Part shown: positions 1 through 64,000 of the stretch, in pieces
How positions within the stretch are numbered: position 1 is the first letter of the stretch
Layout of the letters: each line of letters starts with the position of its first letter
Source: Cyanobacteriota bacterium
GTDB lineage: Bacteria > Cyanobacteriota > Cyanobacteriia > CACIAM-69d
Reading direction: 5' to 3'
Length of the DNA stretch: 64,000 nt
Assembly: GCA_022402445.1 (NCBI GenBank)
Contig: JAKRSF010000006.1
Location: 212,540 to 276,539, forward strand
The notes under the pieces: model-generated
The model's input: only the letters and a program-made list of their open reading frames with translations
Told to the model about the DNA's origin: nothing
Database searches by the model: none
Position numbers and translations under genes: made by a program

Positions 1-181
1 GCCTCCCCGTAACGGCCCTGGGATTGGTAGAGTGCTGCCAAGTTGTTGAGGCTGGCGGCGGTGTTGGGATGGTCCGCCCCCAGCACTTGCTCATAGATTT
101 CCAGCGATCGCCGGTAGAGCGGTTCCGCCTCCCCGTAACGGCCCTGGGATTCGTAGAGTCCTGCCAAGTTGTTGAGGCTGG
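1..181 (-). repeat. Near-identical tandem TPR-coding units, 126-bp period
   Basis: Bases 1-55 and 127-181 match at 53 of 55 positions, offset by exactly 126 bp (42 codons, one TPR unit). Such DNA-level identity suggests recent duplication or homogenisation of the TPR units. More copies probably lie left of the window. Confidence 0.85.
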
Positions 182-977
182 TGGCTAGGAGTTCCGGTTG
201 CTCCTGGGTTTCATAGAGGGCGATCGCGCGGCGATACCGCTCCTCCGCCAGCTCGGCATTCTCCGGCCCCCGCCCTGCCCGGTAGCGCTCCCGATAGCGA
301 TCGCCCAACTGCCGCAACAGATCCGCCACCTCGCGACCGTTTGGCCCCAGCTTCGTTTCCGCTTCCGCCAGGGACGCCTCCAAATCCGCCACCGACAGGC
401 CCACCGTCTCAGCCAGTTCCAGAGACCGTGACCCCATCTCTAGCTGCTGACCAGAATCCAGAACCGCCACCCCCTCGGACGCCGCCGCGAACAGAAACAC
501 CCCATCGCGCCAGCTCCAAAAATCCGGCGCTTTCCTGGGCAATTCCGGCAACACCTGCGACGGTAACCACAGGACAATCGGCAAATCAAAATCCCGCAGG
601 GCTTCCCGCGTCCACTGCAAATAGCCCAGGAATTTTTCGATGGGTTCCGGCCCCGTCAGGCCCAATCCTTCGGCCCCCACCACGGTCACCACGGTTGGCA
701 ATGGTCCGCCATCCCCGGCCTGGGCCAGGGCTTCGGCGATCGCCTGGGACAAGCTCGGATCCGTTGCACTCAGCCGCGCCCGCAGCGATCGCGCCTGCCC
801 GACCAGTTCCGCCTCATACCGCTCGATCCAATGCTGCCGATCGCGATCGCGGTCACAGCTAGCCAACAAAATTTGCAGTTGACCCAGCCCCATTTCTAAC
901 GAGGCGATTAGGCGATCGTAGGCGCGATCGTCATCATGACCAGTATTCGCCGGACCGTTCACCTCAGGATTGCTCAT
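1..977 (-). CDS. TPR-repeat protein with N-terminal alpha/beta sensor-like domain (partial, 3' end outside window)
   Basis: The reading frame starts at the ATG complementary to 975-977 and stays open to the left edge, giving about 325 visible codons with the C-terminus missing. Residues ~1-200 form a domain with a hydrophobic beta strand ([13 protein letters not shown]), then [12 protein letters not shown] and [14 protein letters not shown] know this pattern from cyanobacterial TPR proteins that accompany P-loop ATPases. From about residue 230 the chain is kinesin-light-chain-like TPR units of 42 residues ([20 protein letters not shown] and a near copy). The start codon overlaps the stop of the upstream ATPase gene by 4 bases (ATGA), so the two are probably translationally coupled. 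TPRs bind protein partners, and the N-terminal domain may be a degenerate NTPase-like sensor. The exact function is unknown. Confidence 0.8.
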
Positions 978-2368
978 CCGCCAATACGCTGCTCCAAACG
1001 CAACTGGTCAATCAGCAACGGATGCACATCGTACCAACTTTCCCGATTGCGATATTCAATGACATAGAGACTGTGGAGCAAGTTCAAAAACTCCTCCTGC
1101 TTCGGATCATCAGGCTGGTAATTCAGATAGGTTTCCTCTAGGATTTCGCGATCCAGTTTGCCCAGCGTAATCGACATCTCATTGCGTAGGGAATCCAGCG
1201 CCCCTTGCAGAATATCCCCATCAATTTGCGCCTGACTAATATCCTCGCCCCGCCGCTGTCGTGATCGCAATTCTACACGCATCAATCGACAGCATTCCTT
1301 CGCAATCCGAATCAATTCACGATTCACGCCGCCGCTATAACGCACTATTTCCTGAGCAATCCCATCTGCAAAAAGCTCTGGCGGAATGCGACGGTGGAGG
1401 ATCTTTAGTAACGTATTGAAAGGCTTCTCAACCGGCAAAGCTTCGGAGCGATGACTGTCACCTTTGGCATAAAGCTTCAGTACCGGCATTACCTGAACAC
1501 GCGTATTGGTTTCTGTCTCAATATGGCTCTTGAGACGAGTATCGCGGATTGTCGCAATGGGAATCGTATAAATAACCGTAAAATTAGGCTCAAGAAGGGC
1601 TTTTAGATTCTCATAAAAAATCTCGTTGATCTGGGAAAGTCTTAGCTTATCGAGATCATCAATAATCGTCAAAATTGGTTTGCCACAAGCCAAGCGGATA
1701 GCTGTAGCAATATTGTTGATAGTGTCCAGCAAATTCCGAAGATCCTGGGCGAATTCAGTTTTTATCTCCTCGCGCATTTTGGCGTCGGTTTTAAGCTTGG
1801 ATTTAATCAGCCCCAAGAGATTAAATCCCACCTCTGCCTCACCCGTCACCGAGATTTCTTCAATGCGAGTTCGCTTTTTAAACCAATCGTGGAAAGCTTT
1901 GATTTTGCTCGGATCAATGGATATTTTTTCCGATTCCGCCTTCGCCATCAACTGCACCGCCATGGCGAACAGGATGCTGATGTGATTAATGGAATAGGTT
2001 TCGGTCAGATCTGCAATCGAGAAAAAGACTGTAAGGTAGTGATCTTCCATCAACCGGGCAAATTCCGCTAGGGTGGTTGACTTACCACAGCCCTGATGGC
2101 CCGCGAAGATAAACTGGTTGTCTGACGCAGTACTGTCTTCGACTAACTGTTGTAATTCATCTAGACAGTCATTGTTATAGTCAACGCCAAAAGCTTCCCA
2201 ATCCTCTAGTTTCACCAACGGTTGAAGCTGCAAATTTTGGAATGCCTTTAGAAAGGCCGCAGCCTGTTTAGCACTAGCCGGAGAAACTTCAGGCATGGGG
2301 AGTTTAGGGGCGCTTTGGTCGAGATGCGTAAAAGAAGCGTCCCGTAAAACTAAGACGCTCTCCGCCAT
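974..2368 (-). CDS. P-loop ATPase (AAA/STAND-like), partner of the TPR protein
   Basis: A 464-residue protein with Walker [10 protein letters not shown] (residues 90-98) and Walker [10 protein letters not shown] (232-240). A winged-helix-like C-terminal half follows, including a [13 protein letters not shown] segment typical of AAA/STAND ATPases. It should bind and hydrolyse ATP in the cytoplasm. The stop codon overlaps the start of the downstream TPR gene (ATGA at 974-977), so the ATPase and TPR protein are probably made in a fixed ratio and act together. Base composition is lower in GC and poorer in HIP1 sites than the flanking genes, which hints at horizontal acquisition. By analogy with ATPase/TPR modules it may be a signalling or conflict-system switch. 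No enzymatic effector domain is visible, so that role is inferred. Confidence 0.85.
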
Positions 2369-2426
2369 TGTGCCATAGGCTGAATCTGCACCGGCCCCCC
2401 GCGATCGCGCCGAGCCCCAGCCACCC

Positions 2427-4544
2427 CTAGATTTGCAGCAACCCCTCCGGCTTCACCGTCAGCAGCGGACGCCGCTGGAGCCCCTCGATCGCGCAGACCT
2501 CATTGGCCGCCAGGAAACCACTACTCACCGCCCGCTCCATCAGGCCACAGGGGAACGGCATTTTCACCCAATCCCCCGCAAACATCAGATTCGCGGCCCC
2601 GGCGGCGCGGCTTTCCGGACGGTTGGGATAACTACCGGGCGGGAACCCCGAAAAATTCTTCTGGTTCACCAATTCCCGATGTAAACAGTTCGCCTCCCGC
2701 AACGCGGGCACCAGTTCGTAGAGTTCCGCCTCGAAGGTGGTCAGGAGCGCCTCCTGGGTGGGAAATTCCGCTTCCTTATAGCAATAGGCGTGGAGTTCCA
2801 CCACACTGCCGCCGGTGCGCTCATGCCAGCGCTGATAATCTTCCTGGATTTTGTGATAGCGGGTGATGCTATCCGTTAAGCGATAGCCGGAAACGGACGT
2901 AAATTCACTTTGGTCCCACTCAAAATCCCGATCAAACCACAGGCGCGCCACGGCGAAGGGATCCGCCACCACCAGTTCGCTCACCTGCTGATGCAGCGCT
3001 GGGGGCACGTCCCCTTCGGCCAGGTCAAAGAGGTGACGGATACCGCGCACGTCGGCGGCGAATACAAAATAGTCGGCGGTGAGGGTTTGTAGGGCCGGGG
3101 CGGCATCGGCCACCAGGGGCGCAAGGCGCACGCGATCGCCCGCCGCAGCCTGATCCTCGACCCGATAGGCGGCCAAATCAGCGGTGGCGGGGCCTTGGGT
3201 CACCTTGCCTGCGCGATCAAAACAGGCCCCGTGGCAGGGGCAGCGGTAGGAGCCGTCCGCCTGGGGTACGACGCTACAGCCCTGGTGGGGGCAGGTCAAT
3301 GAAAGGGCGCGATCGCCACTGACCGCATAGGTTTCATCGCCGCCGCCGAAGTAGGCAATCCCGTCCTCGCTGGGGGCCAGGGCCGCGTGGCGATCGACCC
3401 AGAAGGGGGTAGGGCTGGCGCTGCCGGTTTCCCGATAGCTCAGGGCCGTCACGCGATCGCCGCTCCACTCGACGCGATCGACCTGGGCACGGGTAATCAA
3501 CTGGCCGCCGTTGGCCGCGATCGCCTGGGCGATGGGATCGACGAGGGTGCGGCCCATGTCCTGCTTCGAGCCATTGAAGGCCAGCCCCTCGGGATTGCCA
3601 AAGAAATAGAAGTGGAAAAACTGCATCAACTCCCCGGCGCTGAGGACATCGGGGGAATTGAGGGTGGATTTCCCGAAGGGTAAAAAGTAGAGATCGTAAA
3701 GCCCCTTGGGAAAATCCCCCGCCTGCGCCCACTCCACCATGGAAAGGTTGTCGAGCTGGGCGTAGGTTTTCTGGGGATGGAAACTGGTGATGGCGTGGAA
3801 GACGCCCCAGTGGCCCGGACTGGCGAGGTTGAGGCCCCACTTGAAGCGATTTTCCGACGCAAAGGTGAGATCAACAATATTCCACGGGAAGGATGATCGG
3901 CTCGGGTAAAACACCTCCGGCGCGTAGCGATCGCCGCGATAGAGGACGCTGTAGCGCTCTAGGGACACAAAATCCTGGCGGGCATTGACCTCCTCCGCGA
4001 GGCTCCACAGGTTGTAGTACTGGGGGAAAAAGCCGTGGAACCCATGCTCCATCCACAGGGTTTCGCCGTTGACGTTGATGGGCCAACTGGCGATTTTGCC
4101 GCCGAATTGTGGCCCCTTTTCCAAAAGCGTGACCCGGAAGCCCCGCTGGCTCAGTTCATAGGCCGCCGCCAACCCCGCGAGGCCACCGCCGACGATCGCC
4201 ACGGTCTTGGGCGTCGTTAGGGTTTGGGGCAAGGCGAGGCGATCGGGTTGATAGACCGTCGGTTCCGGCTTTTTGAAGCGGGAATAGCCCAGGCCCGCCG
4301 CGATCGCGCCCCCACTGAGCAATTTCAGGGTTTGGCGACGGGACAGGGTAAAGTCCGTGGATTCTGGGGGATTTTCGGCCTCAGATTCGGGCGTAGATGC
4401 GGCATTGGGGACGATCGCCTCGGACGGCAGCGGCCCATTGGGAAACTCGTTCGATTCTGTCACGGAGTCAGCGGGAAAATGGGTCCAGAACAGGGCGGGT
4501 GCGGCGGCAGGGGTGCTGAAGTGCCACAACGGCCCGCGTTTCAT
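2427..4544 (-). CDS. FAD-dependent amine-oxidase-fold oxidoreductase with inserted Rieske domain
   Basis: Near residue 110 lies a dinucleotide-binding motif, VAIVGGGLAGLAAAYELSQRG, with LLEKGPQFGGK after it. This is the FAD fold of the CrtI/phytoene-desaturase/amine-oxidase superfamily. At about residues 417-440 there is a Rieske [2Fe-2S] cluster motif, CPHQGCSV...CPCHGACF, inserted before the C-terminal FAD-binding part (MFAGDWVKMPFP). A Tat-like SRRQTLKLLSGGAIAAGL stretch near residue 75-95 suggests export or membrane targeting. Substrate unknown; a carotenoid-like or other lipophilic substrate is possible from the fold. The start is uncertain: I use the ATG at 4544 (705 residues), while a GTG at 4463 is also possible. 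It is divergent from the PlsY/PEP-synthase gene, with a shared ~200-bp upstream region. Confidence 0.85.
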   Translation of the reverse strand: MKRGPLWHFSTPAAAPALFWTHFPADSVTESNEFPNGPLPSEAIVPNAASTPESEAENPPESTDFTLSRRQTLKLLSGGAIAAGLGYSRFKKPEPTVYQPDRLALPQTLTTPKTVAIVGGGLAGLAAAYELSQRGFRVTLLEKGPQFGGKIASWPINVNGETLWMEHGFHGFFPQYYNLWSLAEEVNARQDFVSLERYSVLYRGDRYAPEVFYPSRSSFPWNIVDLTFASENRFKWGLNLASPGHWGVFHAITSFHPQKTYAQLDNLSMVEWAQAGDFPKGLYDLYFLPFGKSTLNSPDVLSAGELMQFFHFYFFGNPEGLAFNGSKQDMGRTLVDPIAQAIAANGGQLITRAQVDRVEWSGDRVTALSYRETGSASPTPFWVDRHAALAPSEDGIAYFGGGDETYAVSGDRALSLTCPHQGCSVVPQADGSYRCPCHGACFDRAGKVTQGPATADLAAYRVEDQAAAGDRVRLAPLVADAAPALQTLTADYFVFAADVRGIRHLFDLAEGDVPPALHQQVSELVVADPFAVARLWFDRDFEWDQSEFTSVSGYRLTDSITRYHKIQEDYQRWHERTGGSVVELHAYCYKEAEFPTQEALLTTFEAELYELVPALREANCLHRELVNQKNFSGFPPGSYPNRPESRAAGAANLMFAGDWVKMPFPCGLMERAVSSGFLAANEVCAIEGLQRRPLLTVKPEGLLQI

Positions 4545-4742
4545 TCTGCCACGGGATTTTGGGGTCTGCCATGGACCGCCGCGCCGACGGCTCCGGGGGA
4601 ATCCGCCGCGATCGTACCCTACCCTTGGGGGAGTTCGGTTCCTATGCTGGAGGGGTCCGTTGGTGCCATCGTTAGTGCCATCCATGAATCGGCGGCGGTG
4701 GACTTCGCCGGGGTTCCCTCTACGTCCTATCGAGTTTTTGCC

Positions 4743-7700
4743 ATGAGCCTGACCTTAGAACAAACCTGGGGCGTTCTGCTGCTGCTGGGACTGCTGCCGC
4801 TGGTGGGGGCGCTGCCGCTGGTGCCGTGGCTGTTTCGGGGGATGACGGGCCAGGATTTGCGATCGCTCGGGACGGGCAATCCCAGTGTGTCGGCGGCGTT
4901 CTACCACGGGGGAAAGTTGGTGGGCATTGGGGCGGCCCTGGCGGAGGCCGGTAAGGGCATTGGGGCGGTGCTGCTGGCGCGGCAGTTCTTTGAAATGGGG
5001 TCCCCGTGGGAGCTGGTGGCGATCGCGGCGGTGGTGATGGGGCGCTATTGGGTGGGCGGCGGCGCGGGGACGACCAATGCCACCTGGGGCTGCATTGTCC
5101 ATGGGCCGGTGGTGGCGCTGCTGACCTGGTTTCTGAGTTTTATTGGTTTTACGCTGGTGCGCGATCGCCAGACCGGGCGGCTGGTGGTGCTGGTGCTGTA
5201 TCCGTTGCTGCTGCTGCTTTTAGATCCCCATCGGCCCATGCGGGCGATCGCGGCGGCGGGGCTGGCGGGGCTGCTGTTCATGATCTATCGCCGGGTGCCG
5301 GATGATTTGGACCTGACGGAGCGCCAGGGGCATCCCGGTTCCCGGCGGGCGTTTCGGTTCTTTCGGGGCGATCGCTCGGCCCTGGCCCTGACGGATCCCC
5401 TCGACGGCGCGATCGTTGGCCCCAAGGCCGCCACCCTGTCGCGGCTGCTGCGCTGGGGCTATCCGGTGCCCGTGGGCTGGGTGCTGCGTCCCGGCGATGA
5501 TCCGATGCTCCTGGCGAACCATTTGGCGGGCCAGGATGAACGGGTGGAAGGGCTGGCTCAGGTGCGCTTTGATCCGCCCCTGATTGCGCGATCGTCGGCG
5601 GTGGGGGAAGACAGCGATCGCGGCTCGGCGGCGGGCCAATATGACTCGATCGCGGATCTCTACACCCCCGATCAGTTGGTGGAAGCGATCGCGCAAGTGT
5701 TTGAATCCTATGATCGCCCCGGAGCCGTGGCCTATCGCCGCGATCGCCAGGTACACGACGGAGCCATGGCCGTCCTGGTGCAGCCGCAGATCCAGGGCAT
5801 CTTTTCCGGCGTCGCCTTCAGCCGTGACCCCATCAGCCGCTGTGGTGATGCCGCCGTGGTTGAAGCGTTGCCCGGTGGCGCGGCCCCGGTTGTGTCCGGT
5901 CAGGTGTCCCCCGAAAGCTACCGCATTGACCTGACGGCAACCGACGTGGCCCAATGGCGGCAGGCACGCCAGGGGGCGATCGCGGCACCCCCCAGCATCG
6001 AAGCGGAATTCGCCCACTTAGTAGCGCGCAGCAGCAGCACCCCCACCGCCGGCAACGTTCCCAGTTGGCTCATCCGGGAGGCGGCCTGTTGGGCGCGGGA
6101 TTTAGAAGAACGGTTTAATGGGGTTCCCCAGGATGTGGAATGGACCTTCGATGGGCAACAGCTTTGGATTTTGCAGGCAAGACCCGTGACCACACTCCTT
6201 CCGATCTGGACGCGAAAACTGGCGGCGGAGGCCATCCCCGGTGCCATCCGACCCCTCACTTGGTCCATTAATCAACCCCTCACCTGCGGCGTTTGGGGGG
6301 ATCTGTTCCGGCTGGTCCTGGGCGATCGCGCGGCGGATCTCGATTTTCAGGCCACCGCCACCCTGCACCACGGCCGCGCCTACTTCAACGCCACCCTGAT
6401 GGGGGAAATTTTCCAGCGCATGGGCCTGCCCCCCAGCAGCCTAGAATTTCTCACCCAGGGAGCCCCCATGGGCAAACCCTCCACGGCGGGGATGCTGCGG
6501 AATTTGCCGGGGCTCCTGCGGCTGGTGGGGCGCGAGATCACCCTCCCCCAGCGGTGGCGGCGCGACTACAAAACCCGGTTCGCACCGGCCCTAGAAACCC
6601 TGGGCGATCGCGATGTCCTCAATGATCCCAACCCCCTCTCGCCAGCGGAACTGATGGGGCGGGCGGAAATGGTCATGGACCTGCTCACTTCCGTGACGAT
6701 GTATCAGATCCTCGCGCCCCTGAGCTTTGCCCTGCGCCAGAGCATTTTTAAGGCCCAGACGGCGGATCTCGATGCCAGCGCCGTACCGGAGGTGGCCGCC
6801 GCCCGCTGGCTCAAGGGCCTCGGGGAACGGGCGCGCCCCCTGCTGGACAATGCCGATCGCGCCGCCATCCGCGAGGGCAGTTCCCTATTTGGCAAATTGG
6901 CGGATACGGCCACGGGGCGCGAGATTTTAGAAAATTTCGCCTATTTCCTGGAAACCTACGGCTATTTGAGTGAGGTGGGCACCGACATCGCCGTCCCCAC
7001 CTGGCGCGAAGACCCAAAGGTGCCCCAGAGCATTTTTGCCCAATACGCCACGGAGCCCCTGCGGCCGGGGGATGGCAGCGGTGCCCTGGACGAGGGGGAC
7101 GGCCCATCAACCTTCACCAAGGCCCAGGGGGGGAAAAATCCCCGTCGGGCACCGCGCACGGTGCGGCGGCGGCTGGAGCTGAAGGGGCAGGTGGCGACGG
7201 TCTACGATCGCCTGTTGGCGGAATTGCGGTGGTGTTTTGTGGCGATCGCGCGGCAGTGGACGGCGCGGGGCTGGCTGAAGGAGGAGGCGGATATCTTCTT
7301 CCTGGAACTGGCGGAGGTGCGGGAATTTGCGATCGCCCCCGAACCGGACCAGACCGGTCAAGAGTCCCCAAACACAGACCTGGGCAAAAAAATCCAGGCG
7401 ATCGCCCAACGCCGTCGGGAGGTCTTTGAGCGCGATCGCCAACTGGCCGCCCCCTACCTGGTCTATGGCAACGATCCCCCCAATGTGAACGCCGCCGCCG
7501 CCGCCGCCCATAGCCTGACCGGCCCCGTGGCCCCCCGCGATCGCCTCCAGGGCATCGGTGCGAGCCCCGGCCAAATTGAAGGGGTGGCCCTCGTTTTGGA
7601 TCAACTGCGGGTGGATGTGGCCGTCGATCGCTCGACCATTCTGGTGGTGCCCCACACGGACGCGGGCTGGGCTCCCCTCCTGGCCAAGGCGGGCGGCTTG

Positions 7701-7910
7701 ATTTGTGAGGTGGGCGGTCTGTTATCCCACGGGGCGATCGTGGCGCGGGAGTATGGCATTCCCGCCGTGTTGGGGGTACCCGGCGCGCTGAACCACATCA
7801 CCACCGGCCAGCGGCTGAGCTTAGATGGCACCACCGGCGCGATCGCCCTGCTCCAGGATCAACACCCCCCCGATGGCTTCCCCGATGCGGACCCCAGCGG
7901 CACGGCCTAG
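4743..7910 (+). CDS. Fusion: PlsY-like membrane domain + PEP-synthase/PPDK-like ATP-grasp and phosphohistidine domains
   Basis: This 1055-residue protein starts at ATG 4743 (MSLTLEQTWG). Residues 1-~190 are hydrophobic and carry a TGNPSVSAAF...GGK...GKGIGAVLL pattern resembling the glycerol-3-phosphate acyltransferase PlsY. From about residue 220 comes a pyruvate-phosphate-dikinase/PEP-synthase N-terminal nucleotide-binding domain (VGPKAATLSRLLRWGYPVPV, later DVEWTFDG...LWILQARPVTT). Near the C-terminus is the swivelling phosphohistidine domain (GGLLSHGAIVAREYGIPAV). The C-terminal PEP/pyruvate TIM barrel of true PEP synthase is absent. It therefore resembles modular ATP-dependent phosphotransferases rather than a full PEP synthase. 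Membrane-anchored; substrate unknown. It faces the histidine phosphatase gene tail to tail. Confidence 0.85.
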   Translation: MSLTLEQTWGVLLLLGLLPLVGALPLVPWLFRGMTGQDLRSLGTGNPSVSAAFYHGGKLVGIGAALAEAGKGIGAVLLARQFFEMGSPWELVAIAAVVMGRYWVGGGAGTTNATWGCIVHGPVVALLTWFLSFIGFTLVRDRQTGRLVVLVLYPLLLLLLDPHRPMRAIAAAGLAGLLFMIYRRVPDDLDLTERQGHPGSRRAFRFFRGDRSALALTDPLDGAIVGPKAATLSRLLRWGYPVPVGWVLRPGDDPMLLANHLAGQDERVEGLAQVRFDPPLIARSSAVGEDSDRGSAAGQYDSIADLYTPDQLVEAIAQVFESYDRPGAVAYRRDRQVHDGAMAVLVQPQIQGIFSGVAFSRDPISRCGDAAVVEALPGGAAPVVSGQVSPESYRIDLTATDVAQWRQARQGAIAAPPSIEAEFAHLVARSSSTPTAGNVPSWLIREAACWARDLEERFNGVPQDVEWTFDGQQLWILQARPVTTLLPIWTRKLAAEAIPGAIRPLTWSINQPLTCGVWGDLFRLVLGDRAADLDFQATATLHHGRAYFNATLMGEIFQRMGLPPSSLEFLTQGAPMGKPSTAGMLRNLPGLLRLVGREITLPQRWRRDYKTRFAPALETLGDRDVLNDPNPLSPAELMGRAEMVMDLLTSVTMYQILAPLSFALRQSIFKAQTADLDASAVPEVAAARWLKGLGERARPLLDNADRAAIREGSSLFGKLADTATGREILENFAYFLETYGYLSEVGTDIAVPTWREDPKVPQSIFAQYATEPLRPGDGSGALDEGDGPSTFTKAQGGKNPRRAPRTVRRRLELKGQVATVYDRLLAELRWCFVAIARQWTARGWLKEEADIFFLELAEVREFAIAPEPDQTGQESPNTDLGKKIQAIAQRRREVFERDRQLAAPYLVYGNDPPNVNAAAAAAHSLTGPVAPRDRLQGIGASPGQIEGVALVLDQLRVDVAVDRSTILVVPHTDAGWAPLLAKAGGLICEVGGLLSHGAIVAREYGIPAVLGVPGALNHITTGQRLSLDGTTGAIALLQDQHPPDGFPDADPSGTA

Positions 7911-7973
7911 GCGAGCCTCGGGTCAGCGGGGGGCCACCCCAGAAGGAAACGCGGTGGCCGCGATCGCCCGACC

Positions 7974-8684
7974 CTAGAGCTTACCCCAGTCCTCCGGCAC
8001 CAAATTGGCCTGAAGCTCAAAGCCCCCATTCCCGTCCGGCGTCAGCACATAGGCCATGCCCTGGGGATCGGGGTAGATGCCGGTGGCCGCCTCGAAGGGA
8101 TCATCATGGCCCACGATGACCGTATTGGTGCCCGCCTCCGGAATCTTTGTCAACAACGGCATCAAGTTATTTTTCATGATCTGCACCTGTTCAGGGGTGT
8201 AGTCCTCGACGGGCAGGAAATTGAGCTTCGGCTCCTGGCGATGGCGACCGAAGGCGAGATCGGCGGTTTTCCAGGCGCGGCAATATTGGCTGGCAATCAC
8301 CTCACCGACGGGGATATTCTTCGCCGTGAACGCTTCCCCGATGGTGCGGGCTTGCTGTTCGCCCAGCTCGCTGAGTTTGCGCTGGGTTTCGCAGTTATCC
8401 AGACGCATGTTCGGGTCCGCCTGGTCGGCGTAGTCCTTCACGGTTTGGGTGTGGCGCAGGTAGATGATGTGGCCCCCCTGGCGCAGTTGGGCGAGGAGGT
8501 CTGGGCCGCTGAGGCGATCTTGAAAGTCCGCATTGGCCTGTTCGCCGGGACTCAGTTCGCTGGGGGCGGCTTCGGCGGCGGGGCTAGGGGGGGCAACTTC
8601 GGCGGCGGGCTGGCGATCGCAGGCGATCGCCCCGAGGGCCAAACCCAGCAGGAGTGTGCATTGCGTGAAACGGCCAAGGACCAT
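7974..8684 (-). CDS. Histidine-phosphatase-family lipoprotein
   Basis: A protein of 236 residues with a lipoprotein signal peptide (hydrophobic stretch then LGAIAC, lipobox Cys) and a Pro/Ala-rich linker. The core matches the histidine phosphatase (phosphoglycerate-mutase-like) fold. The phosphorylated His is expected in IIYLRHTQT, where the usual RHG is RHT, and the second His in VIVGHDDPF. It is probably anchored outside the cytoplasmic membrane and hydrolyses a phosphate ester of unknown identity. I chose the ATG at 8684 over the upstream TTG because a GGAG lies about 9 bases before it. An imperfect inverted repeat lies in the 5' region. Confidence 0.8.
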   Translation of the reverse strand: MVLGRFTQCTLLLGLALGAIACDRQPAAEVAPPSPAAEAAPSELSPGEQANADFQDRLSGPDLLAQLRQGGHIIYLRHTQTVKDYADQADPNMRLDNCETQRKLSELGEQQARTIGEAFTAKNIPVGEVIASQYCRAWKTADLAFGRHRQEPKLNFLPVEDYTPEQVQIMKNNLMPLLTKIPEAGTNTVIVGHDDPFEAATGIYPDPQGMAYVLTPDGNGGFELQANLVPEDWGKL

Positions 8685-8716
8685 GGTGTCAATCTCCAAG
8701 GGTGCATGTCTTGGGA

Positions 8717-8759
8717 TTGATCATGGGTCAATTGAGAATCTATGTCAATTGATGATCAA
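8717..8759. repeat. Imperfect inverted repeat between SDR and phosphatase genes
   Basis: TTGATCA (8717-8723), a 4-base bulge and TCAATTGA (8728-8735) pair with TCAATTGA (8745-8752) and TGATCAA (8753-8759) across a 9-base loop. It is AT-rich in a GC-rich region. It lies upstream of the phosphatase start and just past the SDR stop, so it could be a protein-binding site or an RNA stem at the SDR 3' end. Confidence 0.6.
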
Positions 8760-8767
8760 GTCGGCCC

Positions 8768-9535
8768 CTACCAGGGAAGCGGTGTGCCGTCCCAGGAGAA
8801 GAAGCAACCGCTGTCGGCGGGGGTGGCGCGATCGCACAGGGTCAGGAGTTGGGTGGCGGTGCGATCGCTGCTGAAGAGTTTTTCCGGCGGCACATTGCGC
8901 TGAAAGGGTTTAGATAAGGCCGTGTCCGTGGTGCCGGGGTGGAGGGACAGGACGATCGCCCTGGGGCAGCGGCGGGCATATTCAATGGCCAGGGTTTTGA
9001 GGTACATATTCAGGGCGGCCTTTGAGGCGCGATAGCCATACCATCCCCCCAGTTGGTTATCGCCGATGCTGCCAATTTTGGCGGAGATGCAGGCGAAGAC
9101 GCTGCGGCGATCGCCCTTCAACAGATCAATCAATTGTTTACCAATGAGCAAGCTGGGGATGCTATTGATCTCGAAGTAGCGCAGGAGGCGATCGCGGTCA
9201 ATTTGTCGCAGGCTTTTTTCCGGCTGCAAGCGTTCTTGATCGTGCAGAATGCCGATGCAATTGATGGCGAGATCTAGATGATTGGTGGTCGCCGCGATCG
9301 CCTGGGTTACCGCCGCAATGTCCCGTTCATCGGTGCCATCCATGGGCAGGGCTCGGAGGCGATCGCCCTGGGTTTCGGCGAGTTGTAAAAGTTCTGCCGC
9401 GCGATCGCGATCGCGGTAGGTGCCCCACACCCGTTCAATTTCGGGCCGTGCCAGAAGCTGCCGCGCGATCGCCAAACCGATGCCGCCACTCGCCCCAAAG
9501 ACCACCGCCGTTTGACTTTGCTCAGTTGTGGGCAT
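8768..9535 (-). CDS. Short-chain dehydrogenase/reductase (SDR)
   Basis: A 255-residue protein with the SDR cofactor motif VVFGASGGIG (residues 11-20), a NCIGIL equivalent of the NNAG motif, a Ser in CISAKIGSIGDN and the catalytic YxxxK in YRASKAA. The LSLHPGTTDTALSKPF stretch is typical of the C-factor/CsgA-like SDR subgroup. It is a predicted cytoplasmic NAD(P)-dependent oxidoreductase; substrate unknown. It is divergent from the GTPase gene and 68-84 bp upstream of the phosphatase gene on the same strand, so the two could share a transcript. Confidence 0.85.
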   Translation of the reverse strand: MPTTEQSQTAVVFGASGGIGLAIARQLLARPEIERVWGTYRDRDRAAELLQLAETQGDRLRALPMDGTDERDIAAVTQAIAATTNHLDLAINCIGILHDQERLQPEKSLRQIDRDRLLRYFEINSIPSLLIGKQLIDLLKGDRRSVFACISAKIGSIGDNQLGGWYGYRASKAALNMYLKTLAIEYARRCPRAIVLSLHPGTTDTALSKPFQRNVPPEKLFSSDRTATQLLTLCDRATPADSGCFFSWDGTPLPW

Positions 9536-9706
9536 TTTGCTTTATATCCTAATAACTTAGCGCCATGGTTATCCCGTCATTTTGACGCGCAACCGCCGCC
9601 CCTGACCGGAGCCCCTCGCGATCGCCGGGGTCGATCCGCCATGGTGCAAACCCCGATAAGCTAGAGGCACCGATTCCATGGCCCTTGAGCGCCCGTTAGA
9701 CGACCG

Positions 9707-11176
9707 TTGAACGCTTCTTCCCCTGATCCCCAGCCCTCCGCCGCGCCGACGGGCGATCGCGATCGCCAATTCGAGCGAGCCCGCACGGGTTTACAGAAAG
9801 TTCTCGCGCGCTACCAGCGATCGCGGGGGGGCGGTGCGGCCCTGGCCCAGATTTTGCAGCCGGACATGGCGAAGCTGGCGGAAACCGTTGATAAGTTAGA
9901 TCGCTTTGTGGTGCGCATTGCCGCCTTTGGCCTGGTGAGTCGGGGCAAGTCGGCGGTGCTCAATGGCCTGCTGGGGGAGGCGCTTTTGGAAACGGGGCCG
10001 CTCAATGGGGTGACGCGGGTGCCGCGATCGGTGCAGTGGCGACCGGACTCGGACGATCGCGATCGCCCCCTGGAGATTGAACTGATTGACACGCCCGGTC
10101 TCGATGAAATTGATGGGCACCTGCGGGCGGACCTGGCGAAGGAGGTGGCCCAGCAGGCGGATTTGATTTTGTTCATCGTGGCGGGGGACATCAACCGCAC
10201 GGAGGAGCGCGCCCTGGCGGAACTGCGCCGCGCCCATAAGCCGCTGATTCTGGTGTTCAATAAAATCGACCTGATTCCCGAGGGCGATCGCCCCGCCATT
10301 GTGCAGCGGCTGCGGGCGTTGATGGCCCTGGAGGCGGCGGTCAAGTCCGGGGAAACGGCGGCGGATGAGACCGACTGGCAGCCGGTTTTGCCGGTGGATG
10401 AGGTGGTGTCGGTGGCGGCGCAACCGGCCCCGCTCCAGGTGCGTGAGGAGTGGCCCGATGGCCGGGTGACCTATGGCTGGGAGTCGCCGCCGCCGGAGGT
10501 GGAGTCGTTGCGGGCGGCCATTCTCAAAATTGTTGATCGCGAGGGGCGATCGCTCCTGGCCCTCAATGCCCTCTTGCAGGCGCGGTTGACGGAACGGGCG
10601 ATCGCCCAGAAAACCATTCACCATTTGCGCGATGATGCGGATCTATTAATCTGGCGCTGCATCCGTCTGAAGGCGGCGATTATTGCCATCAGTCCCCTGC
10701 TGTCGGTGGATGCGATCGCGGCGATCGCCCTGGATGGGTGGCTTGTGAAGGGACTGGCGGGGCTCTATGGCCTACCCGCGACGGGCTACAACCTCTCGAA
10801 GCCGATCCTCAGCGCCGCCACCAGTGTGGGTTTGCTATTGCTAAGTGAGATTATGTCCTGGGCGATCGGCGGGCTAGATCCGGCGGCCCTGAGCGGCGGC
10901 GGTGACTTTGGCCGCTACCTGGGGGCGGGGCTGCTCCAGGGGATCATGGCGGCCCTGGGGAGCCGTCTGGTGGGCAAGGCCAGCCAAACCTATCTGGAGT
11001 CCGGCTGCACCTGGGGGATTGACGGCTCGGACACCCTGGCGCGGGAAATTCTGGCGCGGCTGGAGCCGGATACGATTCTTCATCGTCTGCGGGAGGATTT
11101 GCAAAATCGTTTGGATGCGCCCCTTTCGCCAGCGGATTCGGCGGATGCCCATGCCAAAACGCCGAGGGCCGATTAG
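9707..11176 (+). CDS. Era/dynamin-like GTPase with C-terminal membrane (DUF697-like) region
   Basis: A 489-residue protein with G1 GLVSRGKS (residues 75-82), G3 DTPG (128-131) and G4 NKID (185-188). The C-terminal third is hydrophobic (LSVDAIAAIALDGWLVKGLAGLYGLP, then two Gly/Ala-rich segments), as in YcjF/DUF697-type GTPases. It is likely a membrane-associated GTPase; its cellular role is unknown. The start is a TTG at 9707: an in-frame TGA at 9686 and no ATG or GTG in between force either this start or a much later one that would lose conserved sequence. The gene is followed after ~80 bp by a small membrane protein gene on the same strand. Confidence 0.85.
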   Translation: MNASSPDPQPSAAPTGDRDRQFERARTGLQKVLARYQRSRGGGAALAQILQPDMAKLAETVDKLDRFVVRIAAFGLVSRGKSAVLNGLLGEALLETGPLNGVTRVPRSVQWRPDSDDRDRPLEIELIDTPGLDEIDGHLRADLAKEVAQQADLILFIVAGDINRTEERALAELRRAHKPLILVFNKIDLIPEGDRPAIVQRLRALMALEAAVKSGETAADETDWQPVLPVDEVVSVAAQPAPLQVREEWPDGRVTYGWESPPPEVESLRAAILKIVDREGRSLLALNALLQARLTERAIAQKTIHHLRDDADLLIWRCIRLKAAIIAISPLLSVDAIAAIALDGWLVKGLAGLYGLPATGYNLSKPILSAATSVGLLLLSEIMSWAIGGLDPAALSGGGDFGRYLGAGLLQGIMAALGSRLVGKASQTYLESGCTWGIDGSDTLAREILARLEPDTILHRLREDLQNRLDAPLSPADSADAHAKTPRAD

Positions 11177-11257
11177 CGATCGCGCCGCCGCCGATGTTAG
11201 GACAGGTCATGGGAGTCGCCGCGATCGCCCTGATACCCTTCCCCCATCTCCCGCATC

Positions 11258-11704
11258 ATGGCCTTGCCCCCTGAGCCCATGGATCCCATCCGCACCGCAA
11301 TCCTGGTGGCCGCCCTTGAGGGAATTGTGGCTGTGGTGGCCCTGGCGATCGCCCCCCACTGGCTGAACTCTGACCATCCGGCGTTGGGTTTCGCGATCCT
11401 TGTGGGGGTGCCGATGATGCTGATCGGGTCCGTGGCCTATGGCCTGTGGCGCGTGGTCGATGCCCACCGAGCCCGCCATCTGCTGCTCGCCCTTTGTCCG
11501 GATCAGGCCCACCTGAGTTGGGTGGATTTTTTGACCATTCCCGCCCGTCGGGTGCGGCAACGGGGTGCGGATCTCCGCGCGATCGCCACGGACCCGGCCG
11601 CCCGCGAGTTGGGCCTTTCTCCCCTCGATCTGCTCCAACCGCCGCGCCGCCGCCGCCGTTCCCCCCGCCCTAGACCCTCCAGCCCTAGACCCCCCAAGTC
11701 CTAG
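11258..11704 (+). CDS. Small membrane protein, unknown function
   Basis: A 148-residue protein with two predicted transmembrane helices (AILVAALEGIVAVVALAIA near residue 14 and ALGFAILVGVPMMLIGSVAY near residue 42). A basic cytoplasmic-type tail rich in Arg, Pro and Ser follows. A second in-frame ATG at 11279 is an equally plausible start. I do not recognise a family. It sits between the GTPase and the SPFH lipoprotein on the same strand, only a few bases before the latter, so the three may form one operon around membrane function. Confidence 0.55.
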   Translation: MALPPEPMDPIRTAILVAALEGIVAVVALAIAPHWLNSDHPALGFAILVGVPMMLIGSVAYGLWRVVDAHRARHLLLALCPDQAHLSWVDFLTIPARRVRQRGADLRAIATDPAARELGLSPLDLLQPPRRRRRSPRPRPSSPRPPKS

Positions 11705-11746
11705 ACCATGGCCCTCCTATTCCCCCCACCCTTACCCCCGTGTTCC

Positions 11747-12712
11747 ATGCCCCACCGCTGGCTCCGGGCGATCGGCTCCGGCGGCGCGATCGCGATCGCC
11801 GCCCTGCTCAGTAGCTGCGGCCTCATCCCCGGCACCAGTATCACCACCGTTGAACCGGGCTATGCGGGCCTCAAAATTCAGCTTTATGGGGGCGACAAGG
11901 GCATCGAAAACGCCCGCCTCGTCACCGGTCGCGTTTGGTATAACGCCTATACCGAAGAGGTGGTGATTTTTCCAACGTTTGTTAATACCTATCCCTTCAC
12001 CCAGGCACCCACCGAAGGCTCCCCGGAAAATGAGGCGATCGTGTTTTCCGTCGGGGGCAGCCCCATCTCTGCGGATGTGGGCCTGTCCTTTGGTTTTTCC
12101 GCCACCGCGATCGCGAATGAAGCCCCCAAAACCCAGCTCCATCGCTACTACCAAACCTATCGAAAAAGCCCCGACGAATTCCGCGCCAATGAACTGCGCA
12201 ACGGCCTGCGGAATTGCTTTTCTGAAGTGGCCGAAACCCAACGCCTAACCCCATCCATGCTGCCCCTGAGTCAACAGAAACTCGTGCGCGGCGTCCGGGA
12301 CTGTTTGCAAAAACGATTTGAATTCATCATCATCGAAGACATTTCCCTCCTCGCGCCCCTGCGGCTGCCGGAGGACATCCAAAACAGCATTAATGAACAG
12401 TTCGCCGCCCAGCAAGCGGCCCAAACCGCCGAAGCCAATCGCCGCAAGGTCGAGGCGGAATCCGCCGCCAATGTGGCCCGCGCCAAGGGCGAAGCCCAAG
12501 TGACCCTTGAGCGGGCTAGGGCGGAAGCGGAGGCCAATCGCATTCGATCCAGTTCGATTACACCGGCGCTGCTGCAAATGGAACGGCTGCGGGTCGAGCA
12601 GGCGCGGGTACAAAAGTGGGATGGCCGCCAAGCCCCCACGATCCAAGCGCCCAATGTGCAACTGGGGCCATCGGGCAATGCACCGGGGGGGGCGGCCAGT
12701 CCAGCGCCCTAG
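11747..12712 (+). CDS. SPFH/prohibitin-like lipoprotein
   Basis: A 321-residue protein. A signal peptide ends in a lipobox (AALLSSC) and an SPFH domain follows (VEPGYAGLKIQLYGGDKGIE ... PTFVNTYPF). After it comes a long Ala/Glu-rich coiled coil (QTAEANRRKVEAESAANVARAKGEAQ) typical of prohibitin/stomatin proteins. These proteins form large ring oligomers that scaffold membranes; the lipid anchor suggests the periplasmic face. I chose ATG 11747 because it puts a basic n-region right before the hydrophobic segment; an upstream ATG at 11708 would add 13 residues. Its TAG stop lies in the CTAG that also carries the stop of the convergent nucleotidase gene. Confidence 0.85.
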   Translation: MPHRWLRAIGSGGAIAIAALLSSCGLIPGTSITTVEPGYAGLKIQLYGGDKGIENARLVTGRVWYNAYTEEVVIFPTFVNTYPFTQAPTEGSPENEAIVFSVGGSPISADVGLSFGFSATAIANEAPKTQLHRYYQTYRKSPDEFRANELRNGLRNCFSEVAETQRLTPSMLPLSQQKLVRGVRDCLQKRFEFIIIEDISLLAPLRLPEDIQNSINEQFAAQQAAQTAEANRRKVEAESAANVARAKGEAQVTLERARAEAEANRIRSSSITPALLQMERLRVEQARVQKWDGRQAPTIQAPNVQLGPSGNAPGGAASPAP

Positions 12713-15159
12713 AGCACGTTGGTCACGAATACGCTGGGGACGATCGCGCTGGCGGTCACATTGTTCAAAATCGCGATCGCCGTGCCATCCCCCAGATTCA
12801 GTTGGGTATTGGCCCCCTGCTGGGTGATGACCAAATCGCCCGCGTTGAAGCCCACGGTGGTCAGGCGATCGCCCTCCACTAGGCTAAAATCCGTCACCAC
12901 ATCCGGGGCCTGACCGGGGGCATTGCGGCGCAGCACAAACGCATCGCCCCCCGCGCCGCCGGTGAGGGTATCGGTGCCGAAATCCCCCGCCAGCAGATCG
13001 TTGCCGTTGCCGCCGAACACCGCATCATTGCCCCGACCGCCGAATACCGCATCATTGCCATCGCCGCCGAACAGCACATCCGCCCCCCGGTTGCCCGCCA
13101 GGAAATCATCCCCCGCCGTGCCCGTCAGGGTGTCGTTGCCGTTCATGCCAATGAGGCCGCCCGTGCCATCGATCGCGCCGGGAACCAGCACATAATTATC
13201 GTTCTGGCTCCCGAGGGCAAAGAAATTCGCCCGCAGCACCTCATCGGCTCGGGCCGCCAGGTTTTGGATGCGGCGATCGCCCGCGATCGGCGTCTCCGGT
13301 GCATTGAACGTGCCAATATCACGCAGGTAATTCGCCAAGGCCCGCTGCTCACTGCCCTCCGTCTCGAAGGTGGCCGTCGCCCCCCCAGGCACCAGATTCA
13401 CCTGGTTATAGAGGGCCGGATTTTCCCGCGCAAACCGGGGGAACGGATAGTTATCGCCTCCCGCCTCCTGGGTCGCATCCCCCGCCAGGAAATTGAGCGT
13501 CACCACCCGGAAGGGGCGGCTAGCATCGCCGACCACCTGGCCGTTGCGGACAACAAAATCCGTGATGTGGTCATTTTCGTTCCGCAGGGCGATCGACCGC
13601 ACCCGATCATTCACGGGGCGCGTCAGATCAAAACTAAAGGCAACGCCCCCCACCTGGGGAAACTGACCGGGCGTCCGCCCCGCCCCGGAACCGGCAAGGC
13701 CATGCTCCAAAAGCTCCTTCAGTTGCGCCGCCGTCACGGTCACCAGACTGAGGGTGTTATTAAAACGCAGGGAATTTTCGATATCCAACTGGGAAACTTG
13801 CCCCGCCTGCTTATTGGCCGCCGGGTTCGCGGGCACGGGCAGCCGCTCCAGTTGGCCGCCCACCTGGCCGCCGCCACCGGCAACCGTGCCGATCGCGTCG
13901 CGGATACCGCCGCCATTTTTGATGGAAATCACCGTGGTGGGATCCACCCGCCGCGCCGCCGCCAGATTAGCGTCCGCCGTGAGATTGCCCAGATTGGTTT
14001 CCTCCGTCCGCACGGCGTTGCGGTTGCCCTCCAGGTAAACCGGCGCAAAGCCAAACAGGTTGCCATCCTTGCCGGTGATGAGAGTCCGCAGGGCCGAGGT
14101 GATGCCGGTGACCTCGGGGCTGGGCTGGCCGGGATTGGTGGCGGTGAGGGCCTGAACGCTGGCGGCGTCCGTGGCGTAGGCCCCATTGATGGCGGGGTTG
14201 AGGCTGGTGGGAATCAGTTGGCCCGCATCGTCAAAATCCGCCACGAAGCGCCCCACATAGCGGTAGTTGGCGGCGGTGTTGAGGACGGCGACGGGGCCAG
14301 TGGGGGAAGTTTCAATGATGGGATAGGTGAGGCCATCGGGGCGAGTGTCGCCCGGGCGCAGGCGATCGCCCCCATCCGCCAGCAGGGTATGGGAGCCCCC
14401 CGCGATCAGCACATCCACATCCCGCAGCCGTTTAGCCAAGTCCCGCTCAATGTCGAGCTGCTGCATGTGGGCCAGCACCACCACCTTATTGATGCCCGTG
14501 GCCGTGAGGGCATTGACGGCGGGCTGGATTTCGGCGGCGAGGGCGTCCAGTTCGGCGGCGCTGGGCACATTGCCAAAGGTGGCGGGGGTGATGGCGACGC
14601 CGGAACCGGGGGAGGAAATCCGCGCCAGGGTGGGGGTGGTGGCTCCGACGATGCCGATCCGTTCGCCGCCTACGGTCAGGACGGCGGATTTGGCGATTTT
14701 GCCCACGCGATCGTCCGCCGTAACCGTCGTGAAATCCTGGCCATCGGGGACCACATTATCCCGCAGGGCGCTGTCGTTGGCGAAGTTTAGGTTGGCGCTC
14801 AGGTAGGGGAAACGGGTACCGGCATAGCCGCGATCGGGCGTCAGCAGGGCATCAATTGTCCCGGTGCCCTGGTCAAATTCATGGTTACCCAGGGCCGATG
14901 CCTGAAAGCCCATGGCATTGAGGATGGCGATGTCCGCGCGGCCAACCCCCTCGCGCCCCAGGACACTGCGGAGGCTGCTGTCGCTCCCCGACGAGAAAAA
15001 TGGCCCAGGGATGTAGTTGTCGCCCGAAGAGAGGGTGAGCGTATTGGCAAAGTCATCGCGCAGGGCATTGAGGACGGTCGAAAAGCCCACGGCATCATCG
15101 ATCGCGGGAATCCCAGCCTCAAAGTCTGAGCCGTGCAAAATTTGCAGTTGATAAACCAT
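12709..15159 (-). CDS. Secreted 5'-nucleotidase (UshA-like) with C-terminal RTX repeats
   Basis: A protein of 816 residues. The N-terminal metallophosphatase domain has LQILHGSDFEAG, SSGDNYIPG and ALGNHEFDQG, supplying the Asp/His/Asn ligands of the two-metal centre. The substrate-binding C-terminal domain of 5'-nucleotidases follows (SIKNGGGIRDAIGT, later ATQEAGGDNYPF). Near residues 690-760 lie tandem RTX nonapeptides of the GGxGxDxLx type (GGDGNDAVFGGRGNDAVF), which bind Ca2+ outside the cell. There is no N-terminal signal peptide, consistent with type I secretion. Likely role: release of phosphate from extracellular nucleotides or phosphoesters. The start at ATG 15159 places the first catalytic motif at residue ~8. 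No type I transporter genes are in the window. Confidence 0.9.
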   Translation of the reverse strand: MVYQLQILHGSDFEAGIPAIDDAVGFSTVLNALRDDFANTLTLSSGDNYIPGPFFSSGSDSSLRSVLGREGVGRADIAILNAMGFQASALGNHEFDQGTGTIDALLTPDRGYAGTRFPYLSANLNFANDSALRDNVVPDGQDFTTVTADDRVGKIAKSAVLTVGGERIGIVGATTPTLARISSPGSGVAITPATFGNVPSAAELDALAAEIQPAVNALTATGINKVVVLAHMQQLDIERDLAKRLRDVDVLIAGGSHTLLADGGDRLRPGDTRPDGLTYPIIETSPTGPVAVLNTAANYRYVGRFVADFDDAGQLIPTSLNPAINGAYATDAASVQALTATNPGQPSPEVTGITSALRTLITGKDGNLFGFAPVYLEGNRNAVRTEETNLGNLTADANLAAARRVDPTTVISIKNGGGIRDAIGTVAGGGGQVGGQLERLPVPANPAANKQAGQVSQLDIENSLRFNNTLSLVTVTAAQLKELLEHGLAGSGAGRTPGQFPQVGGVAFSFDLTRPVNDRVRSIALRNENDHITDFVVRNGQVVGDASRPFRVVTLNFLAGDATQEAGGDNYPFPRFARENPALYNQVNLVPGGATATFETEGSEQRALANYLRDIGTFNAPETPIAGDRRIQNLAARADEVLRANFFALGSQNDNYVLVPGAIDGTGGLIGMNGNDTLTGTAGDDFLAGNRGADVLFGGDGNDAVFGGRGNDAVFGGNGNDLLAGDFGTDTLTGGAGGDAFVLRRNAPGQAPDVVTDFSLVEGDRLTTVGFNAGDLVITQQGANTQLNLGDGTAIAILNNVTASAIVPSVFVTNVL

Positions 15160-15290
15160 GAGTCGCAACCCTAAACCTGGAGTCCACTGTTTTTGGCAAT
15201 AGCCTACGGGCCAATGTCCCACGGCTGGACTAAGGGAACGGTGGGTTAGGGTTAAGGTTGTGTTGCCCTATTGACCCTACGTTTTGTCCC

Positions 15291-16172
15291 ATGGCCGCCG
15301 TTTCCGCTAGCGCCGCCGCGATCGCCGATGAACGCCTGCTCACCCTGTGGCTCCATGGCAAGAGCCGCCACACCCGCCGCTATTACCAGCGGGATGCGGA
15401 GCGGTTTTTGGCCTTTGTCCGTAAGCCGTTGGCGGCGGTGACGGCGATGGATGTGCAGGATTTTTTGGATGAGTTGGGCCGCGATCGCCTCGCCCCGAGC
15501 AGTCTTGGTCGCAAGGTGGCCGCCATTAAATCCCTGCTGCGCTTTGCCCACGGCATGGGGGCGATCGCGGAAAACCCCGCCGCCGCCTTCAAGGTGCCCA
15601 GCAGCAAAGATACGTTGGCGGAACGGATCCTAAGTGAAAGGGCGGTGCAGGAAATGCTCGATGGGGAGCCCAATGGCCGAAACCGTACCCTCCTGAGGTT
15701 GGTGTATGGGACGGGCCTGCGGGTGAGTGAACTGTGTGGCCTGCGCTGGCGGGATTTGCAGGCGCGGGGGGACGGCGGCCAAATGACCGTCTATGGCAAG
15801 GGCAACAAAACCCGTGTGCTCCTGGTGCCGCCTGCGGTTTGGCGGGAGGTGCAGCAACTGCAAGCGCAGCAGCAACATGGTTCCGGACGGGGCGATCGCA
15901 ACGGACCTGTGTTCCGTAGCCAAAAGGGTAGCCACCTGGATCCGTCGCAGGTGTCGCGGATTGTGAGGGCGGCTGCCCGGCGGGTGGGGCTGATGGAGCC
16001 GGTGTCGCCCCACTGGTTGCGCCATGCCCACGCGAGCCATGCCCTCGATCGCGGTGCGCCGATCCACCTGGTCCAAAGCACCCTCGGCCACAGCAGCATT
16101 GCCACCACGGGCCGCTATCTCCATGCTCGCCCCCAGGATAGTTCTGGTAATTATTTGGATCTGGGGGATTGA
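15291..16172 (+). CDS. Tyrosine recombinase (XerC/XerD-like integrase)
   Basis: A 293-residue protein with an N-terminal SAM-like DNA-binding domain (residues ~14-90). The full catalytic set is present: Arg144 in TGLRVSELCGLRW, Lys170 in YGKGNKTR, His241-Arg244 in HWLRHAHASHAL, His267 in LGHSS and Tyr276 in TTGRYLH. It cuts and rejoins DNA through a phosphotyrosine bond. Size and motifs fit a chromosomal XerC/D-type enzyme or a stand-alone integrase. No att sites, phage or integron genes accompany it. ATG 15291 is preferred to an upstream TTG. It is divergent from the nucleotidase gene. Confidence 0.9.
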   Translation: MAAVSASAAAIADERLLTLWLHGKSRHTRRYYQRDAERFLAFVRKPLAAVTAMDVQDFLDELGRDRLAPSSLGRKVAAIKSLLRFAHGMGAIAENPAAAFKVPSSKDTLAERILSERAVQEMLDGEPNGRNRTLLRLVYGTGLRVSELCGLRWRDLQARGDGGQMTVYGKGNKTRVLLVPPAVWREVQQLQAQQQHGSGRGDRNGPVFRSQKGSHLDPSQVSRIVRAAARRVGLMEPVSPHWLRHAHASHALDRGAPIHLVQSTLGHSSIATTGRYLHARPQDSSGNYLDLGD

Positions 16173-16557
16173 GGGGCCAAGGGCAGAAGGCTGGACGCGA
16201 TCGCAGCCTAAAAACCATCACAGGCCATGAAGATTGATTGAGCAATAGGGTTAGATCGGCCCCTTCAATATGGTTCCCATGCTAGATCTTGATGAGCATA
16301 AATACTTAACGGTGTTGTCTGTTTCAGGGGATAGTTTCCGCCTTGTCGCAATTGAGATTGTCACCGGGTGGCTCAACCTCAACCTCAACCTCATCCCTAT
16401 GCCCCCTATTTAGATCAAGGGATGTGCAGCTCTCGCGTCGCCGGGTTCATGGGTAGGGCGAATGTTCCAGGGCCGGTTACGGTCACTGCCTGAGGCCAAT
16501 CTCTGCAACCCTGGAGTTCTGAAATTGCCGACACCGAGCATCCGTCGAGGTGTTGTC
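16173..16557. other. Intergenic region with a short CTCAAC repeat and a doubtful 47-codon ORF
   Basis: The only open frame with a plausible ATG is 16270-16413 on the + strand (47 codons, ends WLNLNLNLIPMPPI), with no clear ribosome site. The sequence AACCTCAACCTCAACCTC near 16376-16393 is a short tandem hexamer. I see no tRNA, hairpin terminator or HIP1 cluster. It probably contains the promoter of the 16558 gene. Confidence 0.4.
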
Positions 16558-18456
16558 ATGCTTGACCTCCGTGGCTTCTTTAGCGCTGAGTTTTATCTGG
16601 CCACCTATCCAGATGTGGCCCAAGCCATTGTCCTGGGTACTGTTGCCGATCCACTTCAGCACTTTCAGCAATGGGGAAAATTTGAAGGGCGATCGCCCTC
16701 CGCCCTATTTGATCCAGCTTTTTACCTGGCCACCTATCCGGACGTGGCCGCCGCCGTCGCCGCTGATGTGGATCTGACCGGAATCGATCACTATCTCGAA
16801 ACGGGCCAGGGGGAAGAACGCTCCCCTGGTCCCCTGTTTGATCCGGTGCTCTATGGAATCCAAAATCCCGATGTGGCCGCTCAACTCGGACGCGATCACT
16901 TGACGGGCATCGAGCATTATGTGAAATGGGGCCGTCAGGAGGGGCGATCGCAACCGCTCCGCGATCGGGCCGGGGAGACAGCAACGACAGCCTTTGATCT
17001 AGGGGCCTTTGATTTAGGGCCATTGGAAAACGCGACCCCCCGCGTAGTTTGGGATGCCGTGGGCAATACTGATCGCCGCGATCTGTATCGCATGACTGTC
17101 ACCCAAGTAGGGGAAGTGAACCTTCGCCTTGATGGACTAGATCATGATGCGGACCTATCCATCTCCATGGACTTTAATCAAGACAGCCAAGTTACCCCTG
17201 ATGAGGCGATCGCCGTTGCCCAAAAAGACGGCACCAGTCCCGAGCGCTTCCAAGGTATCCTCCAGGCCGGTACCTACTATCTGGGTGTCTCACAATACGA
17301 CGGTACGACGCCCTATCGACTAACCGCCAAGGTCTCCCCCCTAAAAGACTTGCCGCCTGACGGTGCGGGTAACGATCTGAGGAACGCCCGCCCCCTCGGA
17401 GGGATCGAGGTACCTCAAGCAATCGCAGATACCGTCGGTCCCTTCGACCCGTCGGATGTCTACCGCTTTTCGATCATGGCCCCTAGCCATACCCTTCTGC
17501 GCCTAGATGGCCTACAGGCGGATGCGGACCTGGCCCTAGCCCGGGATGCGGATAACAACGGGCGCATTGACCCCATCGAAATCCTGATCGTTCCCGCCCA
17601 AACGGGGACAGCGCCAGAGGCCATCAGCTTGGACCTGCCGACTGGCGAGTACTTTGCCAGTGTCAGCACGATCGCTGGCCAGACATCCTATAGCTTGAAT
17701 GTGGTGAGCACGCCATTGGACATCACACTGCCTGGGGGAATGCCAAAGCGGGCCACGCGATCTGGTGACTTGGATGACATTGGTGCGTTGATGGCAGAAG
17801 CCCAGGGCATCATTGGTGGCGCACCGGTATCCACTTCGGTGGACCCGGATCTGGCGCTTGTGGATGAGCTATTGGGAACCGCGTTCGGCATCTATAACGG
17901 TTCCATCATCCCTACGAGTACCCCCATCACCGATACATTCTTTGCCCCTGTGCTGGCTGAGGCCACTGCGATCGCCAACGGTTCTATTGTTCCTGCGAGT
18001 ACCCCCATCACCGATACATTTTTTGCCCCTTTGGTGACCGAGGCCGCCGCGATCGCCAGTGGAACCGTGGACCCCGCGAATTCTCCAGTGATCGATCAGC
18101 TTTTTGCACCCTATGGTTTCCAGCCGTTGAGCACAGTCTTGGGGCAAGATCCGCTGCCAGGGCTCCTCAATCAGATCAACTTCATCAACTCTGCTGACCC
18201 GGCCACCCTAGAGAAAACCATTCAAAACCTGAGTTCATTGAATGCTAAGGCCGGTCTCATGCTCAAGGCTGATGAGACTCGGACCAAGGCTATGGGCTAT
18301 GAGCGCCTGAGCGGCGATCGCTATGGGGCGAGTTTTGGCAATGGCAGCCACAATTTTGTCTATGACCCGGAGGGAAACTCGGTCTATATCAATAGTTCGG
18401 CGAGCAGCCTAGCTGCAATTGATGAGGCGCAACAGGAGGGGAAATACGGTTTCTGA
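16558..18456 (+). CDS. Repeat-rich secreted protein with FYLATYPDV units, two PPC-like domains and 27-residue repeats
   Basis: A 632-residue protein starting at ATG 16558, with GAGG 7 bases upstream. Residues ~5-140 hold three ~41-residue units with the motif FYLATYPDVAxA (third copy degenerate), ending in GR/ER-S-P/Q. These units occur in secreted cyanobacterial and proteobacterial proteins. Two bacterial pre-peptidase C-terminal-like (PPC) beta domains follow (DLYRMTVTQVGEVNLRLDG and VYRFSIMAPSHTLLRLDG), each with a Ca-binding-like DxNxDxxxxxDE loop. Residues ~447-520 hold 27-residue repeats (STPITDTFFAP). No catalytic domain or classical signal peptide is visible. It is probably extracellular; its function is unknown. 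Confidence 0.75.
   Translation: MLDLRGFFSAEFYLATYPDVAQAIVLGTVADPLQHFQQWGKFEGRSPSALFDPAFYLATYPDVAAAVAADVDLTGIDHYLETGQGEERSPGPLFDPVLYGIQNPDVAAQLGRDHLTGIEHYVKWGRQEGRSQPLRDRAGETATTAFDLGAFDLGPLENATPRVVWDAVGNTDRRDLYRMTVTQVGEVNLRLDGLDHDADLSISMDFNQDSQVTPDEAIAVAQKDGTSPERFQGILQAGTYYLGVSQYDGTTPYRLTAKVSPLKDLPPDGAGNDLRNARPLGGIEVPQAIADTVGPFDPSDVYRFSIMAPSHTLLRLDGLQADADLALARDADNNGRIDPIEILIVPAQTGTAPEAISLDLPTGEYFASVSTIAGQTSYSLNVVSTPLDITLPGGMPKRATRSGDLDDIGALMAEAQGIIGGAPVSTSVDPDLALVDELLGTAFGIYNGSIIPTSTPITDTFFAPVLAEATAIANGSIVPASTPITDTFFAPLVTEAAAIASGTVDPANSPVIDQLFAPYGFQPLSTVLGQDPLPGLLNQINFINSADPATLEKTIQNLSSLNAKAGLMLKADETRTKAMGYERLSGDRYGASFGNGSHNFVYDPEGNSVYINSSASSLAAIDEAQQEGKYGF
17897..18112 (+). repeat. 81-bp tandem repeats in the PPC protein
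   Basis: Two strong copies (27 codons each: NGS-I-[IV]-P-x-STPITDTFFAP-x10) lie end to end, followed by a decayed third (SGTVDPANSPVIDQLFAP). The two good copies share the long DNA run CCCCCATCACCGATACATT, showing recent duplication. Confidence 0.8.
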
Positions 18457-18557
18457 GGTGACTGGGCTGTGGGGATGCGATCGCGTGTCCCCACGGCCCC
18501 AATTCACCCGTAGCGCGCCCCCGAGAACTTCTGAATGATTGGCCCCGCCGATCGCGG

Positions 18558-19517
18558 CTAGGCCACCGATCGCAGGGCAAAGAACGTCGAATCCATCGAT
18601 CGCCCAATCCCATTGAGTTGCCCCTGGAGCCCATCGAGGAATTCATGGAGGCCGCGATCGATAATTTCATCCACCGCCACATAGCTCAGTTCCGCCAGCA
18701 GCCGCCCCAAGGGCCGCTCGACCGGATTGCGCCAGGTGCCCGCCGGGGTGCCCGTGATGTGGTGGAGCGATCGCTGGGCCTCGATCAAACAAAACTGAAT
18801 GGCGCGGGGGAACGTCCGATCCAGCACTAAAAATTCCACCACCCCCGTCGGCGTAATCCGATGGAACGTCCGCTTGCGGTACATTTCATAGGCACTGGCG
18901 GACTTGAGTAGGGCCATCCACTGCAACTGATCCAGCGTGGTGCCCACATCCTGCGGCGACGGCAGCAAAATGTAATATTTCACATCTAGGATGCGTGAGG
19001 TTTTGTCCGCCCGCTCCAGAAATCGCCCGATGCGGCCAAAGTGCCAGCCTTCGCCGTGGGTCATGGTGGCATCCATAATGCCGCTGAACAGGTGGCTGGC
19101 GGACTTCACTTCCGTGAAAAAACGATCCAGATCCACGGGATTTTGGGAATTGGCGATCGCGGCATCCTGCACCAGGTGATAGAACGCATTGATCTGTTCC
19201 CACATCTCCGAGGAAATGATCTCCCGCACCGATCGCGCATTCTCCCGCGCCGCCCGCAGGCAACTGGCGATCGAGTTGGGGTAGTCGCGATCGAAGGCCA
19301 GAAATTGGATGGCATTGGCATCGGTGACGGTGCCGTAGCGCTGGGTGAACCGGTCCAGATCGCCGGTGGTTTCGATCAGCGGTGCCCACTGTTGCGGTAG
19401 GCCGTTGGGGCCATCAAGGGTAAGTTTGAGGTTCACATCGATGAAGCGGGCCACATTTTCCGCCCGTTCGATGTAGCGATTGAGCCAATAGATAGAGTCG
19501 GCGACGCGGCTGAGCAT
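18558..19517 (-). CDS. Alpha-E domain protein (DUF403)
   Basis: A 319-residue all-helical protein starting MLSRVADSIYWLNRYIERAENVARFIDV, the signature of the alpha-E (DUF403) family. In many bacteria such genes lie beside circularly permuted ATP-grasp and transglutaminase-like genes and are thought to join in peptide synthesis or modification. Those neighbours are absent here. The protein is predicted cytoplasmic and full length, and its biochemical role is not known. It is convergent with the repeat-rich secreted protein gene, about 100 bp away. Confidence 0.85.
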   Translation of the reverse strand: MLSRVADSIYWLNRYIERAENVARFIDVNLKLTLDGPNGLPQQWAPLIETTGDLDRFTQRYGTVTDANAIQFLAFDRDYPNSIASCLRAARENARSVREIISSEMWEQINAFYHLVQDAAIANSQNPVDLDRFFTEVKSASHLFSGIMDATMTHGEGWHFGRIGRFLERADKTSRILDVKYYILLPSPQDVGTTLDQLQWMALLKSASAYEMYRKRTFHRITPTGVVEFLVLDRTFPRAIQFCLIEAQRSLHHITGTPAGTWRNPVERPLGRLLAELSYVAVDEIIDRGLHEFLDGLQGQLNGIGRSMDSTFFALRSVA

Positions 19518-19953
19518 GGGCTTCGGCGGGGATGGACGATGGGGATCTGAAAAAATCGACGGGCGATTGGGCTAAGGATCTAAAAAATCTAGGGGGATGC
19601 GGTCATTTTAGGGGCGATTTCTAGGGGGATTGGGCAATTTTTTAGGAAATTTTGGGGGGAAGTTGGGCGATCGCGGGGCCGCTGAACCGCCGATGCCCCG
19701 TGGATTTGGGCCACTGGACAGGGCGATCGCCGTACCCCAAAGGCCGCAATACCCTACCCTTGTGGCCGCCGGTCCCCTGGGCCAGCATGGGGCCATGGCG
19801 ACGAACGGGATGACCGCCGCCGCCATCAACCGGTTCGCCATTGATGAGGGCCGCTAGGGTTTGGGCCATGGACCGTGATATAGCCCAATTTTGACCCCTA
19901 ACCCACGGGCAACCTGTTGCTGTAGACACTGAATTTTTTAAGGAATTACGACC
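19518..19953. other. Intergenic region, no gene seen
   Basis: This 436-bp gap between the divergent alpha-E and coiled-coil genes has no convincing ORF and no tRNA. It contains G/T-rich runs (several AGGGGGAT- and TTTTTTAGG-like patches near 19590-19665) and two HIP1 sites. Promoters for both flanking genes are presumably here. Confidence 0.4.
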
Positions 19954-20277
19954 ATGGATGACAAAAAGCTGTATCAACAGAAAATGCAGGCCCAGTTGGA
20001 CGAATGGAAGGCGGATCTGGGCAAGCTCAAGGCCAAGGCATCGTCGGCGGGGGCGGATGCGCAGCTAGAGCTCAATGAACAGTTGCAGGAGCTTGAGGCC
20101 AAAATCGAGGACGGCAAGGCGAAGTTGGCCGCGATCGCGGAGTCCGGCGAAGAAGCGTGGGAGTCCCTCAAGGATGGGGTGGAGTCGGCCTGGGGGTCGA
20201 TGAGGACCAAGATGGGCAATGTGATGGCGAAGCTCAAGGACAAGGACGGGGAATCGGAGACCGAAAAGGGCGCGTAA
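19954..20277 (+). CDS. Small coiled-coil protein, Sll1863-like
   Basis: A 107-residue, highly charged, helical protein (MDDKKLYQQKMQAQLDEWKA ... LQELEAKIEDGKAKLAAIAE), almost entirely coiled coil with a Lys/Glu-rich end. It resembles the Sll1863-type small coiled-coil proteins that are widespread in cyanobacteria and often linked to stress. An AAGGAA sequence lies 8-13 bases before ATG 19954. No transmembrane helix or catalytic motif. Function not established. Confidence 0.75.
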   Translation: MDDKKLYQQKMQAQLDEWKADLGKLKAKASSAGADAQLELNEQLQELEAKIEDGKAKLAAIAESGEEAWESLKDGVESAWGSMRTKMGNVMAKLKDKDGESETEKGA

Positions 20278-20453
20278 TTGACGCCTTCGGGTGTTGCTGA
20301 CGCTTTTTGACATTGGGCTGGCGGTGAAGGCTTTTGGGGCCGGATCCGTCGGCCCGTTGTTTTGGGGGTTGGGCGGCGTTGGTCCGGGCGGTGGTCCGGG
20401 CGGTGGTATACGATCGCGGGGGAGTTCAGCGCGCTTCAGGAGGCACAGCGGCC

Positions 20454-21026
20454 ATGGAAACGGCGGAAGATCGCCTGGGGGAAATTTCATTCCAGGGGGC
20501 GATCGCCCTGACGGAGCGGCTGTTGGCCCAGGTGGGGGCGGGGCAGTTGGATCCGTCGGAGGTGGAATATGCGATCGGGCAACTGGTGAAGACGGTGGAT
20601 GGGGCGCGGGGCTTTTTTGTGGCCTATCTGACGGACGATCGCGCGATCGCGGCGACGCCCATTGAGCCGGTGGTGGCGGCGATCGCGACGGTGCCGGGGG
20701 TGACGGTGGACCTGCTGGTGAAAAATTTGGTGATGGCGGCGGCGATGGCCCTGACCCACCAGCGCCAGGGGGATCCGGAGATGGCGGCCAGCTCCCGCCG
20801 CACGAGCGAGCAGTCGGCGGTGCTGTTGCGGCATCTGCTGACGAATGACATCGGTTCAGCGGCCCAAACCCGCGCGATCGCGACCCTGACGGCCATGGAA
20901 GACAGTCTGCGGACGCTGGCGGGGGACTATGGGGAATTTTTGAAGAAATGGCGCTACGACGGGGAGCAATGTGAGGTCATGCTCGCGGCGATCGCGGCGG
21001 TGCGGCACCGGACCACGGGAGCCTAG
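20454..21026 (+). CDS. Conserved cyanobacterial hypothetical protein
   Basis: A 190-residue helical protein. I chose ATG 20454 because an AGGAGG-type ribosome site stands 10-12 bases upstream and the sequence before it is low in coding character. The middle (GFFVAYLTDDRAIAATPIEP) and the C-terminal part (LTAMEDSLRTLAGDYGEFLKKWRYDGEQ) look like a conserved soluble fold, but I recognise no named family or active site. Its TAG stop is directly followed by the ATG of the glycosyltransferase gene, so the two are probably co-transcribed. Confidence 0.65.
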   Translation: METAEDRLGEISFQGAIALTERLLAQVGAGQLDPSEVEYAIGQLVKTVDGARGFFVAYLTDDRAIAATPIEPVVAAIATVPGVTVDLLVKNLVMAAAMALTHQRQGDPEMAASSRRTSEQSAVLLRHLLTNDIGSAAQTRAIATLTAMEDSLRTLAGDYGEFLKKWRYDGEQCEVMLAAIAAVRHRTTGA

Positions 21027-22667
21027 ATGGTGACGAATCCCGGCCCCGCTGCTGGCCCCGCCCGTCCGATGATCGGGGCGATCGCGATCGCCATTGGCCT
21101 CTCACTTTTTTTCCGCTTCGGGAATCTGGCGAGCAAACCCTATTGGGGCGACGAGGTGTTTTCGTCCTTTCGGGTGGCGGGCTATACCCTGGCCCAGGTG
21201 CGCGCGGCGGTGAATGATGGGCAGCCGCGATCGCCCCAGGATCTCCAGGCGTTTCAAATTCCCCAGGAGGCGCGCGGCCCCGTTGAAACCATCCGCGCCC
21301 TGGCGATCGACGATCCCCAACATCCGCCGCTTTATTTCCTGATGGCCCGCCAGTGGCAGGTGTGGTTTGGCAATTCGGTGACCGTGCGGCGGCTGTTGCC
21401 CGCCCTGCTGGGGGTGCTGTTGATCCCGGCGGCGGCGGCGATCGCGGGGGAACTGTGGCGATCGCGCGGGGCGGCGTGGGTGGCGGCGGGCCTGGTGGCG
21501 ACTTCGCCCTTTCACGTGCTCTACGGCCAGGAGGTGCGGCAATATTCCCTCTGGACCGTGGCGATCGCCCTGACCGGGTGGGGGCTGCTGCGGGCGTGGC
21601 GGCGCGATCGCCCTGGCGATTGGCTGCTCTATGGGGTGCTGACGGCGGCCCTTTTATACCTCCATTTGTTTTCCCTTTTGATCGTGGCTGGTTATATCAC
21701 CCTGGGGCTGGTGCTCTGGTGGCGCGATCGCCGGGGGCCGCTGAAGCACTTCGCGATCGCGACGGGGGCGGCGGTTGTCGCATTTTGCCCGTGGCTGTGG
21801 GCCGTGGCGATGGGGGCGGAAACCATCTCACAAACCAACGGCTGGACGGCGGATTCTCTCCCCTTGCCGCTCCTGGTGTGGAACTGGGGCCTGAACCTGG
21901 CGCGGCTGTGGGTGGATTTTGATGGGCCAGGGGAGTTGATCCCCGGCACCGGCCCCGTGATCGCCGCCCTGCGATGGGTTGCGATCGCCAGTTGTGGAAC
22001 CGCCGTGGCCGCCAGCGCCGTCTTTCTGGGCCGATCGCGCGATCGACGCCCCCTGATCTTTCTAGGGTTGTGGCTCGCCGCCGCCGTGGTCCCCCTCATC
22101 CTGGCGGATCTGCTGTTTGGGGGCTGCCGCAGCGCCATCGCCCGCTATCCCATCGCCGGGTACCTGGCCGTCCAGATGGCGATCGCCGGGTGGCTTGGGG
22201 TCGGCCTTGGGCAACCGCGATCGCGCCAAACTAGCCAAATGCTCACCGCGATCGCCCTAGGCGTCAGTCTGCTGTCCTGCGCCACCAGCTACCCCGCCGA
22301 CACCTGGTGGCCCAAACAGGGCAGCTACGACCAGAGCGCCATCGCCCGCCTGGTCAACCAAACCGAGCGGCCCTTGATCCTGAGCGATCGCTATTGGCCG
22401 CGCCTATTTTCCCTCAGCTACGACCTGCGCCCCGACGCCGCGATCGCCTTTTTACCCGAGTCCTCCGAGATGCCAGATCTGCCCCGCGATCGCCCTATTT
22501 TTCTCTACCGCCCCGCCGAGGCCCTGCGCGATCGCCTCACCGCCCAGGGGTATGGGTTGCGCGATCGCTACCGCGCCCCCCGCCGCTACCCCTACCTACC
22601 CCCCATCGATCGCCACGCCGCCCTCTGGCTCACGGAACTGCGCCCCACCCCCGCCAAGGGACCGTAG
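21027..22667 (+). CDS. GT39-like membrane glycosyltransferase (ArnT/PMT family)
   Basis: A 546-residue polytopic membrane protein. After the first helix it has PYWGDEVFSSFRVAGY, where the Asp-Glu pair matches the first-loop catalytic acid site of GT-C enzymes. It also has DDPQHPPLYFLMARQW (the PPLY motif of the family) and many Ala/Leu/Trp-rich helices. Enzymes of this kind transfer a sugar from a polyprenyl-phosphate donor to a lipid or protein outside the membrane; the acceptor is unknown here. The start abuts the preceding stop codon, suggesting an operon with the 190-residue protein. Confidence 0.8.
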   Translation: MVTNPGPAAGPARPMIGAIAIAIGLSLFFRFGNLASKPYWGDEVFSSFRVAGYTLAQVRAAVNDGQPRSPQDLQAFQIPQEARGPVETIRALAIDDPQHPPLYFLMARQWQVWFGNSVTVRRLLPALLGVLLIPAAAAIAGELWRSRGAAWVAAGLVATSPFHVLYGQEVRQYSLWTVAIALTGWGLLRAWRRDRPGDWLLYGVLTAALLYLHLFSLLIVAGYITLGLVLWWRDRRGPLKHFAIATGAAVVAFCPWLWAVAMGAETISQTNGWTADSLPLPLLVWNWGLNLARLWVDFDGPGELIPGTGPVIAALRWVAIASCGTAVAASAVFLGRSRDRRPLIFLGLWLAAAVVPLILADLLFGGCRSAIARYPIAGYLAVQMAIAGWLGVGLGQPRSRQTSQMLTAIALGVSLLSCATSYPADTWWPKQGSYDQSAIARLVNQTERPLILSDRYWPRLFSLSYDLRPDAAIAFLPESSEMPDLPRDRPIFLYRPAEALRDRLTAQGYGLRDRYRAPRRYPYLPPIDRHAALWLTELRPTPAKGP

Positions 22668-22691
22668 TACACTACGAAAACCCAACGGCCC

Positions 22692-22713
22692 AAACCCCTT
22701 TCAAACCCCTTTC
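22692..22713. repeat. Two tandem copies of an 11-bp unit
   Basis: AAACCCCTTTC occurs twice in direct succession in the 5' region of the TRAP solute-binding gene. It may be a regulator site or chance. Confidence 0.4.
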
Positions 22714-22798
22714 AGAATCATTTAAACCCAACTTAAAACCATCTTTTCCCGTCCAATTCTCGATCCTTCCCCCTTGAATTTTTCCGATTTCTAACCCC

Positions 22799-23905
22799 AT
22801 GAAACGCCGTCAACTCCTCAGTAACCTCGCCATCGGTAGCTCCACCGCCGCGATCGCCGCCGCCTGCGCCCGCCCCACCACCACCGTCGCCACCGGCACC
22901 GATCTACCCCGCCTCGAATGGCGCATGGTCACCAGTTGGCCCAAATCCCTCGATACCATCTTTGGCGGTGCCCAGGATCTGTGCGATCGCGTGGCCGCCA
23001 TGACCGGCGATCGCTTTCGGATCACTCCCTTTGCCGCCGGAGAAATCGTCGGGGGCCTCGAAGTTCTCGATGCCGTCCAGGGGGGCACCGTCGAATGCGG
23101 CCACAGCGCCAGCTATTACTATGTGGGCAAAAACAAAGCCTTTGGGTTTCCCACCGCCGTCCCCTTTGGCCTGACGGCCCAGCAGCAAAATGCGTGGCTC
23201 TACAGCGGCGGCGGTGACCTCATCAATGAACTGTATAGTGACTTTAATGTGCTCATTTTTCCGGCGGGCAACACCGGCGCGCAGATGGGCGGCTGGTTCA
23301 AAAGGGAAGTGAACACCATCCAGGATTTGCAGGGCCTAAAGATGCGAATTCCTGGCATCGGTGGCGAGGTGATGGCCCGTTTGGGGGTCAATGTGCAGGT
23401 GTTGCCCGGTGGCGAAGTTTTTCTAGCCCTGGATCGCGGCACCATTGACGCGGCGGAATGGGTTGGCCCCTACGATGACGAAAAATTAGGCTTGCAAAAT
23501 GCCGCCCGATTCTATTACTATCCGGGCTGGTGGGAACCGGGGGCGACCCTCCATGCCATGGTGAACCAAAGCGCATGGCAGGGGCTTCCCAAGGAGTACC
23601 AAGATGTGTTTACGGCCGCCGCATTCCAGGCCAATGCGGTGATGCTGGCTAAGTATGAATCCCGCAACCAGGAAGCGCTACAAAAACTGATCGCGGGCGG
23701 CACCCAATTGCGGCCCTACAGCCAGGACATTTTGCAGGCGGCGGCTAGGGCGACGGAGGAAATTTTTGAGGAGAGTGCGGGCCAAGATGCGGCATTCAAA
23801 AAACTCTACGATCCCTGGAAACAGTTCCGGGACAATGTGCGCCGCTGGAATGGGGTGAATGAGTTGAGTTTTGAAGCCTTTGTGACACCGCCGCCCGCCA
23901 ATTAA
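22799..23905 (+). CDS. TRAP transporter solute-binding protein (DctP family)
   Basis: A 368-residue protein. The N-terminus has a twin-arginine-like KRRQLLSNLAIG and then an IAAAC that could serve as a lipobox. The mature part matches DctP-type binding proteins: MVTSWPKSLDTIFGGAQ, AVQGGTVECGHSASYYYVGK, LQGLKMRIPGIGGEVMARLG with the conserved substrate-carboxylate-binding Arg, and DRGTIDAAEWVGPYDD. Such proteins capture organic or keto acids in the periplasm for TRAP permeases, and glutamate/keto-acid TRAP systems occur in cyanobacteria. No DctQ/DctM permease gene is adjacent. Confidence 0.85.
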   Translation: MKRRQLLSNLAIGSSTAAIAAACARPTTTVATGTDLPRLEWRMVTSWPKSLDTIFGGAQDLCDRVAAMTGDRFRITPFAAGEIVGGLEVLDAVQGGTVECGHSASYYYVGKNKAFGFPTAVPFGLTAQQQNAWLYSGGGDLINELYSDFNVLIFPAGNTGAQMGGWFKREVNTIQDLQGLKMRIPGIGGEVMARLGVNVQVLPGGEVFLALDRGTIDAAEWVGPYDDEKLGLQNAARFYYYPGWWEPGATLHAMVNQSAWQGLPKEYQDVFTAAAFQANAVMLAKYESRNQEALQKLIAGGTQLRPYSQDILQAAARATEEIFEESAGQDAAFKKLYDPWKQFRDNVRRWNGVNELSFEAFVTPPPAN

Positions 23906-23934
23906 TTGGCCTAGAAGTTGAGGATTATTTGACC

Positions 23935-24387
23935 CTAGGGCTGGGGGATCCATTCGGGGGCTGCCAGGGCATTTTCCGATGGTTCCGCTAGGGGGATTGG
24001 CTGCGATCGCGGCGATCGCGGCGGCGTTTCCCGATGCTGTGCCCATTCCGCTGCGATCGCCTCGTGCAGCTCCTCCCCCAGGTCCAAATTTTCAATGGCC
24101 TCCGGCGTGAGGAAGGACGCCTCCAGGTCCGCCACCGAAGGGCCGCGATCGCCCAACGCCGTCGGCGGCATCAGGAGAGATTGGGCCGCCCAGGAGCCCG
24201 CCACGATCGCCGTCACCTCCGCCAGCACCACGCAGCTATTGACCCCCGCCTCCAGCAGCTCTAGGCCCGTCCGCGATCGCGCGATCGCCGCCCCCTCCGG
24301 TTCCCGAGGGCCAGACACCCACTCCACCGCCCGATAGGGCCGAATCCACGGGGCAGCGGTCGGCGAAACGGCAACCAATCCATCCAT
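23935..24387 (-). CDS. Hypothetical protein, unknown function
   Basis: A 150-residue protein beginning MDGLVAVSPTAAPWIRPYRAVEWVSG, with a weakly hydrophobic middle (SCVVLAEVTAIVAGSW) and a Pro/Glu-rich tail. I recognise no family. The frame is consistent with coding use (HIP1 sites read through as codons), but the gene could be cyanobacterium-specific or spurious. It lies downstream of petA beyond that gene's terminator and is convergent with the TRAP binding-protein gene. Confidence 0.45.
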   Translation of the reverse strand: MDGLVAVSPTAAPWIRPYRAVEWVSGPREPEGAAIARSRTGLELLEAGVNSCVVLAEVTAIVAGSWAAQSLLMPPTALGDRGPSVADLEASFLTPEAIENLDLGEELHEAIAAEWAQHRETPPRSPRSQPIPLAEPSENALAAPEWIPQP

Positions 24388-24511
24388 CGGGCTTAATCTC
24401 CAGGGGGGTAAAACAGCGGGGCAAAACCAACCAAACCATCACGGCATAACCACGGCATAACCACTCAATTCCGCCGCGATCGCCCCCCCTCAGGACATGC
24501 CCGACAACCCC

Positions 24512-24540
24512 AAAAAAAGACCCGAGGTAGACTACCCCGG
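24512..24540 (-). terminator. Rho-independent terminator of petC-petA
   Basis: Read on the minus strand, CCGGGGTAG and CTACCTCGG form a 9-bp stem (one G-T pair) with a very small loop, followed by a run of T. It lies about 110 bp past the petA stop and before the next minus-strand gene. Confidence 0.7.
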
Positions 24541-24648
24541 ATCCTTCAGCCATGGCGTTCAGCAAACGAACCGCCCATCGAAATCATCGGCAGATGAACC
24601 GCCCTCGGGAGCCGTCAAACCCAGCCCCCCAGCGGCCCAGCAATAGGT

Positions 24649-25650
24649 CTACAGCTCCAGACCCGCCGCCTGCACCCGCTCCACCTGACGCTTCTTGAGC
24701 ACCAGCAGGATTTGGGCAACCATCACCGCCGCAAAGAAGGCCAGAATCCCAGCCACCCGCGTCGGGCTTTGCAGCACGATTTCCTTATCCGCTTGGCCAA
24801 AGCCACCCACGTTCGGGTCATTCGTGATCGCCTGACCGGCCGTCACCACATCCCCTTCTTTCACAGTCACCGTCGGACCCGCCGGGACCGTATCCTCCGC
24901 GATCGCGCCGCCCTCGGTCTGGATCGCCACCGTAGCGCCCCCATCCGGCGTCGCCGTCACCGCCATCACCGTACCGGCGGCGGAAGCGTTATAAACCGTG
25001 TTGTTGCTCTTGTCGCCCGTCGGGTACACCTGGCCGCGACCCCGGTTGCCGCCCACATGGACCGCATACTTACCGAAACGCAGGCTGCGATCGGTCCTCG
25101 GATCCGGCGACAGCACCGGGAACACAATCTCCTGGTACTGATCCCCCGGAATCGGGCCAATGATCACCACATTTTCCTGATCCGGCGCGTAGGGCTGATA
25201 GAACAGACCCTCGGTCTTCTCCTTCAGCTCGTCCGTCAGGCGATCCTCCGGCGCAATTTTGAAACCTTCGGGCAGCATCAGCACTGCGCCCACATTCAGG
25301 CCACTGCGGCCACCGGCCCCGTCCACCTGCTGAACGGCGGTGTCATAGGGCACCTTCACCACCGCCTCAAACACCGTATCCGGCAGAACCGACTGGGGCA
25401 GTTCCACTTGGGTCGGCTTGGCGGCCAGGTGGCAGTTGGCACAAACGATGCGCCCGGTCGCTTCCCGGGGGCTGGCGGGGGCCACTTCCTGGGCCCAGAA
25501 GGGATAGGCAGAGGCCGCCTGGGGCAGCAGCAGATCGCCCGACAGCAGCAGGGCCACCGTGGCGATCGCCACGACCGTGCAGCGACTTAGAAACCGAGAC
25601 AGCGCGCCGGTTAAACGCGCAGGATTGGCGGGGGAAAGAATTGCTTTCAT
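24649..25650 (-). CDS. petA: Cytochrome f
   Basis: A 333-residue apocytochrome f, the c-type haem subunit of the cytochrome b6f complex, which passes electrons to plastocyanin or cytochrome c6 in the thylakoid lumen. The signal peptide ends near ASA, giving mature Tyr49 (YPFWAQEV), whose alpha-amino group is an axial haem ligand in this family. The haem-attachment motif CANCH is at residues 70-74. A C-terminal transmembrane helix ([20 protein letters not shown]) is followed by the stromal tail KKRQVERVQ. It is 157 bp downstream of petC on the same strand, the usual cyanobacterial petCA operon. Confidence 0.98.
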
Positions 25651-25807
25651 GGGGATATCGATCGACTCAGCGGGAAATCGCTCGGGATGGATGATTAATT
25701 AATAAAACTCAGGGGACCTAGGGGAAGGCTGTCGCCAACGGGCCGGGGCGATCGCGCGCGCCGCCCCACTCCCCCAGGGGCCAAGGGAAACGGATCCTGC
25801 CGAGGCG

Positions 25808-26347
25808 CTAGGCCCACCAGGGCTCTTCGTTGGTGCGGAAGTCCGTTTCCGTCCAGGGCGTCAGGGACACCGCATCGTCGTCCACGTTCACATGGGCCAG
25901 GGCCAGGGAAAGGGGAGCCGGACCGCGCACCACCTTGCCTTGGGCGTTGTACTGGGAGCCGTGGCAGGGGCAGATGAACTTGTTGGCGCTGGCGTTCCAG
26001 GGCACCACGCAGCCCAGGTGCGTGCAGACGGCGTTGAGGCCGTAGTCCGCGATCGCCTCCTTGCTTTCGACCACCAAATAGGTCGGATCCCCCTTCAGGC
26101 CCTGCACCAGGACGCGATCGCCCACATTGTGCTCCGCCAAAAACTGATTGAGGGTGACGCTGTTGCCCAGGGCATCCTTGGCCGCAACGCCGCCGCCAGC
26201 ACCCCCCTTCGAGGGCGGGATAAAGTAGCGAACAACCGGATACAGCGACCCGAGGGCAATCCCCGTCACCGAGCCGAACGTCAGAAGGTTCATAAACTGG
26301 CGGCGACCCATCGAGGGCACGTCCGCAGGACTGGAAGCTTGAGCCAT
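25808..26347 (-). CDS. petC: Rieske iron-sulfur protein of cytochrome b6f
   Basis: A 179-residue Rieske subunit. An N-terminal membrane anchor preceded by [12 protein letters not shown] (Tat-type twin arginine) spans residues ~14-42. The [2Fe-2S] cluster motifs are CTHLGC (108-113) and CPCHGS (126-131), with the intervening Cys/His ligands. It carries electrons from plastoquinol to cytochrome f. It is transcribed with petA. The upstream 320-bp region is shared with the divergent DUF3067 gene. Confidence 0.98.
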
Positions 26348-26670
26348 GGTTCCGTACTGCCGAAGTTTTTTTGTCTAAAGAGACCTATACAAAACGTCAC
26401 GGGCGGGGGATCGATTACGCTGCCCGAACAGCCGCAGCAATCGGTTCGCCAGTATTCGCTAGGGTATTATTGCATCTCTTGTGGCAGCGGTTTTGCGCCG
26501 CCGCCGCCCTAGGGGAACAATGTAAAGGTCTATTTCAAATAATATCAAGATATTGCGTGACAGCCCAAAGACGGCGGGTCATTTTCAGGTTGGGGGGCGG
26601 GGCGTGCGATCGCTTGGGATGCGGGCCGGGATGCGCCTTGGGCGGATAGATGGAGTCGTCAGGAGAGGTG
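26348..26670. promoter_or_regulatory. Divergent control region of petC and the DUF3067 gene
   Basis: There is no convincing ORF here. The region is AT-richer than its flanks and holds a palindrome AATATCAAGATATT (26541-26554), a possible regulator site. On the minus strand a TATAGG-like sequence lies ~35 bases before the petC ATG and could be part of a promoter. These assignments are guesses from composition and position. Confidence 0.4.
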
Positions 26671-26994
26671 ATGGGGATGACGGGTGAGGAGTTGCACCGG
26701 CTGCTGGTGGAGAAGTGGGGCTATTCGTTTGATGTGCAGATCAAGCGGGTGAAGGACAAGCTGTTTTTGCAGGTGATGTGGCGCTACCTGGAGCAGGTGT
26801 CGTTTCCCCTGTCGGAGGTGGAGTATTTTGAGCACCTCGACGCGATCGCGACCTACCTGCGCGGTTGGGGGGCGACGGACCAGGTGCGATCGTTCCTCCA
26901 GGAAACGCGCCAAAAGCCACGCCTCGGCAAGGCGGTGAATATCCCCATCGATCTCGGGGAGCGGGCGTCGGAATGGCTGCTGGATTTTCCCTAA
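26671..26994 (+). CDS. DUF3067 family protein
   Basis: A 107-residue protein (MGMTGEELHRLLVEKWGYSFD ... WRYLEQVSFPLSEVEYFEHL), matching the DUF3067 family found in cyanobacteria and plant plastids. I chose ATG 26671 because AGGAG stands 6-10 bases upstream; an ATG 21 bases earlier lacks this. No catalytic motif is evident and the molecular role is not established. It is divergent from petC and convergent with tatC. Confidence 0.85.
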   Translation: MGMTGEELHRLLVEKWGYSFDVQIKRVKDKLFLQVMWRYLEQVSFPLSEVEYFEHLDAIATYLRGWGATDQVRSFLQETRQKPRLGKAVNIPIDLGERASEWLLDFP

Positions 26995-27014
26995 CGGTTC
27001 GCCCTGACGATTGG

Positions 27015-27794
27015 CTAACGATTTACTAGGGACACCAGGCCAATGCCGCTGAAGTACAAAATCAGCACGGCCCCCCCGAGGAGGCTTTGGGTGAGGGGAT
27101 CGGTGGAAGGGGTCAGAACAGCCCCCAGGACCATGGCCCCGAGGACCACATAGCGCCAGCCGGAGAGCATTTGGCGGGCATTGACCAGGCGCAAGGCCCC
27201 CAGCAAAAATTGCAGCACCGGAATCTGGAACGCTAGGGCGGTGCTGAACATCAGCAGCAGAACAAATTCAAAATATTTTTCGATGGACCATTGCTGTTCC
27301 ACCACGTCGGCCCCGTAGCTCACAAAAAAGTTCAGGGCGGCGGGCACGAGGGCCTGATGGGCAAACAGCAGCCCCAGCAAAAAGAGGATGCTTGAACCAA
27401 AGACCACCGGCGCGAGGAAGCGGCGCTCCCGGCGGGTGAGGCCCGGTAGGACGAATTGCACGATTTGGTACAGGACGAAGGGGCTGCCCAGCACCAGGCC
27501 CGAGTAGGCGGCGACCTTGAGGGAAACGAAGAAGAATTCCCCCGGTGCCAGTTGCAAAAATTTCACGTCCCCGGCGGGCAGTTCCAGGAAGCGCACGATG
27601 GGCCGCACGGCGAAGAAGCAGCCGACGATCGCGATCGCCACGGACCCCAGGGCGACGAAAATCCGCATCCGCAGCTCTTCGAGGTGATCGAAGAGGGACA
27701 TTTCCAGATCATCGGGCAGTTCATTTTCCGGGTCCGGGGCGGGGGGCGCGATCGGCGGCGACGGGGCGCGGTCAAGATCCGTGGGAGCGGTCAT
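27015..27794 (-). CDS. tatC: Sec-independent protein translocase TatC
   Basis: A 259-residue polytopic protein with the TatC signatures: [14 protein letters not shown] near the start, with the conserved Glu in the HLEELR segment that helps read the twin-arginine signal, [23 protein letters not shown] in the first cytoplasmic loop region, and about six helices. A Pro-rich N-terminal extension of ~30 residues precedes the core. TatC is the receptor of the twin-arginine pathway in thylakoid and plasma membranes and would export proteins such as the nearby Rieske subunit. No tatA/tatB is in the window. Confidence 0.96.
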
Positions 27795-28009
27795 GGCTGG
27801 GTCTGGGGCTGTCTCGTATGGGCAGCTTAACAGGATCTAGACCGGTTCAGCCGCGCTGGCCGACGCGATGGCTAACAGGGTGACTGATCGCGGGGGACGC
27901 TAAGATTTGGGCGGATGGATGCTAGTGCGGCGCTGGTCCCGCAGATCACGGGTGATCCAGCGCGAGTGATCCAACGATTCCCTGTGGCACCTGAGCGAGA
28001 CCTGAAGCT

Positions 28010-29074
28010 ATGCGGCACCTGTGGCAACAGATCGGCAAAAATCCCCTCGCCCGGGTGGCGGCGATCGCCCTGATCCTGCTCTATGGCATGGCGATCGCGG
28101 CGGACTTCGTTGCCCCCTATGACGCCTACACGGCCCAACCGGGCGGTGCCCTGCTGCCCCCCACGGCGATCCACTGGCGATCGCCCGACGGCCAATGGAT
28201 CGGCCCCCACGTGTATCCCAGCACCCTCGGCGGCGCGGATCTGGAAACCGGCGAGCAGGAGCTCAAGGTCGATCGCACCCAACCGTCCCCCCTGGGTCTG
28301 TTCGTGAAGGGGAAACCCTACCGGTGGCTGGGGCTGATTCCCGGCGATCGCCACCTCTTCGGCACCAGTGGACCGGGCAAAATCAACCTCCTGGGCACCG
28401 ACGAGCAGGGCCGCGACCAGCTCAGCCGCCTGATCCACGGCAGCCGCATTAGCCTGAGCATTGGCCTGTTGGGCATCGCGATCGCCTTTCCCATCGGCAC
28501 CCTCATGGGGGGCATCTCCGGCTACTTCGGCGGCTGGATCGACGCCATCATCATGCGCGCCACCGAAGTACTCATGACCATCCCCGGCATCTATATGCTG
28601 GTGGCCCTGTCCTCCGCCCTGCCCCCCGGCCTCAGCAGCAGCCAGCGGTTCGCCCTGATCATTGTGATCATCTCCTTCATTAGCTGGGCGGGGCTGGCGC
28701 GGGTGGTGCGCGGCCAGGTGCTGTCGATCAAAGAACAGGACTATGTGCAGGCGGCCCGGGTGATGGGGGCTGGCCCGCTGCATATCATCGTGCGCCACAT
28801 GCTGCCCCAGACGGTCACGTATCTCGCCATTTCGGCCACCTTGGCGGTGCCCGGATTCATCATGTCCGAGGCGGTGCTGAGTTTGATTGGCCTGGGGATT
28901 CAGCAGCCGGATCCGTCCTGGGGGAATTTGCTATCCCTGGGTACGAATGCGTCGATTTTGGTGCTGCATCCGTGGCTGGTGTGGTCCCCGGCGGTGGCGA
29001 TCGTGACCGTGGTGCTGGCGTTCAATGCCCTCGGTGATGGGCTGCGGGATGCCCTCGATCCGCGATCGCGCTGA
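28010..29074 (+). CDS. ABC transporter permease, peptide/nickel type (OppC/DppC-like)
   Basis: A 354-residue membrane protein. The N-terminal helix (VAAIALILLYGMAIAADFVAPYD) and long periplasmic loop lead to HLFGTSGPGKINLLGTDEQGRD, characteristic of OppC/DppC permeases. The coupling-helix EAA-type motif follows later (YVQAARVMGAGPLHIIVRHMLPQ). It imports di- or oligopeptides or a similar solute. No partner OppB, binding protein or OppD/F genes are adjacent, so the transporter parts are scattered, as is common in cyanobacteria. The substrate cannot be told from this subunit. Confidence 0.9.
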   Translation: MRHLWQQIGKNPLARVAAIALILLYGMAIAADFVAPYDAYTAQPGGALLPPTAIHWRSPDGQWIGPHVYPSTLGGADLETGEQELKVDRTQPSPLGLFVKGKPYRWLGLIPGDRHLFGTSGPGKINLLGTDEQGRDQLSRLIHGSRISLSIGLLGIAIAFPIGTLMGGISGYFGGWIDAIIMRATEVLMTIPGIYMLVALSSALPPGLSSSQRFALIIVIISFISWAGLARVVRGQVLSIKEQDYVQAARVMGAGPLHIIVRHMLPQTVTYLAISATLAVPGFIMSEAVLSLIGLGIQQPDPSWGNLLSLGTNASILVLHPWLVWSPAVAIVTVVLAFNALGDGLRDALDPRSR

Positions 29075-29229
29075 CCGCGATCGCCCAGGCGAGCCACCCC
29101 AACCCGTATAAATTCCCTTGCTGTTCGTCCGGAGCGCCTCTTAAGCTAGGGAAGAGATCGAGGCCGCCCATCGGGGCACCTCCAGCAGTCAATACCGAAC
29201 AGCAGAATCCGTTTAAAGAGGCAAGGGCG

Positions 29230-29739
29230 ATGGCAGTGAAACCCTGGATCGTGGCACTAATGGCATCTGCCGCAGCGATCGCGGCCACCCCCAATTCTGC
29301 GCAGGCCGCCAACCTCTGTGTGGGCGATCTGAGCATTTCCGCCTGCTTGCGAGATGGGGCAGATCACCTCAGCGCCGCGATCGCCTGGGATGATGCGGCC
29401 CTGCTGGCAAAACTGCCCCCCGAAAAGGTGGAAGGGATCAAGGAATTGTACCGCTCGGTCCTGGGGCGCGAGGCGGACGCGGAAGGACTGCGGACCTACA
29501 GCCTAGCCCTGGTGGAAGGGTGGTCCCTCACGAAGGTGCGCGAAGCCCTGGCGGAAAGCCCCGAAGCGGGGGATGCCATCCATCGGCTGTATGAGGAAGT
29601 GCTGGCCCGCCGCGCCGACGAAGGGGGCATCAAAACCTACCGCACCATGATGGAACGGGGCTGGGGCTTGCATCGGATCCGCCGCGATTTGGCCGACAGC
29701 CGCGAAGCCCAGATGCGCCTGCAAGCCCTCGCCGGGTAG
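29230..29739 (+). CDS. Exported protein with DUF4214-like repeats
   Basis: A 169-residue protein with a clear signal peptide (WIVALMASAAAIAATPNSAQA). Two ~40-residue units follow, LYRSVLGREADAEGLRTYSL and LYEEVLARRADEGGIKTYRT. This YR-x-VLGR-x-AD-x-x-G-x-x-x-Y pattern is that of DUF4214-type domains seen in secreted and S-layer-associated cyanobacterial proteins. There is no catalytic motif. GAGG lies ~9 bases before the ATG. Function unknown; probably periplasmic or cell-surface. Confidence 0.75.
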   Translation: MAVKPWIVALMASAAAIAATPNSAQAANLCVGDLSISACLRDGADHLSAAIAWDDAALLAKLPPEKVEGIKELYRSVLGREADAEGLRTYSLALVEGWSLTKVREALAESPEAGDAIHRLYEEVLARRADEGGIKTYRTMMERGWGLHRIRRDLADSREAQMRLQALAG

Positions 29740-29909
29740 GGGCGTTTAGGCTGAAACCCTTGCGGCGGCGTGCCTTGGCCGGTGGAGGCCAGGGGTTTAG
29801 GGGGGGTCGTCATTTCTGTTCCCGTAGGGGTTTTGGGTCTTCCAGCCCTTGCCCAACCGATCCCCCCAAATCCGTTTAACCTTGGGGCGATCAAGGTCGG
29901 TGGGGGCTG

Positions 29910-29926
29910 GGCGGGGAAACCCCGCC
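29910..29926. repeat. Perfect GC-rich hairpin, cyanobacterial interspersed-repeat type
   Basis: GGCGGGG-AAA-CCCCGCC is a 7-bp perfect stem followed by CCTACGAA. The surrounding GTAGGGG-like pieces resemble a small palindromic repeat common between cyanobacterial genes. It may also end transcripts of the 29230 gene, but no T-run follows on the + strand. Confidence 0.6.
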
Positions 29927-30000
29927 CCTACGAATGATCGGTTGAGAGAACGAGAAATTAGGAGTTTCAGGCCATTTTCAGGCCATTTTGACGATATTCC

Positions 30001-30987
30001 CTAGCAGCGATCGCCCCCGGTCTGAATTCGGCAGATGGCGCGGCGGGCGCGGCGCAGTTCATTGTCCTTGAGGTGGTCGATCAACTCCGGCGGCAGGGTT
30101 GCTTCCTGGGCCAGCACCTGTTCAAACAGGGCCACGGACTGCTGAAGTTGCCCGACATTTTTGCTGGCCTCGCCGAGGCTGTAGAGCAGTTGAGCCTTCA
30201 GATGCCAAAGCTCAGGATTGTTCGGCGTCAGGGCGATCGCGCGGTCCACGGCGGCCAGGGCATCGGTCTCTCGATCCAGTCGCCGGTAGGCCACCGCGCG
30301 GCCCCGTTCCACCAAATAGGGCGGCGCACCGCGATCGAGGGTTGCCAGCGCCCGCTCCACGTTGCCAAAGGGCAGATAGACCGCCAGGACGATATCCATC
30401 AGGCCCGCAATCAGATTGAGTTCCGGATCATCCGGCGCGATCGCCCTCGCTTGGGCCAGGGATTGCCGCACCTCCCCCACCTTGCCGAGGGCCGTGGGGA
30501 TCGCCTCAAGCCCCCCCTCCGAAAAGGTGGCCGCCCCCTGCATGAATTGCCCCACCGCCTGATACAGTTCCGCCCGCAGGGGCGCACTCTGGCGCAGTTG
30601 GGCGGCGGCGCTGAGGGTTTGGTCCGCATAGGTGCTAATGGCCGCGCGGTCTTCGTAGAGATAGGCGATCGCGGCGAGCATGGCGGGCAGCAGCGGTTCA
30701 TCGGTTTCTTGGGCCAGGGCCTCCGTCGCCAACCGGCGCGCCTCGGGATAGTTGCCCTGCTCAAAGAGGGTTCTGAAGGCCGCCTCCGTGCGATCGCTAA
30801 TGGGATACGGATCGGTGGCGCGGAACGGATCCCCCGCCAGGACCGGTACACTCCACAGGGTCAAGGCCGCCACGGCCAGGGCGATCGCCCGGTGACGCAG
30901 GCGGGGCCGCGAACTTCCCCCAAGACCCCTAGGCGTCAGGGCAGGGGATGGGCCATTCATATTCAAGCGCTGGGAAAACATCATCAT
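30001..30987 (-). CDS. Exported TPR-containing protein, Sll0314-like
   Basis: A 328-residue protein using the first of three consecutive ATG codons at 30987; another in-frame ATG at 30960 is possible. A signal-peptide-like segment (AIALAVAALTLWSVPVLAGD) leads to a helical repeat protein: FEQGNYPEARRLATEALAQE, then TPR-like units ERALATLDRGAPPYLVERGR and TDALAAVDRAIALTPNNPEL. It resembles conserved cyanobacterial Sll0314-like periplasmic TPR proteins. Role unknown, possibly protein assembly outside the cytoplasm. It is divergent from the ABC ATPase gene. Confidence 0.75.
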   Translation of the reverse strand: MMMFSQRLNMNGPSPALTPRGLGGSSRPRLRHRAIALAVAALTLWSVPVLAGDPFRATDPYPISDRTEAAFRTLFEQGNYPEARRLATEALAQETDEPLLPAMLAAIAYLYEDRAAISTYADQTLSAAAQLRQSAPLRAELYQAVGQFMQGAATFSEGGLEAIPTALGKVGEVRQSLAQARAIAPDDPELNLIAGLMDIVLAVYLPFGNVERALATLDRGAPPYLVERGRAVAYRRLDRETDALAAVDRAIALTPNNPELWHLKAQLLYSLGEASKNVGQLQQSVALFEQVLAQEATLPPELIDHLKDNELRRARRAICRIQTGGDRC

Positions 30988-31225
30988 GGGCTGCTGGCGT
31001 GCGGTTGCGGCGATCGGCCCCATCCTGGGGAGCGACCTAGGCCGGGGCGTCCTCCCTTCCATCCATCCATGGTGAATCCCGCAGCCCCTGGATGGGGAGG
31101 GGGACGGTAAATTTTTTGGCCGATCACCCCGATGCGATCGCCCCCGCACCGATGGCCCCGACGCCGCCCCGTATAGTGGATATAGGCGATCGCCCCAGGG
31201 CCTCCGGCTCCCACGCAAAGTTTCA

Positions 31226-31897
31226 ATGCTAATCCTCAAAAACCTGTCCTACCATCCCCCCGCCGCCGAAGTCCCGATCCTGGACCGGGCCAACCTCGAA
31301 ATCCACCCCCAGCAATTGAGCCTGATCGTGGGGCCGAGCGGCTCCGGCAAAACCACGCTCCTAGAAATTTTGTCGGGCCTCGCGGTCCAGACGGCGGGGC
31401 AGGTGCTTTGGCGCGATCGCGCCCTGCTCCAGGAGGATTTGCAACAGTTGGCGGGGCTGGTGTTTCAGTTTCCGGAGCGCCATTTCTGCTGCGGCACCCT
31501 GCTCGATGAACTGCGCCTGGGGCATCCGGAACTGGGGTCTGAGCAAATCTATCAGGCCCTAGAGGCGGTGGGGCTGGCGCAATTGCCCCTGGCGACGGCC
31601 CCCCAGGCCCTCAGTGGCGGCCAGCAGCGGCGGCTGGCCCTGGCGGTGCAGTTGATCCGTCAGCCCAGTTTGCTGCTGTTGGATGAACCGACGGCGGGGC
31701 TCGATTGGTCCATGCGGCGGCAGTTGGCGGCCCTGTTGGCGGATCTCAAACAGCGCTGGAGTCTGCTGGTGGTGACCCACGATGCCAGCGATTTGGTGGA
31801 GATTGCCGATCGCTGCTGGAGTATTCAACAGGGGCAGGTGCAGGCGATCGCGCCGGACCAGTTGCGCCCCGATCGCGCGATCGTCCAGACGGCCTAG
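31226..31897 (+). CDS. ABC transporter ATP-binding protein (CbiO/EcfA-like)
   Basis: A 223-residue single ATPase domain with Walker A GPSGSGKTT (residues 36-44), signature ALSGGQQRRLALA, Walker B LLLLDEPTAGLD and an H-loop VVTHDAS. The Q-loop region FQFPERHF resembles the FQ(N/F)P(D/E)xQ(L/H)F motif of energy-coupling-factor ATPases such as CbiO/EcfA. That suggests uptake of a metal ion or vitamin, but no S-component or EcfT gene is nearby. It is followed after 64 bp by rsmG on the same strand. Confidence 0.9.
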   Translation: MLILKNLSYHPPAAEVPILDRANLEIHPQQLSLIVGPSGSGKTTLLEILSGLAVQTAGQVLWRDRALLQEDLQQLAGLVFQFPERHFCCGTLLDELRLGHPELGSEQIYQALEAVGLAQLPLATAPQALSGGQQRRLALAVQLIRQPSLLLLDEPTAGLDWSMRRQLAALLADLKQRWSLLVVTHDASDLVEIADRCWSIQQGQVQAIAPDQLRPDRAIVQTA

Positions 31898-31961
31898 GCC
31901 ATTGGAGCGTTTGGGTGTTGGGGGCACCTTGGTATAGTGGTCGCAGCTAGCCCCGGATGCC

Positions 31962-32711
31962 ATGACCGCCGCCGTCCCCAATCCCGCCGATCTGACCATG
32001 ACCCCCCCACCGGATCCGACGACCTTGCCCCACTGGGGCGATCGCTGGCTGGAGACCACGGGCTGGCGGCCAGAGGAGCCATTGCAGGGGCAATTTCAGC
32101 GGCTCTACGACGGCATTCTGGCGGGGAACCAGCGGCTGAACCTGACCCGCATCGTTGCGCCGGAGGAGTTCTGGGAAAAGCACCTCTGGGATTCCCTGCG
32201 GGGGCTGTTTGCGCCGCCGATGGAGCCCTGGCGATCGCGATCAGCCACCCTGCTAGATATCGGCACCGGCGGCGGTTTTCCCGGTTTGCCCATCGCCCTG
32301 GTGCAGCCCCAGTGGTCCGTGACGTTGCTCGATAGCACCCGCAAAAAAATTCGCTTCGTGGCGGAGCTGGCGGCGGATCTGGGTTTAATGAACACCACCG
32401 CGATCGCGGAGCGCGCCGAACAGTTTGCCCGCCGGCCCGGTGGACCGCCCCCCAGCTTTGATTTGATTACCCTGCGGGCCGTGGCCCCGGCCACCCAGTG
32501 TGCCTACTACGCCCTGCCTTTGCTGAAGGATGGGGGCATTGCCATTTTGTATCGGGGCCGCTGGACGGACGAGGAGGCGGCGGCACTGGAGCCGGTCCTG
32601 GCGGAGTTGGGGGGCGAATTGGTCCATATTGAAGCGTTTCAGACGCCCCTGACCCAGGGGGAGCGCCACTGCCTCTACGTGCGGCGGCGACCCTTGGCGG
32701 AGGCGTTCTAG
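31962..32711 (+). CDS. rsmG: 16S rRNA (guanine-N7)-methyltransferase RsmG
   Basis: A 249-residue SAM-dependent methyltransferase with LLDIGTGGGFPGLPIALVQP (the SAM-binding motif and RsmG hallmark), NLTRI and HLWDSL upstream of it and FDLITLRAVAP downstream. It methylates N7 of G527 in 16S rRNA. An N-terminal extension of ~25 residues precedes the core and a second in-frame ATG could be the real start. It lies between the ABC ATPase and DUF2227 genes on the same strand, with a 4-base gap to the latter, so they are probably co-transcribed. Confidence 0.96.
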   Translation: MTAAVPNPADLTMTPPPDPTTLPHWGDRWLETTGWRPEEPLQGQFQRLYDGILAGNQRLNLTRIVAPEEFWEKHLWDSLRGLFAPPMEPWRSRSATLLDIGTGGGFPGLPIALVQPQWSVTLLDSTRKKIRFVAELAADLGLMNTTAIAERAEQFARRPGGPPPSFDLITLRAVAPATQCAYYALPLLKDGGIAILYRGRWTDEEAAALEPVLAELGGELVHIEAFQTPLTQGERHCLYVRRRPLAEAF

Positions 32712-32715
32712 GGCC

Positions 32716-33420
32716 ATGCCGTCCGGTCGCACCCACGATCGCATCACCGGGGTTTGTGCGCCGGTGGTGGTGGCGGGTTCCCTGGCCCTGTGGCAGCGGG
32801 CGGATGTGACCCTGGCGGCGACCCTGGCCTTTGTGGCGGCGGGGCTGATGTTTGGCCCCGATTTGGATATTTATTCCAACCAGGTGAAGCGCTGGGGGCC
32901 GCTCCAGTTCATTTGGCTGCCCTATCAGGGGTTGATTAAACATCGTTCCCCCTGGTCCCATTGGCCGTTGTTGGGGACGGCGGTGCGGCTGCTGTATCTG
33001 CTGCCGTGGCTGCTGGCGCTGGCGGTGGGGCTGGGGGCGATCGCGACGGGGCTGGAGTGGTTGGCGGGGCGGCCGTCGCCGATGCTGGCGCGGGAGGGGG
33101 CAATCCGGGCGATCGCGGCGCTCCAGTGGCTATGGCAGGAGCAGCGCATCTGGATTTGGTCCGTCCTCGGGGGGTTGGAGGTGGGGGCGGCGAGCCACTA
33201 TATCCCCGATCACCTCAGTACGGCCCTCAAGCGATCGCGCCAGGGTTCCAAAAAATCCACGCGATCGCGGCGTTCCCCCAGGCGATCGCCCCAGCCCAAG
33301 GCCCATGCACCGCGATCGGCCAAACCGGCCCGACGGCCCGCCCCTCGCCCCAAACCCAAGGGTGCCAAAACCCGCGATCGCCCCCGCGCCAGAACCCAAG
33401 CCCCCAAAACCCGCCCCTAA
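32716..33420 (+). CDS. DUF2227 family putative metal-binding membrane protein
   Basis: A 234-residue protein. It has SGRTHDRIT (residues 3-11), GPDLDIYSNQ and KHRSPWSHWP, supplying conserved His and Asp residues expected to bind metal in this family. Transmembrane segments lie between and after these motifs. The C-terminal ~70 residues are an unusual low-complexity tail of Lys, Arg, Pro and Ser. Function not known. It is convergent with the ExbD gene, separated by only 6 bp. Confidence 0.85.
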   Translation: MPSGRTHDRITGVCAPVVVAGSLALWQRADVTLAATLAFVAAGLMFGPDLDIYSNQVKRWGPLQFIWLPYQGLIKHRSPWSHWPLLGTAVRLLYLLPWLLALAVGLGAIATGLEWLAGRPSPMLAREGAIRAIAALQWLWQEQRIWIWSVLGGLEVGAASHYIPDHLSTALKRSRQGSKKSTRSRRSPRRSPQPKAHAPRSAKPARRPAPRPKPKGAKTRDRPRARTQAPKTRP

Positions 33421-33426
33421 AACCAA

Positions 33427-33846
33427 TCAGTTGGGCGACAGGGCCAGGGTCACCCGCGCCGGATCCAGGGGCTGCAACCGCTGCATCACCTGCAAAATCC
33501 GCTCATAGGGGGCCTGGACCTCCGCCGTCACCACCACGATCGCCTCGGGGGTCGCCAACTGTTGCTGGGCCGCCGCGATCGCCGCCGCCTCCGTCATCCC
33601 CCGGCCCGCCACCTGCAATTCCCCCCGTCCGGTCACCACAATCACCAGGGGATCCGCCGCCGCCGCCGATGTTGCGGGGGCCGTGGCCCCATCCGGTGCG
33701 GGGATGTTCACCTCCAGGGTAGTTTGCTCACCCATCACTAAGGTTAGGACGACGAAAAAGATCAGGATCGTCATCAGCACATCAATCATCGGCACCAAAT
33801 TCACATCGGGCGATCGCTGCGGCCCGCGCCACTTGGATTGATCCAT
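33427..33846 (-). CDS. exbD: ExbD/TolR-family protein (first copy, canonical Asp)
   Basis: A 139-residue protein with a single N-terminal transmembrane helix (VNLVPMIDVLMTILIFFVVLTLVMG) holding the essential proton-conducting Asp at residue 22. A periplasmic TolR/ExbD domain follows (PLVIVVTGRGELQVAG ... ILQVMQRLQ). With ExbB it uses the proton-motive force to energise outer-membrane transport through TonB-like proteins. It is last in the exbB-exbD-exbD cluster; no tonB is seen nearby. Confidence 0.92.
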   Translation of the reverse strand: MDQSKWRGPQRSPDVNLVPMIDVLMTILIFFVVLTLVMGEQTTLEVNIPAPDGATAPATSAAAADPLVIVVTGRGELQVAGRGMTEAAAIAAAQQQLATPEAIVVVTAEVQAPYERILQVMQRLQPLDPARVTLALSPN

Positions 33847-33920
33847 GGTTTACCTATCGCCCTCGGTTGAGCCTGTGGTGTACTTGAACGCCCTCGATTT
33901 TTTGCCCCCGCCTTCTTGCC

Positions 33921-34388
33921 CTAGGGCCGCATCGCGAGGCCAATGCGATCGCTCCCAATCCCCTGGAGGGCCTCCAGGGTGGGGGACAGTTGCCCAAAGG
34001 TTAGGCCGCGATCGGCCTGGAGGACGACCTGGCCCTGGGGATTTTGCCTAAGATAGGTGCTCACTTCCGCCACTAGGGCCTCGCGGGGGATGGGGCGGCC
34101 ACTGATGGACAGTTGCCCGGTGCGATCAAGCCCAATGTTGAGGCTGGAGATCGCCGCCGCCGCCGCCCCTGGGGATGAATTCCCCGCGATCGCGGAACCG
34201 CCACCCTGGGGGAGGGCAATGCCCGCCGGTTGCGTCCCATTGAGCGAGAGGGTCACCACCACAAAAAAACCCAGCACCCCCATCAGCACATTGAGCATGG
34301 GCAGCACATTCACCTCCGGCATTTGCGCCGCATCGGAGGGGGATGCGTGTCCCCGGAATAGCCCCTGGGATGGCCGTTGACCGTTCAT
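33921..34388 (-). CDS. ExbD-family protein (second copy, Asp replaced by Asn)
   Basis: A 155-residue ExbD paralogue between exbB and the canonical exbD. The membrane motif is VNVLPMLNVLMGVLGFFVVV, which aligns with VNLVPMIDVLM of the neighbour and puts Asn33 where the essential Asp should be. The periplasmic domain is intact (LSISGRPIPREALVAEVSTY ... GQVVLQADRGLTFGQL). In the family that Asp carries protons, so this copy may not conduct on its own and might act as a structural partner in a mixed ExbD dimer. That role is inferred. Confidence 0.88.
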   Translation of the reverse strand: MNGQRPSQGLFRGHASPSDAAQMPEVNVLPMLNVLMGVLGFFVVVTLSLNGTQPAGIALPQGGGSAIAGNSSPGAAAAAISSLNIGLDRTGQLSISGRPIPREALVAEVSTYLRQNPQGQVVLQADRGLTFGQLSPTLEALQGIGSDRIGLAMRP

Positions 34389-34459
34389 CTAAACTGCCCC
34401 CAATCTTCTCCGAAAGTGACCCGAAAATTGCCCAAAAGTCCCCTTGAAAACATGGTCCA

Positions 34460-35146
34460 TTATCGCCGTTGACCGCTGGGATAGATGGGGGCGCGATCGC
34501 GGTTTTCCGGCAGCGATGGTTCATACCAAACCTGGCGATAGATCAACTCCAGGCGGCTGCCCACCGTCGCAAAATAATCAAACTGTTGCCCCTGCAAAAT
34601 CACCATCAGGCGGAAGACCACCAGGGCAAAAATCGCCACCACCATGCCAAAGGCCGTCGTCAGCAGCGCTTCGCCAATGCCCGCCGCCGCCGCACTGGCG
34701 GACTGGGCCGTGCCGCCGCCGCCAATGTTGAGGTTGCCAAAGGTATTAATGAGCCCCGTCACGGTGCCCAATAGGCCGAGCAGGGGGGCGATCGCCACGA
34801 TGGTTTCTAGCACCTTATCGCCCCGCCGCATGAGGCTAAATTCCTGGCTGCCCGATGCCTCCAGGGCCAGCCGAAAGGTCTCCGGCGACGGCGATCGCAA
34901 CTGGAGCGGGGCCGCCAAAAAACGCCCGATCGGTAAACTGCGCGCCCCCTGGGCAATTTCAGCGGCATCCTCAAGGCTATAGCGCGCCGCCGCCAGCACA
35001 TCATGGACCACCCGCCCCTCGCGGCTGAGGAACCGCACCCAAAAAATGGACCGCTCCACCGCGATCGTCACCGTCGCGATCGACAGCCCCAGCAAGGGCC
35101 ACATCACCGGCCCCCCTTTCACCAAAAGATCAAATACCAAGGCCAT
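34460..35146 (-). CDS. exbB: ExbB/TolQ/MotA-family proton channel protein
   Basis: A 228-residue protein with three transmembrane regions: VMWPLLGLSIATVTIAVERS near the start, then the family hallmark IAPLLGLLGTVTGLINTFG and the EALLTTAFGMVVAIFALVVF helix with its conserved Thr and Glu context. It forms the pentameric channel around an ExbD dimer. It is first of three genes on this strand, with ~72-bp gaps. It may energise TonB-dependent uptake (iron, cobalamin) or an outer-membrane task. Confidence 0.92.
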   Translation of the reverse strand: MALVFDLLVKGGPVMWPLLGLSIATVTIAVERSIFWVRFLSREGRVVHDVLAAARYSLEDAAEIAQGARSLPIGRFLAAPLQLRSPSPETFRLALEASGSQEFSLMRRGDKVLETIVAIAPLLGLLGTVTGLINTFGNLNIGGGGTAQSASAAAAGIGEALLTTAFGMVVAIFALVVFRLMVILQGQQFDYFATVGSRLELIYRQVWYEPSLPENRDRAPIYPSGQRR

Positions 35147-35291
35147 AGTCCGTCGGCGATCGCCCCTCCGCGTGGGGCATAGAAACGTCGGAAAGTAACG
35201 GTTCAGATTAACCCAAAATCATCCCCCCCCGTAAGCTCAGCATACCAATCCACGCGGCCCCCACCGACGACACACCCTCCCAAAAAAGCAC

Positions 35292-35316
35292 AAAAAAAGG
35301 GGCAAACCTGCCCCCC
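35292..35316 (-). terminator. Rho-independent terminator of the 35354-35749 gene
   Basis: On the minus strand GGGGCA-GGTT-TGCCCC forms a 6-bp stem with a 4-base loop, extendable on the GC side, directly followed by seven T. It lies ~40 bp after the stop at 35354. Confidence 0.85.
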
Positions 35317-35353
35317 TTCAAATAACTGCCTTTGAACTGTGGAATTGAAGCGC

Positions 35354-35749
35354 CTACCGGCGGATCTTCTTCGCCATATCGCGGAACATATTCATGCTCG
35401 TGTCGGTTTTCACACGGCTGCTGTTGCCCAGGGTCGGGTCCGGGGCGCTGAAGCCGCTGGCGGTGCCCGCATTGCCGGTGCTGGTGGGCTCGCTAGGGGC
35501 CGTAAACCCAGACTGGGGCTGCTGGAAAGAGCTATTATCTTGAACCTTCATGGCCGAGACGGAGGTGTTGAGCTCCTTCACGCCCTTGGGGAACGTGCGA
35601 CGGATCGCTTTCGGGGTTCGCATGTAATCGAGATCCCCTAGGCTTTTGGCTTCGTCCGCCTCTAGGAAGAAGGAGCTGCCGGCCGAGGCGGTCGGCTGGG
35701 CGGGTTTGTCTTTCTTGCCGCCGAATAGGCCGCGAATAAATCCAGTCAT
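35354..35749 (-). CDS. Conserved cyanobacterial protein, unknown function
   Basis: A 131-residue, mostly polar protein (MTGFIRGLFGGKKDKP ... SFFLEADEAKSLGDLDYMRT ... IRRTFPKG). The central FFLEADEAKS/DYMR/IRRTFPK block is a pattern I know from conserved hypothetical proteins across cyanobacteria. The ends are low-complexity Ser/Thr/Pro and the C-terminus is basic (MAKKIRR). No catalytic residues or membrane segments. It has its own terminator and is divergent from the pucC gene. Confidence 0.75.
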   Translation of the reverse strand: MTGFIRGLFGGKKDKPAQPTASAGSSFFLEADEAKSLGDLDYMRTPKAIRRTFPKGVKELNTSVSAMKVQDNSSFQQPQSGFTAPSEPTSTGNAGTASGFSAPDPTLGNSSRVKTDTSMNMFRDMAKKIRR

Positions 35750-35999
35750 GGGGCCAGATCCTCTAAGGTATCTATTAATTTCTGTAACCTAATTATAAGA
35801 ATCTTTTGGCCTACGGGGGACGGGGAAAACCAACTTTGTGCCCCGGTTCTGGGCGATCGCGGGGGCGACCCGTATCATGGACTCGCTTGGCTGGGGGCCG
35901 TGGCCGCGCCGTCTGGTCTGAGTATGGCCCTGGGGCCTCCGGTTTCCTGAGCGAGCTTTTAAGCTTTTTAATGGCGTTTTGGATTGAGTTTTGCTGCCC

Positions 36000-37442
36000 A
36001 TGTCTACGCTCCCCTCTTCCCCGAGTCCTGCGCTGGTGCCGCCGGAGCCGGGGCTGCCGCGATCGCTGAAGCTGCCTGAAATGTTCCGTCTGGGGCTGTT
36101 CCAGATGGGGCTGGGGATCATGTCGGTCCTGACGTTGGGGGTGCTCAACCGGGTGATGATCGGGGAGCTGGGCATTCCGGCGACGATCGCGGCGGGGACG
36201 ATCGCCCTGCATCAGTTTGTGGCCCCGGCGCGGGTGTGGTTTGGGCAACTGTCCGATACGCGGCCCCTGTTTGGTTTGCACCGGACGGGCTATGTGTGGC
36301 TGGGGGCGGGAGTGTTTTCGACGGTGGCCTTTTTGGCGGTGCAGGCCATGTGGCGGCTGGGGGCGGCGTCGGCGACGGGCTGGCAGTGGACACCGGGGAC
36401 GCTCCTGTGGACGGGGGTGCTGGGGGGCCTGTTTGCGGTCTATGGCCTGGCCCTCAGTTCCAGTTCCACGCCCTTTGCGGCCCTGCTGGTGGATGTGTCC
36501 GATGAGGGCGATCGCCCCCGTTTAGTTGGCATTGTCTGGTCGATGCTGATGGTGGGCATTGTGATTGGGGCGATCGCCACGGGCATTTTGCTCAAGCAGG
36601 TGGAAACCGCCAGCGCCATTACCCTGGTGCAAGGCAAGATCAATGGGCTCTTCGCGATCGTGCCGTTGGTGGTGATGGGCCTGACCGTGGCGGCGACCCT
36701 GGGGATGGAGCGGCGCTTCTCCCGCTACGGCCAGCGGACCCGCACGGCCCTGCGCGAGGATCAAATTAACCTGGGCCGCGCGATCGCGATCCTCACCAGC
36801 AGCCGCCAAACCGCCATCTTCTTCAGTTTCCTCGTCGCCATGACGGCGGGCCTGTTCATGCAAGAAGCGGTCCTGGAACCCTACGGCGCGGAAGTCTTTG
36901 ACATGCCGATCGCGGCGACGACCCAACTCAATGCCTTCTTTGGGATGGGAACCCTGTTGGGCCTGAGCGGCACCGGCTTCGCGATCGCCCCGCGCCTGGG
37001 CAAAACCCTCACCACCAAGGTGGGCTGCCTTGCCGTGGCCGCCTGCTTCGTCCTCATCATTGCGGCGGGCTACTCCGGCGACCAAACCCTCTTAAAAACC
37101 TGCGTTGGCCTCTTTGGATTTGCCTCCGGCGTCGCCACCACCGGGGCCATCAGCCTCATGCTCGATCTCACCGTGGCCGAAACCGCCGGAACGTTCATCG
37201 GCGCGTGGGGGGTTGCCCAGGCCCTTTCCCGCGCCCTGTCCACCGTGCTGGGGGGCGCAATCCTCGACCTAGGAAAAGTGATCTTTAAGGCGGATCTGGT
37301 GGCGGCCTATGGCCTCGTGTTCGCCAGCCAAATCGGGGCACTACTCCTGGCGGTGTATCTGTTGCAGCGGGTGAATGTGCGCCAGTTCCAGCGGGATACG
37401 GACACGCGCCTGGGCACCATTCTGGAGGCGGATCTCGACTAG
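36000..37442 (+). CDS. BCD-family MFS transporter (PucC-like)
   Basis: A 480-residue protein with ~12 transmembrane helices. The start region MFRLGLFQMGLGIMSVLTLGVLNRVM and the loop FGQLSDTRPLFGLHRTGYVW are hallmarks of the PucC/LhaA/BCD family of the major facilitator superfamily. In purple bacteria these help assemble light-harvesting complexes; in cyanobacteria they are linked to chlorophyll handling. ATG 36000 is preferred to a TTG 9 bases earlier. It is convergent with the small exported protein gene. Confidence 0.92.
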   Translation: MSTLPSSPSPALVPPEPGLPRSLKLPEMFRLGLFQMGLGIMSVLTLGVLNRVMIGELGIPATIAAGTIALHQFVAPARVWFGQLSDTRPLFGLHRTGYVWLGAGVFSTVAFLAVQAMWRLGAASATGWQWTPGTLLWTGVLGGLFAVYGLALSSSSTPFAALLVDVSDEGDRPRLVGIVWSMLMVGIVIGAIATGILLKQVETASAITLVQGKINGLFAIVPLVVMGLTVAATLGMERRFSRYGQRTRTALREDQINLGRAIAILTSSRQTAIFFSFLVAMTAGLFMQEAVLEPYGAEVFDMPIAATTQLNAFFGMGTLLGLSGTGFAIAPRLGKTLTTKVGCLAVAACFVLIIAAGYSGDQTLLKTCVGLFGFASGVATTGAISLMLDLTVAETAGTFIGAWGVAQALSRALSTVLGGAILDLGKVIFKADLVAAYGLVFASQIGALLLAVYLLQRVNVRQFQRDTDTRLGTILEADLD

Positions 37443-37470
37443 GGGGCGATCGCCCAGGGCGGTCCAGGGA

Positions 37471-37929
37471 CTACGGGGCTGCAAAGTGGATATTCACATT
37501 AGTAGCAACGCCCCCCAGGTCCGTGCCTTCAACCATCAGCAGGGCATTGCTGTTGGGCCAGCCTTCAAAGCTGATCGTAAAGGTGCTGGCGCTCAAGGTG
37601 GTGTGGGCGGCGCGTTCCCGCAGGCCGCGCTGGGTCATCCGCTGGCGGTAGAAGGCGAGGGCATCCGGGAGGCTGAGGTTGGTTTGGAAGTTGAGGGAGC
37701 CGGTGCCGGGGCTGGGCAGGCGGGAGATGTTGCGGGCGTCATCGGGCATGGGCAGGTTGGCGTCGGTGGCGCTCTGTTTGGTAAGGGGCGATCGCGCGAT
37801 CGCTTGGGCTTCGATGGGTTTGGGGGCTTCGGCGGCGGGGGCGATCGCGGCGCACAGACCCAGGCTGAGGGGCACCACAACCCCAGCGATCACCATGGGA
37901 ATAGGACGGAGATGGATGGGCAGCAGCAT
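37471..37929 (-). CDS. Small exported protein, unknown function
   Basis: A 152-residue protein with a signal peptide (IPMVIAGVVVPLSLGLCAAIAP) when read from ATG 37929; an alternative start at 38004 would add 25 residues. The mature domain begins with LPMPDDARNISRLPSPGTGS and continues NFQTNLSLPDALAFYRQRM, a pattern of small secreted cyanobacterial proteins with a compact alpha/beta domain. I know no function for it. It is probably periplasmic and is convergent with pucC. Confidence 0.65.
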   Translation of the reverse strand: MLLPIHLRPIPMVIAGVVVPLSLGLCAAIAPAAEAPKPIEAQAIARSPLTKQSATDANLPMPDDARNISRLPSPGTGSLNFQTNLSLPDALAFYRQRMTQRGLRERAAHTTLSASTFTISFEGWPNSNALLMVEGTDLGGVATNVNIHFAAP

Positions 37930-38184
37930 GGCTCTAACCTCAGCAAGGGCGGCGGGCGATCGGTCAAGGGGGCTTGATCGATGCCCATGCTTCACTCCTA
38001 GCACGGGGGATTGGGGCGATCGCGGGGGGCTAGGGCAGTTTGATAACTGTCGGTCAGCGGTCGGTGTTCACTCGCACCCCAGGGGCTGAAGCAGGGGCCG
38101 AAAGGGGGCTGGGTGGAGGGCGCGATCGCCCTTGCTAGACTAGAGCCCATAGGTAATTTTCCCATTCAATGCTGAGGCAGTCCC

Positions 38185-38418
38185 ATGGCCCTGCTAACCC
38201 TAGAAATTTCCCTAGAGATTCTTTTGCAAGCGATCGCCCATTGGGATCAGGGCGATCGCTTACAACTGTGGAAATTCCTCAGTGAGGATCTCTTCAGCGT
38301 CGCGGAAACGGACGCCCAACCATCGCCCGCCGACGATCTGCGGCAGGCGCTCCAGGAAATGCGCTCTGGGCAAACTTTTCCCATCGAGCAAATGTGGCTG
38401 GCCGTTGAGATAGATTAG
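38185..38418 (+). CDS. Putative type II antitoxin
   Basis: A 77-residue acidic protein (MALLTLEISLEILLQAIAHW ... IEQMWLAVEID), immediately upstream of a RelE-type toxin gene with a 6-bp gap. Small size, order and charge fit an antitoxin that binds and neutralises the toxin and may repress the operon. The family resembles the short helical partners often found with RelE/ParE toxins in cyanobacteria. GAGG stands a few bases before the ATG. Confidence 0.7.
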   Translation: MALLTLEISLEILLQAIAHWDQGDRLQLWKFLSEDLFSVAETDAQPSPADDLRQALQEMRSGQTFPIEQMWLAVEID

Positions 38419-38424
38419 CGAGCT

Positions 38425-38757
38425 ATGGCAATTGAGGTCACACCCACCTTCGCACGCAATGTTCGTACCCTCCTCAAACGCTATCGCAGTCTGCGCCAGG
38501 ATCTACAGCCTATTCTTGAGAAACTGGAACAGGGGGAACGTCCTGGCGATCGTCTTCAAGGCTTATCGTTCAGCGTTTTTAAACTGCGGCTCAAAAATAG
38601 CGATATCGCTAAAGGCAAAAGTGCTGGCTATCGCTTGATTTACTACGCAGAATTGGCAGATCAAATTATTCTGCTGATGATCTATAGCAAAAGTGATCGC
38701 ACCGATGTCAGTTCGCAAGAAATTCTTGAAATCTTGAATGAATTGGATCTTCCCTAA
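38425..38757 (+). CDS. RelE/ParE-family toxin
   Basis: A 110-residue basic protein with the RelE fold pattern: VTPTFARNVRTLLKRYRSLR, FKLRLKNSDIAKGKSAGYRL (where catalytic-type Lys/Arg occur) and IYYAELADQIILLMIYSKSDR. Such toxins usually cut ribosome-bound mRNA or poison gyrase. The 6-bp gap to the antitoxin gene indicates an operon. Lower GC and fewer HIP1 sites than the neighbourhood suggest acquisition by transfer. Confidence 0.85.
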   Translation: MAIEVTPTFARNVRTLLKRYRSLRQDLQPILEKLEQGERPGDRLQGLSFSVFKLRLKNSDIAKGKSAGYRLIYYAELADQIILLMIYSKSDRTDVSSQEILEILNELDLP

Positions 38758-38855
38758 CACTGAATTTACGCATCTCGATATGAACTGATCGTCCCGCGAT
38801 CGCCCCGCACCATTCCTCTACCCTGAATAAAACCAACCAATCGCCCCGAGTCTCC

Positions 38856-39395
38856 ATGGCCCTCGCCCTCACCAGCGTCACCCTCGAAGATTTTTTAGCT
38901 CACCCTGACCTAGAGGAATCTCCAGCGTGGGAACTCGTTGATGGGCGCAAAATCCAAAAGCCGATGCCCACCCTATTTCACTCGCGGTTGCAGCGAAATC
39001 TGGTGAACTGGCTCAATGCCCACGGCGAGGCGTTTGAAGCAATTCAAGAGTTGCGTTGCATTATTCCGCCCCATTCCCCGGTGCCCGATATTGTGGTGAT
39101 CGCCCGCGATCGCATCCCGGAAGAGGACGGTCCTTTCTATGGTGCGCCAGACTGGCTCATCGAAATCCGATCGCCGGACCAAAGTACCCTGAGCCTACAG
39201 GCCAAAATTTTGCACTGTCTCCAAAACGGCACCCAAGCAGCTTGGCTCATTGACCTAGATCGTCAACAAATTTGGGTTTGGGAGGGTGACGAGTTACCAA
39301 CTCGCTACACCGAGGACGATCGCCTATCGGTCCCTGGGTTTGGTCTGGATGTGGCGATCGCAGACATCTTTTCCCTGGCCCACCAACGCCGTTAG
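38856..39395 (+). CDS. Uma2-family (PD-(D/E)XK nuclease fold) protein
   Basis: A 179-residue DUF820/Uma2 protein: SPAWELVDGRKIQKPMPT at the N-terminus, VPDIVVIARDRIPEED and APDWLIEIRSPDQS (PD...E-x-R, the restriction-endonuclease-like active-site arrangement), and AAWLIDLDRQQIWVW. The family is greatly expanded in cyanobacteria and its true targets are unknown. It is downstream of the toxin-antitoxin pair on the same strand with a 98-bp gap. Confidence 0.88.
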   Translation: MALALTSVTLEDFLAHPDLEESPAWELVDGRKIQKPMPTLFHSRLQRNLVNWLNAHGEAFEAIQELRCIIPPHSPVPDIVVIARDRIPEEDGPFYGAPDWLIEIRSPDQSTLSLQAKILHCLQNGTQAAWLIDLDRQQIWVWEGDELPTRYTEDDRLSVPGFGLDVAIADIFSLAHQRR

Positions 39396-39445
39396 CTAGA
39401 TCATTCAGGCTTAGAAATTAAACACATTGAAATGTTGAACGGGCG

Positions 39446-39607
39446 CTAATAGTCGCTATCGGCCACACAAATACCCTTGCATTTGATGCCATTGGTGGCG
39501 GTGCGGCGACAGTGGGGGCACAGGATCGGCTCCGGCGGCGGCGTGTCCAGGGCGGGGGCGGGGGCGAGATCTGGGGAGGTCGGTTCCGGGGTGGGTTGGG
39601 TGTTCAT
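39446..39607 (-). CDS. 53-residue zinc-ribbon-like protein
   Basis: An ATG at 39605-39607 opens a 53-codon frame ending at TAG 39446-39448. The N-terminal half is Pro/Thr-rich; the end reads CPHCRRTATNGIKCKGICVAD and finishes SDY. The CxxC...CxxxC pattern suggests a bound zinc, and the CVADSDY ending resembles a conserved cyanobacterial micro-protein. Function unknown. It is divergent from the GT2 glycosyltransferase gene. Confidence 0.7.
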   Translation of the reverse strand: MNTQPTPEPTSPDLAPAPALDTPPPEPILCPHCRRTATNGIKCKGICVADSDY

Positions 39608-39721
39608 GGGCGGAGCGAACGGGGAGGGAGGGAAAAATCGGGCGGGGGCGGGGGGTATTTGGCAAGGACCGGGCGACCCGCTACGATCGCGCGATCGCCC
39701 CTAGCGCCCAGTGCATGACCC

Positions 39722-40681
39722 ATGATGCCGAAATATTCGCTCATTGTCCCGATCTATAACGAGGAGGAGAACCTACCGGAACTCTACCAACGGATTTCGG
39801 CCCTGATGGATCGCCTCGATGGGCCGACGGAATTGATCCTGGTGAATGATGGCAGCCGCGATCGCTCCCTGGAGCTGATCCGGTCCCTGCGCGATCGCGA
39901 TCGGCGCGTGTGCTATGTCAGCTTTGCCCGCAACTTTGGCCACCAGACCGCCGTCACCGCTGGGCTCCATTTTGCGCGCGGTCAGGCGATCGCCATCCTC
40001 GATGCGGACCTCCAGGATCCACCGGAACTGATCCTCGATATGGTTCACCTATGGCAGCAGGACTACCAGGTGGTCTACGCCCAGCGCATCGCCCGTCGGC
40101 AGGAAAACTGGTTCAAGCGCCTGATGGCCTACTGTTTCTATCGCATCCTGCGCCGCCTGTCGGATATCGATATTCCCACCGATGCGGGGGATTTTTGTTT
40201 GCTCGATCGCCGGGTCGTTGATGCCCTCAATGCCATGCCCGAGCGTAGCCGCTACCTGCGGGGGCTGCGATCGTGGGTGGGGTTCCGCCAAATTGCCCTG
40301 CCCTTTCGCCGCGATCCCCGCTTCGCTGGGGAAGTGAAATATACCTTCCTCAAATCCCTGTCCCTGGCGATCGATGGCATTATTTCCTTCTCTAAGGTGC
40401 CCCTGCGGCTGGCGACCTACCTGGGGCTATTTGCGGCGCTGGTGGCGATCGCGTCGATCCTGTTGGTGTTCTACTGGCGCTTTCTGGAGCCCGGTTCTCC
40501 CCTGACGGGCATGGCGACCTTGACGGCCCTGGTGTTTTTTTTGGGGGCGGTGCAGTTGGTGTGCATCGGCATCTTGGGGGAATATGTGGGCCGCATCTAT
40601 GAGGAGGTGAAGGGCCGCCCCATCTATACCCTGGCGGAGGTGGCGGGGTTTGAGGAGGCGATGCCTCCGGAGCGGTGCTGA
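39722..40681 (+). CDS. Family 2 glycosyltransferase (dolichol-phosphate-sugar-synthase/GtrB-like)
   Basis: A 319-residue protein. The GT-A domain has [47 protein letters not shown] and [13 protein letters not shown] (DxD motif). Two C-terminal transmembrane helices ([41 protein letters not shown]) follow and it ends in the [13 protein letters not shown] motif of GtrB/DPMS proteins. It loads a sugar onto polyprenyl phosphate at the inner face of the membrane, a donor that a GT39-like enzyme (such as the one at 21-22.7 kb) could use. Two adjacent ATGs occur at 39722 and 39725. Confidence 0.92.
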
Positions 40682-40746
40682 CCGGTGGGCGGTGGGCTAA
40701 GGCAGGCGTTAGGGTTGGACATAATGCGCGCTTGGGACGATCGCGG

Positions 40747-43700
40747 ATGGGCAGGATGGCGTTTGGGCACGGGCAGCGGTGGGGCGTGATCGCGGGGACC
40801 GTTTCGGCGGCGGTGGCCTTGGCGGCGGGGGGCAGTCTGGGCCTGTCGGATCTGGCCTGGGGCCAGGCGATCGCCCCGGCTTTGGACGGCACGGGGACGC
40901 GGGTGACCTATGACGGCTCAAATGCCACGATTGATGGGGGCCAGCGATCGGGCGATCGCGGCAACCTGTTCCATAGTTTTGAGCGCTTTGGCCTTGATGC
41001 TGGGGAATCCGCCACCTTTTTGGCCGATCCGGACCTGCGCAATATTTTTGGCCGGGTGGTGGGGGGCGGTCCCTCCGCGATCGATGGGTTGATCCAGGTG
41101 GGGGGAGGCAGCCCGAATTTGGTGCTGATGAACCCGGCGGGCTGGGTCTTTGGCCCCAATGCCGCCTTGAATGTCCCGGCGGATTTTACGGTCACCACGG
41201 CGAGCGCGGTTGGCTTTGGGACGGGGGCCTGGTGGTCGATGGATCCCGCCGGAATGACGGATTGGGGCCGCTTCCTCGGGGAGCCGATCGCGTACCAGTT
41301 GGGTTCAGCGGCGGCGATCGCCCAGGGGGGCCACCTGCGGGTGAATCCGGGCCAAACCCTGACGCTGATGGGGGGCGTGATCGCCCAGGATGGCACCCTG
41401 ACGGCACCGGGGGGCACGGTGGCCCTGCTGGCGGTGCCGGGAACGGCGCGGGTGCGGCTCGCTTCCCCCGGGGGTGTCCTGGGGCTGGAGGTGGAAACCC
41501 TGGCCCTGAACGCGCCCGCCGATGCCCTCACCCTGCCCAGGCTCTTGACCGGTGCGGCCCCGACGGAGGCGACGATCGCGATCGCGGCGGGCACCACCCA
41601 GGTGACGGGCCAAATTTCGACGGCGGCGGACGGGGTGGGCGGCACGGTGGCGCTCCTGGGCGATCGCGTGGTCCTGCTCGGCGGCGGGGTCAATAGCTCG
41701 GGCGATCGCGGCGGCGGCCAGATCTTCATCGGTGGCCATTGGCGCGGCGGTCCCCTGCTGCCCACGGCCCGCTTCACCCAGATTGATCCCAGCAGCCACC
41801 TCAGCGCCGACGCCCTCGGCTCCGGTCCCGGCGGCGAAATCGTCGTTTGGGCCGACCACACCACCCAGTTTCTAGGCACCCTCACGGCCCGGGGCGGTAC
41901 ACAACCGGGCGATCGCGGTGGCCAAGCCGAAATTTCCGGTCGCCAGACCCTCACCTATCGCGGCCAGGTGGATCTGTCTGCCCCGGCAGGCCCCTGGGGT
42001 TCCCTCCTGCTCGACCCCACCAATCTGCTCATCGTCAGCAGCGCCGAAGACCTTGACGACGACGAACTTGACGACGACTTCGACGATAACGACGAACTTG
42101 ACGGCGACTTCGACGACAGCGACGATGCCCTTCTCCAGGACGGCACCCTCAGCGCCACCGAAGGGGGCGACACCTTCACCCTCGGGGCCGACAGCCTCCA
42201 GGACATCCTCGGGGACGTGCGCCTAGAGGCCACCAATGACATCACCGTTGCCGACGGCGTTTCCCTGCTCTTTAGCCCCCCCCGAGATAGCGCCCTGCGG
42301 ACCATCACCTTCCAGGCGGATGCGGACGGCGACGGGGCCGGGGCCTTTCGGATGGATCCCACCCAGGCGATCGTCGCCCCCCAGAGCAACCTCACCATCA
42401 ATGGGGCCTCCATCCAGGTGGGGGACATCCTCACGGCGGGCCTGACGGGGGCCAGCGGTGCGATTGATCTCACCGCCACCACGGGGAATCTCACCGCCGG
42501 ACGCCTCGACACCACGGCGGACCAGGGCAGCGGCGGGGCCATTCGCCTGAGCGCCCCCACGGGGCAGATGACGGTGGAGGCGCTGCTCACCCTGTCGGGG
42601 GATGGGCCGGGGGGCGCGATTGACCTGGCCAGTGGCGGCGATCTGCGGGTGACCAATAGCATCCTCACCAGTGGCACGGGGGACGGGGCGGGGGGCGATT
42701 TCACGGCGATCGCGGGGGGCAGCCTCACCCTCAATGACGTGACCCTCAATGCCCTGGGCAGCGGGGCGGGGGGCAACGCAACCCTGCAATCGGGGGGCAC
42801 CCTGGCGGTGGAATCGCTGGACCTGACTGCCCAGACGGGCCTTGGCGGCGCGGCGACCCTCACGGCCCAGGGGGATGTTTCCCTAGCCCAGGTGAGATTA
42901 GGGACCGAGCAGGGCGATCGCGCGGCCACGGATCCCCCCAGTACCCTGACCCTAGACACCCCCGGCACCCTCACCTGGACGGGGGAGAGTCGTCTGGTCG
43001 GTGGCGTAGATGGGGCGGTGATTCTGGGGCGTACGGTGCCCCTGGGGGGGGTGGTTCTGGGCGATCGCTTCGACAGCGGCGGCAGCGCCCTCGATCTCAC
43101 CCTGGCGGGAAATGGCACCCTGGGGACGTCCTTGACCACCGCCGGGGGCGATCTGAGCCTCGGGGCCACGGGCAATTTCACCCTCACGGCTCCCCCCGAT
43201 ACGGCGGACGCGGCGGGGACGGGGGACGGTATTCCGGGGGTGATTCGCCTGCGCAGTGGCGGGGATCTGACGGTGGCGGTGGATCTGCGCAGCTTTGGCC
43301 CGACGGCGGGGGGGCGGCTGGAGTTGACCAGCGGCGGCGCGATCGCGGTGGCCAATGTCGATGTCAGCAGCGCGACGGGGGTGGGCGGCGCGATCGCCAT
43401 GGGGGCCAGCGGTGACCTCACAACGGGCAACCTGGCGGCCACGGGCACCGGCGCGGGCGGCCAAATCGACCTCACCAGCGCCAACGGCACCCTGACCACC
43501 GGCAATCTGGACGTGAGCGCCACCAACGGTCCGGGCGGCACGATCACCCTCACGGCCCCGGCCCCGAATCTGGATCCCGCCGCGATCGCCCGACTCAATG
43601 AACTCACCTTTGAGGAGATGCCCCCCGCCGATCCGGCCAATCCGACCAATCCGGCCAACCCCGCCAGCGCCGCCCCCCAACCGATTTTCGTGAGCGATCG

Positions 43701-45654
43701 CATCGCCGGGGAAATCATCACCGGCAACCTGGCGGCCAACGGCACCGACGGTGGCACCATCGCCATCACCGCCCGCAGCCGCTACACCGGCGGTTTTCTC
43801 TCGGCCCGTGGGTTCAGCGGCCTCGGCGGCACCGTCCGCATCGATCCGGACAATGACATCGACCTCACGGCGATCGACGTGCAGGGGGAAACCATCGGCG
43901 GCACCGCCATCCTCGAGGCCCAGCGCTTCATTCGCCTGCGGGAGGCGTTCCGCGATCGCGCTGGCCAGACCACCAGCATCGCCGCCGGGGGCAGCATCGG
44001 AGATGGCACCATCCAAATCGCCCACGGCAGCACCGACCTCCAGCCGCCGCGCCCCTTCACCGTCGGCGACGCCACCCTCAACGGCACCGCCGGGAGCCTA
44101 TCGAGCGGCACCTCGACCATCGAACCGGTGGCGGAATTTTTCGGCCCGGTCCAGCAGGGCAACATTGCCCTGATCGCCACCGCCGTCACCCCCCCGGAGC
44201 CATCCCCCTCCCCACCGGGCGACAACGGCGGCAATGGGGACGGCAATGGCCCCCTGGGGCCGGGAACCGGGGACGATGGCGAACCGCAGCCCCGCAGCCA
44301 GGATCTTGATCGCCCCGAAATTCCCCTCCGCCCGGAGGATGCGATCGCGCGGGCCAACCTGGGACTTGGGGATTTATCGTCCCTCGCCTTTGCGCCCCTG
44401 GATCTGAGCCCCCAGGAACTCAACCTAACCTACGAGAGGGACGAGACCGCCTACATCGACGAATACGCCACCTACCTGAGCAGCGATCGCCCCATCGCCG
44501 TCGCCATGGACCAGGCGCGGGAAACCCTCCAGCGCATCGAACGGGAAACCGGCGTCCGGCCCGCCCTGCTTTATGTGCGTTTCCAATATGACGATGCGGA
44601 CGAGCAAACGGCGGCCAATGCCCCCCTGCAACTGATGCTCGTGACCCCCAATGGCCCCACCGTCGTCGGCACCGTGGCCGGAACCCGCCGCGAAGAGGTG
44701 CTGCGGACCGTCAGTGCCCTGCGCGGCAGCCTGACGAGCCCCCTAGAGCGCACGACCGATAACTATCTCCCCCGGGCCCAGTTGCTCTACCGCTGGATCC
44801 TGGCCCCCATGGCGTCGCGGCTGGAGGCGTTGGGCATTGAAAATATCGCCTTTGTGATGGATGAGGGCCTGCGATCGCTCCCCATTGCCGCCCTGCACGA
44901 TGGCGATCGCTTCTTGATCGAAACCTACAGCGTGGGGTTGGTGCCGAGCCTATCGTTGACGGACGCCCGCTATGTGGACCTGTCCAAAACCCCCGTGCGC
45001 CTGCTGGGGGCCTCAAAATTTCAGGAACTGCCCGCCCTGCCAGCGGTGCCGGAGGAGCTGGCCCTGATCCAGCGCATCCGCTCGGGAGAAATTATTCTCA
45101 ATAATGACCTGACCCTGGATGCCCTCAAGCAGACGGGCGATCGCGGCAGCGCCCAGATCCTGCACCTGGCCACCCACGCGGAATTTAAACCGGGCAGCCC
45201 CAGCGAATCCTATATCCAGCTTTGGGACCAAACCCGGCTGCCCCTCGATCGCATCCGCGACATGGGCTGGGACAATCCCACGGTGGATCTGCTCACCCTC
45301 AGTGCCTGCCGCACGGCCCTGGGCGATCGCGACGCGGAGCTGGGGTTTGCGGGGTTGGCCGTGGCCGCCGGGGTCCGCACGGTCCTCGCCAGCTTCTGGT
45401 ATGTCAGCGATACGGGCACCCTGGCCCTGATGGGGGAATTTTATGAGCAGCAGAAGACCGCCCCCATCAAAGCCGAAGCCCTGCGGCAGGCCCAGCTTGC
45501 GCTCCTGCGGGGCACCGCCCGCTTCGAGGGCAATACGCTGGTGGGATCCTTCGGCTCGATCCCCATCCCTGACAATCTCCTCAACCAGGGGGATCTGATG
45601 ACGCAACACCCCTATTTCTGGGCCGCCTTCACCACGATCGGCAGCCCCTGGTAG
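40747..45654 (+). CDS. Filamentous-haemagglutinin-type exoprotein with C-terminal CHAT protease domain
   Basis: A 1635-residue protein from ATG 40747 (ATG 40756 also possible). A signal peptide (VIAGTVSAAVALAAGGS) precedes a haemagglutination/TPS domain (RSGDRGNLFHSFERFGLD; NIFGRVVGG; NLVLMNPAGWVFGP), which in TpsA proteins directs two-partner secretion. A long region of Gly/Ala/Thr-rich beta-helix repeats follows, interrupted by an Asp-rich stretch (residues ~434-465). After a Gly/Asn/Pro linker (~1155-1190) comes a CHAT domain: His1477 in LHLATHAEF and Cys1521 in TLSACRTALGD are the expected catalytic pair of this caspase-like protease. No TpsB (ShlB-like) partner gene is in the window. The fusion implies an exported or surface protease; the target is unknown. 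Confidence 0.9.
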   Translation: MGRMAFGHGQRWGVIAGTVSAAVALAAGGSLGLSDLAWGQAIAPALDGTGTRVTYDGSNATIDGGQRSGDRGNLFHSFERFGLDAGESATFLADPDLRNIFGRVVGGGPSAIDGLIQVGGGSPNLVLMNPAGWVFGPNAALNVPADFTVTTASAVGFGTGAWWSMDPAGMTDWGRFLGEPIAYQLGSAAAIAQGGHLRVNPGQTLTLMGGVIAQDGTLTAPGGTVALLAVPGTARVRLASPGGVLGLEVETLALNAPADALTLPRLLTGAAPTEATIAIAAGTTQVTGQISTAADGVGGTVALLGDRVVLLGGGVNSSGDRGGGQIFIGGHWRGGPLLPTARFTQIDPSSHLSADALGSGPGGEIVVWADHTTQFLGTLTARGGTQPGDRGGQAEISGRQTLTYRGQVDLSAPAGPWGSLLLDPTNLLIVSSAEDLDDDELDDDFDDNDELDGDFDDSDDALLQDGTLSATEGGDTFTLGADSLQDILGDVRLEATNDITVADGVSLLFSPPRDSALRTITFQADADGDGAGAFRMDPTQAIVAPQSNLTINGASIQVGDILTAGLTGASGAIDLTATTGNLTAGRLDTTADQGSGGAIRLSAPTGQMTVEALLTLSGDGPGGAIDLASGGDLRVTNSILTSGTGDGAGGDFTAIAGGSLTLNDVTLNALGSGAGGNATLQSGGTLAVESLDLTAQTGLGGAATLTAQGDVSLAQVRLGTEQGDRAATDPPSTLTLDTPGTLTWTGESRLVGGVDGAVILGRTVPLGGVVLGDRFDSGGSALDLTLAGNGTLGTSLTTAGGDLSLGATGNFTLTAPPDTADAAGTGDGIPGVIRLRSGGDLTVAVDLRSFGPTAGGRLELTSGGAIAVANVDVSSATGVGGAIAMGASGDLTTGNLAATGTGAGGQIDLTSANGTLTTGNLDVSATNGPGGTITLTAPAPNLDPAAIARLNELTFEEMPPADPANPTNPANPASAAPQPIFVSDRIAGEIITGNLAANGTDGGTIAITARSRYTGGFLSARGFSGLGGTVRIDPDNDIDLTAIDVQGETIGGTAILEAQRFIRLREAFRDRAGQTTSIAAGGSIGDGTIQIAHGSTDLQPPRPFTVGDATLNGTAGSLSSGTSTIEPVAEFFGPVQQGNIALIATAVTPPEPSPSPPGDNGGNGDGNGPLGPGTGDDGEPQPRSQDLDRPEIPLRPEDAIARANLGLGDLSSLAFAPLDLSPQELNLTYERDETAYIDEYATYLSSDRPIAVAMDQARETLQRIERETGVRPALLYVRFQYDDADEQTAANAPLQLMLVTPNGPTVVGTVAGTRREEVLRTVSALRGSLTSPLERTTDNYLPRAQLLYRWILAPMASRLEALGIENIAFVMDEGLRSLPIAALHDGDRFLIETYSVGLVPSLSLTDARYVDLSKTPVRLLGASKFQELPALPAVPEELALIQRIRSGEIILNNDLTLDALKQTGDRGSAQILHLATHAEFKPGSPSESYIQLWDQTRLPLDRIRDMGWDNPTVDLLTLSACRTALGDRDAELGFAGLAVAAGVRTVLASFWYVSDTGTLALMGEFYEQQKTAPIKAEALRQAQLALLRGTARFEGNTLVGSFGSIPIPDNLLNQGDLMTQHPYFWAAFTTIGSPW

Positions 45655-45787
45655 GACGCGATCGCCCCCGACATCGGACCTACTCTCGCTTTCAATATTG
45701 CGAAAGATTCTCAACTGTGTTTTGATGGGGCTTAGGAAATCCCGGCCCAGGTCGGGGCGAATTTCGGTCAACTCTAGGGCTTTGGTT

Positions 45788-46588
45788 ATGATTCAACGGG
45801 CAGTGGGGCCGCGCCCCTGGGAATTGGGGTCGGGGATCTGGCGGCGGGGGCCTGCGGTGCTGTGGCTGAATGTGAGCGCGTCGTTGGGGCCGCTGTTTCG
45901 CAGTACGCAGGTGCATTTGCAGCATTGCAGCCCCGGACGGCGGGTGGCGGTGTGGGACTATGACCAGGATCCGGATGAACCGGCTTCCCTGGATGAGGCG
46001 ATCGCCCTGCTGCGGTCCTATGTGCTGTCCCTGGGGCGACCGGTGGATCTGGTGGGCCACGGTACGGCGGGCCATTTGGCGTGGCGGTTTGCCCGGACCT
46101 ATCCGACCCAGGTGCGATCGCTGACCCTGCTGGCGGTGGGAGCGACACCGGCGGCGGACTGGCAGGCGCAATATTACGCCCAGTTGCGGGCCTGCCCCTG
46201 TCAGCGGCGCTGGATTTTGGCCCAGTTGGCCCGTGCCCTCACGGGGTGTCAGGAGCGCGATCGCCTGCGGGGGTGGGTGGAATTGTTGGATCGGGATTTG
46301 TGGACTTCGCCGTCCCCCAGTTCTTTGGTGGGGACGCCGGAGGGCGGGAGTGGCGGGGTGGCGATGCCCCTGCTGGTGTGCGGGGCGGCCCAGGATCCGA
46401 TCGCGGACCCGAGCCAAATGGGGCGCTGGCGATCCCACCTCAAACCGGGCGATCGCCTGCGGGAACATCCGACGGGCCGCCATTTTTTTCCGTTTTTTGA
46501 TCCCCAGTGGGTGGCCCAGGAAATTGCGGATTTCCAACAGGCCCTGGGGGCCGATCGCGCGATCACTCCGGCTTCCCTGGACCTGTAG
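45788..46588 (+). CDS. Alpha/beta-hydrolase-fold protein lacking the nucleophilic Ser
   Basis: A 266-residue protein with the alpha/beta hydrolase layout: VLWLNVSASLGPLF near the oxyanion region, the nucleophile-elbow region VDLVGHGTAGHLAWRFA, then VRSLTLLAVG, MPLLVCGAAQDPIADPS and a C-terminal REHPTGRHFFPFF with a possible catalytic His. At the elbow the normal G-x-S-x-G reads GHGTAG, with Gly92 where the Ser should be. Similar Gly-for-Ser members occur in cyanobacteria to my knowledge, so this may be a non-catalytic family or use another mechanism. ATG 45788 is chosen; an upstream ATG would add 30 unlikely residues. Confidence 0.8.
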   Translation: MIQRAVGPRPWELGSGIWRRGPAVLWLNVSASLGPLFRSTQVHLQHCSPGRRVAVWDYDQDPDEPASLDEAIALLRSYVLSLGRPVDLVGHGTAGHLAWRFARTYPTQVRSLTLLAVGATPAADWQAQYYAQLRACPCQRRWILAQLARALTGCQERDRLRGWVELLDRDLWTSPSPSSLVGTPEGGSGGVAMPLLVCGAAQDPIADPSQMGRWRSHLKPGDRLREHPTGRHFFPFFDPQWVAQEIADFQQALGADRAITPASLDL

Positions 46589-46602
46589 GGGCGTGGAGGG
46601 GG

Positions 46603-48804
46603 CTAGACCAACGGCACGAAATCCGTCGCCGCGATCGCCGTGGCCGCCACATTTTGCAGCGTCGCCAGCACCTCCCCCGTACTGGTGCGGGTCACCTGGG
46701 CATTGGCCCCGCTCGCCGTCACCGCCAGATCCGCCACCTGGAGCCCACCGGCCAGGGCCAAGCGATCAATCCCCGGTGCATAGTCCCCAATCACATTGCC
46801 CTCCGCCCCGGCCCGCAGGATGAAGCGATCGCCCCCCGCGCCGCCGATGAGGGTGTCATTGCCCAGATCGCCCCCCAGCAGGTCATCCCCCTCGCCGCCG
46901 TTGAGTAAATCATCCCCCTGGCCGCCGTAGAGGGTGTCATTGCCCAGGTCGCCAAAGAGGGAATCATTGCCCCGGTTGCCGTAGAGCGCGTCAGTCTCCT
47001 TGCCGCCGTAGAGCGCGTCATTGTCATCAAGGCCGTAGAGCACATCATTGCCCGTATTGCCAAAGAGGGTGTCATTGCCCCCGTCGCCAAAGAGGGTATC
47101 CGCCCCCCCGAGGCCCAGGACGCGATCGCTCCCCGCCAGGGCCGCGATGATGTTCGGAAAATCATTGAGCAGCACATCATCATTCCCCGCCGTAAACAGG
47201 CCCGAAGCGGGGGGCGGCGTCGGCGTCGGCGTGACCCTAGCGCCCGGAATGATGCCCGCCGGACCCGCCGTGGCGGACACCTCAAAGGCACCAATATCGA
47301 TCGCGCCATCATTGCGCGGCACCTGCCGTTGATCGGCGGCCAACCCCGCGATCGCGCGGCCCCCATTAATCGCCGGACTCCCCGGCTGCAAACTGTGGAG
47401 CAGCACCCCGCCCCCATAGTCCCCCAACGGCCCCAGGAGCGGATCCGCGATCGTCACCCCCGGCACAATCGTCGGATCATCCGTCCGCGTCGTCGTCCGG
47501 TTCGGGAACTGGAGATTATTGCCCCCATCCACCAGGGGCTCATTGCTCTGCTGCTTAATGCCAAAGGAATTCCCCGCCCGGTTATTCACAAAAATACTAT
47601 TGGCCGCCGTCACCCGCGTGCTGCTGCCCACCAGGTTCGTCGCCCCCCCAAAGAACCCGGCAACATTGTCCGCCATCGTCACATTGGTCAGGGTATGGGG
47701 ATTGCTATTAACCGAGAAAAAGGCCCCGCCCCCCTCACCGCGCGTCCCGTCCGGCGTCACCGCCCGGTTCCCGGAAAACGTACTGTTCGACACATCCACC
47801 TGGGCGCGCTCATCCACATAGAGCCCGCCCCCCTGGACTGCGCTGTTATTCACAAAGGACACATTGCGCACCGTCGCCGGTACCCGTTGCAGGGTCAGGC
47901 CGCCCCCGAGGGCCACATTGCGCTGGTCCTGGATCAGGCTGTTGTTGAGGAACAGCACATCCTCCACCAAAAACCGATGATTGCCGTCCCGGTAGGCATT
48001 GAGGAACGCGCCGCCCCCCTGGCCCGCCCCCTTGTTCCCCTCGAAGCGGCTGTTGCGAATGGTGATGGTGCCGGTGCCCGTGCCCGCCCCGTCCGTGTAG
48101 ACACCGCCGCCGAAGCCCCCGAAGGTCTGTTCCCCGACGGAGCCCTTGCTGGTGTCGTTGTTGCGGAAGATGCTGTTTTCGATCAGCAGGTCCGTCAGGA
48201 GGTTGTAGACCGCGCCGCCGTTGACCCCCTGGTTATTTTCAAAGACGCTATTGCGGATGGTCATCTGGCTTTCGCTCCAGATGGTGATCGCGCCGCCCGC
48301 TGATTCTGCAAAGCCTTCGCCGTCGCGCTCGCGCCCAAAGCTGCGGTTGTTGTCGAAGCGGCTGTTGGTGACGTTGAGGGTGGTTTGGAAGTGGCTGTAG
48401 ATGGCTCCGCCGCCGCGTCCGGCCGATTCGTTGTTGACAAAGTTCATGTTGTCAACGTTGAGGGTGCTGTAGAGGCTGCCGTAGAGGGCTCCACCGGCTC
48501 CGTTGATGCCGCTGATGGTGGTTTTGCCGTCGGCGAGGGTGAAGTTGCGGACGCTCAGGGTGGAGCGTTCGGTTTCCATGGTGAGGGGCCGGACGAGGCC
48601 GCTGCCGCTGACGACGAGGCCGGGGGCGTCGGCTCCGTCGATCGCGAGGCTCGTCTGCAAAATTCTGATGGTGTCGCTGGTCAGGCGGAGGACTTGGCCG
48701 GCGAGGGCGGGGGCGAAGGTGATGGTGCTGCCGTTGGGGGCGTTGGCGATCGCCTCGCGCAGGGAGCCGGGGCCGCTATCGGCGAGGGAGGTGACGAGGA
48801 CCAT
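46603..48804 (-). CDS. Right-handed beta-helix protein with C-terminal RTX repeats
   Basis: A 733-residue protein. It opens VLVTSLADSGPGSLREAIA, the start typical of choice-of-anchor Q/CSLREAI-type beta-helix exoproteins. Many Asn-rich helix coils follow (NMNFVNNESAGRGGGAIY; NSVFENNQGVNGGAVYN). From about residue 560 come RTX nonapeptides (GGDGNDTLFGNTGNDVLYG and others) that bind Ca2+. There is no N-terminal signal peptide, so type I secretion is likely. Possible role: adhesin or extracellular matrix protein; no polysaccharide-lyase residues are evident. It is convergent with the alpha/beta hydrolase gene. Confidence 0.88.
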   Translation of the reverse strand: MVLVTSLADSGPGSLREAIANAPNGSTITFAPALAGQVLRLTSDTIRILQTSLAIDGADAPGLVVSGSGLVRPLTMETERSTLSVRNFTLADGKTTISGINGAGGALYGSLYSTLNVDNMNFVNNESAGRGGGAIYSHFQTTLNVTNSRFDNNRSFGRERDGEGFAESAGGAITIWSESQMTIRNSVFENNQGVNGGAVYNLLTDLLIENSIFRNNDTSKGSVGEQTFGGFGGGVYTDGAGTGTGTITIRNSRFEGNKGAGQGGGAFLNAYRDGNHRFLVEDVLFLNNSLIQDQRNVALGGGLTLQRVPATVRNVSFVNNSAVQGGGLYVDERAQVDVSNSTFSGNRAVTPDGTRGEGGGAFFSVNSNPHTLTNVTMADNVAGFFGGATNLVGSSTRVTAANSIFVNNRAGNSFGIKQQSNEPLVDGGNNLQFPNRTTTRTDDPTIVPGVTIADPLLGPLGDYGGGVLLHSLQPGSPAINGGRAIAGLAADQRQVPRNDGAIDIGAFEVSATAGPAGIIPGARVTPTPTPPPASGLFTAGNDDVLLNDFPNIIAALAGSDRVLGLGGADTLFGDGGNDTLFGNTGNDVLYGLDDNDALYGGKETDALYGNRGNDSLFGDLGNDTLYGGQGDDLLNGGEGDDLLGGDLGNDTLIGGAGGDRFILRAGAEGNVIGDYAPGIDRLALAGGLQVADLAVTASGANAQVTRTSTGEVLATLQNVAATAIAATDFVPLV

Positions 48805-49206
48805 GGGTCAAAATCCAATTCGTTGGGTCAAATCAAGGCGAACCTGGATCCTGTGGGTGCTTCCAGGGGCAAGGCACCACCACTGGGCTTCACCGTGGGC
48901 TCTGCTACCGAGTTCTGGATCGGTGCCAAACAATACAGGGTCGTCCGTGATGATCCTATGCTGTTTGGGACGCGGGGCCTAGGGGCAATGTTGCCACCGC
49001 GATCGCGGATTCTGGCCAGGGTTTAGGCTCGCCTTAAGGATCACTTCGGCGGTTTGATGGGCCAATCGGGGCGGTTCCCTGGCCGCTTCCGTGGCTGCTG
49101 CCGTGGCTGGGGCCGCCTGCGAAGGGTTCCCCACGAATTGGATTGGCTGGGAACTGGTCCCAAGGGGGTGCTGGGGCCGCGCGATCGCGCGGCCATGGGC
49201 CAAGGT
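48805..49206. other. Intergenic region, no gene seen
   Basis: This 402-bp gap lies upstream of the beta-helix gene and downstream of mscL, both on the minus strand. Open frames here are out of context, and the longer ones belong to frames overlapping the beta-helix gene. A TGGCTGCTGCCGTGGCTGGGG patch near 49090 is a short direct repeat. No tRNA or clear terminator was found. Confidence 0.4.
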
Positions 49207-49656
49207 TTAGGGGCGTTCCTCCATCACCGCCGTCAGCCGTTCGATCGCGCGGGTGAGGTTTTCCTGGGCCACCAGGGTCGGATCCGGCGGTGCGGCGGCC
49301 TCTGCTTCGGCGTCCGCTAGGGCCTGCTTGCGCTCCAGGCGCTTTTGGAAGCTTTCAAACGATCGCACCAGCAGAAAGATGCAGAAGGCAATCACCAAAA
49401 AGTTCAGGATCGCCGCTAAAAATAGGCCGTACTGCACCCCCGCCGCACTCAGCTCCGCCAAGCGATCGACCTGGGCCGCCTTCAGGGCCGGTGCCAGCAC
49501 CAGCGGCGTCAGCACATCCGTCACCAGGGACTCAATGATCTTGCCAAAGGCCCCCCCTAAAATCACCGCCACCGCCAGATCCAGGACATTGCCGCGCATG
49601 ATGAAGTCGCGGAATTCCCCCAGCAGCCCCCCCAGGCCACGTTTCGGTCCAGTCAT
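49207..49656 (-). CDS. mscL: Large-conductance mechanosensitive channel MscL
   Basis: A 149-residue protein with the MscL pattern: LGEFRDFIMRGNVLDLAVAVILGGAFGKI (N-terminal amphipathic helix and pore-lining first helix), DVLTPLVL, then the second helix YGLFLAAILNFLVIAFCIFLLV and a charged cytoplasmic bundle ending in a coiled coil. It opens under membrane tension to release solutes on hypo-osmotic shock. Length and motifs are normal. It lies ~290 bp downstream of ispG on the same strand, with a stem-loop in between. Confidence 0.96.
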   Translation of the reverse strand: MTGPKRGLGGLLGEFRDFIMRGNVLDLAVAVILGGAFGKIIESLVTDVLTPLVLAPALKAAQVDRLAELSAAGVQYGLFLAAILNFLVIAFCIFLLVRSFESFQKRLERKQALADAEAEAAAPPDPTLVAQENLTRAIERLTAVMEERP

Positions 49657-49850
49657 GGATTGTTCTCCCCAAAATAATGATGCTGATCACGAACGACTGA
49701 GATAGCTTGAAAAATCCCAAGCGAATCCCAGGACAAGCTAAAAAAATCGCAAAACCACGGCCCATTTCCCTAAATGGCGGGCCGCTGAACGTTATCTGCG
49801 TATTTACGCGGAACTGAATCGGTAGGAGAACGATACCGAATTCAGGCCGT

Positions 49851-49884
49851 GGGGGCAAGGACGCATCCTTAAGCCTTTGCCCCC
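49851..49884. terminator. GC-rich stem-loop between ispG and mscL
   Basis: GGGGGCAAGG (from 49851) pairs with CCTTTGCCCCC (ending 49884) with one bulge around a ~13-base loop. No T-run follows, so it could be a weak terminator for ispG, an mRNA stabiliser, or a leader structure for mscL. Confidence 0.45.
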
Positions 49885-49949
49885 GCGATCGCCCCCAACC
49901 GATCCATCTGCTGAATTGGGCCAAGGGGCGATCGCCTCACCGGTCAACC

Positions 49950-51179
49950 CTACTCCGGATCCACCCAGCGGCCATCCGCCTTGATCAGGTCAATCAACTC
50001 CCGCACCCCGTCCGCCTCCGGCACCCGCTTAATCTCATCCCGGCCCCGGTACAGCGCGATCGTCCCCGGCGTCTTGCCCACATAGCCATAGTCCGCATCC
50101 GCCATTTCCCCCGGCCCATTGACAATGCAGCCCATCACCGCAATATCGAGGCCCGTCAAATGCTTCGTCGCCTCGCGCACCTCATGGAGCACATCTTCGA
50201 GATTAAAGAGCGTGCGGCCACAGGACGGGCAGGCCACATATTCCACCATCGTCTTGCGCAGGCCCAGGGACTGCAAAATGCTGTAGCACACGGGAATTTC
50301 CTTCTCCGGCGCTTCCGTCAGGGACACGCGGATCGTATCGCCGATGCCGTCCGCCAACAGGGTCGCAATGCCAGCGGTGGACTTGATGCGGCCATATTCC
50401 CCATCCCCCGCCTCCGTCACCCCCAGGTGGAGGGGATAGTTCATGCCCTGGGAATCGAGGCGGTGGGCCAGCAGGCGATAGGCCGCCAGCATTACCGGCA
50501 CCCGCGACGCCTTCATGGACACGACCAAATTACGAAAATCCAGATCCTCGCAAATGCGGATGAACTCCAACGCCGATTCCACCATGCCCAGGGGCGTGTC
50601 GCCGTAGGTGAAAACCATGCGCTCGGCCAGGGAGCCGTGGTTCACGCCGATGCGCATGGATTTGTTTTGATCCCGCAGGGTTTCCACGAGGGGTTGGAGG
50701 GTTTCGCGGATCTTTTGGCCGATCGCGGCGAACTCGTCGGGGGTGTATTCCGTGCGCTGGGCGTCGGGCTTTTCAAAGACGTAGAGGCCGGGATTGATGC
50801 GGACCTTATCGACGTGCTTGGCCACTTCGAGGGCAATTTTCATGCCGTTGTGGTGGACATCGGCCACGAGGGGCACGGGCTGGTAGGTGTCCTCTAGCTT
50901 TTTGCGAATGTCCGCCAGGGCGCGGGCGTGGGCCATGCTGGGCACCGTGACGCGGACGATTTCGCAGCCGATTTCGTGCAGGCGGCGGATGGCGGCGACG
51001 GATCCGTCGATGTCCAGGGTGTCCTCGTTGATCATGGACTGGACGACGACGGGGTTATTGCCGCCGATCGCGATCGCGCCCACGGGCACCGCGCGGGTTT
51101 TGCGACGAACGATCGTGGTATCGAAGCGGGGATCGTTGGACAGATCCTGGGGTTCAGGGGCTTTAGAAAGGGTCTGCAT
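49950..51179 (-). CDS. ispG: 4-hydroxy-3-methylbut-2-enyl diphosphate synthase
   Basis: A 409-residue IspG (GcpE), the penultimate enzyme of the MEP isoprenoid pathway, which reduces MEcPP to HMBPP using a [4Fe-4S] cluster. The N-terminal TIM barrel has [20 protein letters not shown] and [20 protein letters not shown]. The C-terminal domain supplies the cluster ligands in [17 protein letters not shown] and [20 protein letters not shown]. In cyanobacteria ferredoxin donates electrons, and the product feeds chlorophyll phytyl chains and carotenoids. Confidence 0.98.
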
Positions 51180-51334
51180 AGGTCGGCGGCGATGGGATTG
51201 GCGTGAACTTTAGGGCAAAAAATTCAGGAAACTTTTCAGGACAAGTTTTCGGGCACGTCGGCGGGGGCGCAGCCGTTTTCTAGGGTGCCATAACTGGGGA
51301 CCGTCGCCGTGGCTACCCGGATCTAGCAACCGAT

Positions 51335-51835
51335 CTAGCCGCCAAACAGCAGCCCAAATACCCAGCCAATGACCGTGGCCGTCAGGGCGATCGCCGCGAT
51401 CGCCACCGCGATCAGCACCGCCACCAGCCCCACCACCACCCACCAGGGCACCATCGGGGCCTCCTCCTGGGGCGGCAGGGCCAAAAACCCTTCCAGCAGT
51501 TGCAAATTGCGGGAATTGGACTTCCAGAACACGTCCGCCACATCCCCCGCCACGGGCACCGTCCCCAGGCCCAGATCGATCAACACATTCATGACCATCT
51601 GCCCCAACAGGGACGCCGGAGCCCCAAGCCGCGCCGCTTCGATGACCAGATAGATCGACAGGGCCACCCCCACCACGTCCCCTCCCACCGGCAGCAGCCC
51701 CAGGATTGGATCGAGCCCCAGACGGATGCGGGTGCCGGGGACCGTGACGGCTCGATCAAGCCAGCGGGTGAAGCGGCGCACATGCTGGAGCCGTTTGAGG
51801 GTGGCGGGGGGGAGCGATCGCACAGGGGCAGCCAT
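51335..51835 (-). CDS. DUF4112 membrane protein
   Basis: A 166-residue protein with the DUF4112 signature: RLGLDPILGLLPVGGDVVG and a second related block LGLGTVPVAGDVADVFWKSNSRN. The repeated G-D-V elements sit between hydrophobic helices, and a C-terminal transmembrane segment (WWVVVGLVAVLIAVAIAAIA) follows. The family is widespread in bacteria and its molecular role is unknown. It is downstream of the acyltransferase gene, 66 bp away on the same strand. Confidence 0.88.
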   Translation of the reverse strand: MAAPVRSLPPATLKRLQHVRRFTRWLDRAVTVPGTRIRLGLDPILGLLPVGGDVVGVALSIYLVIEAARLGAPASLLGQMVMNVLIDLGLGTVPVAGDVADVFWKSNSRNLQLLEGFLALPPQEEAPMVPWWVVVGLVAVLIAVAIAAIALTATVIGWVFGLLFGG

Positions 51836-51901
51836 AGGGCATCACCAGGGGGCAACAGGGAAACCAGGAATACCCCCGTATCCTACGGCCACCGGGCGAC
51901 C

Positions 51902-53032
51902 CTAGGAATCCGTCGGCTTGGGCCGCAGCCGCTGGCTCCACTGGATTGACGGCCGCTCAATGAGGTACCAAAAGGCCGCCGCCACGGCAATGCAGACCCC
52001 CAAATGGAACGCAATATTGAGGGACTCACCCGTCGCGGAAGACACATCAAACAGGAAGGTGCGCCCCACAAACAGGGCTGCGCCGCTGACCGGCGGATGG
52101 GTGATGTAGAGGCTGTAGGAAATCAACCCCAAAAATTGCAGCCAGCGCCAGTTCAGCACATTCAAACGGTTGATCTGCCCCAGGGCCGCGATCGCGATCG
52201 CCGTCAGGGCCGCCGTCACCGCAAACCAGTACTGGTGGCCCAGGCCCACCCCCAAAATCACCGTCCCATAGCCATAAAACCACCCACTGCGGATGCGCCC
52301 GTCCAGGGTCCACTGGGCCAACATCCCCAACAGGAACGCGTGCCAATGGGGCAAAAACCAAACCTGCGACAGCCAGTGGGGATCAATCACCCCCAACGGC
52401 CACAGGATCGCGATCGCCGCGCAAGGGCCAAACACCATCCCCCGCACCCACGGGGCCAGCCGTGGCGATCGCCCCAGACGCTGCTGAACCGCCACCAGGG
52501 CAAAATAAACCAGAAAAAACTGCACCTCAATGCACAAGGCCCAATAGGCCGCATTGATATCTCGCATCTCCAGCAACCGCTGAAGGTATAAAACGTGAGC
52601 CACCACATTCCCCCAGGACGGCAGCCACAGCTCCTGGCCCCGGATCCTAGACTCCGCCAGGGCCAGGACCAACACCAGCACCATCGACGCATAGTAAGGG
52701 GGTGACAGGCGCGTCCAGCGGCGGGCCAGGGCATTGTTGAACAGGGGCCAGGTGAGCTGAAGCTTGCGGGTGGTGTAGCTCAGTACAAAGCCGCTGAGGA
52801 CAAAGAAAATCGGCACCCCCAAAAATCCTTGCCCCAGCAGCCCCTCGAAGAGCCAGGTGGGCCAAGTCTGCTGCATCAGGGGCGTGTGGCCGCCGGACGC
52901 GGCGTGGTAGAGCACAATCCAAACGGCGGCGAGGCCGCGCAGGGCATCGAGGAAGCTGAATCGTTTGGTGGCGGCGGGGGCTTGGGGGGGCGGAGCGGGT
53001 TGATCGACGGGGGGGGAGGGGAGTAGGGCCAT
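51902..53032 (-). CDS. Acyltransferase 3 family membrane protein (OafA/NodX-like)
   Basis: A 376-residue polytopic protein. The N-terminus RFSFLDALRGLAAVWIVLYHAASGG has the R-x10-H pattern of the acyltransferase-3 family (with a catalytic-type His), followed by ~10 helices and a GQGFLGVPIFFVLSGFVLSY segment. Members acetylate sugars of surface polysaccharides or glycolipids outside the membrane. The exact acceptor is unknown. A Pro-rich N-terminal extension of ~20 residues precedes the first helix. Confidence 0.9.
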   Translation of the reverse strand: MALLPSPPVDQPAPPPQAPAATKRFSFLDALRGLAAVWIVLYHAASGGHTPLMQQTWPTWLFEGLLGQGFLGVPIFFVLSGFVLSYTTRKLQLTWPLFNNALARRWTRLSPPYYASMVLVLVLALAESRIRGQELWLPSWGNVVAHVLYLQRLLEMRDINAAYWALCIEVQFFLVYFALVAVQQRLGRSPRLAPWVRGMVFGPCAAIAILWPLGVIDPHWLSQVWFLPHWHAFLLGMLAQWTLDGRIRSGWFYGYGTVILGVGLGHQYWFAVTAALTAIAIAALGQINRLNVLNWRWLQFLGLISYSLYITHPPVSGAALFVGRTFLFDVSSATGESLNIAFHLGVCIAVAAAFWYLIERPSIQWSQRLRPKPTDS

Positions 53033-53265
53033 GGGGAGGAGCGGTGGGGAGGAAAGGGGGGTAGATGCGCTCCCGGACAGCGAGGGCGATCGCGGCGGAT
53101 CTGGGGCTGGGGGCGGGGGTTGAGGGGCGTTTGCGGGCGATCGCGGAGAACCCTGTGCTGAATGATCCTGTGCTTAATTATTCACACTTGCTTCCGATTC
53201 GACCACCCCTGGCGACGGCCCCGGTGGGGGGCAGGATTCGGGCTGTTGGCGCGGGCTGTGGGGCC

Positions 53266-55053
53266 TTAGAGGCCGTGGCTTTTGCCGATGACCCAATGGC
53301 GGCGGAAGAAGCGGGCGAGGGCGGTTTCTTCGAGGGGTAGGTAAATGGGGCGGCCGTGGGGGCAGGTGCGGGGGTTGCGGGTGCGTTGCCAGCGATCGAG
53401 GAGGGTCTGTTGGGCGCTCAGGTCGAGGGGGGGGCCGTTGCGGATGGCGGTGCGGCAGGCGATCGCGACTTGGGCCGCATTCAAGTTGCCAGCGCGGGCG
53501 AGTTCCCGTAGGGCGTCGGCCTGGTCGGGGCGATCGCGGAGGGGTTCAGGGATGAGGCGCACGGCCCAGAGGTTTTCCCCAAAGGGTTCCGGCTCGATGC
53601 CCAGGGTTTGCAGGCCCTCGCGATCGCGATCGGACAAATGCTCCAGGACGAGGGGCGGATCCAGGGGCACCAGTTGCCAGCGATCGCGCAATTCCTCGAA
53701 CAGCACCCGTTCATGGGCAATGTGTTGCTCGATCAGCCAGATGCCGTCTGGGCTCTCCGCCACCAGGTAGGTGTTGTGCAGTTGGGCGATCGCCTTGAGG
53801 TGGGTGGGCAGGGGCGGGCCATGATCTGAGTCGCTGGGTGCTTGGGGATCGCGGGGATCCGTGGGGAGGCGATCGCTCAGGGGATAGGCGGTGAGTTTCC
53901 CGAAGCCATAGGAGCCCGCTGCTTCGGCGGCCCGGACCAGTTGGCGGGCGCGGGGGGTGCCATAGGAGTTCCCCAGGGGCGCGGCGGTCCCCAGGGCCAA
54001 GGTCCGTTCCACCGCCCGCCGCACTTGGTCGGCCCAGTGGGGGGCATTGCGCAAATAAATTTCATCCTTGGCGGGGGTGCGGTTCCAGTCGATCCAACCG
54101 GGCGGCAGGCGCAGATGGGCCAGGGCGACGGGGTGGCGGTGGCGCGGCAGGGTTTGGCCAAAGGCGTCGTAGAGGGCGCGCTCTAGGTCCGGGGCGTTGA
54201 CCATGCGTCCGTTGACGGCCACATACAGCCAGTCGGGGCGGCGGCGGTGGAGGCGATCGGGCAGGCCGACGGTGACCGTGAGGTGGGGCGGTGGGGTGGC
54301 GATCGCGGCGTTCACCTCCCCGAGGGACGGGGCAACCTCAGACGGATCGGGCAGGGCGATCGCGCCGGTCCAGGTTTGAAAATCGCCCGATCGCGCCTCC
54401 CGGATGCCCTGGCACAGGAGCCCCACCACCGTTTCGCTCGGGGACAGGGAAAACCAGGGGCGATCGCGCCGCAGCACCCGCCAGCCCACGCCGGGATGCC
54501 CCAGGGCCGCGCGCCAGATGGCCGTTTGCACCTGTTGATATTGCTTCGCGATCGCGGGTAACCCCGCCCGCCTTGCCGCCCACTGCCCAAATAGATTTTC
54601 GACGGTCACCACGGTCCCCGGTGCCAGGGCGATGGGCGCGATCGCGGTGGGGCGGCCCCCGTGGTCGTACTGGACCTGCCAGCCGGTGCCGTCGATGGGG
54701 CGGCTCGCGATCGCCAAATCCGCCAACTGGGCCAAGCTATAGAGGGCTTCCCCCCGAAACCCCAGGGTCATGATGCGATCGAGGTCGGCGCGATCGCGGA
54801 TTTTGCTGGTGGCATGGGCCAGGGCCGCCCGCTCCAGATCCGTTCGATCCATCCCCGCACCGTTGTCCGCCATGCGCAGGGAGCCCCGTTCGAGATCCAG
54901 GGCCAAATCCAGCCGCGTCGCCCCCGCATCCAGGGCATTGTCAATCAACTCCCGCACCGCCGCCGCCGGGGAATCAATGGTTTCACCCGCCGCAATCCGC
55001 GCGATCGCCGCCGCCGACAGGGGGATAATGGGGCATTTTGGGGCAAGGTCCAT
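53266..55053 (-). CDS. mutL: DNA mismatch repair protein MutL
   Basis: A 595-residue MutL. The GHKL ATPase has ELIDNALDAGA (residues 35-45), MADNGAGM (61-68), ATSKI and GFRGEAL. The C-terminal domain has the endonuclease-type motif as EQHIAHERVLFE (canonical DQHAxxExxxxE, with Asp and Ala changed to Glu and Ile), ACRTAIR and TCPHGRPIYLPL (the CPHGRP metal motif). It acts after MutS and probably nicks the daughter strand, since MutH is absent from cyanobacteria. It is divergent from the epimerase gene. Confidence 0.97.
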   Translation of the reverse strand: MDLAPKCPIIPLSAAAIARIAAGETIDSPAAAVRELIDNALDAGATRLDLALDLERGSLRMADNGAGMDRTDLERAALAHATSKIRDRADLDRIMTLGFRGEALYSLAQLADLAIASRPIDGTGWQVQYDHGGRPTAIAPIALAPGTVVTVENLFGQWAARRAGLPAIAKQYQQVQTAIWRAALGHPGVGWRVLRRDRPWFSLSPSETVVGLLCQGIREARSGDFQTWTGAIALPDPSEVAPSLGEVNAAIATPPPHLTVTVGLPDRLHRRRPDWLYVAVNGRMVNAPDLERALYDAFGQTLPRHRHPVALAHLRLPPGWIDWNRTPAKDEIYLRNAPHWADQVRRAVERTLALGTAAPLGNSYGTPRARQLVRAAEAAGSYGFGKLTAYPLSDRLPTDPRDPQAPSDSDHGPPLPTHLKAIAQLHNTYLVAESPDGIWLIEQHIAHERVLFEELRDRWQLVPLDPPLVLEHLSDRDREGLQTLGIEPEPFGENLWAVRLIPEPLRDRPDQADALRELARAGNLNAAQVAIACRTAIRNGPPLDLSAQQTLLDRWQRTRNPRTCPHGRPIYLPLEETALARFFRRHWVIGKSHGL

Positions 55054-55185
55054 GGAAAAATCTTAGTGGCTTGCGTTGGCCCCTTGCGTCCCGGCGCGAT
55101 CGCGTCCCCCATCAACCTGACCTCAACCCCAACCGACCCCAAAACCGACCCCCCCAATCGAACGTAAACCGAGCCCCTTGCAACC

Positions 55186-56238
55186 ATGACCCATTCCAGC
55201 GTCAACCCCGGCAAAACCGTCTTCGTGACCGGAGCCAGCGGCTTCACCGGCTCCCATCTGGTGCGGGCCTTGGTCGATCGCGGCCACCAGGTGCGGGCCT
55301 TGGTCCGCAAATCTAGCAACCTCGATCGCCTCGCGGGCCTGCCGGTGGAATTTGTCTACGGCGATCTCAATGATCCCGCCGCGATCGCCCAGGGCATCAA
55401 GGGGTGCCAGTGGGTTTTTCATACTGCCGCCTACGTGGAATTGGGCATCGTCGATGGCGATCGCATGTGGCACATCAACGTGGAAGGCACCCGCAATGTC
55501 ATGGGCGCGGCCAAACTGGCAAACGTCGAGCGGGCGCTCCATTGCAGCACCATCGGCATCATCGGCGACACCAAGGGGGAGGTGGCGGACGAAACCTATC
55601 AGCGCTCCCAAGTCGGGTTTGATTCCCCCTACGATCGCACCAAATACGAGGCCCAGGCGATCGTCGATCGCCTCGCCAGCCAGGGCTTGCCTGTGGTGAG
55701 CGTGCTGCCGTCGGGCATTTTTGGCGGCGATGATCCCCACTTCGGCCCCGTCATCCGCCAATTCCTCAAGGGCGGCCTCAAACTCTGGGCGGGCGGCCAG
55801 CGGATCACCGGCATTGTCCATGTGGATGATTTGGTGGAAGGGATGATCCTGGCGGTGGAGCGGGGCACCGTGGGCGATCGCTACATCCTCTCCGCCGGGG
55901 AACTGACCACCGCCGAAATGTTTACCCTCCTGGGCCAAGCCGCCGGAATTCCCGCCCCTGGGGAAGCGCCGGAGTGGGTGGTGCGCCTCCTGGGCAATGT
56001 CCTCGATCCCATCGGGCGTTTGTTCAATTGGCAGCCGCCCCTGAGCAAGGAACGGGTGTATTACATCTACGATCGCTGCGTCCGGGTCAGTGGCGACAAG
56101 GCGCGGCGGGAACTGGGCTGGAATCCGCGATCGGTCCCGCAAATCATTGAAGCTACCTTGGCGGAAATCCGCGCGATCGCCCCCCCACCGCAACCCGCCA
56201 CCGCCCCATCCGGCGATCGCCCCCCCACCGCCGAATAA
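55186..56238 (+). CDS. NAD-dependent epimerase/dehydratase (HpnA-like extended SDR)
   Basis: A 350-residue protein with the NAD-binding motif VFVTGASGFTGSHLVRAL (residues ~12-29), VFHTAAYVELG, STIGIIGDTKG with the catalytic Ser/Thr, and YDRTKYEAQAI with the YxxxK. The pattern LPVVSVLPSGIFGGDDPHFG resembles the hopanoid-associated sugar epimerase HpnA. A role in sugar or isoprenoid-derived lipid modification is possible, but the substrate is uncertain and no other hopanoid genes are nearby. The last ~20 residues are a Pro/Ala-rich tail. Confidence 0.88.
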   Translation: MTHSSVNPGKTVFVTGASGFTGSHLVRALVDRGHQVRALVRKSSNLDRLAGLPVEFVYGDLNDPAAIAQGIKGCQWVFHTAAYVELGIVDGDRMWHINVEGTRNVMGAAKLANVERALHCSTIGIIGDTKGEVADETYQRSQVGFDSPYDRTKYEAQAIVDRLASQGLPVVSVLPSGIFGGDDPHFGPVIRQFLKGGLKLWAGGQRITGIVHVDDLVEGMILAVERGTVGDRYILSAGELTTAEMFTLLGQAAGIPAPGEAPEWVVRLLGNVLDPIGRLFNWQPPLSKERVYYIYDRCVRVSGDKARRELGWNPRSVPQIIEATLAEIRAIAPPPQPATAPSGDRPPTAE

Positions 56239-56315
56239 ACCAGAGGACTCCTGCGGGAACTCCACCGTCCACCGCCCCCACCCATCGGCCCTTCCGCCCC
56301 CATGGTGACCCCCCA

Positions 56316-57656
56316 ATGGGCATTCCCTTGCCCCCACGCGTCCCCCGGCCCCTGGCCCAGCGGCTCTCGCGGCTCCTGAGCCCCCCCAGCGAAGCCAAAT
56401 TCATCAGCTATGGCGCATGGCGGCGGCAATTCGTCCGTCAGCGGCTGCGGTTGGCCTTTGCCCTGGGGGTGCTTTATTTTTCCGGCTACTCCAGCATCCT
56501 GGCCCTCTATGCCCTCCAGGAAGGGGGTTTGTTCTACATCCGCACCGCCAAGCATGTGGTGGCCCTGCTGGCGATGGTGCTGGGGTTTCGGTGGCTCAAT
56601 ACCCCGGCGGGCCGTCGCCATCCGCGCCTGTCCCTGCTGCTGCTGTTTGCGTCCGTTTGCATCATCACCAATTTTCCGAACCAGTTCGATCGCCCGGTGC
56701 CGCCGGACATCAAGGGCTGGAATTTAATCTTTTTCGGCATTGCCACGGTGACGCCGTTCCATTGGCGGCTGCATTTGCTGTGCCAGTGGATGGCCTATGG
56801 CTACTATTTCGCCATCAATGCGATCCTGCGGCAGCCCCTCTTTCCGGAAACGCCGACGCCAGCGGAATTGATGTTCGATATGGTCTGGATTTCGGGGCTG
56901 GCGACGCTGGTGGCCTATCTCTATGAGCGTTTATCCAAAATGCAGTTCCGCACCTATCGCACCCTCCGGCGGGAGCGGCGGCGATCGCAGCGGCTGCTGT
57001 TGAGTATTCTGCCGGCCCCCATTGCCGATCGCCTGCTGGCGAAGCAGGAAACCATTGCCGATCGCTTTGAGGAAGTGTCGGTCCTGTTTGCGGATCTGGT
57101 GAATTTTACCCAGTTGGCCGCCCTGGTGCCGCCCGATCGGTTGGTGGAAATGCTCAACGAAATTTTTTCGAGTTTTGATCGCCTCGCTGATCGCCACGGG
57201 GTGGAAAAGATCAAAACCGTTGGGGATGCCTACATGGCCGTGGCGGGGGTGCCGACGCCGCGCGCGGACCATGCGGATGCCATGGCGAATCTGGCGCTGG
57301 CGATGTTGAAGGCGGTGGAGGCGTTTGATACCCACACGGGCCATCGGCCCCAACTGCGGGTGGGCATTCACCTGGGGCCGGTGGTGGCGGGGGTGATTGG
57401 CCTCAATAAGTTCAGCTATGACCTGTGGGGCGATACGGTGAATGTGGCGAGCCGGATGGAATCCCACGGGCGACCGGGCCGGATCCAGGTGACGGCGGCG
57501 GTCTATGAACGGTTGCGATCGCGGTATATCTTCGAGCGGCGCGGCGAAATTGAGGTGAAGGGGAAGGGCACGTTGGAAACCTATTGGCTGGTGGCGGCGA
57601 TTCCCCCGGAAAAGCGAGCGGATCCAGCCGATCAACAGGTAGATCAAAAGAATTAG
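56316..57656 (+). CDS. Membrane-bound class III adenylate cyclase
   Basis: A 446-residue protein. Residues ~40-210 hold about six transmembrane helices (LALGVLYFSGYSSILALYAL and others). A short linker with a helical HAMP-like segment (RRSQRLLLSILPAPIADRLL) leads to the cyclase domain: SVLFADLVNFTQLAALV with the first metal-binding Asp, EKIKTVGDAYMAVAGV with the adenine-selecting Lys and second Asp, and KFSYDLWGDTVNVASRME with the transition-state Asn/Arg. The Lys favours cAMP over cGMP synthesis. Its stop overlaps the convergent tilS stop by 4 bp. Confidence 0.9.
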   Translation: MGIPLPPRVPRPLAQRLSRLLSPPSEAKFISYGAWRRQFVRQRLRLAFALGVLYFSGYSSILALYALQEGGLFYIRTAKHVVALLAMVLGFRWLNTPAGRRHPRLSLLLLFASVCIITNFPNQFDRPVPPDIKGWNLIFFGIATVTPFHWRLHLLCQWMAYGYYFAINAILRQPLFPETPTPAELMFDMVWISGLATLVAYLYERLSKMQFRTYRTLRRERRRSQRLLLSILPAPIADRLLAKQETIADRFEEVSVLFADLVNFTQLAALVPPDRLVEMLNEIFSSFDRLADRHGVEKIKTVGDAYMAVAGVPTPRADHADAMANLALAMLKAVEAFDTHTGHRPQLRVGIHLGPVVAGVIGLNKFSYDLWGDTVNVASRMESHGRPGRIQVTAAVYERLRSRYIFERRGEIEVKGKGTLETYWLVAAIPPEKRADPADQQVDQKN

Positions 57657-58696
57657 GGCGGGGATTCCGGCAGCGATTTGGGCGAAATCCACAGGAGATG
57701 GGGGCCGGAAACCCTCGCGATCGCGCCGCCGGGAAACGGATCACTTTGATCGCGGTTGGGGGCGGTCAATAAAAACCGCAGGGCTTCGACGCGATCGCGG
57801 TTGGGCATTGTTCCATCCAGTTGTTCACAGAGCCACTGCCGCAGGGCGCGCCGCTGGAGGGCCGGATGGGCGATCGCCAACGGTTGCCGCGCGATCGCCG
57901 GAACCCCCAGATCGTCTACCCGAGCTTGGCTGAGCAGTTGCGCCGCGATCGCGTCAAGACAATCCCCATCCTCCCGCAGCAGATCCGCCGTCCGCGCCAA
58001 CGCCCGATCCACCTGGGGGTTGAACTGCGATCGCAGCAGGGGCAACACCTCCAGCCGCAGCCGGTTGCGCCGGTAGCGCCGGTCCTGATTGGTGCTGTCC
58101 TCCCAAATCGGCAACCCCAACTGGGCACAGCAGGCCGCCGTATCCGCCCGCACAAACTCTAGTAATGGCCGCACCAAATCCACCCCCGGCCCCAGCGATC
58201 GCCGCCACCCCAGCGCCCCGAGCCCATCGCCGCCGCTGCCCCGCACCAAATTAAACAGCAACGTTTCCGCGCGATCGCTCGCCGTATGGCCCGTCACCAC
58301 GATCGCACTGCCCGTCTCCTGGGCGATCGCCAGCAGTTCCCCATAGCGCCACGCCCGCGCCGCCGCCTCCGTCCGCGCGATCGCCCGATCCGCCCGCCGC
58401 ACAATCACCGGCAACTGCCACGTTCGCGCCAAATCCACCACCGCCGCCCCATTCGCCGCCGAATCTGATCGCCAGCCATGGTCGCAATGGGCGATCGTCA
58501 GCCGCCAGCCCCAGTGGGGAGATAAATCCGCCAGCAGCCGCCCCAACGCCACGGAATCCTGGCCGCCGGACACCGCCACCACAATCCCCGCCGATCGCTC
58601 CAACAGCAACGGTCGGCGACGGAGTAACCCGTGCAGCCGACCGTGAAAATCCGTCCAGGGGGATTTTTTGCGCAGCTCCCCATCCCCCATCGCCAT
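57653..58696 (-). CDS. tilS: tRNA(Ile)-lysidine synthetase TilS
   Basis: A 347-residue N-type ATP pyrophosphatase with the PP-loop VVAVSGGQDSVALGRLL (SGGQDS at residues 43-48), HCDHGWRSDS, GHTASDRAETLLFNLVRGSG and the RRNRLRLEVLPLL block of TilS. It converts the wobble C34 of tRNA(Ile2) to lysidine so the tRNA reads AUA. It is essential in most bacteria. It has a short C-terminal region compared with E. coli TilS, as usual in cyanobacteria. It lies 4 bp downstream of ccsA, an operon. A second in-frame ATG is 6 bases later. Confidence 0.96.
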   Translation of the reverse strand: MAMGDGELRKKSPWTDFHGRLHGLLRRRPLLLERSAGIVVAVSGGQDSVALGRLLADLSPHWGWRLTIAHCDHGWRSDSAANGAAVVDLARTWQLPVIVRRADRAIARTEAAARAWRYGELLAIAQETGSAIVVTGHTASDRAETLLFNLVRGSGGDGLGALGWRRSLGPGVDLVRPLLEFVRADTAACCAQLGLPIWEDSTNQDRRYRRNRLRLEVLPLLRSQFNPQVDRALARTADLLREDGDCLDAIAAQLLSQARVDDLGVPAIARQPLAIAHPALQRRALRQWLCEQLDGTMPNRDRVEALRFLLTAPNRDQSDPFPGGAIARVSGPHLLWISPKSLPESPP

Positions 58697-58700
58697 GCCC

Positions 58701-59699
58701 CTAGAAGAACCAGCCGTAGGAATGGAGGCCCTTACCTAAAATATTCACCCCCAAATAGCACACCCACACCACCACAAAACCCGCCGCCGCCAACAGGGCC
58801 GGTCGCCGCCCCTGCCAGCCCCGCGTGATGCGCGCGTGGAGATAGGCCGCAAACACCAGCCAGGTGATCAGCGCCCAGGTTTCCTTCGGATCCCAGCTCC
58901 AGTAGGATCCCCAGGCTTCGTTGGCCCATACGCCCCCGGCGATGATGCCGATGGTCAGGAGCGGAAAACCCAGGCCAATGATCCGATAGCTGATGTTGTC
59001 GAGGGTGTCGGCGAGGGTGAGGCGCTGGGGCGAGAGGGCCACCGCCGCCGTTTGGGGCGCTTCCAACACCGCTACGCCGCCGGTTTCGGTCGAGGGGGCG
59101 ATCGCGGTGGCCCCATTAACCTGTTGCGCGAGGCGGAGGCGATCGGCGCGATCGCGAAAACTCCCGGTCCCCACGGAACTGCCGCGCAACTCCACCGCCT
59201 GCCCCCGGGTCACCACCAAAAACGCGATCGCCAGCAGCGACCCCACCAACAGGGCCGAGTAGCTCAGCATCATCACGCTGACGTGCATCATCAGCCAGTT
59301 GGACTTCAGGGCCGGCACCAGGGGCGCAGACGCCTGCATCGTATCCGGCAGCGACAACGTGGCAAAGGCCGCGATCGCCAGTGCCGTCGTCGCCGTAAAC
59401 GGCCCCACCCAGCGGCTCCCCGTCATGCGCTCCGCCAGCAAATGCACCGCCGTCACCCCCCAGGCCAGGAAAAACAGCGACTCATAGAGATTACTCAACG
59501 GAAAATAGCCCGCCTCAATCCAGCGAGCCCCCAACAGCGTCGCCATCGCCAAATTCGCGATCGCCATGCCCGTCGTCCCCACCCCCCCCGGCCAGGTCAA
59601 GGTCGGGAACGACACGCCGATCCAATAGGCCAGCATGGTCACCAGCAGCACGGCAAAGGCGCAATTATCCAGCCAATTTTGAAGGCTAACGAGATCCAT
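58701..59699 (-). CDS. ccsA: Cytochrome c biogenesis protein CcsA (system II haem lyase subunit)
   Basis: A 332-residue polytopic membrane protein with the tryptophan-rich WWD motif [18 protein letters not shown] near residue 255, plus the family start [16 protein letters not shown] and [17 protein letters not shown]. Conserved His residues at helix ends ([11 protein letters not shown] end) hold haem. With CcsB it exports haem and attaches it to apocytochromes such as cytochrome f (petA in this window) and c6. It is first in an operon with tilS. Confidence 0.96.
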
Positions 59700-60094
59700 A
59701 GGTTCGATTACGAGGGGTCAGCAAATCGGTTATTTCAAAGGGGGGCGGCAACGGATGCGCGATCGCCAGGGCGCTCCCCAGCCAGTCCGCAGGTCCATTC
59801 ATGCCTTACCCCCATTTTAGGGATTGGCCGCCCCGCCGCACGGCCCTCCCCCAAAGCTGCCCCAACTTTTCCCAACCGCTGCCCAAATCCATGCCCAACC
59901 CAGACCCAGACCAAAACCAAAAAATCCCCCACAAAAAACGGAGCCTTGATCCCCCTGAGGAAATCCCGACTCCGGCGCAAAAAGTGAGAAGTTTAGATCG
60001 AAGTTTTAGACCAATGGTTTAGGTCAATGGCAAATCGAGGGGGCCGCAACCTTCTGAAACCTTTGGGCTAGCGTCGCCCCCCGACGATCTGAGC
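59700..60094. other. Intergenic region, no gene seen
   Basis: This 395-bp gap lies between lrtA and ccsA (both minus strand). It is C-rich and A-rich on the + strand near 59880-59940 (many CCCAA and AAAAA runs), with one HIP1 site. A GGTTCGATTAC at 59702 resembles a tRNA T-loop, but no cloverleaf folds around it. It presumably holds the ccsA promoter. Confidence 0.4.
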
Positions 60095-60691
60095 CTAGGC
60101 AGCCTTGCTCTGTTCCTGGCCATTGCTGCGGGGTTGAATCACCCCATAGCCGCCGTGGTTCCGTTCATAGATCACATTGATCTCGCCCGTTTCCACGTTA
60201 CGGAACATGAAGAAGTCGTGATCGACCAGCTCCAGTTGTCCCAAGGCTTCATCGACAGTCATGGGCGGCATGGCGAAGTACTTGGTCCGCACCACCTCCG
60301 GCGGTAGGGCCGGCTCGCGATCGGGAACCACCGTATCGGTGACGGCCCCTTCGCCCAGCACGTCCGCCGTTTTAACTGCGGTGTGCTTGCGGTCTTGGCG
60401 TTTCTCCTTGTACTTGCGCAGTTGACGCGCGATCTTGTCTGCCACCAGATCGATGCTGGCATAGAGGTTTTGGCTGCTTTCTTCAGCCCGGACGACTGCA
60501 CCGTTGGCGTAAATCGTCACCTCAGCCGTTTGTTTCGGCTCGATCCGGGGGTTCCGCGCCACAGACAGGTTGACGTCGATCTCCATCGCGAGGTGATGGA
60601 AATGGCTGACGGCTTTTTCGACCTTCTGCTGCACGTACTCGCGCAGGGCATCGGTGACTTCGATGTTTTTACCCTGGATGACAAGCTTCAT
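60095..60691 (-). CDS. hpf: Ribosome hibernation promoting factor, long form (LrtA/RaiA-like)
   Basis: A 198-residue long HPF. The N-terminal S30AE domain ([20 protein letters not shown] ... [20 protein letters not shown]) is joined through a charged linker ([13 protein letters not shown]) to the C-terminal dimerisation domain ([20 protein letters not shown] ... [14 protein letters not shown]). Long HPF joins two 70S ribosomes into inactive 100S dimers. The cyanobacterial homologue lrtA was named for its light-repressed transcript. GGAGG precedes the ATG by ~8 bases. It is divergent from lipB. Confidence 0.96.
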
Positions 60692-60818
60692 AGAGCTTCC
60701 TCCCCGTGGATGTGGGTGATACCTTCACCGTATCACCTGCGGTTTTGGGCGATAGGCTCCTTTAGAATCTTTTGCATGGCTTGATAATTCTTGACGGCGG
60801 GGGGGCGGGCTTTTTGCT

Positions 60819-61541
60819 ATGGGGGCTGAAACGGCGCGGGGGGGGGCGATCGCGGGGCCGGGGGAGTCTGATCGCGCCAAATGTCAAGACTGTTGGTGTT
60901 GGCGGCTGGGGGTGGTGCCCTATCGGGTGGCCTGGGGCTGGCAGCGGCATTTGTTGGCCCTTCGTAAGGAAAATGCAATGTTGCCGGATGGGCTGCTGCT
61001 GTTGGAGCATCCGCCGACCTACACGTTGGGGAAGGGGTCGGATGAGGGTTTTGTGAAGTTTGATCCGGTGGCGGAAAATCTGGATTTAGTGCGGATCGAA
61101 CGGGGGGGTGAGGTGACCTACCATGGGCCAGGGCAGTTGGTGGGTTATCCGATTTTGAATTTGCAGCGCCATCGACCGGATTTGCACTGGTATTTGCGAT
61201 CGCTCGAAGGGGTGATTATTGATGCGATCGCGACCTTTGGCCTGCGGGGGGAGCGGATCGATGGCCTGACGGGGGTGTGGGTGGAAGGCTATAAAATTGC
61301 GGCGATCGGTATCAAGGTGAGCCGCTGGATTACGATGCACGGCTTTGCCCTGAATGTATGCCCGGATTTGGCGGGGTTTGGGCGGATTGTGCCCTGTGGC
61401 ATTGGCGATCGCCCGGTGGGCAGTTTGCAGCAGTTTTGTCCCGGCATTGAGATGGGGGCGGTGCGATCGGCGGTGGAGCGATCGTTTGAGGCGCGGTTTA
61501 ATTTATCTCTGGTGCCCGGTCCCGCCGATGCCCTGCGGTAG
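60819..61541 (+). CDS. lipB: Octanoyltransferase LipB
   Basis: A 240-residue LipB, which moves octanoate from acyl carrier protein to lipoyl domains. Motifs: [38 protein letters not shown] with the catalytic Lys, [11 protein letters not shown] and [14 protein letters not shown] with the catalytic Cys. The first ~30 residues (Gly/Ala/Arg-rich) are unlike other LipB and may reflect a wrong start; no better ATG or GTG lies closer to the conserved [12 protein letters not shown]. The TAG stop lies inside the left arm of the inverted repeat element that follows. Confidence 0.95.
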
Positions 61542-61784
61542 GGTGCGATCGGTCATGTTTGAATCAACGCGATCGCGCCTCCTTTCCGAACGCACCGGCA
61601 CCGTTTAAATTCACCGAAATGTTGTCGATGGTAACCGCGATCGCGATGAACCAACATTCATCTATTTCAAACGCACCGGCACGGTTTAAATTAATCGAAA
61701 TCTCTGGTGATGATTCCACATCGACGGTGCGTTCGGAATAGGGAGATGATCGCAAAATATCAACGGCACCGAACGCACCCTACC
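61537..61784. mobile_element. MITE-like inverted-repeat element after lipB
   Basis: GGTAGGGTGCG (61537-61547) and CGCACCCTACC (61774-61784) are a perfect 11-bp inverted repeat bounding 248 bp. A second 11-bp inverted pair lies inside: CCGAACGCACC (61586-61596) and GGTGCGTTCGG (61726-61736). The left end overlaps the lipB stop codon. GTAGGGTGCG/CGCACCCTAC ends are common in dispersed cyanobacterial repeats. No transposase is encoded, so it would depend on one in trans. Target duplications were not obvious. Confidence 0.55.
61590..61701. repeat. 31-bp direct repeats within the element, 81 bp apart
   Basis: 61590-61620 and 61671-61701 match at 28 of 31 positions and share the core ACGCACCGGCAC and GTTTAAATT. 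The spacing of 81 bp keeps the reading frame. Probably an internal duplication of the element. Confidence 0.75.
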
Positions 61785-61800
61785 ATTCGTCTAAAATTGT

Positions 61801-61815
61801 CCGCGCAAAGCGCGG
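61801..61815. repeat. CCGCGC-AAA-GCGCGG hairpin downstream of the caspase-FGE gene
   Basis: A perfect 6-bp GC stem with a 3-base loop, 50 bp past the stop of the minus-strand caspase-FGE gene. Read on the minus strand it is followed by ACAATTTT, so it may be a weak terminator. GC stems downstream of variable regions also occur in DGR loci. Confidence 0.6.
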
Positions 61816-61864
61816 TGGGAAGAGGGAAAGAAGAGAAAAAAGAAATAGAGAGAAATGGTCCTGG

Positions 61865-63907
61865 CTAGGGCAGCAACACAACCCGAAAACCGAAGGAGTT
61901 GAAGATGTCGCCTGCCCCCCACCCGAGGCGAGCCGCGCAACGGCAACCCAACGGATCGTCGGACCACGAACCACCGCGCAGGAGCTTTTCTTGACTTTTC
62001 TTAGTGCTTCCTAAAGCCTTGAAAAAAGACTCTAAGTAGCCTTCAAGTTTAATTGTCTCACAAAAAGCTTGAGAATGATTATTCTTGTCTAGCCATGCTT
62101 CCGAATGGCTGGGAGCATTGGTGTAAGTATTGTGCCAATCATCCAGGCACCATTCCCACACATTGCCGTGGACATCCTGGAGGCCAAAGCCATTGGCCGG
62201 AAACTGGCCCACAGGGCTGGTGCGTTGGCGGTATTCTCCCTTGGGGCCGTTGGCGTACGTGGAGTTGCCGTCGTAGTTCGCCAAGCCAGTGGTGAGGGTT
62301 TCCCCAAAGGCAAAGGGCGTCTTGGTGCCGCCTCGGCAAGCATACTCCCATTCCGCCTCCGTGGGCAGGCGATAGGTTTTTCCCGTCGCCGTCGCCAAAC
62401 GGGCACAAAATTCTAGCGCATCAAACCAATTCACCCGCTCCACCGGCCCCCCTAGGTCTTTCCAGTTTGAGGGATCCGCCTTCAGTTGCGGATTCAGCAC
62501 TGCCGGAAAATCGCCCGCCACCCGTCGCCATTGGGCCACCGTCACCGGATAGCGCCCCACCAGCAGCGGCGGCACCGTTACGGTCCGCACTGGCTCCTCA
62601 CCACCATCGCGCCCCGCTTCCGTATCCGGTGAACCCATCTGGAACTGTCCACCGGGCACCGCCACCAGTTCCAGCGACACCCCCTCCCCCAAATCTACAA
62701 AGTGGGACCGGGCCGTTTTTTGCAGCCGTTCCACCACCTGGCCCTTTGCATCCACCCGCACCGTCTCGAAGCACCATTCCTTCAAATCCCACCCATCAAA
62801 CGGGTCCGGCGGCTTCGGCAATGGTTGAATCTTGCGAGAACGGATTTTCATGGCTGCCGCAATTGACTTTTTTCTGACAGCTTCTTTTTCTTCTTTCCTG
62901 ATGTCTTCAATTGTTTTTTTCTGAAGACCTTCTTCTAAGGTAATTCTCGTAATTCGTTGAATAATTCCCTCAACTTCTTGACGGGCTTCCTCATGAGCCG
63001 GATTCGCCTCTAGAACCTGCCACCAATACGCTTTCGCTATCTCTAATCTCTCAAGATTATATTGATTTTTGAACAGATCAAACGCCGCCCGTTCCGCTCG
63101 CCGCGCCCGTTGCACCAACTCTGTCAAATCCGGCAGTTGCGGCGAACTCTGCACATTAGGCAAAGCCGGAAGTTGCCATAATAAATCCCCCTCAACCTGC
63201 ACCATGGGACGTTGATCCGGCTTTCCATATTCTCGACAAAGTTGAGGCACCTTTTGACACAAGTAGTCACTCAACTCTCGAATTGTTGGATAGGCATCCT
63301 TTCGATCCATGGCCTTCAGGAGCGCATAGGTAAATGCCCCATGGCGGACCTTCTCATGGTCAATTTCATAGGACTTTTGATCCTTATCGCAGGCAAACAG
63401 GGTCACCACCCCTTCATAATTTCCCTGCAATCCCCCATCGCCAAAGCCGCGCCCCCCATCACTGTCGCGACAAGCATCTAGACAAAGGATGATATTGCTA
63501 GCGCCCGTTTCTCGGAGTCTCCTAACAACATCCTGCACCTTGATCCAGGTCCGCCCCACCTGAATCCCCGCATCATGGGGCAATAAATAATCTTCCCAGC
63601 ATCCTTCCTGATTGGGATCTTCTGTACGTTTGCCATGGCCCGCAAAGAAAAACCAGATCACATCGTCAGGATTGAGTTGATAGGTCGGGATTACCTCATC
63701 GATATAGTGCGACAGCGACCCCAGCCGCACCCGATCATCATTCAACCGATGCGAAAAATGGGTAATCAGATCCACATGCTCAAATCCCGCCCGACACATT
63801 GCGCCATAGAGTTCTAGGGCATCGCGTTCGGCATAGTTCAGATTACTAATCTGCCCATGGGAGTACTGATTAATGCCAACTACGATCGCGTAATGCCGAC
63901 TGCCCAT
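61865..63907 (-). CDS. Caspase-family protease fused to FGE-sulfatase/C-type-lectin-fold domain (candidate DGR target)
   Basis: A 680-residue protein. Residues 1-~250 are a caspase/metacaspase (C14) domain: YAIVVGINQYSHGQISNLNY, His91 in WFFFAGHGK and Cys146 in LCLDACRDSD, the catalytic dyad. A charged helical linker follows (~270-400; QRARRAERAAFDLFKNQYNL, KKTIEDIRKEEKEAVRKK). Residues ~410-680 form a formylglycine-generating-enzyme-like (FGE/SUMF1) domain: SLELVAVPGGQFQMGSPDTE, PVTVAQWRRV, YRLPTEAEWEYACRGG, GLQDVHGNVWEWCLDDW and finally LLRGGSW...GFRVVLLP. In cyanobacteria this domain often serves as a ligand-binding fold rather than an enzyme. The C-terminal part looks like a diversified DGR variable region. 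GC content and HIP1 density are below those of the neighbours. Confidence 0.92.
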   Translation of the reverse strand: MGSRHYAIVVGINQYSHGQISNLNYAERDALELYGAMCRAGFEHVDLITHFSHRLNDDRVRLGSLSHYIDEVIPTYQLNPDDVIWFFFAGHGKRTEDPNQEGCWEDYLLPHDAGIQVGRTWIKVQDVVRRLRETGASNIILCLDACRDSDGGRGFGDGGLQGNYEGVVTLFACDKDQKSYEIDHEKVRHGAFTYALLKAMDRKDAYPTIRELSDYLCQKVPQLCREYGKPDQRPMVQVEGDLLWQLPALPNVQSSPQLPDLTELVQRARRAERAAFDLFKNQYNLERLEIAKAYWWQVLEANPAHEEARQEVEGIIQRITRITLEEGLQKKTIEDIRKEEKEAVRKKSIAAAMKIRSRKIQPLPKPPDPFDGWDLKEWCFETVRVDAKGQVVERLQKTARSHFVDLGEGVSLELVAVPGGQFQMGSPDTEAGRDGGEEPVRTVTVPPLLVGRYPVTVAQWRRVAGDFPAVLNPQLKADPSNWKDLGGPVERVNWFDALEFCARLATATGKTYRLPTEAEWEYACRGGTKTPFAFGETLTTGLANYDGNSTYANGPKGEYRQRTSPVGQFPANGFGLQDVHGNVWEWCLDDWHNTYTNAPSHSEAWLDKNNHSQAFCETIKLEGYLESFFKALGSTKKSQEKLLRGGSWSDDPLGCRCAARLGWGAGDIFNSFGFRVVLLP
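61892..61963 (-). other. Candidate DGR variable region (VR) core
   Basis: Codons 649-672 of the caspase-FGE gene lie between the conserved RGGSW and GFRVV. Related cyanobacterial sequences have mostly Asn (AAC/AAT) here. This one has Ser-Asp-Asp, Leu-Gly, Cys, Ala, Leu-Gly-Trp-Gly and Ile-Phe-Asn-Ser-Phe, changes reachable by replacing A in Asn- or Lys-type codons while C, G and T stay. The gene ends ~8 codons later, as in typical DGR targets. Confidence 0.6.
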
Positions 63908-64000
63908 GGGGAGAAGAGTGTGTGAAATGGAGGGGGCGCGTTAGGGGATTTTAGCCCGCATCCTGGGGCGATCGCTTGAATTTGAGCTTAATCGACCCCA

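Follow-up and report, generated by a model that had tools for sequence, protein, structure and literature searches.

Among the variable proteins of cyanobacterial diversity-generating retroelements (DGRs) are some that begin with an orthocaspase and end in a CLec domain (Vallota-Eastman et al. 2020, PMC7517822), and conflict systems are another setting in which DGR lectin domains have been placed (Dore et al. 2024, PMC10907252; Kaur et al. 2020, PMC7159879). The gene described here lies in a window of 64,000 nucleotides (the whole stretch of DNA that was analysed) from the genome of a Cyanobacteriota bacterium, and it shares with the orthocaspase proteins both the architecture and the placement of the variable region (VR), which is C-terminal and lies in an FGE/CLec fold. 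It also resembles all3226 of Nostoc PCC 7120, a target without a reverse transcriptase (RT) that retains remnant homology (PMC7517822); however, the genome carrying all3226 has two DGRs, whereas no RT, template repeat (TR) or TR-spacer RNA (see below) was found in the window's genome. As in the VMAP/MoxR ternary systems, a lectin-fold VR sensor is combined with peptidase effectors and small adaptor genes (PMC10907252, PMC7159879), but the window gene is accompanied by a Pepco adaptor alone and the two VR-bearing FGE loci of its genome are both DGR-less. Two further points of comparison are TvpA of Treponema denticola (2y3c), a relative of the window FGE domain with a C-terminal DGR VR, and the BPP-1 system (Mtd), in which, as in the window, a hairpin follows the VR. 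TvpA and Mtd are surface or phage-tail proteins, whereas the window domain forms part of a caspase fusion. The literature on cyanobacteria already contains both caspase-lectin DGR targets and RT-less remnants, and the window gene fits these descriptions.

Architecture of the caspase-FGE protein

The first-pass annotation of the window had described a caspase-FGE protein that ends in a lectin-type region, and the open reading frame proved real, with Peptidase_C14 and FGE-sulfatase domains recognized by Pfam (Table 1). Both residues of the caspase dyad are present, i.e. the His of AGHGKR (91) and the Cys of LDACR (146) (GHG at 90, DACR at 144), and the caspase domain is therefore probably catalytically competent, as judged from these motifs. 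In Foldseek searches the N-terminal part matched the MALT1 caspase domain and the C-terminal part matched PvdO, TvpA and FGE; TvpA is related to the FGE domain by sequence as well as by fold. The AlphaFold model (mean pLDDT 82, pTM 0.51) consists of two domains that are predicted with confidence over most of their length; confidence is low at residues 609-637, immediately ahead of the VR. The two active-site cysteines of FGE, as in the human enzyme, belong to the GGS...AAR segment; they seem absent from the protein, and this apparent absence suggests binding instead of catalysis. The FGE domain is probably a binding domain and not an enzyme.

According to the Pfam and structure matches, the VR forms the C-terminal end of the C-type-lectin/FGE-fold domain. 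The last 39 residues of the protein read LLRGGSW-SDDPLGCRCAARLGWGAGDIFNS-FGFRVVLLP-stop, so the shell RGGSW...GFRVV is intact, as had been annotated, and the residue numbers given for the varied positions between its two halves (649-672) are correct, being the exact span of the codons that contain A in the TR of the related genome G004.

The caspase-FGE gene is preceded by the gene of the Pepco adaptor (domain PF24393, E 2e-24 and 7e-26), and this gene pair, in the same order, is common to the window's genome and G004.

Table 1. Positions of the caspase-FGE gene, its parts and the adjoining features in the window
Feature	Position	Strand	Evidence or remark
Caspase-FGE protein, 680 aa, DGR-type variable protein	61865-63907	minus	ORF, Pfam, 66% identity to orthologue in G004
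Peptidase_C14 (caspase) domain, residues 4-237	63197-63898	minus	Pfam, E 9e-19
FGE-sulfatase / C-type-lectin-fold domain, residues 413-677	61877-62671	minus	Pfam, E 2e-47
VR, gapless 124-nt homology to G004 TR (L140:10949-11072)	61861-61984	minus	A changed 20/28, other 18/96
Variable codons, residues 649-672, 17 with A in G004 TR	61892-61963	minus	
Polypyrimidine tract directly 3' of VR (sense)	61817-61855	minus	Best 40-nt window 0.95 pyrimidine
GC hairpin CCGCGC-TTT-GCGCGG beyond the tract	61801-61815	minus	Stem same in G004 and G005
Pepco adaptor gene, 3' end (127 aa, runs past the window end)	63951-64000	minus	L145:7991-8374

Comparison with the intact cassette of a relative

G004 represents the same family as the window's genome and a different genus. 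In it, an RT gene begins approximately 470 nt past the stop codon of the caspase-FGE orthologue and is followed by a second copy of the orthologue's 3' end, the TR, of 124 nt. All differences between the G004 VR and its own TR fall on A positions (14 of 28 A, 0 of 96 others), and the RT carries the motif GLPIGNLTSQ, which has the DGR-type [ILV]GxxxSQ form; these features mark the G004 orthologue as a standard DGR target whose RT and TR lie in cis. QGxxxSP, which had been annotated as the DGR RT motif, is the motif of other RTs, and that statement was wrong. NCBIfam and PADLOC returned general RT and caspase matches only.

Alignment of the window VR with the G004 TR revealed 124 nt of homology without gaps, extending 4 nt beyond the stop codon. 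Of the 28 A positions 20 differ, against 18 of the 96 remaining positions (Fisher p 3.9e-7). Outside the VR, the FGE domain differs from that of the G004 orthologue at 66 of 166 A and 124 of 512 non-A positions. The 17 codons with A in the TR are 649-651, 653, 654, 659, 661-664 and 666-672, and their third base is C or T in 13 (the annotated preponderance of such codons is thus borne out) and G in the remaining 4. Relative to the TR, these codons are changed 14 times at the first base, 8 times at the second and twice at the third, whereas in the rest of the gene, compared with the G004 orthologue over 640 codons, the corresponding numbers are 172, 114 and 332. When only amino-acid-changing codons are considered, a third-base difference is seen in 2/14 of those in the VR and in 139/213 of those elsewhere in the gene (p 2e-4). 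Mutagenesis at A of AAC, AAT and AGG template codons yields such third-base retention, which ordinary fast evolution does not predict. Identical residues in orthologues had been named as grounds for doubting that the positions are variable, and the relatives do in fact differ there.

DGR loci were gathered from G004, L017, L020, L021, L038, L039, L045, L138 and L139; their VR/TR pairs show 0-1 non-A mismatches, and a second, more diverged target of L017 shows 12. A pyrimidine tract was observed after the VR in all 11 proven VRs (cyanobacterial targets with a local TR) and after no TR. Over 40 nt, the pyrimidine fraction is 0.82-1.0 behind proven VRs and 0.50-0.57 behind TRs, and among other gene ends 1.3% reach at least 0.8. 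The 3' continuation is GGAC in most VRs and GCAC or GCGC in TRs. The window VR keeps the GG boundary, the tract and the CCGCGC/GCGCGG hairpin, which are target-side elements that TRs lack. The tract is possibly a target-site signal, and no mention of it was found in the literature searched. The hairpin, which differs from its G004 and G005 counterparts in the loop alone, is a candidate target-recognition hairpin by analogy with BPP-1, where a hairpin downstream of the VR is required (PMC3240598); a terminator is equally possible, the two being indistinguishable from sequence. In BPP-1 the hairpin lies within 24-35 bp after the VR (PMC3240598), whereas that of the window is approximately 45 bp off, beyond the pyrimidine tract.

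Missing element and origin of the variable region

The genome to which the window belongs (4.08 Mb in 13 contigs, estimated 99.93% complete) gave no match to the RVT_1 profile (PF00078), which does match three genomes used as controls and 28 of the 59 searched as relatives, and the DGR RT of G004 as a protein query also found nothing in it. With the VR, the G004 TR and the predicted TR of the window VR as DNA queries, the VR itself was the only sequence recovered; the covariance model of the TR-spacer RNA had no match at E 10, and a search for near-identical plasmid DNA gave none. The annotated lack of RT and TR in the window therefore holds for the whole genome, which is without a complete active DGR cassette, RT and TR both being missing, within the limit that, in an assembly of 13 contigs, such searches would miss an element lost to collapse at a gap or carried by an unassembled plasmid. 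The first-pass annotation had proposed a genome-wide search for an RT and a template and had counted the lack of a template against its own reading of the gene as a DGR target, and neither was found. One part of that reading stands, since the VR is of DGR type by the signature of the G004 TR; the other, that the receptor is hypervariable at present, is not supported, as no TR, RT or TR-spacer RNA was found in the genome.

The window gene is probably an orphaned DGR target whose VR was shaped by a DGR that it no longer has, the element having been lost or left behind. The evidence for a DGR origin of the VR is good; present hypervariation is not supported, and the recognition surface looks frozen in the one genome of the species examined. 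It counts against an orphaned target that the template of its VR is deduced from another genus, and the 18 of 96 non-A differences show that TR or VR has diverged in the meantime. The ancestor would have lain within a DGR cassette composed, as in G004, of the Pepco adaptor, caspase-FGE, RT and TR. In copying the RNA of the TR, the RT would have put random bases at A, and the surface loops of the lectin fold would have been rewritten when the cDNA took the place of the gene's 3' end. In the lineage of the window, RT and TR would then have been lost, or the target pair moved off, leaving one fixed variant subject to ordinary mutation. The fixed lectin-fold domain may now bind a ligand (perhaps a phage or stress signal) and turn on the fused caspase, with Pepco as a partner. 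We infer the order of loss, the ligand and the activation of the protease, the receptor-to-protease mechanism being proposed from the architecture.

The window gene is flanked by lipB and smpB, whereas the G004 cassette is flanked by an alpha-E gene and gnd, and the window's alpha-E gene (18558-19517) is 42 kb off. That a cassette of the G004 type was simply deleted in place here was considered and is not supported, because the flanking genes are unlike those of G004; no RT remnant was found. The 320 nt separating the caspase-FGE gene from lipB are mostly filled by a MITE-like element (61537-61784) with 17-nt terminal inverted repeats (94% complementary). Both the different locus and the adjoining inverted repeat would suit a variant of the orphaned-target reading, in which the already diversified gene pair was acquired horizontally, without its cassette, from a DGR-bearing cyanobacterium. 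This variant is rather unlikely: outside the VR the FGE domain is 79% identical to that of G004, which resembles the values for alpha-E (75%), hpf (76%) and LipB (62%), and transfer therefore need not be invoked.

Less probable again, and on balance improbable, is continuing diversification of the VR in trans by a DGR missing from the assembly (e.g. one on a plasmid or in a gap between contigs), even though diversification of remote targets has been reported in PB-PSB1 (PMC10907252) and deduced in cyanobacteria (PMC7517822), and the window has kept its VR boundary, polypyrimidine tract and hairpin. RT, TR and TR-spacer RNA are all lacking at the completeness given above. Moreover, of the two FGE proteins with VR-like ends encoded on contig 6 of the same genome, one had its VR used as a query, which found no template, and both have lost the pyrimidine tract. 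These two proteins belong, with VMAP-trypsin and a MoxR-like ATPase, to a ternary conflict locus without a DGR (L144:1183-7679). That a lectin-fold binding loop simply evolved fast in the ordinary way, with no part played by a DGR at any time, is very improbable, for while this loop is variable across many FGE proteins and A positions change above others in the rest of the gene too, the orthologue is a perfect DGR target, the third bases of the window codons are kept while first and second bases change, and the gapless TR alignment continues past the stop codon, where a 3' flank confined to VRs is found.

Template-adjacent RNA and DGR losses in other genomes

A structured RNA of approximately 155 nt was observed directly after the TRs of cyanobacterial DGRs (L140:11067-11217 and 18 further loci; alignment A4). 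Among 17 distinct sequences, two-sided changes occur in 30/40 pairs, 95.7% of cells are paired and the covariation score is 0.634 vs 0.276 in shuffles; this set was aligned to the model and hence leans towards it, but the nine-sequence set alone also gives 27/40 pairs and a score of 0.615 vs 0.300. A covariance model trained on nine loci matches outside its training set in G026, G011, G053, G010, L013 and L031 (E 1e-24 or better). No Rfam family matched in the three loci scanned, and no description was found in a literature search. The TR-spacer RNA is thus a candidate undescribed RNA part of cyanobacterial DGRs. The spacer RNA of BPP-1 serves the RT, and by analogy a similar role may be proposed here. 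Compared with the orphaned target, this covarying RNA may be the newer result, and its model is a tool that detects DGRs from RNA alone.

Losses of DGR parts were also recognized in other genomes and speak for an orphaned target in the window. G002, which is approximately 96% identical to G004 in nucleotides, lacks 5.3 kb at the site of the G004 cassette and keeps approximately 110 nt (L171:9341-9451, compared with L140:6813-12102 of G004, which contains Pepco, caspase-FGE, RT and TR). The remnant includes a stretch that reads NFGFRVVG-stop, followed by CCCTAGC, which is apparently the VR 3' end of a deleted target, and the site is an apparent scar of cassette deletion. G005 is RT-less and encodes a 976-residue protein with the same VR type, in which 15/28 A and 8/96 other positions differ. 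In G010, which belongs to the same class as the window's genome and has no RVT_1 match, the TR-spacer RNA (L186; G010:C1:3876319-3876472) adjoins a degraded-looking FGE gene and is an orphan template.

Beyond orphaning itself, it can tentatively be suggested that the receptor was domesticated, that is, that a DGR-made specificity in a caspase-linked sensor was fixed by selection and the diversifier discarded. If so, the active cassette of G004, the scar of G002, the orphan targets of G005 and the window's genome and the orphan template RNA of G010 would form a natural series within this cyanobacterial family, joined by G010 of the same class. A caspase-linked recogniser that retains the imprint of a DGR after the disappearance of the element lets one ask whether DGRs serve to arrive at a specificity that is afterwards preserved.
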